45,789 nt of DNA from Candidatus Abyssobacteria bacterium SURF_5. Its GTDB lineage: Bacteria > Abyssobacteria > SURF-5. This document shows positions 1 to 45,789 of this stretch, in pieces (positions within the stretch are counted from its first letter, which is position 1; the number at the start of each line of letters is the position of its first letter). Under the pieces are notes generated by a model. It was given only the letters and a program-made list of their open reading frames with translations, did no database searches and was not told the DNA's origin. The position numbers and the translations under genes were made by a program. Where the stretch lies: contig QZKU01000038.1 of NCBI GenBank assembly GCA_003598085.1, forward strand, positions 1 through 45,789, given 5' to 3'.

Positions 1-15
1 GGTTCAACCGCGCTA

Positions 16-73
16 TGGTAGGTGCGAATTTATTCGCACATTCAAGACTGGCCGAATGAATTCGGCCCTACCA
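16..73. repeat. Nested palindromic intergenic element
   Basis: An outer inverted repeat (TGGTAGG at 16-22, CCTACCA at 67-73) encloses two perfect small palindromes: GTGCGAAT/ATTCGCAC (22-29 with 32-39) and GGCCGAAT/ATTCGGCC (50-57 with 60-67). The whole could fold as a three-way or cruciform structure. It looks like a REP/MITE-type intergenic element. No transposase is nearby. Confidence 0.6.
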
Positions 74-123
74 AAGGGGGGTTCTGCAGCGGAATCCATA
101 TTTATAATTTGTGTTGATTACGT

Positions 124-687
124 ATGAATCCTTCATTACAACAACGCCTGGAACAGCTTGAAGAGGTGCATGCCCGGGTGCGCGTGTGCCGGTTGTGTTA
201 CCTCTGGAAAACCAGGCAGAATGCGGTTCCCGGAGAAGGCCCGCTTGACCCGAAGGTGATGTTCATCGGGGAAGGTCCGGGAAAAAAAGAAGACGCGACC
301 GGCCGCCCGTTCATCGGCTATTCGGGCCAGTTTTTAAATGAAGCGCTCGAGCGGATCGGCCTGCGGCGAGATGATGTCTTTATCACGTCGAGCGTCAAAT
401 GCCTTCCGGTGAATGGGAGGAAGCCGAAGCCGGTCAGCATCGAGGCCTGTAATCCATATCTCCAATCCCAGTTGCAGTTGGTGCGGCCGCGCCTGATTTG
501 CCTGCTTGGCGGAGTCGCCGCTGAAACGGTGCTGGGGGAGAAATCGATTTCGGGAATCAGGGGAAAGATGATCGAGCGCGATCAATACCGCATCCTCGCC
601 ACGTTCCACCCGGCGGCCGCCCGTCGATTCAAGAAACGGAGGGACGATTTCCTGAAGGATTTCGAGCTTCTGGCCCGTCAGGTGTGA
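124..687 (+). CDS. Type-4 (Fe-S) uracil-DNA glycosylase
   Basis: A 187-residue protein that would remove uracil from DNA in base excision repair. Four cysteines expected for the [4Fe-4S] cluster of family-4 UDGs are present: C22 and C25 (CRLC), C93 and C109. The active-site motif GEGPGKKED (residues 49-57) matches the family's GE-x-PG-x-x-ED pattern, and a C-terminal HPAAA (about 162) matches the conserved His-Pro motif. The length is typical. The start ATG at 124 lies just upstream of the conserved N-terminal region. The gene converges on glgX, with only 34 bp between them and no obvious terminator. Confidence 0.93.
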   Translation: MNPSLQQRLEQLEEVHARVRVCRLCYLWKTRQNAVPGEGPLDPKVMFIGEGPGKKEDATGRPFIGYSGQFLNEALERIGLRRDDVFITSSVKCLPVNGRKPKPVSIEACNPYLQSQLQLVRPRLICLLGGVAAETVLGEKSISGIRGKMIERDQYRILATFHPAAARRFKKRRDDFLKDFELLARQV

Positions 688-721
688 ACCGCGCAGCTCC
701 TTTGAGATTCTACCGCCCGGC

Positions 722-2941
722 TTATTTCCTCGACGCTCTCTTCGCTTTGGAACGATGGGTTTTAGCCGGTTTGGCGCCTTTGGGCCGCGCCGCCCGTCGC
801 TTGGCTGTTTTGCCCTCCAGGTCCGATTCCCTGCGAAAGAGGGCCATCGAGAGAGCTTCCAATTGATACGGGGTAAAACCGGGCGCCTCGAAGGATTTTC
901 CCGGCATCTCCCGGGTATCAAGCACCAATTCCCAATTGATGTCTTCGCGGCACGCGGGAAGGATAAACGAGATTGGCGAGTGGTCCGCGTTCAGAAGCCA
1001 GAGAAAGGTGTGGTCGATAATCCGGTTTCCCTGCTCATCCGTTTCCTCGATGGCGTCTCCGGAAAGGCGAATCCCCAAACACCGGCAGTTCGGATTACTC
1101 CAATCCTGCTCGTTCATCTCTGTGCCATCGGGCTTGAACCACGTCAGGTCGTTTACTTCGGAGCCCCTGATCTGGCGCCCCTGGAAGAAATGACGACGCC
1201 TGAAGACCGGATGCTCGTGGAAAAGACGGGTCAGCAGGCGCGTGAAATCCAGCAGTTCCCGCTGGGCCGCGGTCAATTCCCAGTTGATCCAAGACAACTC
1301 ATTATCCTGGCAGTATGTGTTATTGTTGCCCATTTGCGTTCGGCTGATTTCATTGCCCGCAAGCAGCATCGGCACCCCTTGTGAGAGCATCAGCGTCGCC
1401 ATGAAATTGCGCTTTTGGCGCTCTCGCAAAGCGACGATACCCTGATTCTCGGTCAGCCCCTCCTCGCCGCAGTTCCAACTCAGGTTCTCGTTGGTTCCGT
1501 CCCGATTGTCTTCCTTGTTCGCCTCGTTGTGCTTTTCGTTGTAACTGACAAGATCGTTCAGCGTGAAGCCGTCATGTGCGGTTATGAAGTTGATGCTCGC
1601 ATATGGGCGCCGCCCGCCGTGCTCATACAGATCGCTGCTGCCGGTCAGCCGGTAGGCCAATTCCTGCACCTGCCCCGGATCGCTGCGCCAGAACCGCCGG
1701 ACATTATCCCGATATTTTCCGTTCCATTCAACCCAGAGCACCGGAAAGTTGCCGACCTGATACCCGCCGGGCCCGAGGTCCCACGGCTCGGCTATCAGTT
1801 TCACCTGTGAGAGGATCGGGTCCTGATGAATGATGTCGAAGAAGGCGCCCAGTCGATCCACCTCATGCAGTTCGCGCGCCAGGACCGAAGCCAGATCGAA
1901 CCTGAATCCGTCCACGTGCATCTCGGTCACCCAATAGCGGAGGCTGTCCATGATGAGCCGCAGTACTTCCGAATTCATCATGTTGGGCGAATTGCCGCAT
2001 CCGCTGAAATCCATGTAGTAGCGCCTGTCATTAGCGACCAGATTGTAATAACTGCTGTTGTCGATTCCCCGAAACGACAGCGTCGGCCCGAGATGGTTCC
2101 CCTCGCCCGTGTGGTTGTAGACAACATCGAGGATCACCTCGATCCCGCCGCGATGCAGCATCTTGACCATGTTTTTGAATTCAGTTACTTGCTGGCCGAG
2201 GTTCCCCGCGCTCGAATAGCAGGCGTCCGGTGCGAAGAAACCGATCGAATTGTAGCCCCAGTAGTTGGTCAGCCCCTTGTCCACCAGATGCTTGTCGGCA
2301 ATGAACTGGTGAACCGGCAATAACTCGATCGCCGTTATCCCCAGGCCACGGAGATATTCCACGATCGCCGGATGCGCCAAACCGGCGTATGTCCCACGCA
2401 TTTCAGCCGGAACGTCCGGATGCCGCATCGTAAAGCCCCTCACGTGCGCTTCATAAATGATCGTCCGGTGCCAAGGTATCCGGGGCTGCACATCTCCCTC
2501 CCAGTCGAACTCGGGATCGACCACAACACATTTGGGAAGGAACGGCGCGCTGTCTCCATCGGCTTTCGCAAAATCTTCCGACTCGTGCCCTAAGTGATAG
2601 CCGAACAAGGAATCGTCCCAATTTATCCTTCCGGCGATGGCCCGCGCATACGGATCGAGCAGAAGTTTCGCCGGGTTGAATCGGTTTCCCTCTGCCGGAT
2701 TGTAAGCGCCATGCACGCGGTATCCATAAAGCTGTCCCGGTTTTATGCCGGGAATATAGCCATGCCAAATGCGGTCGGTATAGCCTGTCAGTTGTACGCG
2801 CTCTGACTCGCTCGCCTCGAATGCCTTATCAAAGAGGCATAAATCCACCCTCTCGGCATTAGTGGAGAAAAGCGCAAAGTTGGTACCACTCTCGTCAACG
2901 GTGGCGCCAAGCGGATATGGTTTTCCGGGCCATAACTCCAT
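722..2941 (-). CDS. glgX: Glycogen debranching enzyme GlgX (isoamylase family)
   Basis: A 739-residue GH13 enzyme that would hydrolyse alpha-1,6 branches of glycogen or limit dextrins in the cytoplasm. An N-terminal CBM48-like domain (about 1-140) precedes the TIM barrel. Barrel motifs visible are DVVYNHTGEG, the nucleophile region GFRFDLASVL, the acid/base region AEPWDLGPGGY and FITAHDGFTLNDL. The ATG at 2941 follows a GAGAGGAG ribosome site. The last about 30 residues form a strongly basic, Lys/Arg/Ala-rich tail that resembles histone-H1-like tails and is not part of the GlgX fold as I know it. No other glycogen gene is adjacent. Confidence 0.95.
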   Translation of the reverse strand: MELWPGKPYPLGATVDESGTNFALFSTNAERVDLCLFDKAFEASESERVQLTGYTDRIWHGYIPGIKPGQLYGYRVHGAYNPAEGNRFNPAKLLLDPYARAIAGRINWDDSLFGYHLGHESEDFAKADGDSAPFLPKCVVVDPEFDWEGDVQPRIPWHRTIIYEAHVRGFTMRHPDVPAEMRGTYAGLAHPAIVEYLRGLGITAIELLPVHQFIADKHLVDKGLTNYWGYNSIGFFAPDACYSSAGNLGQQVTEFKNMVKMLHRGGIEVILDVVYNHTGEGNHLGPTLSFRGIDNSSYYNLVANDRRYYMDFSGCGNSPNMMNSEVLRLIMDSLRYWVTEMHVDGFRFDLASVLARELHEVDRLGAFFDIIHQDPILSQVKLIAEPWDLGPGGYQVGNFPVLWVEWNGKYRDNVRRFWRSDPGQVQELAYRLTGSSDLYEHGGRRPYASINFITAHDGFTLNDLVSYNEKHNEANKEDNRDGTNENLSWNCGEEGLTENQGIVALRERQKRNFMATLMLSQGVPMLLAGNEISRTQMGNNNTYCQDNELSWINWELTAAQRELLDFTRLLTRLFHEHPVFRRRHFFQGRQIRGSEVNDLTWFKPDGTEMNEQDWSNPNCRCLGIRLSGDAIEETDEQGNRIIDHTFLWLLNADHSPISFILPACREDINWELVLDTREMPGKSFEAPGFTPYQLEALSMALFRRESDLEGKTAKRRAARPKGAKPAKTHRSKAKRASRK

Positions 2942-3140
2942 TTTCCGGCTCCTCTCTTTTCTACAAATATGACCTATTGGTTTTCAGTTGCCATAAGCTA
3001 TAACCCGAAGTTTCAAAAGCGAGCGAAAGAAGACTGCAAGTGTCTTAATTTCAATCAGTCGGTGCCGGGCCGGGCCACTGCGTCATCGTCCTCGTTCTCC
3101 CATCTATCTCGTATGTCCTTGGAAAACAAGAGAATACAGC

Positions 3141-3157
3141 AGGTCCTGTATGGACCT
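3141..3157. promoter_or_regulatory. Perfect inverted repeat upstream of hsp20
   Basis: AGGTCC and GGACCT flank TGTAT and end 5 bp upstream of the sigma-54-like promoter. This may be a regulator binding site or a small hairpin. No known consensus is recognised. Confidence 0.4.
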
Positions 3158-3162
3158 GAAAG

Positions 3163-3179
3163 TTGGCACTCCTTATGCA
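3163..3179 (+). promoter_or_regulatory. Candidate sigma-54 (-24/-12) promoter of hsp20
   Basis: The sequence TTGGCACTCCTTATGCA fits the YTGGCAC-N5-TTGCW consensus at all but one conserved base, with the GG and GC dinucleotides at the required spacing. Transcription would begin near 3190, giving a leader of about 27 nt to the hsp20 ATG. Confidence 0.55.
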
Positions 3180-3216
3180 CAACGAGAAGGCAAGGAACGA
3201 AAGGAAGGTGGGTTAG

Positions 3217-3681
3217 ATGGCTCTTAACAGATATTCAGGAAGGACCCAAAGATGGAACCCAGTTGCTGATTTGCTGGAGCTTGCCGACCTCTACGGCGGA
3301 AGAATGCTGGATGTGCCGGATTTCTTCCAGAACGGCGGAGCGTGGCATCCGGCAGTCGACATGCTCGAAGACAATGATACCGTCTTCGTAAAGATGGATT
3401 TGCCCGGCTTGAGCAAAGATGACATAAACATCTCGTTCGACGGCCATATCCTCTCAATCACAGGAGTTCGGAAAGAAGAGGAAATGAAGGAGGGCGCGAG
3501 CTACCGGTCGAGGGAACGATTCACCGGCGAATTCCACCGGTACATTCACATTCCGGCGGAAATCTCCTCGGATAAACTGGCTGCCACATTCAAAGACGGC
3601 GTCCTGGAGGTTTCACTGCCGAAATCCGAAAAAAATAAACTGAGAAAGATTGCCATTCAATCGGGAGAAGCGACTAAGTAG
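3217..3681 (+). CDS. Small heat-shock protein, Hsp20/alpha-crystallin family
   Basis: A 154-residue ATP-independent holdase chaperone that binds unfolding proteins in the cytoplasm. The alpha-crystallin domain spans about residues 45-140, with the family motif KDGVLEVSLPK near its end and a C-terminal I-x-I-type element (RKIAIQ) used for oligomer contacts. The ATG at 3217 is preceded by AAGGAAGGTGGG. It sits alone between glgX (divergent) and a repeat-containing spacer. The sigma-54-like promoter upstream suggests activator-dependent control rather than sigma-32 control, which is an inference from the sequence only. Confidence 0.94.
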   Translation: MALNRYSGRTQRWNPVADLLELADLYGGRMLDVPDFFQNGGAWHPAVDMLEDNDTVFVKMDLPGLSKDDINISFDGHILSITGVRKEEEMKEGASYRSRERFTGEFHRYIHIPAEISSDKLAATFKDGVLEVSLPKSEKNKLRKIAIQSGEATK

Positions 3682-3715
3682 AGACTGTCTACAGTTGATT
3701 CGCGCGCTTCGTTGC

Positions 3716-4015
3716 GATGGGGACAGTGAATCTGTCCGACGATTGATTGAGTGGTTGTTGCTTCGGGGACAGGCACCAGGGTCGCAGACCCGTATCTACG
3801 AATTCAAAAAGGCATGAATTCCGTAAATGGAGCCAGTCCCCTTCGCTTCGGCCAGTCCCCATCGCTATCGGCGGACAGATTGACAGTCCCGCATCTATCC
3901 CGCGGGGACGCGGGATCACGCGAGACGTGACTTCCCAAGCGAGGCGCGCGGTCAGCTTGGGCGCTTCGCTCAGCGAGCAGGCGAATTTTATCCTGGGACA
4001 GTCCCCATCGCTCAA
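3716..4015 (+). repeat. Dispersed palindromic repeat, copy A
   Basis: Non-coding stretch between hsp20 and smc. Its core (3797-3840) contains the imperfect hairpin TACGAATTC ... GAATTCCGTA, followed by AATGGAGCCAGTCCC. The flanks contain several GGGACAG/CAGTCCCC words. The same core occurs at 8060-8105 and, reversed, at 25336-25379. The outer limits are approximate. Confidence 0.7.
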
Positions 4016-4033
4016 GAGCCCGATTCAGAGAAA

Positions 4034-4068
4034 GCGCCGGCGTTTCTCGCGCCGGCGCCTTATTTTCT
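4034..4068 (+). terminator. Possible intrinsic terminator
   Basis: A perfect 9-bp stem GCGCCGGCG/CGCCGGCGC with a 7-nt loop (4034-4058), followed by the T-rich run CTTATTTTCT. It would stop transcription coming from hsp20 or the repeat before smc. Confidence 0.5.
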
Positions 4069-4170
4069 CAAAACAGGAGGCGCCCACCGATTATAACCCT
4101 AAGGCAAACGGGATCTTCTACTAAATATAGGCCTAAAATTGTCTTCAATACTATATATTGTATTTTTTGC

Positions 4171-4199
4171 TTGACAAAATAAGCAACTGAGGTTATACT
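4171..4199 (+). promoter_or_regulatory. Sigma-70 promoter of smc
   Basis: TTGACA (4171-4176), a 17-bp spacer, then TATACT (4194-4199). This is a near-consensus promoter about 65 bp upstream of the smc start. Confidence 0.75.
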
Positions 4200-4263
4200 A
4201 TCCCTAAAATTCCATCGGTCCCAAGTCTCTTGCGGCGCTTCCGTCATTCTGGAGACGTAACTT

Positions 4264-7200
4264 ATGTACTTTAAACAGCTTGAACTATTTGGGTTCAAGT
4301 CTTTCGCGCAGAAAACCACTCTGCAACTCGAACCTGGAGTCTCGGCGGTGGTTGGCCCGAACGGGTGCGGCAAAAGCAATATCGGCGACGCCGTCCGCTG
4401 GGTCCTCGGCGAGCAGAAGATGCGCATCCTCCGCGGGCAGCACATGGAGGATGTCATTTTCAACGGGAGCGACGACCGGCATCCGCTCGGGATGGCCGAG
4501 GTGTCGCTCATTATCGATAATTCCGACGGGAAACTGCCGCTGGATTATACGGAAGTCAGCGTCACCCGGCGCTTGTTCCGCTCGGGAGAGAGCGAATATT
4601 ACATCAACAAGTTGCCCTGCCGGAGAAAAGACGTTGTCGAATTGTTCATGGGAACCGGCATCGGCGCCGATTCCTATTCTCTTATTGAACAGGGTCGGAT
4701 CGATCTTGTTCTCAGCTCCAAACCCGAGGAACGCCGATACATCTTCGAGGACGCGGCCGGAATTATCAAGTATAAGAGCCGCAAGGACACCGCCCTGCGG
4801 AAACTGGAACGGGCGGATGCTAATCTTTTGCGCCTGCAGGACACCATCATCGAGGTGCGCCGCCAGATCAATTCGCTGAAACGACAGGCCAACGCCGCAC
4901 AGCGATATCGCCAGTCGCGCGACGAACTGCGCGCACTCGAATTGCGACTGGCTCTTGTCAAATACCGACAGCTTGACCATGAACGAAGCGAGCTGTTGAA
5001 TAAAGCGAATAATCTGAACGAGCAACTCTCGGAAATTGCCAGCAAGCAAGCCGCCGAAGAGGCAAAAATCGAAGCGACCCGGTTGAAATTGCACGAGATC
5101 GAGAAAACGTTTTCATCCAAGCAGGGGCAAGCGCGCGAACATCAGAGCGCAATCGATCGCCTGGAAAATCAGGTTGCCCTCTTGCGCGAGAAGATCTCCG
5201 CTCTTGCAGATTTGGAAAAACGAAGCGTGCTCGAAATAGAAGAACTCGAGGCCTTGAAAGTTGCTCATGCCGATTCCTCCCGCGTCGCAAGCGAACAAGA
5301 ATCCGCAGTGCTGCAGGAGGCGGCGAACGCGAAGGATCTTCTTGATGAAAAAGAGACACAGCTCGCCGCGTTGAATGAACAACTTGCCGACTGCGAGCGC
5401 CGCCTCGAAAAGATGCGCTCGCTCTCCGTCGAAAAACTCAATCGCAAGGTGAACCTGCAAAACGAACTGCGAGGCGCCGAGAGCAACCTTCAAGAACTCG
5501 AAAAGAGAAAGAGCAGGACGAACGAACAGAAAAGCCAGGTCGAACAGAACCTGCACCAGTGTCGCCTTCGACTGAGCGAGACCAGGAACCTTTCCAACTC
5601 CCTCCGCGCCGCCCTGGCCTCGCTCAGCTCGAATATAGACTCTCTGACCGGCGAAATCGCCTCGAAGGAACAAGAACTGGAACAATCCATCCTCTCGCAC
5701 GATCTCGTCCGCGATTCTCTGAGCGCCGCGCGCTCGAAGCTGGCTTCCATCGAGGAATTGCGCGACAGGTTCGAGGGGTACGAAGACGGCGTGCGCGCCG
5801 TCATGCGCGCCAAACAGCAGGCGGAACCTCGCGCAGAAGGCGTTCTCGGAACGGTTGCCGAGCTGTTTCACAGCCAGCGCGAACATGAAGCGGCTTTGGA
5901 GGCCGCCCTTGGACACAGGCTTCAGCACATCGTGGTGGAAGATGTCCAGGCCGCGCGTCGATGCGCCGAACTCCTCGATGAGACCAAGTCCGGCCGCGCG
6001 AGCTTCATCCCGTTGTCGCTCTTCAAAACAAATGGCCACGTGCGGGAACCGCTGGCTGAGGACGATGAAATCATCGATTGGGCGGCGAATCTGGTGACGT
6101 GCCAGGAGCGACTGCGCCCGTTGGCCGAGATACTCCTGCGCCGAACACTCGTTCTTACCTCGATCGAGCGCGCGCTCGCGGTAGCCTCATCTCGCGAACC
6201 CGCACATAAGCCGGGGAACGGCTCTTCCAAAAACGGCGAATTTCATAATATGAACCTGGTGACGATCGAGGGTGATGCGGTTTCGCGTCTTGGTATCATC
6301 AGTTCGGGCGCTCACGGCCAGGGGCGGGGACTCCTGGGAAGAAAAAATGAAATCGATGAATTGAATGAATCGATTGCGCGCCTGACGGCCGAAGCCGAGG
6401 CCGGCATCCAAAAGATTTCCCGCCTGAAACAGGAACTGGAAAATCAGCGCAAGCTTCTGCAGGATCTGCATTCGACGACCAACTCACGCGGAATCGAACT
6501 TGCCAAAGCCGAGGGCGACGAGCAGCAAGTAACCGAAACACTTACCCGCATGGAGCGGGAGCGCGACGTGCTGGATAAGGAGCACGCGTATGCGGCGGAA
6601 GAGTTGGTGGTTATTGAACAGCGGCGCCGGGAGACTCTGCAACAGATCGAGCAAGCTCATCTTGCGGAGGCCCAGCTCAACGAAACACTCAGCAGTACCG
6701 GTTCCTTGCTTGCCGAATTGAAAGTACAAAAAGAACAGCTAACCGCCGGAATAACCGATTTCAAGGTGTCCGTCTCGGAGCTGAACCTGAAATGCCAGGC
6801 GCTGCGACAGGAACTCGCCCGGCTCAAAAACGAGATCGCGGAGGCCGACCGAAAGATAGAGGAGAAACGGAATCAGCTCGATCGGGCCCGCGAAGCGAGC
6901 AGGCGGCACAGCGAAGAGATCGATCTGGTTCGCTCGGAAATCCAGCGCGTATTCGAGCAGAAGCGCCTGCTGGATGCGGAAGTGGTTCAGCTCGAGGAAC
7001 AGAAGACCCAGGTCCAAAATGAACTGGGTGAACTGGAGAATATGCTCCGCCACACCCGGCACGTATCCCAGGAACTCGGAGATCAGCACCATCAGGCCGA
7101 AATCAATCTCGCTCAGATCGGCGAAAAGATTTCGCACGTGAAAGAAAAAACGATCAATGATTACCGCCTCTCGATCTCCGAAGTCGCACAGGAGATACAG

Positions 7201-7911
7201 GTCGAAGAAGGATTCGACGAGCAGGCCGCCTCGGAGGAGGCCCTGCGGCTGCGGACAAAAATCGAATCGATGGGGCCGGTCAATCTGATAGCGATCGAGG
7301 AGTTCGAAGAATTTCAGCACCGGTACGATTTTCTCATTCAACAGGAAACGGACCTGCGCAAGGCCAAGGAGTCGCTCCTCGGTATCATCAAGAAGATCAA
7401 CGAAACGACACAGGAAATGTTCGTTCAGACCTTCGAGCAGATTCAGGTGCATTTCTATGATATCTTCCGCCACCTCTTCGGCGGAGGCCGCGCCAGCGTC
7501 TCGCTCCTCGATCCATCGGCTCCGCTCGAGAGCGGCATCGAGATCAGCGTGCACCCGCCGGGGAAAAAACCGCAAAACATCTCTGTTCTCTCCGGCGGCG
7601 AAAAAGCGCTTACCGCGATCGCCCTTCTTTTCGCCATCTTCAGGACCAAGCCGAGCCCGTTCTGCCTTCTTGATGAAGTGGATGCCCCGCTCGATGACAG
7701 CAACATCCTGCGCTTCGCGCGCCTGGTGAAGCTGTTCTCCGAAAATGTTCAGTTCATTCTGGTCACCCACAATAAGCGCTCGATGGAACTGGCCGACGTG
7801 CTCTACGGAATAACCATGGAAGAGCGCGGCGTCAGCCAGATCGTCTCGGTCAAACTGAAGAAGCCCCAACCCGCAGCCTTCGAGTTCCTTGAGCCGACCG
7901 CCGCCACGTGA
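4264..7911 (+). CDS. smc: Chromosome segregation ATPase SMC
   Basis: A 1215-residue structural-maintenance-of-chromosomes protein. It would dimerise through its hinge and, with ScpA/ScpB, condense and segregate chromosomes. The N-terminal ATPase half starts YFKQLELFGFKSF and has Walker A GPNGCGKS (about 33-40). Long coiled coils run to about residue 500, and the globular hinge lies at about 505-690. A second coiled coil follows, then the C-terminal half with signature LSGGEKALTAIALLFAIF (about 1109) and Walker B FCLLDEVDAP (about 1133). Full length for the family. The smc-ftsY order is common in bacteria. scpA and scpB are not in the window. Confidence 0.97.
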   Translation: MYFKQLELFGFKSFAQKTTLQLEPGVSAVVGPNGCGKSNIGDAVRWVLGEQKMRILRGQHMEDVIFNGSDDRHPLGMAEVSLIIDNSDGKLPLDYTEVSVTRRLFRSGESEYYINKLPCRRKDVVELFMGTGIGADSYSLIEQGRIDLVLSSKPEERRYIFEDAAGIIKYKSRKDTALRKLERADANLLRLQDTIIEVRRQINSLKRQANAAQRYRQSRDELRALELRLALVKYRQLDHERSELLNKANNLNEQLSEIASKQAAEEAKIEATRLKLHEIEKTFSSKQGQAREHQSAIDRLENQVALLREKISALADLEKRSVLEIEELEALKVAHADSSRVASEQESAVLQEAANAKDLLDEKETQLAALNEQLADCERRLEKMRSLSVEKLNRKVNLQNELRGAESNLQELEKRKSRTNEQKSQVEQNLHQCRLRLSETRNLSNSLRAALASLSSNIDSLTGEIASKEQELEQSILSHDLVRDSLSAARSKLASIEELRDRFEGYEDGVRAVMRAKQQAEPRAEGVLGTVAELFHSQREHEAALEAALGHRLQHIVVEDVQAARRCAELLDETKSGRASFIPLSLFKTNGHVREPLAEDDEIIDWAANLVTCQERLRPLAEILLRRTLVLTSIERALAVASSREPAHKPGNGSSKNGEFHNMNLVTIEGDAVSRLGIISSGAHGQGRGLLGRKNEIDELNESIARLTAEAEAGIQKISRLKQELENQRKLLQDLHSTTNSRGIELAKAEGDEQQVTETLTRMERERDVLDKEHAYAAEELVVIEQRRRETLQQIEQAHLAEAQLNETLSSTGSLLAELKVQKEQLTAGITDFKVSVSELNLKCQALRQELARLKNEIAEADRKIEEKRNQLDRAREASRRHSEEIDLVRSEIQRVFEQKRLLDAEVVQLEEQKTQVQNELGELENMLRHTRHVSQELGDQHHQAEINLAQIGEKISHVKEKTINDYRLSISEVAQEIQVEEGFDEQAASEEALRLRTKIESMGPVNLIAIEEFEEFQHRYDFLIQQETDLRKAKESLLGIIKKINETTQEMFVQTFEQIQVHFYDIFRHLFGGGRASVSLLDPSAPLESGIEISVHPPGKKPQNISVLSGGEKALTAIALLFAIFRTKPSPFCLLDEVDAPLDDSNILRFARLVKLFSENVQFILVTHNKRSMELADVLYGITMEERGVSQIVSVKLKKPQPAAFEFLEPTAAT

Positions 7912-7932
7912 TATAATACGGTTGTTCCCACC

Positions 7933-7962
7933 AGCGGGATGTTAACGTCCCGCTCTTTTTTT
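7933..7962 (+). terminator. Intrinsic terminator after smc
   Basis: Stem AGCGGGA/TCCCGCT with an 8-nt loop, followed by a C and a run of seven T (7956-7962). It lies 22 bp after the smc stop, so ftsY is probably transcribed separately or by read-through. Confidence 0.75.
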
Positions 7963-8034
7963 CAAAATCTCTTTGTTGGGGAACAAGTGTGCAGGCGAAC
8001 ACGAGGAGACTGTCCGGCCTTTGAGCGGCTCGTT

Positions 8035-8150
8035 CTTGCTCTGGGGACAGACACCATTCTACGAATTCAAAAAAGACGTGAATTCCGTAAACGGAGTCAG
8101 TCCCCGTCGCAGGGAAACAGTCCCCATCGCGACCGCTGGACAGATTGATG
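8035..8150 (+). repeat. Dispersed palindromic repeat, copy B
   Basis: Second copy of the family seen at 3716-4015. The hairpin arms TACGAATTC (8060-8068) and GAATTCCGTA (8080-8089) are followed by AACGGAGTCAGTCCCC. It occupies the smc-ftsY spacer and happens to leave the ftsY frame open upstream, which invites a false N-terminal extension of FtsY. Confidence 0.7.
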
Positions 8151-8179
8151 ACGCCCCGTTTTCGGCGAAGGATTTCATC

Positions 8180-9160
8180 ATGTTTGGAATTGGCGAAAAA
8201 AGTAAAGATAAATCGAACGAAAAAAGCAGCGAAAAAAATAAGATCGGAATCATTGCCCGGCTGCGCGAGCGCCTGACGAAGACGCGCGAAGATTTTGCGG
8301 TGCGCGTGCGCACCGTCTTTCGCAGTGGAAAGATCAGCGAAGAACTCTTCGAGGAACTCGAGGCGACTCTCATCCAGGCGGACATGGGAATGAAAACTAC
8401 GGAACAACTGCTGGAAAAACTGCGGGAGCGCGTGAAAAGGAATAAATTGGCTGATTCGCAGCAACTTTATTCCGTTCTCGAGGAGGAATTGATTGCGCTC
8501 ATGGTCCGTCCGGAAGAGCCGCCTGCCATCGAACCGGAGACGGCGGGCCCGAGAGCCGTCCTCATGATCGGCGTGAACGGCGTCGGCAAGACCACCACGA
8601 TCGGGAAACTGGCGTACCAGTATTCCCAACGAAATAAGAAAGTCATGGTTGCCGCGTCCGATACGTTCCGCGCCGCCGCCATCGAGCAACTCGAGATCTG
8701 GGCGCAGCGGGCCAACGCCGACATCGTCAAACATAAATCGGGCGCCGATCCGGCCGCCGTCGCATACGATGCTCTCTCCGCCGCGAAAGCGCGGAAGATC
8801 GATTATCTGATTATTGATACCGCGGGCCGTCTCCACACGAAGGTCAACCTGATGGAGGAGTTGAAAAAGATCAAGCGGGTGCTGGGGAAGCTCGACCCAA
8901 CCGCTCCGCATGAGGTACTGATGGTGCTGGATGCCACCACCGGGCAAAACGCCCTGTCGCAGGCTCGCCTGTTCACCCAGGCGCTCGGGGTGACCGGCAT
9001 TGTATTGACAAAGCTGGACGGCACCGCGAAGGGAGGCATTGTCGTCGCGATCCACCAGGAGTTCGGAATCCCCGTCAAATATATTGGCGTCGGCGAGTCG
9101 CTTGACGATCTCAAGCCCTTCCACCCTGATGAGTTTGTGCGGGCACTATTCGAGGATTGA
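8180..9160 (+). CDS. ftsY: Signal recognition particle receptor FtsY
   Basis: A 326-residue SRP-receptor GTPase that docks ribosome-SRP complexes at the inner membrane. It has a short Lys/Glu/Ser-rich N-terminus, then the N domain (about 25-115) and the G domain. G-domain motifs are GVNGVGKTTTIGKLA (from about 131), SDTFRAAAIEQLEIW, DTAGRLHTK, TKLDGTAKGG and the C-terminal GVGESLDDLKPF. I chose the ATG at 8180 because AAGGA lies 7 nt upstream, conserved sequence begins here, and the open frame further upstream to 7973 is repeat DNA. Confidence 0.96.
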   Translation: MFGIGEKSKDKSNEKSSEKNKIGIIARLRERLTKTREDFAVRVRTVFRSGKISEELFEELEATLIQADMGMKTTEQLLEKLRERVKRNKLADSQQLYSVLEEELIALMVRPEEPPAIEPETAGPRAVLMIGVNGVGKTTTIGKLAYQYSQRNKKVMVAASDTFRAAAIEQLEIWAQRANADIVKHKSGADPAAVAYDALSAAKARKIDYLIIDTAGRLHTKVNLMEELKKIKRVLGKLDPTAPHEVLMVLDATTGQNALSQARLFTQALGVTGIVLTKLDGTAKGGIVVAIHQEFGIPVKYIGVGESLDDLKPFHPDEFVRALFED

Positions 9161-9244
9161 GCGGCGTGCGCCTTCTTGCGCCGTGTCTTTCAATGCCGGC
9201 GCCGCCTTCTGCCCGGATGAGTTGGCCTCTCTGGAGCTGATTCC

Positions 9245-10015
9245 GTGAAAATCATCATCATGGGCTCGGGCACTTCTCTTGGGGTGCCGGTGATCGGATG
9301 CACGTGCAAAGTGTGCACCTCGTCCGATCCCCGCAATCAACGCACGCGAGCCTCGATCTGCGTTCAGTCGGCTTCCGGAAGAAATATTCTGGTTGACACC
9401 GCAACCGAATTGCGCCTTCAGGCAGTGCGCAATAAAATCAAATCGGTGGAAATGATCCTGTTCACCCATTATCATGCCGATCACATCCACGGACTGGACG
9501 ATGTGAGAGTGTTCAATTGGGTGGCGCAGGGTTCGATAACATGTTATGCGAACGATCCAACCATCGAGCGTCTCAAGCGCGTCTTCTTTTATGCGTTCGA
9601 GCACGAGTACGGCTGGGGCTCGATCCCGCACGTCACCCTCAAGCGCATGCCGGAAACGCTCCAGATGGACGAAATCCGGGTGACGCCGATCCCGCTCATG
9701 CATGGCCGCTCGCCGGTGCTCGGATTCAGATTCAATGACGCCGCTTATCTGACCGACTGCAACTTCATTCCCCCGGAATCGCTGGAGCGCCTGCATGGAT
9801 TGCGCCTGCTCATTATGGATGCGCTCCGCAGGGCTCCGCACCCAACCCACTTCAGCCTCGAGGAAGCCGTCGGCGCGATTGAGAAGCTGGCCCCCGAGCG
9901 CGCGCTCCTGACTCACCTCAGCCACGATCTCGATCATGGGGAGATCGAGGCCGCGCTGCCTGCTCACATCAGGCTCTCCTACGATGGACAGGTCGTGGAG
10001 CTCGACCAGACATGA
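9245..10015 (+). CDS. MBL-fold metallo-hydrolase, PhnP-like
   Basis: A 256-residue metallo-beta-lactamase-fold protein with the metal-binding motif THYHADHIHGLDD (about 77-89). A Cys-rich N-terminal segment, IGCTCKVCTSSDPRNQRTR, is typical of the PhnP/YcbX-like phosphodiesterase branch, where cysteines bind structural zinc. It probably hydrolyses a cyclic phosphodiester or a similar small substrate, but the substrate cannot be inferred. The frame starts at a GTG at 9245. Its TGA overlaps the start of the next gene, so the two are probably co-translated. Confidence 0.85.
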   Translation: MKIIIMGSGTSLGVPVIGCTCKVCTSSDPRNQRTRASICVQSASGRNILVDTATELRLQAVRNKIKSVEMILFTHYHADHIHGLDDVRVFNWVAQGSITCYANDPTIERLKRVFFYAFEHEYGWGSIPHVTLKRMPETLQMDEIRVTPIPLMHGRSPVLGFRFNDAAYLTDCNFIPPESLERLHGLRLLIMDALRRAPHPTHFSLEEAVGAIEKLAPERALLTHLSHDLDHGEIEAALPAHIRLSYDGQVVELDQT

Positions 10016-10245
10016 TGAAGCTCTACCATATGTGGTTGTGCCCCTATTGCTTTAAAGTGAGAAGGAAGTTGAAGCAACTGGATATCCCGTGCGAAAAGGT
10101 CTGGGTCGGCTTTCATCCATCGCGCTGGGCCGAGGTCGAGCGGCTCACCGGCAAAGCCGTTGTCCCGGTCATTGTAGATGGGGACAGAGTAATAGCGGAA
10201 TCCGCCGTTATCTGCGACTACCTCGGTTCCATCAGCCGCCATTGA
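10012..10245 (+). CDS. Glutaredoxin/GST-N-like thioredoxin-fold protein
   Basis: A 77-residue single-domain protein with a CPYC redox motif at residues 10-13. It has the cis-Pro region VVPVIVDGD and the ESAVICDYL helix typical of glutaredoxins and glutathione-S-transferase N-terminal domains. It is too short for a full GST. It could be a glutaredoxin-like reductase or a binding protein for a small thiol. ATGA at 10012-10015 overlaps the stop of the MBL hydrolase; a second Met codon follows immediately. Confidence 0.85.
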   Translation: MMKLYHMWLCPYCFKVRRKLKQLDIPCEKVWVGFHPSRWAEVERLTGKAVVPVIVDGDRVIAESAVICDYLGSISRH

Positions 10246-10615
10246 ATTTCTCATTTACGGTCCCGCTTGATCGAAAACATTTCATTCAAGTAGCATGCAG
10301 ACCCAGGTGATGCTATAGTTTTTTCGATTTATCCGGGCAATTCTCATCGTATTTTCCCTCGCATCGAGTGAGGGGCGGGGTGAGAGGGCATCAGGCCGGT
10401 GACTCGGCGACCTGCCTTACCCTCGGATTATCTCATCATCGGCGCTCGGCAACACTCATTTCCCGAGAGAACATTCGGGTCACGGTAGACACAGTTAAAC
10501 AAATACGGTCAAGAAAGGAGGTTCCCGTTTTTTGCGATATCCTGAAATGGGGGATGTTACTCCGATCCGGATGCCGCCCTCAGAGAAAAACGATGTGTCA
10601 TCCTCCATGCCCTTT
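10246..10615. other. Gene-free spacer
   Basis: No convincing coding region, RNA gene or strong hairpin is seen. A short open frame at 10368-10679 has no ribosome site and an implausible composition. The spacer ends in a promoter-like sequence. Confidence 0.5.
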
Positions 10616-10645
10616 TTGCTTTACTGCCACGATTCTTTGTATAAT
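10616..10645 (+). promoter_or_regulatory. Probable sigma-70 promoter
   Basis: TTGCTT (10616-10621), an 18-bp spacer, then a perfect TATAAT (10640-10645). It lies 37 bp upstream of the GTG start of the next gene. Confidence 0.55.
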
Positions 10646-10682
10646 GGAATTGTTTGCAGGCTCATTGAAAGGAGCATGAAAA

Positions 10683-11174
10683 GTGGACGTGCCAAGTGAT
10701 GAGAAGATCCCTGAGACCCGCTTTGCGGAACCCGAAGCAACGGTCTGCTGCTTCTATAATTCCATATTCGGCCATCTCCGGAACTGGCCACAGGCGTTCT
10801 CCTGCCTTACTCGGGCCGAGCGTGAAAGATTTGAAGCCCGCGGGGGAATATTCGCGTTTGCGGATTATTGGGAAGATAAGCTTTCCTTTCTCGAAGACCT
10901 GGTGAAGAAGCGCCATAGGGAGTATCCGTACCGGCACCGCAGCTGCTTTTCGATGGACAATGTGTGTTATGAATCGCTTTCGGGCGATCATGCCGTCGTA
11001 CTCCTCGAACTGCTTGAGAACCATCTCTCGCGGGAACGCCTTGTGGTGGTTCAACGGAAAGCCCTGTTTCGAGAAGGAGCCGATTGGCTGTTAACGAACG
11101 GCGAGCTTGAGGGAAAGCTGAATGAGGTTATCACGGTGCATACGCTGCAGCGCCCGCGCTACGCACCGGTCTAG
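10683..11174 (+). CDS. Uncharacterised protein, possibly NTF2-like
   Basis: A 163-residue soluble protein that I do not recognise. It starts at GTG 10683 with AAGGAG 8 nt upstream. The pattern is an N-terminal helix (ATVCCFYNSIFGHL), a run of charged helices, and C-terminal strands containing VVLLELLENH and ADWLLTNGELEG. This resembles NTF2/SnoaL-like alpha+beta proteins, but no catalytic signature is visible. It has its own promoter and no obvious operon partner. The assignment to a fold is weak; the evidence that it is a real gene (promoter, ribosome site, normal composition) is good. Confidence 0.7.
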   Translation: MDVPSDEKIPETRFAEPEATVCCFYNSIFGHLRNWPQAFSCLTRAERERFEARGGIFAFADYWEDKLSFLEDLVKKRHREYPYRHRSCFSMDNVCYESLSGDHAVVLLELLENHLSRERLVVVQRKALFREGADWLLTNGELEGKLNEVITVHTLQRPRYAPV

Positions 11175-11285
11175 AGCCTCTTCGCACCCCGCGAGTCACC
11201 CCATAAAGGACGCCGGCACGGGGCCCCGACGGCTTTGCTGTGCTTACTACATTGCCCGTTCTGTCTGCTCTATAGGAGGATATTC

Positions 11286-11912
11286 GTGACGGACGTACTA
11301 GGCTTGGCTGCCAGTCCGCGCACGGGCGGAAATTCCGAGATTCTTCTCGACGCATGCCTCAAGGGAACGGCACAGGCGGGACTGTCCGCTGAAAAAATCA
11401 GGATATGCGACCTTAATATATCGCCATGCCTCAACTGCGGCGGGTGCGCAAAGACCGGCACATGCGTGGTCAAAGACGATATGCAAATGCTGCATGAAAA
11501 ATTTCGTGATATGAAGCTTCTTGTCGTATCATCTCCGGTTTTCTTTATGGGGCTTCCCGCGCAGTTGAAGGCGGTCGTCGATAGATGCCAGGCGATCTGG
11601 GCCCGAAAGTACATCCTTCATCGGCGTATGCCCAAACCGGAGACGCGGCGAGCGGCCTTCATCCAGGTCGGCGGGATGAAGAAGGAGAAGATATTTGACT
11701 GCGGCCTCATCACCATCGGCGCATTCTTTGCCACGCTCGATTACACTTTTTTCGGGGAATTGCTGCTGAATAATATCGATGAGAAAGGCGCCGTGCTGGC
11801 ACACCCCGAGGCGCTTCGACAGGCGCGCGAACTCGGTGAGGCGCTTGCGCTCGGAAAAGCCGCCCATATCGGCCCAAAAGCGACAACCAACGACGATAGG
11901 AAGCGAAGCTGA
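11286..11912 (+). CDS. Iron-sulfur flavoprotein / NADPH-dependent FMN reductase family
   Basis: A 208-residue flavodoxin-fold protein. The FMN phosphate loop is ASPRTGGNSE (about 8-17). A compact cysteine motif, CLNCGGCAKTGTC, follows at about 47-59 and fits the C-x2-C-x2-C-x4-7-C cluster of anaerobic iron-sulfur flavoproteins (Isf). VSSPVFFMGLPAQLKAVVDR is the conserved flavin-binding helix region. It would transfer electrons between ferredoxin-like donors and reducible acceptors. The start is GTG 11286, with AGGAGG 6 nt upstream. It ends 7 nt before the DHH gene, indicating an operon. Confidence 0.88.
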   Translation: MTDVLGLAASPRTGGNSEILLDACLKGTAQAGLSAEKIRICDLNISPCLNCGGCAKTGTCVVKDDMQMLHEKFRDMKLLVVSSPVFFMGLPAQLKAVVDRCQAIWARKYILHRRMPKPETRRAAFIQVGGMKKEKIFDCGLITIGAFFATLDYTFFGELLLNNIDEKGAVLAHPEALRQARELGEALALGKAAHIGPKATTNDDRKRS

Positions 11913-11919
11913 ACGAAAA

Positions 11920-12948
11920 ATGGAAAAAAGGAAACTGCGCGCGACCGCGAAAAAGGTCGATCGGCTGCTGAAGCTGCTTTCGGATAAGAAGAACATTCTT
12001 ATCATGACGCATGATAATCCCGATCCGGACACGCTCGCGAGCGCGTTGGCGCTGCGCGATCTTATTCAGAAGAAACTGAAAACCACCGTCACGATCGGGT
12101 TCACCGGCATCGTCGGCCGGGCCGAGAACAAAGCGATGATCCGACATCTGAATATTCCACTCAAGAGGCTTGACGAGATCGAGGTCTCCAGGTATGATAC
12201 GACCGTCCTTGTAGACAGCCAGCCGCACACGGGGCTCCTCGGGTTGCCGATCGAACCCGACGTGGTAATTGACCACCACCCGGTTCGCCCAGAATCGCGA
12301 AGGGCAATCTATCACGATATCCAGACCAGCATCGGCTCGACGTCCACCATTCTCACCCAATATTATATTGCCGAAAATATCGATATGGATGCCCGCCTGG
12401 CGACGGCGTTGCTGTACGGAGTCAAATCGGATACGCGCGACCTCGGCCGCGAGACCAGCAAGTATGATCTGGAAGCCTACCTTTATCTGTACCCTCGCGC
12501 AAACCTGAAAATCCTGTCTCAGATCGAAAACGCCGAGGTCCCCGCGGAGTATTTCCGGGTATATGAAAAGGCGATCGAGAATGCGATCGTTATGAACGGC
12601 GCAGTCGTCAGTTTCCTCGACGATATCAATAATCCCGATATGGTGGCAGAAATGACCGATATGCTCGTCCGCCTCGAGGGTACCTGCTGCGCACTTGTCG
12701 GCGGCTATTATCAGGAGCAAATCTTCATTTCCATCCGCACGCGAGACTGCGATGTCAACGCCGGTAAGCTGGTCCAGCGCATCGTGGGAAAACTCGGCCG
12801 CGCCGGCGGTCACGGCAGCATGTCGGCTGGACGGATCAAGTTGGAAACCATGTCGGATAAAGAGAAATCCAACATCGAGAAAGTCATCATCCGCCGCCTG
12901 CGCCGATGCTTGCGTATCAAACAAGCCCGCGGGAAAAAACTGGTTTGA
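11920..12948 (+). CDS. DHH/DHHA1 phosphoesterase (NrnA-like)
   Basis: A 342-residue DHH-superfamily phosphoesterase. Motifs are THDNPDPDTLASA, VDSQPHTG, the signature DHHPVRPESR, and the C-terminal DHHA1 motif GGHGSMSAGRI. Members degrade short oligoribonucleotides, pAp or cyclic dinucleotide products with Mn2+. The true substrate cannot be told from the sequence. The ATG at 11920 lies 7 nt after the flavoprotein stop; an upstream in-frame extension overlaps the flavoprotein and is rejected. Confidence 0.9.
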   Translation: MEKRKLRATAKKVDRLLKLLSDKKNILIMTHDNPDPDTLASALALRDLIQKKLKTTVTIGFTGIVGRAENKAMIRHLNIPLKRLDEIEVSRYDTTVLVDSQPHTGLLGLPIEPDVVIDHHPVRPESRRAIYHDIQTSIGSTSTILTQYYIAENIDMDARLATALLYGVKSDTRDLGRETSKYDLEAYLYLYPRANLKILSQIENAEVPAEYFRVYEKAIENAIVMNGAVVSFLDDINNPDMVAEMTDMLVRLEGTCCALVGGYYQEQIFISIRTRDCDVNAGKLVQRIVGKLGRAGGHGSMSAGRIKLETMSDKEKSNIEKVIIRRLRRCLRIKQARGKKLV

Positions 12949-13013
12949 ATTTGCCGAAGACCCACTTTCTCGATGCCCGCCAAACGTTGGGTCGCGCCCT
13001 GCCGGTCAACCTC

Positions 13014-13042
13014 TTGACACCGCAATCCCCTATCTGTTATGT
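13014..13042 (+). promoter_or_regulatory. Sigma-70 promoter of the TetR gene
   Basis: TTGACA (13014-13019), a 17-bp spacer, then TTATGT (13037-13042); TATGTT is available one base later. It lies in the spacer before the regulator gene. Confidence 0.6.
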
Positions 13043-13058
13043 TGCTGTACCAGCATAA
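13037..13058. promoter_or_regulatory. Candidate TetR-family operator
   Basis: A 22-bp imperfect palindrome in which 16 of 22 positions match their reverse complement. The arms read TTATG-TTG-T and A-CAG-CATAA. It overlaps the -10 element and start region, as expected for autorepression. Confidence 0.5.
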
Positions 13059-13122
13059 GCGATGAGGGCTGACTCCGTTTGCGATTCCCTTCTTTGGATG
13101 GTCTGTCCCCGGAGAGGACAAA

Positions 13123-13788
13123 ATGAGCGAAAATCACGACGCCGGCACAAAAAAATCCATCATAGACGCATCTCTCAGCCTCTTCGCGCGACGCGGATAC
13201 CACGGCACCTCAATTGCCCAAATCGCAGAAGCGACCGGCCTCACGAAGGGCGCGCTCTACTGGTATTTCAAGGGAGGAAAAGAGGAACTGTTCCTTACCG
13301 TTCTCGACACGATCAAGGAGAAATGGCACGGGGCGGTAATGGACAAGATGGAATCAGTTGGGGGAGCGGCAGAAAAGCTTGCACAGTTCTTCGATGCCAC
13401 GGCGGAGATGGTCGCCGCGGATAGCAACCCCTACTCGATGCACCTCTTTCTCATTTCGGCCGGCGCCCAGCCGGAAATGAAGGAATTCGAGGAAGCGATC
13501 CGCGCTGCCTACGCAGGATACGTAAAAATGATTGCCGACACCATAAGAAGCGGACAGGAGGATGGGGAGATAGCCCGGGATCTCGATGCCGAAGCGATCG
13601 CGGTCGGACTCATCGGATGCCTCGAAGGCATCGTGCTTCAGGCGCGCCTCCATTCGCCGGCCACCGTCGCCGCCGCAACCGCGGAAATGAAACGCCAGTT
13701 CTTCCGCTCTCTCTGCATGACGCCGGTCCGTCCGCAAAAAAAAGAAAAAATTCACACGCTCAGCGCCGATCAGCTTCATCTCTTTTAA
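13123..13788 (+). CDS. TetR/AcrR family transcriptional regulator
   Basis: A 221-residue regulator with an N-terminal DNA-binding domain: LFARRGYHGTSIAQIAEATG, then LTKGALYWYF, the canonical TetR helix-turn-helix at about residues 20-60. A ligand-binding helical domain follows. Typical members dimerise and leave the operator when a small ligand binds. ATG 13123 has a GAGAGGAC ribosome site. The gene converges on the OYE operon, so its target may be itself or a remote efflux or lipid gene. The palindrome at 13037-13058 is the best candidate operator. Confidence 0.93.
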   Translation: MSENHDAGTKKSIIDASLSLFARRGYHGTSIAQIAEATGLTKGALYWYFKGGKEELFLTVLDTIKEKWHGAVMDKMESVGGAAEKLAQFFDATAEMVAADSNPYSMHLFLISAGAQPEMKEFEEAIRAAYAGYVKMIADTIRSGQEDGEIARDLDAEAIAVGLIGCLEGIVLQARLHSPATVAAATAEMKRQFFRSLCMTPVRPQKKEKIHTLSADQLHLF

Positions 13789-13853
13789 TGAGCCCAGCCG
13801 CCGGATGCATCGCTATCAGATATATCAACTTCTTATGTTTAAGGCTGGCCTGC

Positions 13854-14999
13854 TCAACTTGTCGTAACATTCTTATCCCGCCGCTTCTTTTGCGCCTCTT
13901 CGACATAGCACCGTAGCGGCTGCGAAAAGACGTTCTCCGCGCACTTGCTGCAGGAGATGCACGACGCCTTGCTCAGGTCGCCGTTCTTCCATCGCTTTAT
14001 CAGATGAGGCTCGCGAATGAGAGGCCGGCAAAACGCGGCCAGATCGGCGATTCCGTCGGTAAGCGCCCTCTCCACGACGCGCGGAGTCTTCAAGCCGCCG
14101 ACCAGAATCAAGGGAATATCGACCGCTTGTCTCAATGTTTCCGCGTGCGGCCGAAAATACGCCTCGTCGGACTCTTTCTTGATGCCCTTGCGGCTGGTCG
14201 AGTCGGGCGCCTCATATATTCCGCCGGTAATCTCGATGCAGTCGATGCCTCCTGCGGCGATATGCGCCGCCACGCGCGCCGCCTCCTCTTTCTCCAGGCC
14301 GCCCGGGACCGAATCCTCGCAATTCATCTTGATCATGACCGGATATTCGTCGCCCACAAGCTCGCGAGCGCGCCGCACGATATCGACGATGATTCTCGCC
14401 CTGCGCGCCGAGTCGCCGCCGTAATCATCGGTTCGGCGGTTGGTGTACGGCGAAATGAAGTTGCTGAGGAGGTAGCCGTGCCCGCCGTGGAGTTGGACCG
14501 CGTCAAAGCCGGCCTCTTTCACTCTTCGGCATGCCTGCGCGAATTTCTCGACGACGTCGTCGATGTCGGTCTTAGTCATCTCGCGCGGCATGTTGCCGAA
14601 CGCCTTCTCTTCCACCGCCGACGGAGCGATTGCCGGCTCTCCTCGCAACATTGGATTCTCCTGGCGCCCGGGGTGAACGACCTGCATCGCGATGCGCGCC
14701 CCGCGCCTGTGAACATCGTCGACTATCGGCCGCCATTTGGCTATGACCGCGTCGTTGTCGATAAAGGTGGGGTAGGGGAGGCCGTCGCCATCGGGGAGCG
14801 GCAGCTTGAATCGCTCGATGAGAGACGCGCTTGTGATAATCAAGCCGACCTCGCCGTCGGCAAGATCAGAATACAGCCTGGCCAGCGCCGCGCTCGGCTC
14901 GCCCGACGGCGTTCCCAAACCCTCGTACGTGGCGGACCTGACCGTCCTGTTGCGGATTTTCATTCCCTTGATTTGCACCGGCTCAAACATCTTTGGCAT
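13854..14999 (-). CDS. NADH:flavin oxidoreductase, Old Yellow Enzyme family
   Basis: A 381-residue FMN-dependent TIM-barrel oxidoreductase that reduces activated C=C bonds. Visible motifs are MFEPVQIKGMKIRNR at the N-terminus, the His-pair motif FDAVQLHGGHGYLLSNFISP, NRRTDDYGG, and the phosphate-binding region LILVGGLKTP. A C-terminal cluster CISCSKCAENVFSQPLRC may bind a 4Fe-4S centre, as in the larger 2,4-dienoyl-CoA reductase branch, but the protein lacks the C-terminal FAD/NAD domain. It is the last gene of the nitrilase-nadE-rsmI-OYE operon, 3 nt after rsmI. The substrate is unknown. Confidence 0.92.
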   Translation of the reverse strand: MPKMFEPVQIKGMKIRNRTVRSATYEGLGTPSGEPSAALARLYSDLADGEVGLIITSASLIERFKLPLPDGDGLPYPTFIDNDAVIAKWRPIVDDVHRRGARIAMQVVHPGRQENPMLRGEPAIAPSAVEEKAFGNMPREMTKTDIDDVVEKFAQACRRVKEAGFDAVQLHGGHGYLLSNFISPYTNRRTDDYGGDSARRARIIVDIVRRARELVGDEYPVMIKMNCEDSVPGGLEKEEAARVAAHIAAGGIDCIEITGGIYEAPDSTSRKGIKKESDEAYFRPHAETLRQAVDIPLILVGGLKTPRVVERALTDGIADLAAFCRPLIREPHLIKRWKNGDLSKASCISCSKCAENVFSQPLRCYVEEAQKKRRDKNVTTS

Positions 15000-15002
15000 G
15001 GT

Positions 15003-15887
15003 TCATTCCTTTTCTTCTTCTTTCAGCAACGCCTCATACACGTCCCTGCGCGACAGATTCAGTCGCCGCGCAACTTCACGCATCGCCTCTTTCCTCGAAA
15101 GCCTTTTCTCCTGCATCAGCCGATGGACTAACGCCGCCGGATTGGGAGGGGGGCCTTCCTCGAAAACCGCCGCAGGTTCCATCGAGCCCTCCAGGATGAC
15201 GACGCATTCGCCGCGAGGCTCGCGCTCGGCGAAATGAGCAAGAAGCTGCGCCGCGTCTCCGCGGATGACCTCCTCGAATTTTTTCGTCAATTCGCGCGCA
15301 ATCGCGATCCTGCGGCCGGGCGCCATCCGCTCGATCAGTTCGAGCGCATTCACCAGCCGCTTCGGCGACTCGAAGAAGACCGTCGTCGAGCCGGAAGCAA
15401 GCGCGCGCCGCATGAAATCGGCTCGCTCGCCGGCCTTGCGCGGGGGGAAACCCGAAAACGTGAACGCGTTTGTAGGCAAACCCGAAACGACCAGCGCGCT
15501 GATCAGCGCGCTCGCGCCCGGAACCACAGTCACCTCGATATCGCCCTCGAGCGCCGCCACGATCAATTCGTGGCCGGGATCGGAAATGCCCGGCATGCCG
15601 GCATCGCTCACCAGCGCGATCCGTTCGCCTGCTCCGAGCCGCGAGATGAGCAGCGGGATTCTGCTGCGCTTGTTGTGCTCGTGATAGGAGACCAGCGGCG
15701 TGTGAATATCGTAGTGCGACAGCAGCTTTCGCGTGTGCCGAGTATCTTCGGCGGCGATTACATTCACATCTTTGAGGATGCGGAGGGCGCGAAGCGTTAT
15801 GTCTTCCAGATTCCCAATCGGGGTCCCGACAACGAATAGTATTCCGCCGTCTGCGGAATAATGTCTCGGGTTCTCATTCACTGTCAT
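15003..15887 (-). CDS. rsmI: 16S rRNA 2'-O-ribose C1402 methyltransferase RsmI
   Basis: A 294-residue SAM-dependent tetrapyrrole-methylase-fold enzyme that modifies C1402 in the ribosomal decoding centre. Motifs are LFVVGTPIGNLEDITLRAL, AAEDTRHTRKLLSHY, ALVSDAGMPGISDPG, VVPGASALISALVVSG and the C-terminal small HTH-like segment with KEAMREVARRLNLSRRDVYE. It sits between nadE (12 nt upstream) and the OYE gene (3 nt downstream). The length is typical. Confidence 0.96.
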   Translation of the reverse strand: MTVNENPRHYSADGGILFVVGTPIGNLEDITLRALRILKDVNVIAAEDTRHTRKLLSHYDIHTPLVSYHEHNKRSRIPLLISRLGAGERIALVSDAGMPGISDPGHELIVAALEGDIEVTVVPGASALISALVVSGLPTNAFTFSGFPPRKAGERADFMRRALASGSTTVFFESPKRLVNALELIERMAPGRRIAIARELTKKFEEVIRGDAAQLLAHFAEREPRGECVVILEGSMEPAAVFEEGPPPNPAALVHRLMQEKRLSRKEAMREVARRLNLSRRDVYEALLKEEEKE

Positions 15888-15899
15888 TGGAATGGCGGA

Positions 15900-16724
15900 T
15901 CAGACTCCCCAGTCGCGCGGATAGCGGAAATCCCTGTCGATCGTGCGGTGGGACAGCTTTGCAATAATCGGGAGCCGGCGCTTGTATTGGGTTCGCTGCA
16001 TTGTCTCGAACACCCTGTGAATGAAATCCTCCTCGTAGCCCATCTCGAGAAGTTCCGCCACGGCGAAACGCTTGTCGACCAGCAGGTAGAGCAGCTTGTC
16101 CACCTCGGCATACGTGAAACCGAGTTCGGCTTCGTCCGTCTGGCCGGCCCACAGGTCGGCGCTCGGCGGTTTCCCGATGATCTCGTCCGGCACCCCCAGA
16201 TATTTCGCCAATTGGCGCACCTGGGTCTTATACAGGTCCCCGATCGGATTGAGAGCGGACGCCATATCGCCCCACAATGTTGTGTAACCGAGAAGGAACT
16301 CGCTTTTGTTGCTCGTCCCAAGCACGAGCGCATCGTGCTCGGCCGATTTATCGTACAGGATGATCATGCGCTGGCGCGCCATGACGTTTCCCTTGCGCCT
16401 GTTGTCGGCGTTCGGAATATATTTGAAGTAGGCATCGACCATGGGAGTGATTTCAACCTGCTCGATGTGTATGCCGCTCATTTCTGCAACTTCTTTCGCG
16501 TGGCGCGTGCTGTCGGGACTGCTCGTTTTGTACGGCATGATGATGCCCCACACGTTTTCCTTGCCCAGCGCGCGCGCCGCCAGAAACGCCGACGTCGAAG
16601 AGTCCACTCCGCCGGATATGCCCACTACCGCGTGTTTGTACCCTATTTTTGTCACTTCCTCTTTGATGAAACGGGTGAGAATATCGGTCACGATTTCCGG
16701 GTCGATTGCAAGTTGATTACTCAT
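15900..16724 (-). CDS. nadE: NAD+ synthetase, ATP-pyrophosphatase domain
   Basis: A 274-residue enzyme for the last step of NAD synthesis, amidating deamido-NAD. The P-loop [13 protein letters not shown] is the N-type ATP-pyrophosphatase signature (about 36-48). Other motifs are [35 protein letters not shown] and [19 protein letters not shown]. It has the short form, without a fused glutaminase. Its ATG overlaps the stop of the upstream nitrilase-type gene by 4 nt, which strongly suggests the two products together are a split glutamine-dependent NAD synthetase. Confidence 0.95.
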
Positions 16725-17581
16725 TCACGATTCCCCCGCTCGGTCGCTATCCGCTGAAGCTCGCGCAGCGTCAGCAGGAGCTTTTCATCCCGGCGGACCG
16801 GCGTGTACATCTGCGCCCGCCGTATCTTCTCAGGGTCGATATCTACTACGAGCAGTTCTTCGTCGAGGTACTTCGCCTTTCCCGCCAGTTCCCCGTCGGG
16901 ATCGATCACCTCGGAGCCGCCCCAGAAGGTGACTCCATCCTCGCAGCCCACGCGGTTCGCAAAGACAACGTAACAGCAGAAGGCGCTTGCATAGGTGCGG
17001 TTCAGGTTCTCCCATATGTCATAGATGTCGAGGCGCGAACCTGCTTTCATTCCCCGCGCCGGACTGGTCGCGAGGTGAAGCATGATGTTCGCGCCGTCTG
17101 CGCTCAGAATACAGCCGGTCGAGAGGTGCCAGACATCCTCGCAGATCAGGATGCCCGTGCGTCCGAATTTCGTATCGAAAGCGGAGATAGAATCGCCGGA
17201 TGCAAAGTAGCGAAGCTCGTCAAACATTCCATATGTCGGCAGATATACCTTCCGGTGCCGATGAACAATCTTCCCATCCTCCAGGTACAGGGCGGAGTTG
17301 TAGAACTTGTGGTCGGCGCTCTCTTCGGCATAACCGAAAGCGATTGTTATCCCGCGACTGTGTTTCAGCATCTTTTGAATCACCCGATGCTGATCGTGCA
17401 TCGCGACCACGGGAACCATGTCGCGCAGATGATAGCCGGTCAAACCAAGCTCCGGCAGCACAAGCATCTGAACTCCCTTTTCCTTTGCCCTGCCGATGTA
17501 CTCCTCGACAATAGCAAGGTTTCTCTCGATGTTGCCCAGTGTCGGCTTGATTTGTCCTACGCCTATCCTGATCTTTGCCAT
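16721..17581 (-). CDS. Nitrilase-type amidohydrolase, probable glutaminase partner of NadE
   Basis: A 286-residue carbon-nitrogen hydrolase with the Glu-Lys-Cys triad: Glu in [11 protein letters not shown], Lys in [16 protein letters not shown], and Cys in [12 protein letters not shown]. The CEDVWH context resembles the N-terminal glutaminase domain of two-domain NAD synthetases. It would release ammonia from glutamine for the adjacent NadE. I chose ATG 17581 rather than a TTG 18 nt upstream. It is the first gene of the operon, with a near-consensus promoter at 17677-17705. A stand-alone omega-amidase role is the main alternative. Confidence 0.87.
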
Positions 17582-17676
17582 AATTCCACAAATGCACAAG
17601 CAGTAATGACATTGTAGAAAGGGAAGGCCGAATATTTCGATTGCCGGACGCAGATTCCCCCGAAATCATCCGTTAG

Positions 17677-17705
17677 AATCTAGCATAAGCCGGCGTGAGT
17701 GTCAA
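17677..17705 (-). promoter_or_regulatory. Sigma-70 promoter of the nadE-rsmI operon
   Basis: On the minus strand, TTGACA (17700-17705), a 17-bp spacer, then TAGATT (17677-17682). It lies about 95 bp upstream of the nitrilase start. Confidence 0.65.
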
Positions 17706-17715
17706 TTTTCTGAGG

Positions 17716-18339
17716 TTATTTAATAATTCTGAGGATGAAGCCCCACGCGTTCAGCCAGAAAAAGGCGGGCGTGAAATATTCCTGCTGAATGCCGGAAAAG
17801 CCGATCTCGTTCACGACGCCAACGAGTTCTTGTGGTGAATAACACTTCGGATCGCCAAACGGGCGAAACAGGAAATTATTGAGCGCGGTCTTCCTCGACA
17901 TGAAAACGTACATGCGGCCGCCGCTCTTTAACGTGCGCCCCAGCGACACAAACCCATCTTTGATGTTCGGCACATACTCGAGCATGGCCGCCGTCAGGAT
18001 CAGATCGAAATATTCGTCCGGATACGACAGATGCCGGACGTCACCCTGCCTCATATCGACTGGAAAAGAACAGCGGCTGCGGAATAACGACAGCATCTGC
18101 GGAGATATGTCGAACGCATGCTGCTTTATCTCCGAGCTGCCTTCACGCGCTGCTTTGTCGGCGATCGCTTTGCTCAGAAGGCCGAATCCACATCCCGCAT
18201 CCAATATCTTTTCGCCATCACGCACATCGATCTTTCGGAAAACGAAGCTCCTCATTCCCTGCGGATACAGAAAACAATTCACGAAGATCCTGTACCGAAG
18301 ACTGGTCGATTCGTCATAGACAATTTCGGCCATGTTCAT
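17716..18339 (-). CDS. Class I SAM-dependent methyltransferase
   Basis: A 207-residue Rossmann-fold methyltransferase. Motif I is ILDAGCGFGLLSKAIADKA (about 45-63). Later elements are the acidic loop VDMRQGDVRHLSYPDEYFDL and LILTAAMLEYVPNIKDGF, then LKSGGRMYVFMSR. It resembles UbiE/Methyltransf_11 proteins acting on small molecules or lipids. A C-terminal hydrophobic segment (FFWLNAWGFILRIIK) may associate with membrane. The promoter of the nadE operon lies just after its stop, so the two units look independent. The substrate is unknown. Confidence 0.85.
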   Translation of the reverse strand: MNMAEIVYDESTSLRYRIFVNCFLYPQGMRSFVFRKIDVRDGEKILDAGCGFGLLSKAIADKAAREGSSEIKQHAFDISPQMLSLFRSRCSFPVDMRQGDVRHLSYPDEYFDLILTAAMLEYVPNIKDGFVSLGRTLKSGGRMYVFMSRKTALNNFLFRPFGDPKCYSPQELVGVVNEIGFSGIQQEYFTPAFFWLNAWGFILRIIK

Positions 18340-18527
18340 CTCGGGAAAAAACTCCGGGACACAACCAATTTTGGATTTTGGATTCTGGATTGAAGGCTTA
18401 ATAAGTAACTGGCTCTTCCCCCATGATCATTGGGCTTAAGTTGTGACATCTGCAAAAAAAGGGGACATAAATTCAAGATTTCGAAAGTGAATAGTACGGG
18501 GAACCATAATAGTCAAAGCGGTCCCGC

Positions 18528-19358
18528 TTACGGCTTCTCAGCCCGAACCTTTACGCTGACCACTGCACTGGCGACTTTCTGGACGTCCTCGAATGAGGCG
18601 CCCAGCGCATCGACCATGGCCTTTACAGTGGGGTCTCCAAGAAGGAGGTCGGCTCCGAAACCCGCCTCGCCCACAACCGAAACGTCCTTGAATCCGGCAT
18701 CCCGTATCGCCTGCAGATAGTCCTCCTTCAACGAGGCGCCCGCCACACACCCGACGTACGCGTCGATCGATTCCTTCACAAAATCCGGAAGCTCCTCGAG
18801 CAGAACGATGTCCGATACCATCAGGCGGCCGCCGGGCTTGAGCACCCTGAAGGTCTCGCTGAACACCTGCGGCTTGTTCGGGGAAAGGTTGATGACGCAA
18901 TTGGAGATAATCACGTCCACCGCGTTGTCCGCCACCGGCAGGTGCTCGATCTCGCCCAACCTGAACTCGACGTTGCCGAAGTTGTCTTCTGCTGCGTTCT
19001 TTCGCGCCTTGTCGAGCATCTCCGGAGTCATGTCCACTCCAATGACCTTTCCGGCGGAACCGACCTTTTTCGCTGCGAGAAAGCAGTCGAATCCCGCGCC
19101 CGAACCGAGATCAAGGACAACGTCCCCCTCCTTGAGAGAGGCCAGCGCAACCGGATTCCCGCAGCCGAGACCCAAATTTGCCCCTTCAGGGACCGACGAA
19201 AGGTCCTCGTCTGTATACCCGATCGCCTTGCTCACAACTTCGGCCTTGCTCGCGCTTCCGCAGCACGAGGCGGCGGGCGCACAGCAGGAACCGGAACTTT
19301 CTTTCACTCTTCCTGCATAGCGATCCCGCACCGTTTTTCGAATTTCTTCTTCTTTCAT
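18528..19358 (-). CDS. arsM: Arsenite methyltransferase ArsM
   Basis: A 276-residue SAM-dependent enzyme that methylates As(III). The N-terminal Cys-rich stretch is [15 protein letters not shown], followed by the ArsM signature region [20 protein letters not shown] and the SAM loop [12 protein letters not shown]. The conserved arsenic-binding cysteines are in SNCVINLSP and YVGCVAGA. The start is ATG 19358, with GAGGAGCG just upstream. It is the second gene after a Cys-rich AbrB-like regulator (12 nt gap) and should share that gene's operator-overlapped promoter. No arsR, arsB or acr3 is in the window. Confidence 0.95.
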
Positions 19359-19370
19359 TTTGCGCTCCTC

Positions 19371-19655
19371 TCATTCCTGCATGATTTCGTTCATCATCGG
19401 GCCGAGCATACCTTTCACCGTATCCGCGAATGAGTCGGCCTTCACCAAAGCAATACAGCAGACAGAGCCTTCATTTTCGAAAGCGACCACAGCCAACTTG
19501 TCGCCGGGGTGTATGTGGGCCCGCTCGCGCAAGTCTTTCGGAAGCACGATCTGGCCGCGCGCATCGATCGGGATGAGCGCCTCGACTTTGCAGCACGCGG
19601 CGTTTCGTTCTGCCGCCTGGGGTCCGCAGCATCCTTGCGCCAGTTTCCGTTTCAC
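19371..19655 (-). CDS. Cys-rich AbrB/MazE/SpoVT-domain protein, HgcAB-associated type
   Basis: A 94-residue protein. A swapped-hairpin AbrB-like domain (VEALIPIDARGQIVLPKDLR, then GDKLAVVAFEN) is flanked by cysteine pairs: CCGPQAAERNAACC before it and VCCIAL after it. The C-terminus ends in KGMLGPMMNEIMQE. From memory, this resembles a family that databases call HgcAB-associated and that also occurs beside arsM. The doublet cysteines suggest a thiophilic metal(loid) ligand, so it may be the sensor-repressor of this two-gene operon. That role is inference. The start is GTG 19655 behind GGAGGTG. Confidence 0.8.
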   Translation of the reverse strand: MKRKLAQGCCGPQAAERNAACCKVEALIPIDARGQIVLPKDLRERAHIHPGDKLAVVAFENEGSVCCIALVKADSFADTVKGMLGPMMNEIMQE

Positions 19656-19696
19656 CTGACCACCTCCCGTTTTAGCTAAATCAGTGCAATCAGTAC

Positions 19697-19741
19697 ATTC
19701 TGATTAATCAGAATTATACCACCCCCACCGCCGCCTGTCAA
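19697..19741 (-). promoter_or_regulatory. Consensus promoter with overlapping operator for abrB-like/arsM
   Basis: On the minus strand, a perfect TTGACA (19736-19741), a 17-bp spacer and a perfect TATAAT (19713-19718) preceded by TGG (extended -10). An 18-bp perfect palindrome, ATTCTGATTAATCAGAAT (19697-19714), overlaps the end of the -10 and is centred at the expected +1. Two further ACTGATT words follow downstream towards the gene. This is a very strong promoter that must be repressed by something binding the palindrome. Confidence 0.85.
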
Positions 19742-20008
19742 GAGGGCGTTCGCTTTTTTCCCAAACTTCGGCGTTTTATCCTGCATACGGGTGGGGCTTT
19801 TTCGGTCTGGGCACCCCCCAAGGCACGCGTCCCTTGCTCTCGCCGGCCATCCTGCATCTGGTTTACGGCCTCGGATTAGGTATCTTTCTGAATATTCTCT
19901 CAAAATTCTGAAGCGTCTGAGATCAGCGAGGGGGAGAAGAGGAGGGGCATGCGCCCACGTACTATGTCCCCAATTGAAGTCTTTTGCTGCAGCTGATACC
20001 ATAGCATT
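19742..20008. other. Intergenic spacer between arsM operon and HAD gene
   Basis: No gene is supported here. A TTGAAG (19974-19979), a 17-bp spacer and TACCAT (19997-20002) immediately precede the HAD start codon. That would place transcription initiation at the ATG itself. Nothing else is recognised. Confidence 0.4.
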
Positions 20009-20734
20009 ATGTCCGCGGAAACAAGAAAAGCTGGCAGTCGAAAAGTTGATGCTGTGATCTTCGATTTGGATGGCCTTATTCTCGACACCGAGCGAATCGC
20101 GAAGCGGTTTTGGTTGATGGCTTTCAAGGAGTTCGGCGTCGTTCTGACTGATGAGCAATATCTTGGAATAGTCGGACGAAATGTGCGGGATTCAAATATG
20201 GTCCTTAGAAATCTGCTCGGAGATGATTTTCCAGTAGAAGAATGCAGGGCCCGAATGAGGGAGACCTATTATGAGGATATCGCTCGAAATGGATTGCCTG
20301 TGAAGCCGGGAGTTCATGAGTTGGTGGATTTTCTGAAAATGAAGTCGTTAAGATATGCAGTTGCGACCTCAACCGCGCGTGATATCACCATGAGAAAACT
20401 GGAGCTGACTAACCTTGTTTCGAGCTTCGAGACAGTCGTTGCCGGAGACGAAGTCTCACATGGAAAACCTCATCCCGAAATTTTCCTGAAAGCAGCAGCA
20501 TTGCTCGATGCTCAGCCGCGAGCAGTCGTCGTCCTGGAGGATTCCTTTTCCGGCATCCGCGCCGCTAAAGCGGCGGGAATGATACCGATCATGGTACCGG
20601 ACCTCGCCCAACCGACCGAGGAGATACAGTCGCTTGCATATGCGGTAGTCTCTACACTTAGCGAGGCCAAAGAGATAATTGAAGAGATCCTCGGCCGCAC
20701 CACCAAAGACTATTCTCATGGCCCCAATACCTGA
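20009..20734 (+). CDS. HAD-superfamily phosphatase / beta-phosphoglucomutase-like
   Basis: A 241-residue haloacid-dehalogenase hydrolase. Motif I is VIFDLDGLILDTER (about 14-27) with the two catalytic aspartates. Motif II is VATSTARD. Motif III is the Lys in GDEVSHGKPHPEIF, and motif IV is VVLEDSFSGIRAAKAAGM. The helical cap between motifs I and II places it in subfamily I (phosphatase or phosphomutase of sugar phosphates). No Shine-Dalgarno sequence is seen before ATG 20009. Confidence 0.92.
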   Translation: MSAETRKAGSRKVDAVIFDLDGLILDTERIAKRFWLMAFKEFGVVLTDEQYLGIVGRNVRDSNMVLRNLLGDDFPVEECRARMRETYYEDIARNGLPVKPGVHELVDFLKMKSLRYAVATSTARDITMRKLELTNLVSSFETVVAGDEVSHGKPHPEIFLKAAALLDAQPRAVVVLEDSFSGIRAAKAAGMIPIMVPDLAQPTEEIQSLAYAVVSTLSEAKEIIEEILGRTTKDYSHGPNT

Positions 20735-20894
20735 TATCCTGATATCCTGATATTCGGCATATAATCCCTTGGAATCGGGAAATTCGAAATGTCAATCTAT
20801 CTTGATTTTTCCGCAGTGCTGGGATAGGCTGAGATACATTCGATGGAAATCTCAGCAAATCCTTTGCATCAATAGCGGAGCAGGAGAAAGCGAT

Positions 20895-22112
20895 ATGGGC
20901 ACCCGGTCAAAATCTGAACCGAATGGGAATATAGCTCAAATCATCGCCAGTGTACAGGAATGGGTACGGCATCATCCTGCCGGAGAGGGAGCCGCAAGGC
21001 TCGAGCAGTGGCTGGCCCAAAGGGAAAGGAAAGAAGAAGCAGAGCCGCTGATTGACGTCTTTGCCTGGATCGGCCAAACTCCCGCCTTGCGCCCGCTTGG
21101 ACTTTCCCTATTGGACACTTTTCATCGGATGACTCTCTGCGAGATCATGCAGATTGCCGGGCGCCGCATGGTTTTCCCCTTGATAGGAGTGGTGGCGGCG
21201 CGGCTGAATAATACCAGGCTCAAAGATAATCTTCTCAATGCCGATGTCGCCCTGCAGTCGCTTTCATATGCCACCAAACTGCTCGAGACGGAATTCGCTT
21301 TCTGCAGTATGCCCGACACCTCGGCTTTTGCCGAAAGCTACGGGTGCACAGTGAAGATGCCCGAGGATGGATCGGCCCTGATCACCAAACACGTGATCGA
21401 CAATCTTGAAGATTTAAAGCGGATTGAGAAATCCGGACCCGTTCAACTCGGCCGGATGGGCAGCACCTTTCATCTCATCACGGAAATGGTAAGCCGGTTT
21501 ACGCTGATCCGCGGAGCTCTCGATGGCGGACCTTTTTCACTTGCGGCGATACTGGGCGGAGTCGAATCAGTCTCGCGGAAAATCATTCGTGAACCCGCCT
21601 TTGTCGAAAGGCTCGTGCAATTCTGCACAAATGTCTCCATCATGTTTGCGCAATCGATGGTTTCTGCGGGAGTGGACGCCATAATCCTCGGGGACCCGAC
21701 AGCCGGGCTTCTCTCGCCGAAACAGTACGAAAAATTTGCCGGCCCGTATGTGAAGCAGGTGGTTGACTCGGTTGAGGTGCCCGTCATCCTTCACGTCTGT
21801 GGAAAGACGTCGCACATCATCGAGCAGATGTGCGCGACCGGCGTGCAGGGCATCAGCCTGGACACGCCTGTGGATTTTCCTGCCATTGTCTCCCGCGTGC
21901 CAAAGGATGTCGCTATCATCGGCAACCTGGATCCGGTGGGAACAGTGCTTAATGGGACTCCGGAACAGGCGGCAGCCGCCACGAAGCAACTGCTGGATTC
22001 GATGCGCGATGTTCCCAATTACATGTTTTCCACCGGATGCGAACTGCCGCTGGAAACGCCGCTCGAAAATATTCAGGCAATGATTGCAGCGGTTAAAGCT
22101 GAACGCAGATAA
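20895..22112 (+). CDS. Uroporphyrinogen decarboxylase-family methyltransferase (MtaA/CmuA-like)
   Basis: A 405-residue UroD-fold protein. It looks like the corrinoid-methyl branch rather than true HemE: a zinc site H-x-C in VILHVCGKTSHIIEQM and a late Cys in FSTGCELPLETPLENIQ fit the HXC-Xn-C pattern of MtaA-type methylcobamide methyltransferases. Other motifs are GDPTAGLLSPKQY and IIGNLDPVGTVLNGTP. An unusual N-terminal extension of about 90 residues includes an Arg/Glu-rich segment. The start is ATG 20895 with AGGAG 8 nt upstream. No corrinoid protein is adjacent, so the methyl donor is unknown. Confidence 0.85.
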   Translation: MGTRSKSEPNGNIAQIIASVQEWVRHHPAGEGAARLEQWLAQRERKEEAEPLIDVFAWIGQTPALRPLGLSLLDTFHRMTLCEIMQIAGRRMVFPLIGVVAARLNNTRLKDNLLNADVALQSLSYATKLLETEFAFCSMPDTSAFAESYGCTVKMPEDGSALITKHVIDNLEDLKRIEKSGPVQLGRMGSTFHLITEMVSRFTLIRGALDGGPFSLAAILGGVESVSRKIIREPAFVERLVQFCTNVSIMFAQSMVSAGVDAIILGDPTAGLLSPKQYEKFAGPYVKQVVDSVEVPVILHVCGKTSHIIEQMCATGVQGISLDTPVDFPAIVSRVPKDVAIIGNLDPVGTVLNGTPEQAAAATKQLLDSMRDVPNYMFSTGCELPLETPLENIQAMIAAVKAERR

Positions 22113-22344
22113 ATCGCTCAATGTCGATTCCAATGCCTTTGTGCTGTCACCACTTGAGCCAAAGCTGGAAAGAAGCAGAGCTTATATCGATTACAGAGGA
22201 TCTGAGCCGCGACTCCGCTTCGAGACAGAGATCACTGTAATTCAAAACCGCCGCGCCCTTCTGTAACCCCGAGGCGACTGAGTTCTCCAAGCACAGACGC
22301 AGCTGGTCCAACCGGCTCACCGCCGGGCGAGCCCTTTCGAGGAG

Positions 22345-23355
22345 ATGAGGACGATGAATGAGACAAACGTGTATCAGGAACTTGCCGAAAGAATCATGAT
22401 GGGTCATTCCGACGACGTCAAGCAACTGTTCAGGATGGTCGCCGACGAAGAGGAGGCAAGACTGCTGCTGGCGTTGCCGGCGACGCCGTCCGAACTAGCC
22501 GAGGCCACAGGCCGGCCACAGGATGAAGTGCAGAAGTCTCTGGACGCGCTGTTTCAGCGGGGACTGGCGATCGTGTCGAGCGGCTCGGGCAAATATCGGA
22601 TGTGCAGGGACGTAATCCAATTTCATGATGCCACCGCGCTGTGGCCGAAAGCGTCGAAGGAATTTCTCGACTTATGGAAAAAGTGGACGGAAAAGGAATG
22701 GGCGTCGACCGCCAAGATGTTCGAAGGATTTCTTTCGCATCCTCCGCAGAGGATCGTGCCCGTTGACGCCGCAATCGAAGACAGGACCGCGATTCTGCAT
22801 TATGAGAATGTTAAGGAGATCATCGAGGCGGCCCGAAGAATCGCGGTGACCAGGTGCGCGTGCCGCGTGGTCGACGGCAAATGCCGGAAGCCGCTCGAGG
22901 TGTGCGTTCAGATAAACCGGGGCGCCGACTACGCGATTGCCCGGGGAACGGGAAGAGAGATCGAAAAGGCCGAGGCTTTGGAGATCATGCGAACGGCCGA
23001 GGAGGCCGGCCTCGTCCATGTGACGATGAACAGCGAGCACACCGACCACTATATATGCAATTGCTGTCCGGACTGCTGCATCGGACTGCAGGCGCTCCTC
23101 TCGAAAGAGGGCGCGAAATTCGTCTCGCCGTCAAGATTCCAGGCGGTCGTCGATGAGGAATCGTGTATCGGCTGCGAATCCTGCATCGACCGCTGTTATT
23201 TCGGCGCCCTCACGCTGGAGGAGAAGGGGGGCGAGACAAAGGCGGCCGTGGACAGCGAGAAATGCGCGGGCTGCGGCCTCTGCGCGGTCGTGTGCCCCTC
23301 CGACGCAATACGGTTTCACGAGGTCCGCCCGCCCGATTTCATCCCGGCATCTTGA
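22345..23355 (+). CDS. Winged-helix plus double 4Fe-4S ferredoxin protein
   Basis: A 336-residue protein with three parts. The N-terminal winged-helix-like region (about 20-90) includes ATPSELAEATGRPQDEVQ. The middle region carries cysteine groups TRCACRVVDGKCRKPLEVC and CNCCPDCC. The C-terminal pair of 4Fe-4S ferredoxin motifs is CIGCESCIDRCYFGAL and CAGCGLCAVVCPSDAI. It probably passes electrons in an anaerobic pathway, perhaps to reactivate a corrinoid protein serving the upstream UroD-type methyltransferase; that link is inference from position. ATG 22345 follows GAGGAG; ATG 22354 is a possible alternative. Confidence 0.82.
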   Translation: MRTMNETNVYQELAERIMMGHSDDVKQLFRMVADEEEARLLLALPATPSELAEATGRPQDEVQKSLDALFQRGLAIVSSGSGKYRMCRDVIQFHDATALWPKASKEFLDLWKKWTEKEWASTAKMFEGFLSHPPQRIVPVDAAIEDRTAILHYENVKEIIEAARRIAVTRCACRVVDGKCRKPLEVCVQINRGADYAIARGTGREIEKAEALEIMRTAEEAGLVHVTMNSEHTDHYICNCCPDCCIGLQALLSKEGAKFVSPSRFQAVVDEESCIGCESCIDRCYFGALTLEEKGGETKAAVDSEKCAGCGLCAVVCPSDAIRFHEVRPPDFIPAS

Positions 23356-23375
23356 GTCCGGGCTGGTGATGCGGG

Positions 23376-24182
23376 CTACTCTTTTGTTCCACCGCGAATT
23401 TTCGCGAGAAAATCGAGCACTATCCGGTTAAATTGCGTCGGCGCCTCGATTGCGGCCGCGTGGCCGGTGGGCAACAGATGCAGTTCCGCTTTCTCGATGG
23501 CTTTGTTCATCGATTCCGCAACACTCACGTCCATCAATCCGTCATGCTCGCCCGCGATAATCAGCACCGGACACCTGAGCCGGTTCAATTCGACGGGGCT
23601 GTCAATCGCGCCGACAATCGCCTGCATGATCGCGTAATATTCCGATGGATTGTTCTGCAGTTTTACGCTCTTGTATCTCTGAAACGCCGGCGGGTTCCTC
23701 TGTCCAAAATCCGGCGAGAAAGAGGCGCTTGTCATGATCTCGGAAATGAGATCGTTGTCGCCCTGCTGGAGAATCCCGGCCATCATGCTTCGCCGTTCTT
23801 CCATGTCGGGACTCGGCGCCGCGCCAATGCCGCTGTTGGCGAATATCAGGCCCTCGGTCATCTCCGGGTGCTTCAGCGCGAATTCCAGCGCGATGCGCCC
23901 GCCCATCGAATACCCCAGCACGCACGCGGATTCGATCTGAAGGGCGCGGAGCAACTCATACAGATCGTCCGCAAAGAGACTCATCGAGTACGGCTGCTTC
24001 CCTGCTTCAGTTCGGCCGAATCCCCTGACATCGTACGTGAGAACGCGGTATCGCTTCGAGAATTCCGGCGCCTGGTTGTACCACATGTTAAGATTGTCGC
24101 TGAACCCGTGAATCAGGACGATCCAACCGCCTGAACCGGACAACTCGTAATTCATTTTGATTCCATTGGCGGATATCCTCAT
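23376..24182 (-). CDS. Alpha/beta-hydrolase
   Basis: A 268-residue hydrolase with oxyanion region VLIHGFSDNLNMWYNQ, nucleophile elbow CVLGYSMGGRIALEF (Ser in GYSMGG), catalytic Asp in IIAGEHDGLMD and His in LLPTGHAAAIEAP. It resembles the 3-oxoadipate enol-lactonase/lipase group; the substrate is not predictable. I chose ATG 24182 because AAGGAGGT lies 4 nt upstream. An extended -10 promoter is at 24213-24221. It converges on the ferredoxin-type gene. Confidence 0.92.
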   Translation of the reverse strand: MRISANGIKMNYELSGSGGWIVLIHGFSDNLNMWYNQAPEFSKRYRVLTYDVRGFGRTEAGKQPYSMSLFADDLYELLRALQIESACVLGYSMGGRIALEFALKHPEMTEGLIFANSGIGAAPSPDMEERRSMMAGILQQGDNDLISEIMTSASFSPDFGQRNPPAFQRYKSVKLQNNPSEYYAIMQAIVGAIDSPVELNRLRCPVLIIAGEHDGLMDVSVAESMNKAIEKAELHLLPTGHAAAIEAPTQFNRIVLDFLAKIRGGTKE

Positions 24183-24212
24183 CGCGACCTCCTTGCAGAC
24201 TGACATAACGAC

Positions 24213-24221
24213 ATTATATCA
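24213..24221 (-). promoter_or_regulatory. Extended -10 promoter of the hydrolase
   Basis: TGATATAAT on the minus strand combines TGn with a perfect TATAAT. No good -35 is present, as is common for extended -10 promoters. The leader would be about 25 nt. Confidence 0.5.
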
Positions 24222-24335
24222 TTTTGATCCGCCGGAATCGTACGGGAAATCACGAGCTGACGCCGGATTGATTTTCTGGAAAATTGTCGTCGATGGTTTC
24301 TTCATCACCTCCAGTCAATACGTCTGCCTCGACGC

Positions 24336-25160
24336 CTAGGCGGCTTTCTGCCTTCTGCGAAAAATTATCTTTTCGCCCGGTCCTCTTGTTCTTCCCACCA
24401 CTCCTCCGAATCCCGCAGCGGCGCCGGTGAGAACGAGCATTATGAACGACGCTAATGCGGCTCTGCTGATCCCGCCGGCTACATTTTCGGCTGCCTGACG
24501 CATCTGGGGCTCCGCTTCCTGAAGCGTAGTTTCAGTACGCCTGACAAAGTCTTCGGCTTCCTGTCTGGACATACCGGTGTTTTGCTCAAGAAGAGCGACC
24601 ACTCTTTCGCGCTCCTGCTGCGTTGCGCCGCCTCGCGCCATATCTCCAACTGCCGAATACAGATTTCTCGCGAATTGCTGGTTCTCCTGGGCTCCCACGA
24701 TTTCCTGAATCTCCCCGGAAACGTCCGCCGGCAGCAATGCGGTAACAGCCTGACCAGAACCGGAGAGCACGCTTCCGATCATGCCGAATCCGCCCCCGAT
24801 AATGGCGCCTACCGCGCTGGTGATGAAGTACGCCGAGAGCAGTATCACCAATCCCCAGGTGATAATGCCATGAAGCGCGGCGTCAAAAATGCGCTGGAGA
24901 CCCGCCAACCTGCCGGCAACCCAGCCGCCGGCAAAGAGCGCTATGATACTACTGACGATCCACCAGATAGCGCTGCCAATGCCCAGGCCGCCGAATGGAT
25001 TCTGCTCTGATGCGGGATCAATTGTCGCAAAGCCTATCGCCAGCCCCAGCGTAATCAGCGTCAACTGGACAACCACGGCGACTACGGCGCCCGCAAATAT
25101 GGCTCCCCACGAAATGCGACTCAGTATACCAACGGGTACGCCTCGAATGTCCTCTTTCAT
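24336..25160 (-). CDS. Multi-pass membrane protein of unknown function (PhnA-like type)
   Basis: A 274-residue protein with an N-terminal membrane block. A first segment includes WGAIFAGAVVAVVVQLTLI, then IWWIVSSIIALFAGGWVAGRL, then a pair near GIITWGLVILLSAYFITS. A soluble, Glu/Gln-rich helical stretch of about 90 residues follows, and a final membrane segment before a basic tail (FRRRQKAA). Such proteins are often labelled PhnA-like, without an established function. ATG 25160 is behind AGGAGGT. It is transcribed away from the patatin gene. Confidence 0.8.
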   Translation of the reverse strand: MKEDIRGVPVGILSRISWGAIFAGAVVAVVVQLTLITLGLAIGFATIDPASEQNPFGGLGIGSAIWWIVSSIIALFAGGWVAGRLAGLQRIFDAALHGIITWGLVILLSAYFITSAVGAIIGGGFGMIGSVLSGSGQAVTALLPADVSGEIQEIVGAQENQQFARNLYSAVGDMARGGATQQERERVVALLEQNTGMSRQEAEDFVRRTETTLQEAEPQMRQAAENVAGGISRAALASFIMLVLTGAAAGFGGVVGRTRGPGEKIIFRRRQKAA

Positions 25161-25296
25161 GAAAAACGACCTCCTTCTTGGACATCTACACAGCCTGTTC
25201 GGCTGCAGTAAGACCAGTATAAAACTAGTTACCTCACAATAAAAATGTAACACCCTTTTCGATTGTTTGCAAACGGCAGCAAGGGCGCATGACCGG

Positions 25297-25420
25297 GAAA
25301 GACAGGTCGCGCTCGGGATTGTCCCCCGTGCGGAAGGGACTGGCTCCATTTACGGAATTCACGCTTTTGTGAATTCGTGGAATGGCCCCTTTCCCCGGAG
25401 CAGGAGCCAGTCGCTCAACC
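25297..25420 (-). repeat. Dispersed palindromic repeat, copy C (reversed)
   Basis: Third copy of the repeat, in opposite orientation. GGGACTGGCTCCATT (25336-25350) leads into TACGGAATTC (25351-25360) and GAATTCGTG (25371-25379). It fills the spacer before the patatin gene. Confidence 0.7.
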
Positions 25421-25445
25421 GTCGGGCATTCTCTTCCCCTCTTTG

Positions 25446-25454
25446 TGGTATAAT
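25446..25454 (+). promoter_or_regulatory. Extended -10 promoter of the patatin gene
   Basis: TGGTATAAT provides both TGn and a perfect TATAAT, 22 bp upstream of ATG 25477. No recognisable -35 is present. Confidence 0.5.
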
Positions 25455-25476
25455 TTTTATTCACTACCGAGTCAAG

Positions 25477-26364
25477 ATGAAAAGACGAACGTTCTTCATG
25501 AACCACAGGACATGTATCGTTGCAGAAGGAGGAGGGCTGCGGTCGAGTTACGTGGTTGGAGTGATCAAAGCGCTCATAGAAAACTTTCACATAACGTCCG
25601 TCGACATAGCCGTAGCCACCTCGGGCAGCGCCGGAACGCTCACCTACTATGTCACGCGACAGTTCGACTCTATCATAAACATTTGGACGAATTTACTCTC
25701 CACGTGGAAATTCCTGAGCTTCAGAAATATCTTTCTCGGGAACCCTCTCTTGAACATCGATTACCTGATCGACGTCGTTTTCAAGCAGCAGGATAGATTG
25801 AATGTCGAAGCGTTAAAATCCCAGGTGACCGAACTATTCATCCCGGTCACAAATTACCGAACAGGCGAGGCGGAATACTTCTCGAACCATGACGATGTGG
25901 ATTTTTTCGAAGTCTTGAGAGCCACCAAAGCAGCAGAGATTTCCTATGGAAGACCGGTGAGGATCGCCGGACAGGATTACGTCGACGGCGCTCTCTCAGT
26001 ACCTATAGGAATCAAAAAAGCCCTTGATGCGGGAGCCACCGACATGATCGTGATCTCACCGAACCCCAAGGGATTCATACGATCGCGCTCTTTCCTGGAG
26101 CGTTTAGCGACAGGGTTGTTTGCCCGAAACTTCCCGAAGGGTTTAAGGCAGACGATTGAAAGGCTGCCTGAGACATATAATGGCATCCTGGACATTATCA
26201 AGCGAGAAATGAAGATACAAGAGCGGAATATTGTCCTTATCCAACCTGAATCCAGGATATCAGCGGGCACACTCGACAATTCGAGAGAAAACTTGATGAT
26301 CACTATCAGCCAAGGTTATTGCGACGCGTGCCATTGTGAGGAATTGAATTCATTCGGCAGATGA
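25477..26364 (+). CDS. Patatin-like phospholipase family protein
   Basis: A 295-residue patatin-fold acyl hydrolase. The oxyanion loop is VAEGGGLRSSYVVGVIKAL. The nucleophile region AVATSGSAGTLTYY has the Ser in GSAG; the first Gly of the usual G-x-S-x-G is replaced by Ser. The catalytic Asp is in QDYVDGALSVPIGIKKAL. It resembles the YjjU/RssA-like bacterial patatins. The start could be 25477 or 25498; neither has a strong ribosome site. Frames that extend further upstream run into the repeat and are not accepted. Confidence 0.87.
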   Translation: MKRRTFFMNHRTCIVAEGGGLRSSYVVGVIKALIENFHITSVDIAVATSGSAGTLTYYVTRQFDSIINIWTNLLSTWKFLSFRNIFLGNPLLNIDYLIDVVFKQQDRLNVEALKSQVTELFIPVTNYRTGEAEYFSNHDDVDFFEVLRATKAAEISYGRPVRIAGQDYVDGALSVPIGIKKALDAGATDMIVISPNPKGFIRSRSFLERLATGLFARNFPKGLRQTIERLPETYNGILDIIKREMKIQERNIVLIQPESRISAGTLDNSRENLMITISQGYCDACHCEELNSFGR

Positions 26365-26462
26365 TCTGCGGACGACGAGCTTTTTTTCTCTGCCGAAAAA
26401 TCAGCCAAGACCAGCAGACACCTGGCCTGCGGTTTCCAAATTAATCTGCGGATCAAGCTCCT

Positions 26463-27728
26463 TCATATCGTCCCCGCAGAACCCCCACTTCTCAGTCCCT
26501 GCGCGATTGCCCGGCAAACGGCCGCAGTTTCTTCATCATGCTCATAGTTGTTGTCGGCGAAGTGGGGGTCCACGCTGGTCTTGACAATGACGAGATTATC
26601 TTTTGGCGATACATAGATATATTGACCCCACACGCCGATCGCCATGAATTCGCCGTCCGAATGCTCCGGAATCCACCACTGGTATTGATAGCCGAAATTG
26701 CCGAAGGAAATCTCGTAACTTTCCGGCTTCGGCCCCGGCTGCAGGTTCGGGTCATCCGGCGTGACCGACTCCCGCACCCACTTCTCGGAAACGATCTGGC
26801 TCCCATTCCAGTTTCCGTTATGCAAATAGAGACGCCCGAATCTGGCATAATCCCGCACCGTTGCGTTCAGGAAGGCGAACGAAAGCTCGGTCCCGCTCAG
26901 GTCGGTGCACCAGAAGGCGTCATGTTCCATGCCGATCTTGCTCCAGATTTTTTCTTCGAGGTATGTCGATACTGATTTGCCGGTCACCGCCGAAATCAGC
27001 ATCCCCAGCGCTTGCGTGTCGCAGCTTCGGTAGTAGCTGGTCGTCCCTGAGGGAAACTCGGGCCTGATCTTCGCCATGTAATCGTCTATCGGCTGTCCCA
27101 GCCCGAAGATTTTGAGGAACATGGTGTTGATATCGGAAGATTGATTATCGTACTCCTCGTTGAATTTTACGCCGGACGACATCTGCAGGACGTGCTTGAT
27201 CGGCACTCCCTCATAACCGGAACCTTTCAGCTTCGGAACATAATCCGTTATCGCCTTCTCGACGCCGGCTATCAAGCCATCATCAATGGCGATCCCCACC
27301 AGTGCGGAGACAAAAGATTTCGCCACCGACATCGACGTACACAGCGAGTCTTTGGAAACACCATGGAAATATCGTTCTGTAACGATGATGTCGTCCTTCA
27401 CCACCAGGAGTCCCGTCGTGATGGTTTCCGCCAGGAAATCATCAACCTTTTTGGACTCGCCATTGAATATATAGAACGGATTCAGCTCCGTTTCGTTCCG
27501 CTGAAACTGGAATGCCGGCCCCGCATGATGAATCGTTCGGGCGGGCATGATCCGATCCATGCGGTGGAAGTTTTCGATGCGCTTGTCCTCGTCAAAGAAT
27601 GTGTAGACATTCCACATGCGCTGAAGGTTTTCGCGTTTGGAGACGCCGAAGCCAATGAGGCCAAGCATCAGGATCGCAGCGATGAGAAGAATTTTCGGCA
27701 AAGCGGAGAGATTCTTCTTTTCGTTCAA
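26463..27728 (-). CDS. Serine hydrolase, beta-lactamase class C family, membrane-anchored
   Basis: A 421-residue protein with a signal anchor near its start (ILLIAAILMLGLIGFGV), followed by a periplasmic serine-hydrolase domain. The S-x-x-K motif is in TSMSVAKSFVSALVG and the Y-x-S position is in TTSYYRSCDTQALG. The C-terminal WGQYIYVSPKDNLVIV replaces a KTG/HTG strand motif. It is probably a DD-peptidase or esterase-like enzyme rather than a true beta-lactamase. The start is uncertain: I prefer TTG 27728, behind GGGGAGG, over ATG 27788, which has no ribosome site. Confidence 0.85.
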   Translation of the reverse strand: MNEKKNLSALPKILLIAAILMLGLIGFGVSKRENLQRMWNVYTFFDEDKRIENFHRMDRIMPARTIHHAGPAFQFQRNETELNPFYIFNGESKKVDDFLAETITTGLLVVKDDIIVTERYFHGVSKDSLCTSMSVAKSFVSALVGIAIDDGLIAGVEKAITDYVPKLKGSGYEGVPIKHVLQMSSGVKFNEEYDNQSSDINTMFLKIFGLGQPIDDYMAKIRPEFPSGTTSYYRSCDTQALGMLISAVTGKSVSTYLEEKIWSKIGMEHDAFWCTDLSGTELSFAFLNATVRDYARFGRLYLHNGNWNGSQIVSEKWVRESVTPDDPNLQPGPKPESYEISFGNFGYQYQWWIPEHSDGEFMAIGVWGQYIYVSPKDNLVIVKTSVDPHFADNNYEHDEETAAVCRAIAQGLRSGGSAGTI

Positions 27729-27907
27729 GTTCCTGCGCCTCCCCTTTTTTGTAACATTCCAAAGAAAATCCGGCGACAAGTATATCATTATTGGCAGTTG
27801 CAAAGATATCGGGGGGAACAATCGGGGGAATAAGACGGAAGAGTGCACGGGCTGCCGGCAGGCAACCACGGCGGGGATCAGCTTTTCAAAAATCAGTGTG
27901 TATACTA

Positions 27908-28468
27908 TCAGGCATCGGGCGAGGCGAGGCCGGTTATCTTCCAGCCGTGCGTCCGCTTCTCCAAAACGAGGCGCTTGTACAGCTTGTTGCCGCACTGGAT
28001 CCAGGGACGGATCATGATGACGGCCGAAGTTTCCTTGATATCCTTCCCGATAATCTCATAGGATTTGCCGGTATTTTCGCCGACAAAGATATCCTCGGAC
28101 AGTAACTGGGCGTGGACCGATTCAAGTTCCCTCTTCCGGCGCCAGTTGGCTTGCGCATAATCCCTTCGGGTGACGCCGGTCGAGTCCATCTGCGACACAA
28201 ACGTCCTGATGTCGACGTGTCTCAGAAAATCATCTTTGATACCGGCCGAAAGAGCCCCCAGCGCCGCCGCTGCAACCTCGTCAGGCGGACGATTCGATGA
28301 GAGCGGTTTCAGCCTCAGAAAGACGATGGCGACAGCCATCAGCACCAGAAAAGCCGCGCCCAAAAGGACAGGAAACTTTACTGCAGACACCTTGGCGGGT
28401 TTTTTGGCCTTCTTCGAAGGCGGTTTTCTCGCCTCCTTTTTCTCAGGCCATTTCACTTCAATACCCAT
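27908..28468 (-). CDS. Membrane-anchored protein of unknown function
   Basis: A 186-residue protein. The N-terminus is Lys-rich (KKEARKPPSKKAKKPAK), then comes a single transmembrane helix (FPVLLGAAFLVLMAVAIVF, about 30-50). A soluble domain of about 130 residues follows, with alternating strands (YEIIGKDIKETSAVIMIRPW, then YKRLVLEKRTHGWKITGL) that resemble NTF2/DUF4878-type folds. It would face the periplasm. ATG 28468 is preferred over ATG 28486 on ribosome-site grounds. Its upstream region is divergent from the phosphatase gene. Confidence 0.75.
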   Translation of the reverse strand: MGIEVKWPEKKEARKPPSKKAKKPAKVSAVKFPVLLGAAFLVLMAVAIVFLRLKPLSSNRPPDEVAAAALGALSAGIKDDFLRHVDIRTFVSQMDSTGVTRRDYAQANWRRKRELESVHAQLLSEDIFVGENTGKSYEIIGKDIKETSAVIMIRPWIQCGNKLYKRLVLEKRTHGWKITGLASPDA

Positions 28469-28615
28469 CCTGCACCCTTTCCCCATTCGTTGCAGATGGC
28501 TTTAAAGTGACGTTACTCTATCCTGAAAAAGAGAGGAATGTCAAGTCAAGCTGTCGCTCTGCAAAGATTTTCCCTGCACAAGATAATTGCGCATAATGGA
28601 AGGTGAACGAAGGGG

Positions 28616-29377
28616 ATGTCGCCCATGAAAAAGGTTCCTCCCCCCGTGTTCCAGTGCCGGGAAGCGTGGGGGGGCAATAAAAAAATAGAACAGGATATCG
28701 AAATCGGCGACCTGAGGGGTTTTCTCCTGAGCAGGCCATATAACGCCTCCGAGGGGGGAGACCTCCATTTCCTCTCTTTCTGCGAGGAAGAGAACATTTC
28801 GAAAATAGTCATAGCGGACGTCTCCGGACATGGAGATATCGTATCGCGCGCGGCATCGGCGATAAAGGGACTGCTCCAGAAATACATTGACGAACTTGAT
28901 AACAGCAGGCTCCTGGAATCCATCAATCGATCGGTCCGCCGCAGGCTTTTCAACGGAAAATTCGTTACGATGGTCGCCGCCACCTATCGCGGAATCAATA
29001 AGGAACTCATTTATGCATATGCAGGACATCCCACCCTCCTCCAGTACCAGAAGGCAGAGCGGAATTGGCAAGTGCTGCATGCCCCCGAAAACGGGGGGAT
29101 GCCTCTCGGGATCATCGGCAACGCTGGATACTTTCAGATCGAAACCCGGCTGAATTCGGGCGACCTTCTCCTTTTTTACACGGATGGGCTTCTGAACGTC
29201 AAAATCAACTCCACCATCCAGATCTCGATCGAGGAGCTGCTCTCCTTCTGCCGAAGCCTGAACGCCGACCGTCTCCGGCCTCGGGAAATCTCCGAATCGC
29301 TCATCAAACAGATAACCCGCTCTTCCTCGGCCGGATTCACCGACGACGTAACGCTTCTTGTTCTCGAAGCGGCCTGA
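28616..29377 (+). CDS. PPM-type (SpoIIE/RsbU-like) serine phosphatase
   Basis: A 253-residue stand-alone phosphatase domain. Metal-binding elements are GGDLHFLSFCEEEN, IADVSGHGDIVSRAASAIKG and SSAGFTDDVTLLVLEA near the C-terminus; LLFYTDGLLNVK is the usual DG motif. It would dephosphorylate an anti-sigma-factor antagonist in a partner-switching cascade, but no RsbV- or RsbW-like gene is nearby. The normal regulatory input domain is missing. ATG 28625 is an equally possible start. Confidence 0.88.
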   Translation: MSPMKKVPPPVFQCREAWGGNKKIEQDIEIGDLRGFLLSRPYNASEGGDLHFLSFCEEENISKIVIADVSGHGDIVSRAASAIKGLLQKYIDELDNSRLLESINRSVRRRLFNGKFVTMVAATYRGINKELIYAYAGHPTLLQYQKAERNWQVLHAPENGGMPLGIIGNAGYFQIETRLNSGDLLLFYTDGLLNVKINSTIQISIEELLSFCRSLNADRLRPREISESLIKQITRSSSAGFTDDVTLLVLEAA

Positions 29378-29515
29378 TCCGCCAATTCGCCGAGGGTTCT
29401 TCCCGGCCCCGGGATTGCCCCAGCACCCTTCGCCCTCCCTTGACCAGTTTCGGTCTCTATGGTACGCTGAATTTGAAAATCCATTATGGAACTGGATGAG
29501 TGAATGCATTAAAGA

Positions 29516-30385
29516 ATGAAGCTTCCTCTTCTCAAAAAGAAATTGGATGGCTTGCAGAGCACCTATAATAAGGAATATCTTTCCTCCGATCCGATCTGGT
29601 TCGTTCATCGGTACCGCGATCCTGTCGATCGGGAAGTGGTTGGCCTGATCTGCAGTTCATTGGCCTATGGGAACGTGAAGATGATTCAACGCAATCTCGA
29701 GCGCCTTCTGGCAATACTTGGGACGAGGCCCGCCCGCTATGTGCGCGGCTTCAGCCCCATTGACCGCTCCAGCTTCTCCGGTTTTACTCACAGATTTAAT
29801 ACGGCGGATGACATCGTTCTTCTTCTGTGGTATATCCAGCAAATGCTCGAGATCGGTGGCTCGATCGGCGGGTTCTTCAATGCCGGCTGTCGAAACGGCC
29901 AAGACATCCGGCAGTCGCTTTCACATTTTGTCGAGCGGGTGCTCACGCTCGATTGTTCGCCGGTTCATCCCGACGGTATCTTGCCCGACGGTGCGGGAGT
30001 CCGCTTCTTTTTTCCTTCGCCTGCCGGCGGCAGCGCCTGCAAACGGCTGAACCTGTACCTTCGCTGGATGGTCCGGCGGGATGACGGCATCGACTTCGGC
30101 TTGTGGCAATTCATTTCGCCCGCAAACCTCATCATTCCGCTCGACACGCACGTCGCCCGAATCTGCAGGTTGATCGGACTGACCAGGCGCACGTGCGCCG
30201 GCTGGCCGATGGCGGCAGAGATAACGGAAAATCTGAAGCGACTCGATCCGCACGATCCGGTTAAATACGACTTCGCCATCAGTCGGTTGGGCATCCTCGC
30301 CGAATGCCCGAAAAACCCGGTAGCGGAAAAATGCTTTACCTGCAAAATCAAGAGCGTGTGCACGAACAACGGCGTCGTCACTTGA
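29516..30385 (+). CDS. TIGR02757 (DUF2400) family protein
   Basis: A 289-residue protein of a widespread family of unknown function. Characteristic elements are the start KLDGLQSTYNKEYLSSDPI, the stretch RDPVDREVVGLICSSLAYG, RYLRWMVRRDDGIDFGLW-like sequence (here beginning LYLRWMVRRDDGID) and LIIPLDTHVARICRLIGL. Two C-terminal cysteine pairs (CPKN.. and CFTCKIKSVC) may bind a metal. The fold has helix-hairpin-helix glycosylase features, so a nucleic-acid role has been suspected. Length is normal. Confidence 0.88.
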   Translation: MKLPLLKKKLDGLQSTYNKEYLSSDPIWFVHRYRDPVDREVVGLICSSLAYGNVKMIQRNLERLLAILGTRPARYVRGFSPIDRSSFSGFTHRFNTADDIVLLLWYIQQMLEIGGSIGGFFNAGCRNGQDIRQSLSHFVERVLTLDCSPVHPDGILPDGAGVRFFFPSPAGGSACKRLNLYLRWMVRRDDGIDFGLWQFISPANLIIPLDTHVARICRLIGLTRRTCAGWPMAAEITENLKRLDPHDPVKYDFAISRLGILAECPKNPVAEKCFTCKIKSVCTNNGVVT

Positions 30386-30482
30386 TTCCGGTGCTCGACT
30401 GAAAAAACATTCTCATTTTTCAAAGCAGCTCACAGGCGCGAGGCAACCTCTCTTGGGAAAGCGATCTACAAAGGGAAAATCC

Positions 30483-31691
30483 ATGACGATATCATCGACG
30501 TCCGTGCGGGAAGCGCTTCAACGCATCCAGAGTACCATCTACCGAACGCCTCTGATGGAAACAAGCTCGATCAGCTCGATGACCGGACTGCATGTGCGCC
30601 TCAAACCGGAGAACCTCCAGAAGACCGGCTCGTTCAAAATCCGGGGCGCAAGCAATAAGATGTTGCTGCTCGACGGCGAGCAGAAACGCAAAGGAGTCAT
30701 CGCCGCCTCAGCGGGCAATCATGCGCAAGGCGTCGCGTATGCAGCCCAGCAGGCCGGTATCGACGCCACAATTGTCATGCCGAAAGCGACTTCGCTCGCC
30801 AAAGTCGAAGGGATGCGCCGCTATCCGGCCACCCTGATTCTTGAAGGGCAAGGTTTTTATGAAGCCGCCGAGTATGCGAAATCGGTTCAGCATGAAACCG
30901 GCGCCACGTTCATTCCTGCGTTCGACGATCACGATGTGATGGCAGGGCAGGGAACCATCGGCCTCGAAATCATCGAGGAATGGCCGGACGTGGACACCGT
31001 AATAGTGGCAATCGGCGGCGGCGGCCTCATATCCGGCATCGCCACCGCCATAAAAGAGAAGAAGCCATCGGTAAAGATTGTCGGTGTCCAGGCTGCCGGC
31101 GCCGCCTCGGTGAAAGCGGCTCTTGAGCAGGGGAAGCCGGTAAAGATCTCCTCCTGCCGCACTCTTGCAGACGGCATCGCCGTAAAACAGATCGGCGAGT
31201 TGACGTTTCCGATTATCCAGCGCCTAGTCGATGAGGTAGTTACCGTCGAAGAAGACGAGATCGCCGCCGCTGTCCTTCACCTCCTGGAACGCTGCAAGAT
31301 GGTCGTCGAGGGCGCAGGCGCCGTGCCGGTGGCGGCCCTCCTTTTTCATTCCGGCATCGCGAAAGGCCGGAATGTGGTTCCCGTTCTCAGCGGGGGCAAC
31401 ATCGATGTGAATATGCTCGGCAAGATAATAGATGGCGGGCTTGCCAAGGCGGGCCGCTTCATGACGATCGAGGTCAGTCTCGACGATGTCCCCGGCGCTC
31501 TTCACGCGCTGCTGAGCCACGTCGCCAGGCTCGAGGCGAACGTATTGACGATCGAGCATGATCGCACGTCTTCAAAGGCTCCATTCGGGAAAACGGGAGT
31601 CACGCTGCATCTCGAGACCCGCGGACTCGAGCATATTGAAGAGATCACGCGAGAGCTAAAGAATCATTACCCGATCGAAACACGCCGGTAA
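30483..31691 (+). CDS. ilvA: Threonine ammonia-lyase with C-terminal ACT domain
   Basis: A 402-residue PLP enzyme converting threonine to 2-oxobutanoate. The PLP lysine lies in NLQKTGSFKIRGASNK, with SAGNHAQGVAYAAQQAG, the phosphate-binding GGGGLISGIATAIKE and VVPVLSGGNIDVNML. A single ACT-like regulatory domain occupies about 325-402, as in the one-ACT form of IlvA/TdcB-like enzymes. It could feed isoleucine synthesis or catabolism; no ilv gene is adjacent. ATG 30483 is chosen; a frame open upstream begins at a TTG without homologous sequence. Confidence 0.93.
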   Translation: MTISSTSVREALQRIQSTIYRTPLMETSSISSMTGLHVRLKPENLQKTGSFKIRGASNKMLLLDGEQKRKGVIAASAGNHAQGVAYAAQQAGIDATIVMPKATSLAKVEGMRRYPATLILEGQGFYEAAEYAKSVQHETGATFIPAFDDHDVMAGQGTIGLEIIEEWPDVDTVIVAIGGGGLISGIATAIKEKKPSVKIVGVQAAGAASVKAALEQGKPVKISSCRTLADGIAVKQIGELTFPIIQRLVDEVVTVEEDEIAAAVLHLLERCKMVVEGAGAVPVAALLFHSGIAKGRNVVPVLSGGNIDVNMLGKIIDGGLAKAGRFMTIEVSLDDVPGALHALLSHVARLEANVLTIEHDRTSSKAPFGKTGVTLHLETRGLEHIEEITRELKNHYPIETRR

Positions 31692-31813
31692 CGCTTGCTT
31701 TTCGCTCCGTGACTGGGTTAAAATTGCGCTAGCGTCTGCATAAACTTCTCTGTCTCTTCAGCCGAAAAAGGTGCGGGTCAAAGATCCCGCTTCGACACGA
31801 CGAGGAGGACACC

Positions 31814-33160
31814 GTGACCACTACATTCAGAAGAAAAGAAGCCGATGTCGTTGTCATTGGTTCCGGACCGGGCGGAGCGACCGTCGCCCGCCAGCTTGCT
31901 CGCGCGGGAAAAAAGGTAGTCCTGCTCGAACGCGGCAAGGATGAACGCGGCAAATTCTATTACGGGACACATTTTGGATGCCTCCTCTACTGCGACAAGA
32001 TGGGCATGCTGATGACGAAGGAGGGGCTCAACATCATCCGCCCGCTGCTTGTCGGCGGAGCAACGAACCTTTTCTGCGGTTGCGCATCGCGCCCGCCTGC
32101 ATGGCTGAAGGAGAAGTATAAGGTCGACATCGACGACCAGGTCAGCGAGACGATTGAAGAATTGAAGATCGCTCCGCTGCCCGACCACCTGATGGGTTCC
32201 GCCTCGAAACGCGTCATGGAAGCCGCCAATGAAATCGGGTATAACTTCGAGCCGCAAGACAAGTTCATGGACCCGGGACGAACTCAATACGACTGCGGCG
32301 CCAAGTGCATGCTTGGCTGTCGCTGCGGCGCCAAGTGGTCGGCCGCCGAGTTCGTCGACGATGCCGTAGCCGCCGGCTGCGAACTGATCACGCAAGCGAA
32401 AGTGACCGACGTCATGATCGACCACGGACAGGCAATCGGCGTGCGCGGAAAACTCAAGGGGAACCCGTTTGAGATTTTGGCCGACACCGTCGTCATTTCC
32501 GCGGGCGGAATCGGCTCTCCGATCATCCTGCAGCACTCCGGCCTGTTTGACGCCGGGAAGGGGATGACCATGGACCCGACCGTCATGGTTTACGGCGTGG
32601 CCAACTTCCGCGGCAACTCCTGCGATCCTCCCATGAGCATCTCCTGGTGCGACGACGACAATGGCTACATGCTGAGTACGCTCATCGATCCGTGGCTGCT
32701 GTACCCGATGATCATGGCGCTCAAGGGTCCCAAATATCCCCTCACCGCCGTTCATTACCGCAACACGATCGGCATGATGATCAAAGTGAAAGATGAGATC
32801 GCCGGCGGCATCACGATGGAAGGCAAAATCAGCAAGCCGATGACCGCGCGCGACCAGGAACGCCTCAATCATGCCTCGATCGTCTGCCGGAAAATCCTGA
32901 TAAAGGCAGGCTGCGATTCGGATTCCATCTTTGTTTCCCCTCTCCGCGGAACGCATCCGAGCGGCACCGTCCGTATCGGCGATATGCTCGATACGAACCT
33001 GAAAACCGAGGTCGAGGGGCTCTACGTGTGCGATGCAAGTACTTTCCCGGAGGCGCTCGACCGGCCGACTGTCCTCACGATCATCGGCCTCGGCAAGCGC
33101 CTCTCGGAACATATCCTGAAGAAGAAGTCCCCCACAAAACAAAAGGCGAAACAAGCTTAG
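31814..33160 (+). CDS. GMC-family FAD-dependent oxidoreductase
   Basis: A 448-residue flavoenzyme. The FAD fingerprint is VVVIGSGPGGATVARQLARA (about 12-31). A Cys-rich stretch, YDCGAKCMLGCRCGAKWS, occurs at about 157-174 and fits the C-x-x-GAK-type region of bacterial GMC dehydrogenases. The C-terminal GMC motif is HPSGTVRIG ... GLYVCDASTFPEAL ... PTVLTIIGLGKRLSEH. It is shorter than typical GMC oxidases (about 530). It probably oxidises an alcohol or sterol-like substrate using an electron-transfer partner. GTG 31814 follows GAGGAGG. Confidence 0.88.
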   Translation: MTTTFRRKEADVVVIGSGPGGATVARQLARAGKKVVLLERGKDERGKFYYGTHFGCLLYCDKMGMLMTKEGLNIIRPLLVGGATNLFCGCASRPPAWLKEKYKVDIDDQVSETIEELKIAPLPDHLMGSASKRVMEAANEIGYNFEPQDKFMDPGRTQYDCGAKCMLGCRCGAKWSAAEFVDDAVAAGCELITQAKVTDVMIDHGQAIGVRGKLKGNPFEILADTVVISAGGIGSPIILQHSGLFDAGKGMTMDPTVMVYGVANFRGNSCDPPMSISWCDDDNGYMLSTLIDPWLLYPMIMALKGPKYPLTAVHYRNTIGMMIKVKDEIAGGITMEGKISKPMTARDQERLNHASIVCRKILIKAGCDSDSIFVSPLRGTHPSGTVRIGDMLDTNLKTEVEGLYVCDASTFPEALDRPTVLTIIGLGKRLSEHILKKKSPTKQKAKQA

Positions 33161-33270
33161 TATCTGGCAGAACCGGGAGAAGTTACTCAAGAGCCGCTGG
33201 GTGGGCGCTTCGTGTCCCGGTTTGCTTGCGGTGACAGACGCCTTCTCTCCCTCTTGAGAAGATTTTTTCG

Positions 33271-33299
33271 TTGACGATATCCTATTACTGGAGTACAAT
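33271..33299 (+). promoter_or_regulatory. Sigma-70 promoter of mrfAB-dacB
   Basis: TTGACG (33271-33276), a 17-bp spacer, then TACAAT (33294-33299), about 60 bp upstream of mrfA. No LexA-like palindrome is seen. Confidence 0.7.
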
Positions 33300-33359
33300 C
33301 AGAACAAAACCACAACATAAAGCGGTCATCACCTGTCCGCTCCATCTAAAAGAATATTT

Positions 33360-35636
33360 ATGAACCTCGAGCAGGTCCTTGATACTTTGAAAGACTCGCC
33401 CCGGTTCATGCAGTGCGTGACCGAATGGCGCGAGATTCCGCCGCGGGAAGCGGTCCTCGAAGATTTCCCGTCGCGGATCGACGACCGCCTGCAAAAAGTC
33501 CTGCGTACCCGCGGAATCGAAAAACTGTATTCCCATCAGCGAACCGCGCTCGATCGTCTCGAGGACGGCCAAGACATCGTCATCATAACTCCGACCGCCT
33601 CAGGCAAGACACTTTGCTACAATTTGCCGGTGCTCAACACCTTGCTCTCGGATCGCGATGCGCGCGCCCTCTACCTGTTTCCGACGAAGGCGCTCTCACA
33701 GGACCAGGTTGCGGAATTGCACGGCCTCATCACGGCGCTCGGCGAGGACATCCGCACCTATACCTACGATGGCGATACTCCGTCTTCGGCTCGCAAGGCG
33801 ATTCGCCACTCCGGCCATATTGTTGTGACCAATCCCGACATGCTGCATACCGGCATCCTGCCGCACCACACGAAATGGATCAAGCTGTTCGAGAAGCTGC
33901 GGTATATCGTCATTGACGAGCTTCATCATTATCGCGGCGTCTTCGGCAGCCACGTCGCCAATGTCTTCCGGCGCCTGCAGCGGCTGTGCGAGTTCTATAA
34001 CTCATCGCCCCAGTTCATCTGTTGTTCCGCCACGATCGCGAATCCGGAGGAACTGGCCGAAAAGATCATCGGGAAACCGGTCTCGCTCGTCTCTAATAAC
34101 GGAGCGCCCGCGGGGAAAAAGCATTTTGTTCTGTATAATCCGCCGGTCGTTAACCGCGAGCTCGGCATTCGACGGTCGGTTGTCTCGGAATCCAGCCGGC
34201 TGGCGCAAAAATTTCTCGATCGCGACATCCAGACCATTGTCTTCGGGCGCAGCAGGCTTCGGGTCGAAATCCTGGTTACCTATCTGAAGGAAGCCGTTCG
34301 CAAAATGCACAAGTCCGACCGCCTCATCCGCGGGTATCGCGGCGGATACTTGCCGAACGAGCGTCGCGAGATCGAGCACGGCCTGCGCGACGGCGAGATC
34401 ATGGCAGTCGTGAGCACGAACGCGCTCGAGCTGGGGATCGACATCGGAGAGCTCGACGTGAGCGTAATGGCCGGATATCCGGGAACGGTGGCAAGCAGTT
34501 GGCAGCAGGCAGGCCGCGCAGGCAGGCGCAACAAGGTCTCCGCCGCCTTCCTGCTGGCGAGCAGCGCGCCAATAGATCAATATCTGATTAACCATACCGA
34601 CTACTTCTTCGCGCAGCCGCCAGAGAACGGCGTGATCGACCCGAACAACCTGATTATCCTGATGAGCCACATCAAGTGCGCCGCCTTCGAACTGCCGTTC
34701 CGCGACGGTGAGAGCTTCGGCGTCGATACGATTGCGGACCTGCTCGCGTACCTCGAGGAACACCGCGTCCTCAGGCACGCCGACGGGCGCTGGTATTATA
34801 CGGCCGATACGTATCCGGCCGAGGAGGTGAGCCTGCGGAGCGCATCTCCCGAGAATGTTGTCATCATCGATGTGACCAAGAATGCAAGCGTCATTGGCGA
34901 GATCGACCTCCAGGCCGCCCCGCTCACCGTATATGAAGGCGCCATCTATATCCATGAGAGCCGCCAGTATGAGATCGAGCGGTTCGATTTCGAACATCAA
35001 AAGGCGTACGGCCGACAGGTCGACGTCGATTATTACACCGACGCCGAATCGAAAACGGAGATCAAGGTTCTGGACGTGGCGGCGCATTCCAATCTCGCGC
35101 ACGGCGCCAAGGCGCACGGCGAGGTCAGCGTCACAACCCTGCCGGTCATGTACAAGAAAATAAAGTTCCACACTCATGAAAACATCGGGTCCGGCCGGAT
35201 TCACCTGCCCGAACAGGAGATGCACACAACGTCCTACTGGATCGATTTCCGGCCCGACTCCCTCGAGAATGCGGGCCTCACCGAGGGCGACCTCGGCGGC
35301 GGACTCAAGGCACTCTCGAACGTGCTGGTCAACGTTGTGCCGATCTACATCATGTGCGACCCGAACGATATCCGTTCCGTGAGCATGGTGCGCTGCCCCT
35401 TCAGCCAGTTGCCGACCATCTTCATTTACGATAACTATCCGGGCGGCGTCGGCTACAGCCAGAAAATCTTTCGGATGCACGATATGCTCCTCGAAATCGC
35501 GCGCGAGCTGCTCACCGGCTGCGCCTGCGAAAGCGGGTGCCCCTCCTGCGCGGGCCCCGCGCTCGAAATCGGGGAAACGGGAAAAAAGAGCGCTCTGAAG
35601 CTGCTGGACATATTAATGGCGGAAGCGGCTCTATGA
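33360..35636 (+). CDS. mrfA: DEXH-box helicase MrfA (YprA) with DUF1998
   Basis: A 758-residue superfamily-2 helicase. In Bacillus, MrfA acts with MrfB to repair mitomycin-C DNA damage outside UvrA-dependent excision repair. Motifs are TPTASGKTLCYN (Walker A), DELHHYRG (DEVH-like), CCSATIANPEE, VVSTNALELGIDIGELD and QQAGRAGRR. The C-terminal DUF1998 region carries the cysteine set CACESGCPSCAGP near residue 720. Its TGA overlaps the ATG of mrfB by 4 nt. Confidence 0.93.
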   Translation: MNLEQVLDTLKDSPRFMQCVTEWREIPPREAVLEDFPSRIDDRLQKVLRTRGIEKLYSHQRTALDRLEDGQDIVIITPTASGKTLCYNLPVLNTLLSDRDARALYLFPTKALSQDQVAELHGLITALGEDIRTYTYDGDTPSSARKAIRHSGHIVVTNPDMLHTGILPHHTKWIKLFEKLRYIVIDELHHYRGVFGSHVANVFRRLQRLCEFYNSSPQFICCSATIANPEELAEKIIGKPVSLVSNNGAPAGKKHFVLYNPPVVNRELGIRRSVVSESSRLAQKFLDRDIQTIVFGRSRLRVEILVTYLKEAVRKMHKSDRLIRGYRGGYLPNERREIEHGLRDGEIMAVVSTNALELGIDIGELDVSVMAGYPGTVASSWQQAGRAGRRNKVSAAFLLASSAPIDQYLINHTDYFFAQPPENGVIDPNNLIILMSHIKCAAFELPFRDGESFGVDTIADLLAYLEEHRVLRHADGRWYYTADTYPAEEVSLRSASPENVVIIDVTKNASVIGEIDLQAAPLTVYEGAIYIHESRQYEIERFDFEHQKAYGRQVDVDYYTDAESKTEIKVLDVAAHSNLAHGAKAHGEVSVTTLPVMYKKIKFHTHENIGSGRIHLPEQEMHTTSYWIDFRPDSLENAGLTEGDLGGGLKALSNVLVNVVPIYIMCDPNDIRSVSMVRCPFSQLPTIFIYDNYPGGVGYSQKIFRMHDMLLEIARELLTGCACESGCPSCAGPALEIGETGKKSALKLLDILMAEAAL

Positions 35637-36883
35637 ATCTGCGGGACAAGCTCGACAGGTACACCAGGCCGGCGAAACCGGAAACCATTCCGGCTCCTGC
35701 CTCTTCCCTCTCTTCTTCCTCTCTATGCGAGCACTCTGTCCATACCTTTCCGGCCGACTACCGGCACGGGACCTACAACTTTCAGCCAACACAAAAAGAT
35801 TTTCCGCACGCGCTCGAATTCCTGTTTCCAAATCTTGGGAACTTGCCTCTTTCTTTCGATCAAATTGCATTTTTCGATACGGAAACGACAGGCCTGTCCG
35901 GCGGCATCGGCGTTTGCGCGTTCCTTGTCGGCATCGCCTATCTCTCGCCGAATGGATTCGTTGTCGAACAATATCTGTTGAACGATTTCCCGTCTGAATG
36001 CGACCTGCTTCAGAAAGTCTGCGCGAAATTGGACCAGTTTCGATATCTCGCCAGCTTTAACGGTCGTTCGTTTGACGTGCCCGTCATCGAGGGAAGGTTT
36101 GTCTTAAATGGCGTCCCTCAAACGATTTCCAAAAAACTGCACCTCGATATGCTCCATCCCGCGCGTCGCCTCTGGAAACACCGCCTGAAAGATTGTTCGC
36201 TAAAAACCGTCGAGGCCGATATCCTTAAGTTCCAACGTCTTAATGATATCGACGGATGGATGATACCCCAGGCATTTTTTTCCTATCTCAGATCGGCAGA
36301 TAGAAACGTTATGGAACGAATTTTGCTCCATAACCGGTTGGACCTGCTGACGCTGGCTTGCATTACGCATTTGATATTGAAAGCCGTCGAGAATCCGCGC
36401 GAGGCGGATTTCGAGCACGGCGAGGATTGGTACGGGCTTGGCACGCTCTTCGAGCGCAGGCGCCAGGTCGAACTGGCTGCATCCTGTTTCGAGCGGGCGC
36501 TGGAGGCGGGTTTGCCCGACCCGCTGGGCCGAAACTGCCGCAAGCTGCTCTCGCTCACGCACAAGAGAGCCGGGAATTGGGACGGCGCCGTAAGGCTATG
36601 GAAGGAGGACTTGAGCAAATCTGGAGCTTCGGCGATATTCGAACTGGAGGAACTGGCAAAGTATTACGAACATCGGCGGCGTGATTTTGCCTCAGCATGC
36701 GAGGCCTGCCGACGCGCGATCACAGCGCTTGAAATCAGAGAGGCGACATCGGGCGCGGGCGCGGCCGCTCTGATTTTCCAGTTCGAACAGAGGTTACAAA
36801 GGTTAAGGCGTAAAATGCAGAGAGAGAAGGTATGCGAAAAACAGGAATCAATGTCTTCATACTTTTCTTCTTACTCATTCTGA
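35633..36883 (+). CDS. mrfB: MrfB (YprB) RNase-H-like exonuclease
   Basis: A 416-residue DEDD-type nuclease with a C-terminal TPR-like tail. Catalytic elements are FFDTETTGLSGGIG (motif I), YLASFNGRSFDVPVIEGRF (motif II) and LLHNRLDLLTLACI (motif III). A helical repeat region LGTLFERRRQVELAASCFER, then AGNWDGAVRLWKEDL, follows. The order and overlap with mrfA match the Bacillus yprA-yprB pair. The start is ATG 35633, within the ATGA overlap; an upstream frame opening overlaps mrfA and is rejected. The last 52 nt overlap dacB. Confidence 0.92.
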   Translation: MNLRDKLDRYTRPAKPETIPAPASSLSSSSLCEHSVHTFPADYRHGTYNFQPTQKDFPHALEFLFPNLGNLPLSFDQIAFFDTETTGLSGGIGVCAFLVGIAYLSPNGFVVEQYLLNDFPSECDLLQKVCAKLDQFRYLASFNGRSFDVPVIEGRFVLNGVPQTISKKLHLDMLHPARRLWKHRLKDCSLKTVEADILKFQRLNDIDGWMIPQAFFSYLRSADRNVMERILLHNRLDLLTLACITHLILKAVENPREADFEHGEDWYGLGTLFERRRQVELAASCFERALEAGLPDPLGRNCRKLLSLTHKRAGNWDGAVRLWKEDLSKSGASAIFELEELAKYYEHRRRDFASACEACRRAITALEIREATSGAGAAALIFQFEQRLQRLRRKMQREKVCEKQESMSSYFSSYSF

Positions 36884-38292
36884 CTGCTTCATCCGGCATC
36901 GCCGCAGAAACATCCTCATTTGAAACTCTGGCGGCCCGAATAGATTCCATCCTGGGCGAAGTCGCCGAAAATTGCACAATAGCGGTCAAAGTTGTATCGC
37001 TCGATTCCGGCGAAACCGTATACGAGCGAAACGCCCGGCGCCTCATGGTGCCGGCCTCGAATACAAAACTCTTTACCACCGCCGCCGCGTTGAATTACCT
37101 CGGGCCCGATTTCACGGTGAATACATCATTCTATTTGAGGGGCGACATTGACGAACGAGGGAACCTGGACGGCGACCTCATCATCTACGGGCGCGGCGAC
37201 CCGAACATCTCAGGCAGATTCACCGAGCATCCGACCGAGATCTTCGATCAGGTGGTCGACGACCTGAAGTCGCTCGGCCTGCGAGAGATCAAGGGCGACA
37301 TCATCGGCGACGACAGTTATTTCGATTCCTGCTACTACGGGCCCTGGCCGGCCGCCGATTCTCAGAAGTGGTATGCGGCCCGCGTGAGTGCGCTTTCTTT
37401 CAACGACAACTGCATTGATATCTGCGTTGTTCCGGGGAATGCGCCAGGCCAAAAGCCCAGGATCAAGGAATCGCCCGAGAGCAGCTACGCCCGCATCATA
37501 AATCAGGCAAACACCACGAGCCGCCGCAACAACTCCGTGTGGGCGGCGTCGGGCGGCGGAAGTTCCGACGTTCAATTACGCGGCAGAATCTGGATGGGAA
37601 AGAAAGAGGAATTGCTGAATGTTCCCGTCGAGACGCCCGCGCTTTTTACCGCCACCGTCTTCAAGGAGAGTCTGCAGAGAAAAGGCATCAAGGTTCATGG
37701 GCGCGCGCGCGAGTTGGAGGAAGAACTCGGTTCGGCGGTCCCGCCGGGACTTGATCCCATTATCAATTGGCGCTCGCTTCCGTTTTCCGAAATGATCAAG
37801 GTGGTCAACAAGCGCAGTCAGAACCTGCACGCCGAACTGCTGCTCAAGCAGATCGGGCTCCGCACCGGGCGAGGCGCCTCGTTTGAAGGCGGCACGCGCG
37901 CAATTCACGAGTTCACCCAAAAGATCGGGTTGCCCGTCGAGGACATCGATCTGCATGACGGCTCCGGCCTGTGCAGGACGAATCAAGTCACCGTCCACTC
38001 AGTCACCGGACTGCTCGAATATATGGACAAGAGCCCTTGGCGCAGTGTCTATCGGGAGTCGCTTGCAACCGTCGGCTCCGATGAGTCGCTGCAATCGATG
38101 GTTACCATGGTGCCTCCCGGTCGGGTGATGGGGAAGACCGGCTCGCTGAAAGGCGTGTTCGCCTTCTCCGGTTATGCTGACGGCGAAACCGAAAATTTCG
38201 CGTTCTCCATCGTCGCGAACGGCCTCAAGAACGGCTCCTATTCCCTCAAGCGGGCGCGCGACCGCATCTGCAGAGAACTCGTGCGCTACTAG
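36832..38292 (+). CDS. dacB: D-Ala-D-Ala carboxypeptidase/endopeptidase (PBP4/DacB)
   Basis: A 486-residue class-C penicillin-binding protein. A clear signal peptide (FILFFLLILTASSGIAAE) exports it to the periplasm, where it trims or cuts peptidoglycan cross-links. Catalytic motifs are S-x-x-K in VPASNTKLFTTAAALNYLG, S-x-N in VNKRSQNLHAELLLKQIG and K-T-G in VMGKTGSLKGVFAFSGY. The start at 36832 is fixed by the signal peptide and the AGAGAAGG ribosome site, so the 52-nt overlap with mrfB is real. Confidence 0.95.
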   Translation: MRKTGINVFILFFLLILTASSGIAAETSSFETLAARIDSILGEVAENCTIAVKVVSLDSGETVYERNARRLMVPASNTKLFTTAAALNYLGPDFTVNTSFYLRGDIDERGNLDGDLIIYGRGDPNISGRFTEHPTEIFDQVVDDLKSLGLREIKGDIIGDDSYFDSCYYGPWPAADSQKWYAARVSALSFNDNCIDICVVPGNAPGQKPRIKESPESSYARIINQANTTSRRNNSVWAASGGGSSDVQLRGRIWMGKKEELLNVPVETPALFTATVFKESLQRKGIKVHGRARELEEELGSAVPPGLDPIINWRSLPFSEMIKVVNKRSQNLHAELLLKQIGLRTGRGASFEGGTRAIHEFTQKIGLPVEDIDLHDGSGLCRTNQVTVHSVTGLLEYMDKSPWRSVYRESLATVGSDESLQSMVTMVPPGRVMGKTGSLKGVFAFSGYADGETENFAFSIVANGLKNGSYSLKRARDRICRELVRY

Positions 38293-38369
38293 AACAGGCT
38301 GCCGGCGCATTTTGAGATAGACTCACTGTGAGGTAAGCCGCTCTCCTTTTTTTCATTCCTGCACGTAGC

Positions 38370-38386
38370 GCAGGCATCCTGCCTGC
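38370..38386 (+). terminator. Possible terminator after dacB
   Basis: The hairpin GCAGGCA-TCC-TGCCTGC is followed by AATCTTTCTTT. The T run is interrupted, so this may be a weak terminator or simply a palindromic repeat. Confidence 0.35.
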
Positions 38387-38532
38387 AATCTTTCTTTACC
38401 CCTTTGGTTCTATACTTTCCGATATCCTTCCAATCATTCGCGCATCAGTCGGCAGCCATTATTGACATAACTTCTTTCATTAGCTAGACTAACAATGTAT
38501 GGCTTTTTGATTGCATCGGGGGAGGTTTTCTC

Positions 38533-39198
38533 GTGTACGAATATCTTGTTGTCGTATTCAAGATCGTGCTGTCGATCGCTCTCGCAGGACTGATCGGGCT
38601 CGAGCGCGAGCGGCACAACCAGCCGGCGGGCCTGAAGACGCACATTATTCTTTGCGTCGGCTCGACGCTCATCACTGTTGTCTCAATTGCGATGGCCCAT
38701 GATGCCACAGGCGCAGTCGTCAGCGATCCGACTCGTATCGCCGCCAACATCGTTACCGGTATCGGTTTCCTCGGCGGCGGCGCAATCTTGCGGCTCGGCG
38801 CAACCGTGCGCGGACTGACGACCGCAGCGAGCCTGTGGGCAGTCGCCGGCGTCGGCATGGCTGTCGGAGGCGGTTACTACTTTGCTGCCGCGCTTACGAT
38901 CGCGGCGATCCTGCTCACCCTTCATTTCCTCGGCCGGTTCGAGCATGTTTATCTGAAGCGCCAGAAATTCAAGACCATGACGTTATATGCCCGCAGCGCG
39001 CCCGATCTGCTGGGGAATGTTGAGAAAGTATTGGCCGCTCATGAAGTCACCATCCGAAACATCGAGGTTCAGCGCGACTTGACTGAGCCTTTCATGGAAG
39101 TGCGGGCACTGGTTATCGCGCCTGCTCTTCTGAACGTCAACAAGCTTTCCGACGAGATGTTCCAGGTTTCCGGAATGGTCCGATTCGAAGTGGATTGA
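38533..39198 (+). CDS. MgtC/SapB family membrane protein
   Basis: A 221-residue inner-membrane protein. Family motifs are LIGLERERHNQPAGLKTHII, IVTGIGFLGGGAIL and GLTTAASLWAVAGVGMAVG; four to five membrane helices span about residues 5-140. A cytosolic ACT-like domain (about 150-221) follows. MgtC relatives affect Mg2+ homeostasis or F-ATPase activity, but the specific role cannot be inferred. The GTG at 38533 follows GGGGGAGG. It is separated from dacB by about 240 bp with a weak hairpin. Confidence 0.9.
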   Translation: MYEYLVVVFKIVLSIALAGLIGLERERHNQPAGLKTHIILCVGSTLITVVSIAMAHDATGAVVSDPTRIAANIVTGIGFLGGGAILRLGATVRGLTTAASLWAVAGVGMAVGGGYYFAAALTIAAILLTLHFLGRFEHVYLKRQKFKTMTLYARSAPDLLGNVEKVLAAHEVTIRNIEVQRDLTEPFMEVRALVIAPALLNVNKLSDEMFQVSGMVRFEVD

Positions 39199-39336
39199 TA
39201 GGCAAATGTGAAGCCTTGATGGCGCGGGCGTTCTGCCTGCGGTTGTAGGGACGGCCCCATGTAGCCGCCCGCCTATTACCCGCCGTCATTGACCGTCGTA
39301 CGGGCGGCCCTTTGTGGTTTGTATTTCTCTCAATTG

Positions 39337-39354
39337 ACCTTGAACTTTGAACTA
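39337..39354. repeat. 18-bp repeat spanning a stop codon, copy 1
   Basis: ACCTTGAACTTTGAACTA is identical to 40505-40522. On the minus strand it starts with the TAG stop of the MaoC-like gene. Confidence 0.6.
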
Positions 39355-39792
39355 ATCTTCCGGAAACACCACTTCCGTCCGGCACACCGCCAACTCTCTT
39401 CCGTCCTGGTTTTCCGCCTTGAGGTCCACAATGACGTAGTTTTTTCCCGGACTGATCAGATGCTTTTCCGAAACGGTCCCGGTGCATTTCACGGTCCAGC
39501 CGGCGAGCACCGGCCAGATGAACTTCGATGTCATTCTCCTGATATGGAGCCCCGCGGGATATGCCCAGTTCGAGACGACCGACAGCATGAACGTCATCGT
39601 CATCATCCCGTGGCCGACGGTCTGCGGAATCCCGAATGGCTGAGCCGTCGATACCCACTCGGGATCGCAATGGACCGGGTTGTAATCGAGCGAAGCGACT
39701 GCAAATTTCCAGAACGTTTCCTGCGTTACCGATTGGATGAATGGCGGCAGTTCCTCGCCCACCTGAACCGAGTCGAAAGTCAATGTCTTCAT
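39352..39792 (-). CDS. MaoC-like hydratase domain protein (small partner)
   Basis: A 146-residue hot-dog-fold protein. Its (R)-hydratase-type motif DYNPVHCDPEWVSTAQPFG carries the catalytic Asp and His, followed by GHGMMTMTFM. It would hydrate an enoyl-CoA thioester. ATG 39792 follows GGAGGAG. Eleven bp upstream lies a second, larger hot-dog gene. The pair resembles two-chain hydratases (ChsH1/ChsH2-like), where only one chain has the full active site. An acyl-CoA ligase gene heads the group. Its stop codon is embedded in an 18-bp repeat shared with the ligase stop. Confidence 0.87.
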   Translation of the reverse strand: MKTLTFDSVQVGEELPPFIQSVTQETFWKFAVASLDYNPVHCDPEWVSTAQPFGIPQTVGHGMMTMTFMLSVVSNWAYPAGLHIRRMTSKFIWPVLAGWTVKCTGTVSEKHLISPGKNYVIVDLKAENQDGRELAVCRTEVVFPED

Positions 39793-39803
39793 GGGCTCCT
39801 CCA

Positions 39804-40382
39804 TCACACGTCCACCCCTCGCCGGCCTTCGAGAAACTTCTTTATGTCTGCTCGCGTCTTCGGAAGAATCAGCGTCGCGATCCACGAGGCCTTCTTGACA
39901 TCGTGCTGATTGTAGAAATCCGCCTTGTACTGCAGATAATACTTTCCTCTCTTGATGTAGCGGTCATATGGTCGCGCCTTGATATGGATCGTTTCGCCGA
40001 CACGAAACGGCTCGAATATCTCGATATCCTGTCCGGGATTGCGCGCGCCCGGCGTTCTCACCCAATTGCCGCGCCCCTTCGCGCCGATGCACCAGAATGC
40101 AATCTGCGTGATGAACAGCGGATGCGGCATCAGTTGCGCGTATGCCGACTTTTTCGCCAGATCCTCGTCATGCATCAGAGGATTATCGTCGAGTGCGGCC
40201 TCGGCATAGAATTTCATGTCGTCCGCCGTGATCGTAAACGTGCGCTCGCCCGGAATCTCGTCCTGCGACTCAAAATCTATCTCGTCCCACGCCTCGTAGT
40301 TCTCGGCGCCCTTGAAGAAGTCGGTGTCGAACTGCCGGTGTTTCTCCGTCTTGAAGTACTTCTCGAAATGCCGCGGAACCAT
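39804..40382 (-). CDS. MaoC-like/FAS1-type dehydratase domain protein (large partner)
   Basis: A 192-residue hot-dog-fold protein. The N-terminal FAS1-like dehydratase region includes ERTFTITADDMKFYAEAALD and DDNPLMHDEDLAKKSAYAQL, and ends with YYLQYKADFYNQHDVKKA. It lacks the exact D-x-x-P-x-H of the partner (DNPLMH is present instead), so it may be structural or complementary. ATG 40382 has AAGGGGTGA upstream; GTG 40388 is possible. Co-transcribed with the smaller MaoC gene. Confidence 0.82.
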   Translation of the reverse strand: MVPRHFEKYFKTEKHRQFDTDFFKGAENYEAWDEIDFESQDEIPGERTFTITADDMKFYAEAALDDNPLMHDEDLAKKSAYAQLMPHPLFITQIAFWCIGAKGRGNWVRTPGARNPGQDIEIFEPFRVGETIHIKARPYDRYIKRGKYYLQYKADFYNQHDVKKASWIATLILPKTRADIKKFLEGRRGVDV

Positions 40383-40483
40383 TCGCACTCACCCCTTTTG
40401 ATCCGGAACTTTGGAGAACTTCGTTCGTTGCATTTGCCCATCACACGGAGGCGCTCGATTCATCGCGCCCGCTTTTTAATCGC

Positions 40484-40522
40484 ACTTGAAACTTGAAACC
40501 TTGAACCTTGAACTTTGAACTA
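40484..40522. repeat. CTTGAA-type short tandem repeat and 18-bp repeat copy 2
   Basis: Five consecutive words of the type ACTTGAA/CCTTGAA run to the stop codon of the acyl-CoA ligase. The last 18 bp (40505-40522) are identical to 39337-39354 and again contain a TAG stop. Confidence 0.6.
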
Positions 40523-42223
40523 CTTGTTGGGCCTCAGCGCTTTCTTATCCACCTTGCCGACCGCCGTCAGCGGCAGGCTCTCGACGAACTCGATCGATTT
40601 CGGCCGCTTGTACGGCGCCATGTTCTCGTGGCAATACTGCATCAACTCCCGCTCGATCGCGTCGCGGTCTTTATCCTTAAAATTGGCGGAAAGCTGGACG
40701 ACCGCCTTCACCACTTCGCTGCCGGGGCGCTCAGGATTCGGGAGGCCGATCACCGCGCAGAACTGAATTGCCGGATGCTCGTACAGCGTTTCCTCGACTT
40801 CCTTCGAGAACACCTTGAATCCACCCACGTTCAACATGTCCTTCGCGCGATCGACAATGGTGAAATAACCGTCGGCGTCCATCTTGGCTACGTCGCCCGT
40901 ATACAGCCATGTTTCGCCCCTGATCGAGCGCATCGCGTGCGCCGTCTCCTCCGGCTTTTTCCAGTAACCTTTCATTATCTGCGGGCCGCGCGCGATGATT
41001 TCCCCCTCTTCGCCGACCGCCACCTCGCGCTCGCCGGTCTCCAGGTCCATCAGCTTCATGTGCGTGCTCTGGATCGGAATGCCGACCGTCCCGATCTTCT
41101 TCAGGCCCCTGAACGGATTCATCGTCAGGAGAGGACTCGCCTCGGTCATTCCGTATACCTCGATTACCTTGCCTTCGCCCACCAGCGCCTCGAGCGCACT
41201 GAACGAGTCCACCGGAAACGGTGCGGCGCCCGAAAGGCACGCCTTCACCTGCGTGAAATTCAACGTCTTGAACATCGGCTCGGCCAAAAGCATCTGGTAA
41301 AGCGACGGCACGTTCGCCATCGCCGTCGGAAGATACCTTGCGAACTCGTCACAGATGTGTTTCGTGTTGCGCGGGTCCGGAATCAGAATCTGCGTGTTGC
41401 CGAGCCCCATTCCGCTCATGCCGTACATCAGGCCCGCCAAATGAAAGAACGGAAAGCCGGATATGTAGATTTCGCCGCCCCGCTTGGTATCCAGCCATTG
41501 CTTGCTCTGAAGAAGGTTCGACACCATGTTCCCATGCGTCAGCTCCGCCCCCTTCGGCATGCCGGTCGTACCACCGGTGTATTGGATCAGGCAGATGTTC
41601 TCGGGCTTGATATCGATCTTCGGCGCTTTCGGTGGATACGACTCAAGCAGCCTCCGAAAATGAATCACCGTTTTCCCCGGCAGCGGCGATATCTTGCCTG
41701 TCGGAATCTTCTTGAGGAGCCTGCCGAGCGTGCGTTTCGGCCAGGGCAGGAAATCGGCTATGCCGGTGGGAACAATATGTGAAAGCTTCGCGACCTTCTC
41801 ATGTATCTTCGTCACCCGCTGCTCGAAAATGGCGTCGAGCGTCACCAGCACACGCGCGCCGCAGTCATTGAGTTGATACGCCATTTCCTTCGGCGTCAGC
41901 AGCGGAGAGACGCCGGTCGCGGCGCATCCGGCCCGCAGGGCGCCCGCATGCGCGATCAGGTACTGGGGCGTATTCGGAAGATTAATGCCTACGACGTCGC
42001 CCGGCCCACACCCGATCTCACCGAGGAATGCGGCGAACCGGCGCGACAGCAGGTCAAGCTCGCGGAACTTCTGCGTGACACCCATGAAGTGCAGCGCCGC
42101 GCGGTCCGCAAAATCCGAAAAGCTCTCCTCGAGCATGTGAGCGTAAGTTGTGTCCGCCGCAGGTACATCGGGTGCGACTCCAGCATCATAATGCTTCAGC
42201 CACGGTTTCTCATCGTGCATCAC
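40520..42223 (-). CDS. AMP-dependent acyl-CoA synthetase (FadD-like)
   Basis: A 567-residue adenylate-forming ligase that activates a fatty or aromatic acid to its CoA ester. Motifs are LIQYTGGTTGMPKGAELTHG (P-loop), YGMTEASPLL, LYTGDVAKMDADGYFTIVDR, and the C-terminal GGFKVFSKEVEE and LPLTAVGKVDKKALRP with the catalytic Lys. A hydrophobic KTVIHFRRLLESYPPKAP insertion between domains suggests long-chain specificity, as in FadD. The context with a two-part MaoC hydratase points to beta-oxidation or side-chain degradation of a bulky acyl group. Confidence 0.93.
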   Translation of the reverse strand: MMHDEKPWLKHYDAGVAPDVPAADTTYAHMLEESFSDFADRAALHFMGVTQKFRELDLLSRRFAAFLGEIGCGPGDVVGINLPNTPQYLIAHAGALRAGCAATGVSPLLTPKEMAYQLNDCGARVLVTLDAIFEQRVTKIHEKVAKLSHIVPTGIADFLPWPKRTLGRLLKKIPTGKISPLPGKTVIHFRRLLESYPPKAPKIDIKPENICLIQYTGGTTGMPKGAELTHGNMVSNLLQSKQWLDTKRGGEIYISGFPFFHLAGLMYGMSGMGLGNTQILIPDPRNTKHICDEFARYLPTAMANVPSLYQMLLAEPMFKTLNFTQVKACLSGAAPFPVDSFSALEALVGEGKVIEVYGMTEASPLLTMNPFRGLKKIGTVGIPIQSTHMKLMDLETGEREVAVGEEGEIIARGPQIMKGYWKKPEETAHAMRSIRGETWLYTGDVAKMDADGYFTIVDRAKDMLNVGGFKVFSKEVEETLYEHPAIQFCAVIGLPNPERPGSEVVKAVVQLSANFKDKDRDAIERELMQYCHENMAPYKRPKSIEFVESLPLTAVGKVDKKALRPNK

Positions 42224-42500
42224 GTCGATTGTCCCCCCAGTAAAAAACCCGGTCTACCTAACAGCTATTATTCCGCTCATGCATCGAACCAGTAAAACCG
42301 CGTCACTCAGACTATAACAAACCCCGCGGCATGTCAATATTGGGAGAGGCAGGCTTTAGGCTTCTGACTTCAGGTTATAGGGAAAACTTTGTCCCCGTTT
42401 TCCAACGGGGGGAAATCCGAAAGAGCGGCAGCATGCAGTCCGTACAAAAAGCAGTCGGAGTCGCTTAAGCGAATGGCATGAGCCTGAGGTCTGCCTTTCA

Positions 42501-42713
42501 TCACTTCAGCGGCAGAACGCCGAAGAACATCAACACCGCGCAGAAAATGAAAATGATGCCGGCTGCCTCGTAGATTTTGAGGAAAGTTTGTTCCGAGGTT
42601 TCGCTTCCGGTGCGCAGATTGATCTGCCAGGAAGCCCTCGCGATTGGACCGGAAAACCCGTACGAGCAGATTCCGAGGATTAATACCAAAATGCCGTCAG
42701 TCGTCAGCTGCAT
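42501..42713 (-). CDS. Small two-helix membrane protein of unknown function
   Basis: A 70-residue protein with two predicted transmembrane helices: GILVLILGICSYGFSG near the N-terminus and AAGIIFIFCAVLMFFGVLPL at the C-terminus. The charged link between them is short. It has no recognised domain. The composition and helix pattern make it a credible gene. No co-operonic partner is evident. Confidence 0.6.
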   Translation of the reverse strand: MQLTTDGILVLILGICSYGFSGPIARASWQINLRTGSETSEQTFLKIYEAAGIIFIFCAVLMFFGVLPLK

Positions 42714-42899
42714 GGATCACTACCTTCTCCCTTTGCTACTAATGTCCCGCGCGCCACAACCGGGATCAATTATATTCTGAAACGGCAGGCGGGTTCAACA
42801 GGAAGATCACGAAGAAAAAGACGAACCACCAAGGCGCCAGGACACCAACAAAACGACGACTGACAGCAAAACACCTTCCACTAAGAATTCCGCGAATGT

Positions 42900-43538
42900 T
42901 TAGTACGAAGCAATAATGACGTGGATGTATTGCTTGAAAACGTATTCCTTTGAAACCTGTATTCCCGCTTCGCTCAGTGATGCCGATAAAGGTTTGAACA
43001 AACTGTTGCGGCTCCACGAGTGAGAAAGAAATTTGAGAACGATCAGCGAGAACGGAATCCATCCCCACAGATGAGCCGGGGGTCCGAAATCGGCAATAAT
43101 AAGCCTGCCGCCTTTTCTCAAAACCCTTCGCATTTCATGGAAGGCGCGTCTTTTGACATCCAGAGGGACATGATATTGAAGCGTCATCGTGCAGAAAACG
43201 ACGTCAAACGAGGCATCCGGAAACGGGAGATCATCAATGGAACCCTTGTAATATCCAACTTCCAATCCCGCCTTCTGCGTCTTCCTCCGGGCCATTTGAA
43301 GCTGATCGCACGAGAGGTCTAACCCAGAGACGCGTCCTTTCTCCCCAACGATCTGTTTGGCCATAATGGCTAATGCGCCGGTTCCGCAGCCGCAATCCAG
43401 CACCTCTTCCCCGTTCCGAAGCGATGCTTCATCGACCATTTTTCGGGTGAACGCCTCTCCGTAACCGAACATTGCGGTGAGCCGGTCATAGAATCGTGAG
43501 AAAAGGCCTTGAATGGGAATCCCTTTAGATTCAGTCAT
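42900..43538 (-). CDS. Class I SAM-dependent methyltransferase (UbiE/menG-like)
   Basis: A 212-residue Methyltransf_11-type enzyme. SAM motif I is VLDCGCGTGALAIMAKQIVG, with VSGLDLSCDQLQMARRK, then DASFDVVFCTMTLQYHVP and VLRKGGRLIIADFGPP. The N-terminal RFYDRLTAMFGYGEAF resembles quinone or lipid C-methyltransferases; the target cannot be inferred. ATG 43538 is preferred over an upstream frame opening at 43655 because homologous sequence starts near here. Confidence 0.85.
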   Translation of the reverse strand: MTESKGIPIQGLFSRFYDRLTAMFGYGEAFTRKMVDEASLRNGEEVLDCGCGTGALAIMAKQIVGEKGRVSGLDLSCDQLQMARRKTQKAGLEVGYYKGSIDDLPFPDASFDVVFCTMTLQYHVPLDVKRRAFHEMRRVLRKGGRLIIADFGPPAHLWGWIPFSLIVLKFLSHSWSRNSLFKPLSASLSEAGIQVSKEYVFKQYIHVIIASY

Positions 43539-44704
43539 TGCTCTACACTGCCGTTCGCGAAACTGAGCCCGAATTGCCAAAGTATACCATGAAACGATGG
43601 CGTTCGCACATCTGAAGGCCCTCTCTTTCAACCACTGAGTTTCACGAATAATCACGGATTAGAGATTCAATCCCCAGTCAACAGACCACAGGAAGAGCAG
43701 GAAATCGCACTCATTTTCCAACCGCCGATGAACGCAGATGGATGCCGATAGAAACATCTCTCCGCGGAGAGCGGAGATTTCATCCGAATGGTTTTTTATC
43801 CGCTGATCCTTCAGGCTCTGGACAAGTTTCATGAAGCAGAGAGACCGAAGCGGAACGGATTGGCAATCCGCAGATTGCGCAGATTATCTCAGATTGGAAA
43901 GGCGGGCTTTGGGCTGTAGTCTTTAGATGCGAGGAGAGGAAGCGAATCCAGTCGTAGGAGTTGTGGGAATCTGGCTAACTCAGAGTTATCCAATCAGCGC
44001 GGGCAGACGTGGAAGACGCGACGCGTTTTTCAATAGCCGTCAAACACGCGTCATTTCCAGGACTGTAACGTCTTATGTTTTGTAAAATGTGCAGGCGACC
44101 CCATTTTTTTCCCAAGGCCCCGCAAAGGCTCCCGGATGTCCAAGGTCCAAAATGCAAAATTCTGAAGAAAAAGAGGATGTATCGGTCAAGGTGTGGGAGA
44201 AGGCAGCAAACGGGCAGGATGCTTGGCCGCATGGTCAGCAAAGAGAGCTGCTTCGCTTTCGCTCAGCATGACAACTGACGGGAGCGTTGAAGGGAGGAAG
44301 CGGGTTCCTCCGTTGCCTCCCGTTATCTCCGTTATCTCCGTTATCTCCTGTAGAAATCTTTGCAGTTCGAAATCCGGGGACACGATACCAGAAGACTATC
44401 ATGTCTTCGATGCCGATGGCGCAGACATATGTCCGCAATTTTTTTGCTCTCTTTGCGCTGTTGCCGGCCTTGCGCGAGCGCGGGGTCTTCGTCTTGGTTG
44501 AGGCGCGGCCGCGCTCTGTTGACTCCGTTATCTCCGATAATTGTCCTTTTTCGAAATTGGTTTCCGGAGGCCGACTTGCGAGACCCGGGACAGCCATATC
44601 CGCGAGAATAAAAAAACAGCAACAAATTAATGGGGTTTCATCGAGACGCTCCATTTTTCCTGTTTCTTTTGCGACGTCTGCGCCTTTGCGGTTTAAAAAG
44701 GGTT
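43539..44704. other. Gene-poor stretch
   Basis: About 1.2 kb without a supported gene. It contains short tandem repeats, a CGTTATCTC array (44311-44347) and many stop codons in all frames. Long open frames here, including one on the minus strand from 44235 into the lyase gene, have shadow-type composition and no ribosome site. The region looks like intergenic drift. Confidence 0.6.
44311..44347. repeat. 9-bp tandem repeat CGTTATCTC
   Basis: Three perfect units (44321-44347) and one diverged unit, CGTTGCCTC (44311-44319). A further partial unit occurs near 44527. Confidence 0.75.
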
Positions 44705-45457
44705 TTAGCGTTCTTGAAACCCAAAAAGTTCGCTCTGGATGGCTTTGGTGACGAAGACGGCCTGTTCGGGCTTGAAGTACACGCCGGGGACGCGGTGCTT
44801 GCGCCTGCGATACTCGCGCGCATGTTCCTCTGACCAGAGGAACACACTCTCGCTTCAGAATGCGTTGATGATGCATTTGTCTTCGATGGCCGAAAAATCC
44901 ACGTGCGGCACGAAGACAATAGGCTCGCAGCCGTCCTCCTCGGCTCGGTAATTCAGGTCGCTGTCTATGGTGATACGCAACGGTTTTGAGCAGTGCGCGC
45001 AATCGGAATCGATGGTCACCGACAGAAATTCTCTTCGTAAGCGCCCTTGCACGAAGGGCGTCGCAAACGCGTCGATCGCTCAGGCGGCGTAGATGCGCTC
45101 GCCCGTGCTGAAGGTGAGGCGATGCGGCGTTTTTTGGACCGTTACCGGATACGCCCAAACGGCCATGGCTTCCTCGTTTCTGCAAATGAAGGTCATGTGC
45201 TGTTCGAGGTCGTCGAATACCTGCTGCGCGCGCTCTACCGGCATCGACAGCTTCTGCGCGGCGAGTTCCGGCGAGATTGGCTCGGCGAGTTTCGGAAGCT
45301 CGCGAACGATGAAGTGGTGAACCGCTCGATGCTCCTCGGTCATGAAGCCGAGTTCACGCCGAATTTTCCTTTTCTGCTTGCCGATTTGTTTCTCCCACAG
45401 CGAGGGCGGTATTGAGAGCATGCAGCGCCAGAACCCGGCCATCAATTTTGCGGCCAT
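44705..45457 (-). CDS. MerB-like organomercurial lyase with two predicted selenocysteines
   Basis: A 251-codon frame (250 residues) that is continuous if TGA at 45080-45082 (codon 126) and TGA at 44855-44857 (codon 201) are read as selenocysteine. RIYAA-U-AIDAF aligns with MerB RLYAW-C96-ALDTL, keeping the catalytic Asp as D129. NAF-U-SESVFLWS aligns with MerB SF-C159-CHVHFFAS. PIVFVP matches the SLVLP strand, and a winged-helix-like N-terminus (PVERAQQVFDDLEQ) matches MerB PAERVAAVLEQA. Both Sec positions are the catalytic cysteines. Each TGA is followed by a SECIS-like hairpin. C153 and C156 form a CxxC. Ordinary prediction would break it into fragments. The real start could be ATG 45343. 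From memory, Sec-containing MerB relatives have been called SaoL; I could not check this. Confidence 0.82.
44823..44844 (-). promoter_or_regulatory. SECIS-like hairpin after the second TGA
   Basis: On the minus strand, a perfect 9-bp stem (arms beginning UGUUCCUCU) closes a GGUC tetraloop, 10 nt after the UGA of codon 201; the loop starts at nucleotide 20. Loop bases and spacing nearly match the E. coli fdhF SECIS. It lies inside the coding region, as in all bacterial selenoprotein mRNAs. Confidence 0.8.
45042..45060 (-). promoter_or_regulatory. SECIS-like hairpin after the first TGA
   Basis: On the minus strand, a perfect 7-bp stem CGCCCUU/AAGGGCG closes the loop CGUGC, 19 nt after the UGA of codon 126. 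The loop begins 27 nt after the UGA and has G as its second base, within the general range for bacterial SECIS elements. Confidence 0.6.
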
Positions 45458-45633
45458 AGGTATATTTTCCTTTCCGGTTTCACCTTTTGTGCACGGCGCG
45501 CCGTGCCCCCACCGACTGGGGGGTTGACCGTTGAACCATCGAACTCCGGATCGAAAGCCCGGGGCCGGAACATCACAGGCTGGAAGCCTGTGCTCCCATT
45601 GCATGATTCATGTCCCCGTTCAAGCGCCGGCAT
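45458..45633. other. Spacer between rRNA terminator and lyase gene
   Basis: Contains two perfect hairpins, GCACGGCGCGCCGTGC (45491-45506) and CACAGGCT-GGA-AGCCTGTG (45574-45592). A further CCCCC/GGGGG pairing lies around 45507-45530. There is no clear promoter, so a promoter for the lyase may be hidden here or may depend on an unknown factor. Confidence 0.5.
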
Positions 45634-45676
45634 AAAAAAAGCGCGGGCTTTGCACCCTAAGGATGCAAAGCCCGCG
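45634..45676 (-). terminator. Intrinsic terminator of the rRNA operon
   Basis: On the minus strand, a 13-bp perfect stem (arms beginning CGCGGGCTTTGCA) with a 9-nt loop is followed, after one more base, by seven T. It lies about 8 bp after the 5S rRNA end. Confidence 0.9.
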
Positions 45677-45683
45677 AAAAGAT

Positions 45684-45789
45684 ACTCCCGGCAGCGTGCT
45701 ACTCTCCCACGCAGCTACCCACGCAGTACCATCGCCGCTGAAGGGCTTAACTTCTGTGTTCGAAATGGGAACAGGTGTGGCCCCTTCGC
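45684..45789 (-). rRNA. rrf: 5S ribosomal RNA (partial, 5' end beyond window)
   Basis: The reverse complement contains the canonical 5S core: CACACCTGTTCCCATTTCG, AACACAGAAGTTAAGCCC and GGGAGAGTAG near the 3' end. The first few bases lie beyond the window edge. The 23S and 16S genes should lie to the right. Confidence 0.95.

Follow-up and report, generated by a model that had tools for sequence, protein, structure and literature searches.

A 9-bp-spaced box array at the core promoters of hgcC-led arsenic- and mercury-methylation operons in bacteria and archaea

Introduction

A putative regulator gene is located directly upstream of hgcAB in 112 genomes, according to the accessible part of PMC7438021. 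The available portion of PMC10349881 assigns the putative regulator upstream of hgcAB to the AbrB/PrlF/MazE proteins and proposes a link to toxin-antitoxin systems. As far as the accessible sections of the two papers describe them, these regulators are likely HgcC, the family represented by NCBIfam model NF040962 ('HgcAB-associated protein HgcC', curated cut-off 70 bits). The same sections contain no description of an operator for the hgcAB-linked regulator, and open-licence papers searched for a regulator of this kind alongside arsM or hgcA yielded nothing further. MazE-type proteins autoregulate by means of operators at their own -10 elements (PMC9477884). In some bacteria, ArsR is the regulator of hgcAB and hence of methylmercury production.

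Here, we describe an array of short boxes that precedes hgcC in arsenic- and mercury-methylation operons of bacteria and archaea. Relative to the open-licence papers searched, the candidate operator itself, its sharing between the two kinds of operon, and its use on both bacterial and archaeal promoters are new.

Results

Promoter and probable operator array of the hgcC-arsM operon

The window is the whole analysed stretch of 45,789 nucleotides from Candidatus Abyssobacteria bacterium SURF_5. It contains the following features:

19713..19741, minus strand: sigma-70 promoter TTGACA-N17-TATAAT with extended -10 (TG); exact consensus, 12 of 12 hexamer bases
19697..19714, no strand: perfect 18-bp palindrome ATTCTGATTAATCAGAAT, corresponding to operator boxes 1 and 2; sequence search
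19681..19712, minus strand: operator array of four WCWGA boxes starting at 19712, 19703, 19694 and 19685, with 9-bp spacing; pattern search
19371..19655, minus strand: hgcC, AbrB/MazE-type regulator of 94 aa with a GTG start; NF040962 112 bits (cut-off 70), PF04014 above cut-off
18528..19358, minus strand: arsM, encoding arsenite methyltransferase and lying second in the operon, 12 bp behind hgcC; NF008823 356 bits (cut-off 263)
19898..19920, plus strand: possible second, weaker three-box array, one mismatch from the pattern, about 90 bp ahead of a divergent HAD-family gene (20009, plus strand); tentative

The promoter is a consensus sigma-70 promoter with an extended -10, as the initial annotation had claimed. 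Its exact hexamers and spacer occur once in the window, and two sites are found with at most one mismatch, compared with 0.03 expected. The palindrome is centred at 19705.5, 7–8 bp downstream of the -10 element, which is the usual position of the transcription start, and its earlier placement on the predicted start site is thus borne out. It is single in the window even when three mismatches are allowed (expected 0.00), and an exact match to its 16-bp core occurs nowhere else in the 5.1-Mb genome. Shuffled sequences, this uniqueness and the conservation across two domains of life rule out a chance palindrome.

The palindrome makes up the initial half of an extended element, TCTGATTAA|TCAGAATGT|ACTGATTGC|ACTGATTTA, built from boxes of the form [T/A]C[A/T]GA. 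The four-box array occurs in exact form once in the window, with 0.01 expected at up to two mismatches, and is the sole exact match to the three-box pattern in the whole genome (5.1 Mb). When only archaeal sites are used to train a weight matrix, the palindrome scores highest of all positions in the window with 27.1 bits, the next site reaching 15.0 bits.

The HgcC protein and its gene neighborhood

The AbrB/MazE DNA-binding domain of HgcC is recognized above cut-off by both PF04014 and TIGR01439, and the best sequence matches in the PDB are AbrB-family and SpoVT chains. A Foldseek search with the AlphaFold monomer model (pLDDT 80) retrieved no AbrB structure and no significant fold match, and the predicted AbrB-type fold, a swapped-hairpin dimer, therefore relies on sequence profiles. 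The closest named relative found is from Candidatus Abyssobacteria SURF_17, the HgcC of which is 67% identical. In the alignment, HgcC contains one Cys-Cys pair near the N-terminus and one in the C-terminal half.

Despite the family name, hgcC of the window adjoins arsM, not hgcAB. Full-length hgcA was not found in the genome of the window, where the best hgcA-like match is partial (28% identity, 56 bits). Because arsM is a commoner neighbor than hgcA among the sampled hgcC loci, the membership of the gene in the HgcC family rests on its sequence and not on adjacency to hgcAB. A search for ArsR (PF01022) gave no match on the contig of the window, in agreement with the initial annotation, which had noted no ArsR gene nearby; the eight PF01022 matches of the genome are all located on other contigs.

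Conservation of the array at hgcC loci

Loci of hgcC were gathered from named genomes, from relatives, from 247 archaeal genomes of the phylum containing L046 (a Methanomicrobiales genome), and from 301 bacterial genomes of the phylum containing L050 (a Dehalococcoidia genome). Sixty-five non-redundant upstream regions were kept, 44 archaeal and 21 bacterial. The pattern TCWGA-N4-TCWGA, at nine or more of ten matching positions, is present in 52 of the 65 regions, compared with about 1.9 in shuffled sequences. Spacings from 5 to 15 other than 9 are at or near background. Self-similarity of the upstream regions, computed without reference to a motif, peaks sharply at lag 9 (z of 17.7 in archaea and 15.2 in bacteria), and z is at most about 3 at other lags. 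The initial annotation had named the lack of the palindrome in front of arsM in relatives as a refutation; the comparison favored its reading wherever hgcC precedes arsM.

About one fifth of the regions lack a clear array. These belong mostly to termite-gut Bathyarchaeia and to a divergent archaeal subgroup that has neither arsM nor hgcA. In the termite-gut Bathyarchaeia, a group picked after inspection, the boxes have drifted to TCCTA or TCTTA and the 9-bp spacing is kept. Simple inheritance of flanking DNA is an unlikely source of the array, since the 9-bp spacing is constant while the number of boxes, their central base and their phase relative to the -10 element vary by lineage.

The second Cys-Cys pair of HgcC is found in approximately 60 of the 65 sequences and is absent from the three copies linked to nitroreductase genes.

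Linkage of the array to hgcC

The gene following hgcC is arsM in 42 of the 65 loci, hgcA in 12, an Fe-S nitroreductase gene in three, and none of these in eight. In the hgcA-type loci, hgcB accompanies hgcA where the contig extends far enough, and in example loci curated models verified the two proteins as HgcA and HgcB. The array stands in front of hgcC in all three named types of locus, those with arsM, with hgcA and with the Fe-S nitroreductase gene, and hgcC is therefore the common factor.

At arsM and hgcA loci without hgcC the array is nearly always missing. Thirty archaeal arsM loci were compared, 24 without hgcC directly upstream and six with it. Only one of the 24 has a match of at least nine of ten positions within 250 bp, and one more has a match within 600 bp. 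All six loci with hgcC reach this score within 600 bp, including the upstream region of hgcC itself. The sister genome G001 contains both arrangements: its hgcAB genes, behind an ArsR-family gene, lack the array, and its hgcC-arsM locus has it. The array is also absent from the second hgcA-like locus of the sister genome and from a stand-alone hgcA in genome G043.

An ArsR operator was rejected as the identity of the array, since the array goes with hgcC rather than with arsM or ArsR. The initial annotation had hinted at a missing ArsR; the element instead tracks the gene of the AbrB-like HgcC. The operon encodes its own putative regulator, HgcC, which explains the apparent gap.

Position of the array relative to promoters

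A sigma-70 promoter is recognizable in all 21 bacterial hgcC loci, and its -35 element is exactly TTGACA in 19. The best three boxes in the bacterial loci lie over, or directly next to, the spacer, the -10 element or the start site, in a phase that differs among lineages. In archaeal hgcC loci the array lies beside a TATA-like box. By a post hoc count, the best TATA-like box of 22 among 34 cases starts 18, 27 or 36 bp past the first array box and so keeps the 9-bp phase. The conserved site overlaps the core promoter of hgcC, a layout shared with the operators of MazE-type autoregulated genes. The initial annotation had described the promoter of the window as tightly repressed and inducible. 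That the promoter is regulated is well supported by the operator conserved at core promoters in two domains; tightness and inducibility are suggested by the geometry and the conserved cysteines.

Other sites and a possible wider regulon

The weaker array at 19898–19920 may place the divergent HAD-family gene under the same control as hgcC-arsM. The genome contains a second hgcC copy (locus L025, G000:C136, approximately 15.7 kb), which lacks the second Cys-Cys pair and precedes a 4Fe-4S/nitroreductase gene. Its box pair TCAGAAAATTCTGA immediately follows a TTGACA-17-TATGAT promoter. Both sister genomes hold copies similar to this second hgcC (L024 and L026). In sister genome G001, a further promoter, TTGACA-17-TATACT, carries a box array (L035, 2813–2845) approximately 1 kb upstream of hgcC and precedes a gene for a 4Fe-4S protein. 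This site likely extends the HgcC regulon.

Three-box matches with at most one mismatch occur in 35 of the 247 archaeal genomes and lie directly upstream of hgcC in 19 of the 35. The remaining matches outnumber those of a reversed-pattern control (three genomes), and several of those inspected are inside reading frames. Some near-consensus arrays in archaeal genomes are not close to hgcC, which counts against the array being an HgcC operator. One of them (L154, G265:C2:58971) is upstream of a gene with an OMP-decarboxylase/RraA domain; the archaeal genome in question has four such arrays, with hgcC elsewhere, and possibly a larger regulon.

A wider regulon in the genome of the window was rejected, as the 16-bp core at up to two mismatches has two other sites only, both within open reading frames. 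Other three-box matches of this genome are mostly GC-rich 9-bp repeats. Those at C42:46681, C128:192025 and C144:17480 (L150, L151 and L152) have a 9-bp period of the TCAGACAGG TCAGACAAG TCGGA type and look like minisatellites, not HgcC sites.

Discussion

The array is very probably the operator by which HgcC controls its own promoter and thereby arsM, probably by repression and probably with relief by a thiol-binding metal(loid). HgcC dimers would line up next to each other on the TCWGA boxes at their 9-bp spacing, over the -10 element and the start site. The bound dimers would block RNA polymerase at their own strong promoter, and hence also the expression of arsM. Contact of arsenite, methylarsenite or mercury with the conserved Cys-Cys pairs would cause HgcC to leave the DNA and switch methylation on. 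The strong promoter, the position of the operator on the -10 element and start site, and the place of the regulator gene as the first in the operon speak for a self-repressing switch. A thiol-reactive inducer fits the arsM- and hgcAB-linked HgcC proteins, because the second Cys-Cys pair is conserved there and absent in the nitroreductase-linked copies. We infer the binding of HgcC, its action as a repressor rather than an activator, and the inducer from these features. We also lean, with much less assurance, towards a broader reading: a single module of HgcC and its 9-bp TCWGA array, kept across bacteria and archaea on sigma-70 and TATA promoters, may be a thiol-sensing switch for anaerobic arsenic and mercury methylation.

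The most serious alternative is that HgcC binds the array as an activator or a redox-state switch instead of a repressor that metal(loid)s relieve. Besides the start site, the array of several lineages occupies positions between the -35 and -10 elements or upstream of the TATA box, and Fe-S proteins are among the regulon members. Near-consensus bacterial promoters should not need activation, however, and the boxes overlap the -10 element or start site in the window and in most other loci; we regard such a role as unlikely, though worth keeping in view. It is improbable that the array serves as operator for some other regulator of methylation operons, for example an ArsR family protein encoded elsewhere. 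The genome has eight ArsR-type proteins, and the available part of PMC10349881 reports that ArsR controls hgcAB in Pseudodesulfovibrio mercurii ND132, but 23 of the 24 arsM loci without hgcC lack the array, as does hgcAB located behind an ArsR gene, and many bacterial and archaeal lineages would need to have a single unlinked regulator in common.

HgcC might also be the antitoxin of a toxin-antitoxin module, with the array as its operator. HgcC resembles MazE, PrlF and AbrB, a toxin-antitoxin link was proposed for the archaeal hgcAB-linked gene (PMC10349881, available part), and MazE operators sit on the -10 element (PMC9477884). We give this reading very little credence, as no toxin gene lies beside hgcC of the window, the neighbors of which are arsM and the divergent HAD-family gene, and arsM or hgcA is next to hgcC in 54 of the 65 loci.

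The preferred reading, autorepression by HgcC, supplies an exact DNA target, a candidate regulator gene next to it, and a logic common to mercury and arsenic methylation. The control of both processes becomes open to direct test, for which a single purified protein and a 32-bp duplex suffice, and HgcC-controlled operons become predictable in metagenomes from DNA alone.

The gene of the window scores well above the curated HgcC cut-off and, as with the described hgcAB-linked regulators, is followed by a gene for metal(loid) methylation. It differs in having arsM as its partner, in a genome without full-length hgcA. The locus shares with ArsR/SmtB-controlled ars and hgcAB operons a regulator gene beside a methylation or resistance gene and the proposed metal(loid)-relieved repression. 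HgcC, however, belongs to an unrelated family, its candidate operator is different, and no ArsR gene is present at the locus. The MazE-type autoregulated systems, such as Escherichia coli mazEF and Mycobacterium tuberculosis MazEF6 (PMC9477884), likewise encode a small DNA-binding protein of the MazE/AbrB type, assigned here by profile, with an operator at the -10 element of its own promoter, which is a prediction for HgcC. In contrast to those systems, the hgcC locus has no toxin, carries a 9-bp TCWGA array, and includes a methyltransferase in the operon, and the putative HgcC site occurs on sigma-70 promoters as well as on the TATA promoters of archaea.
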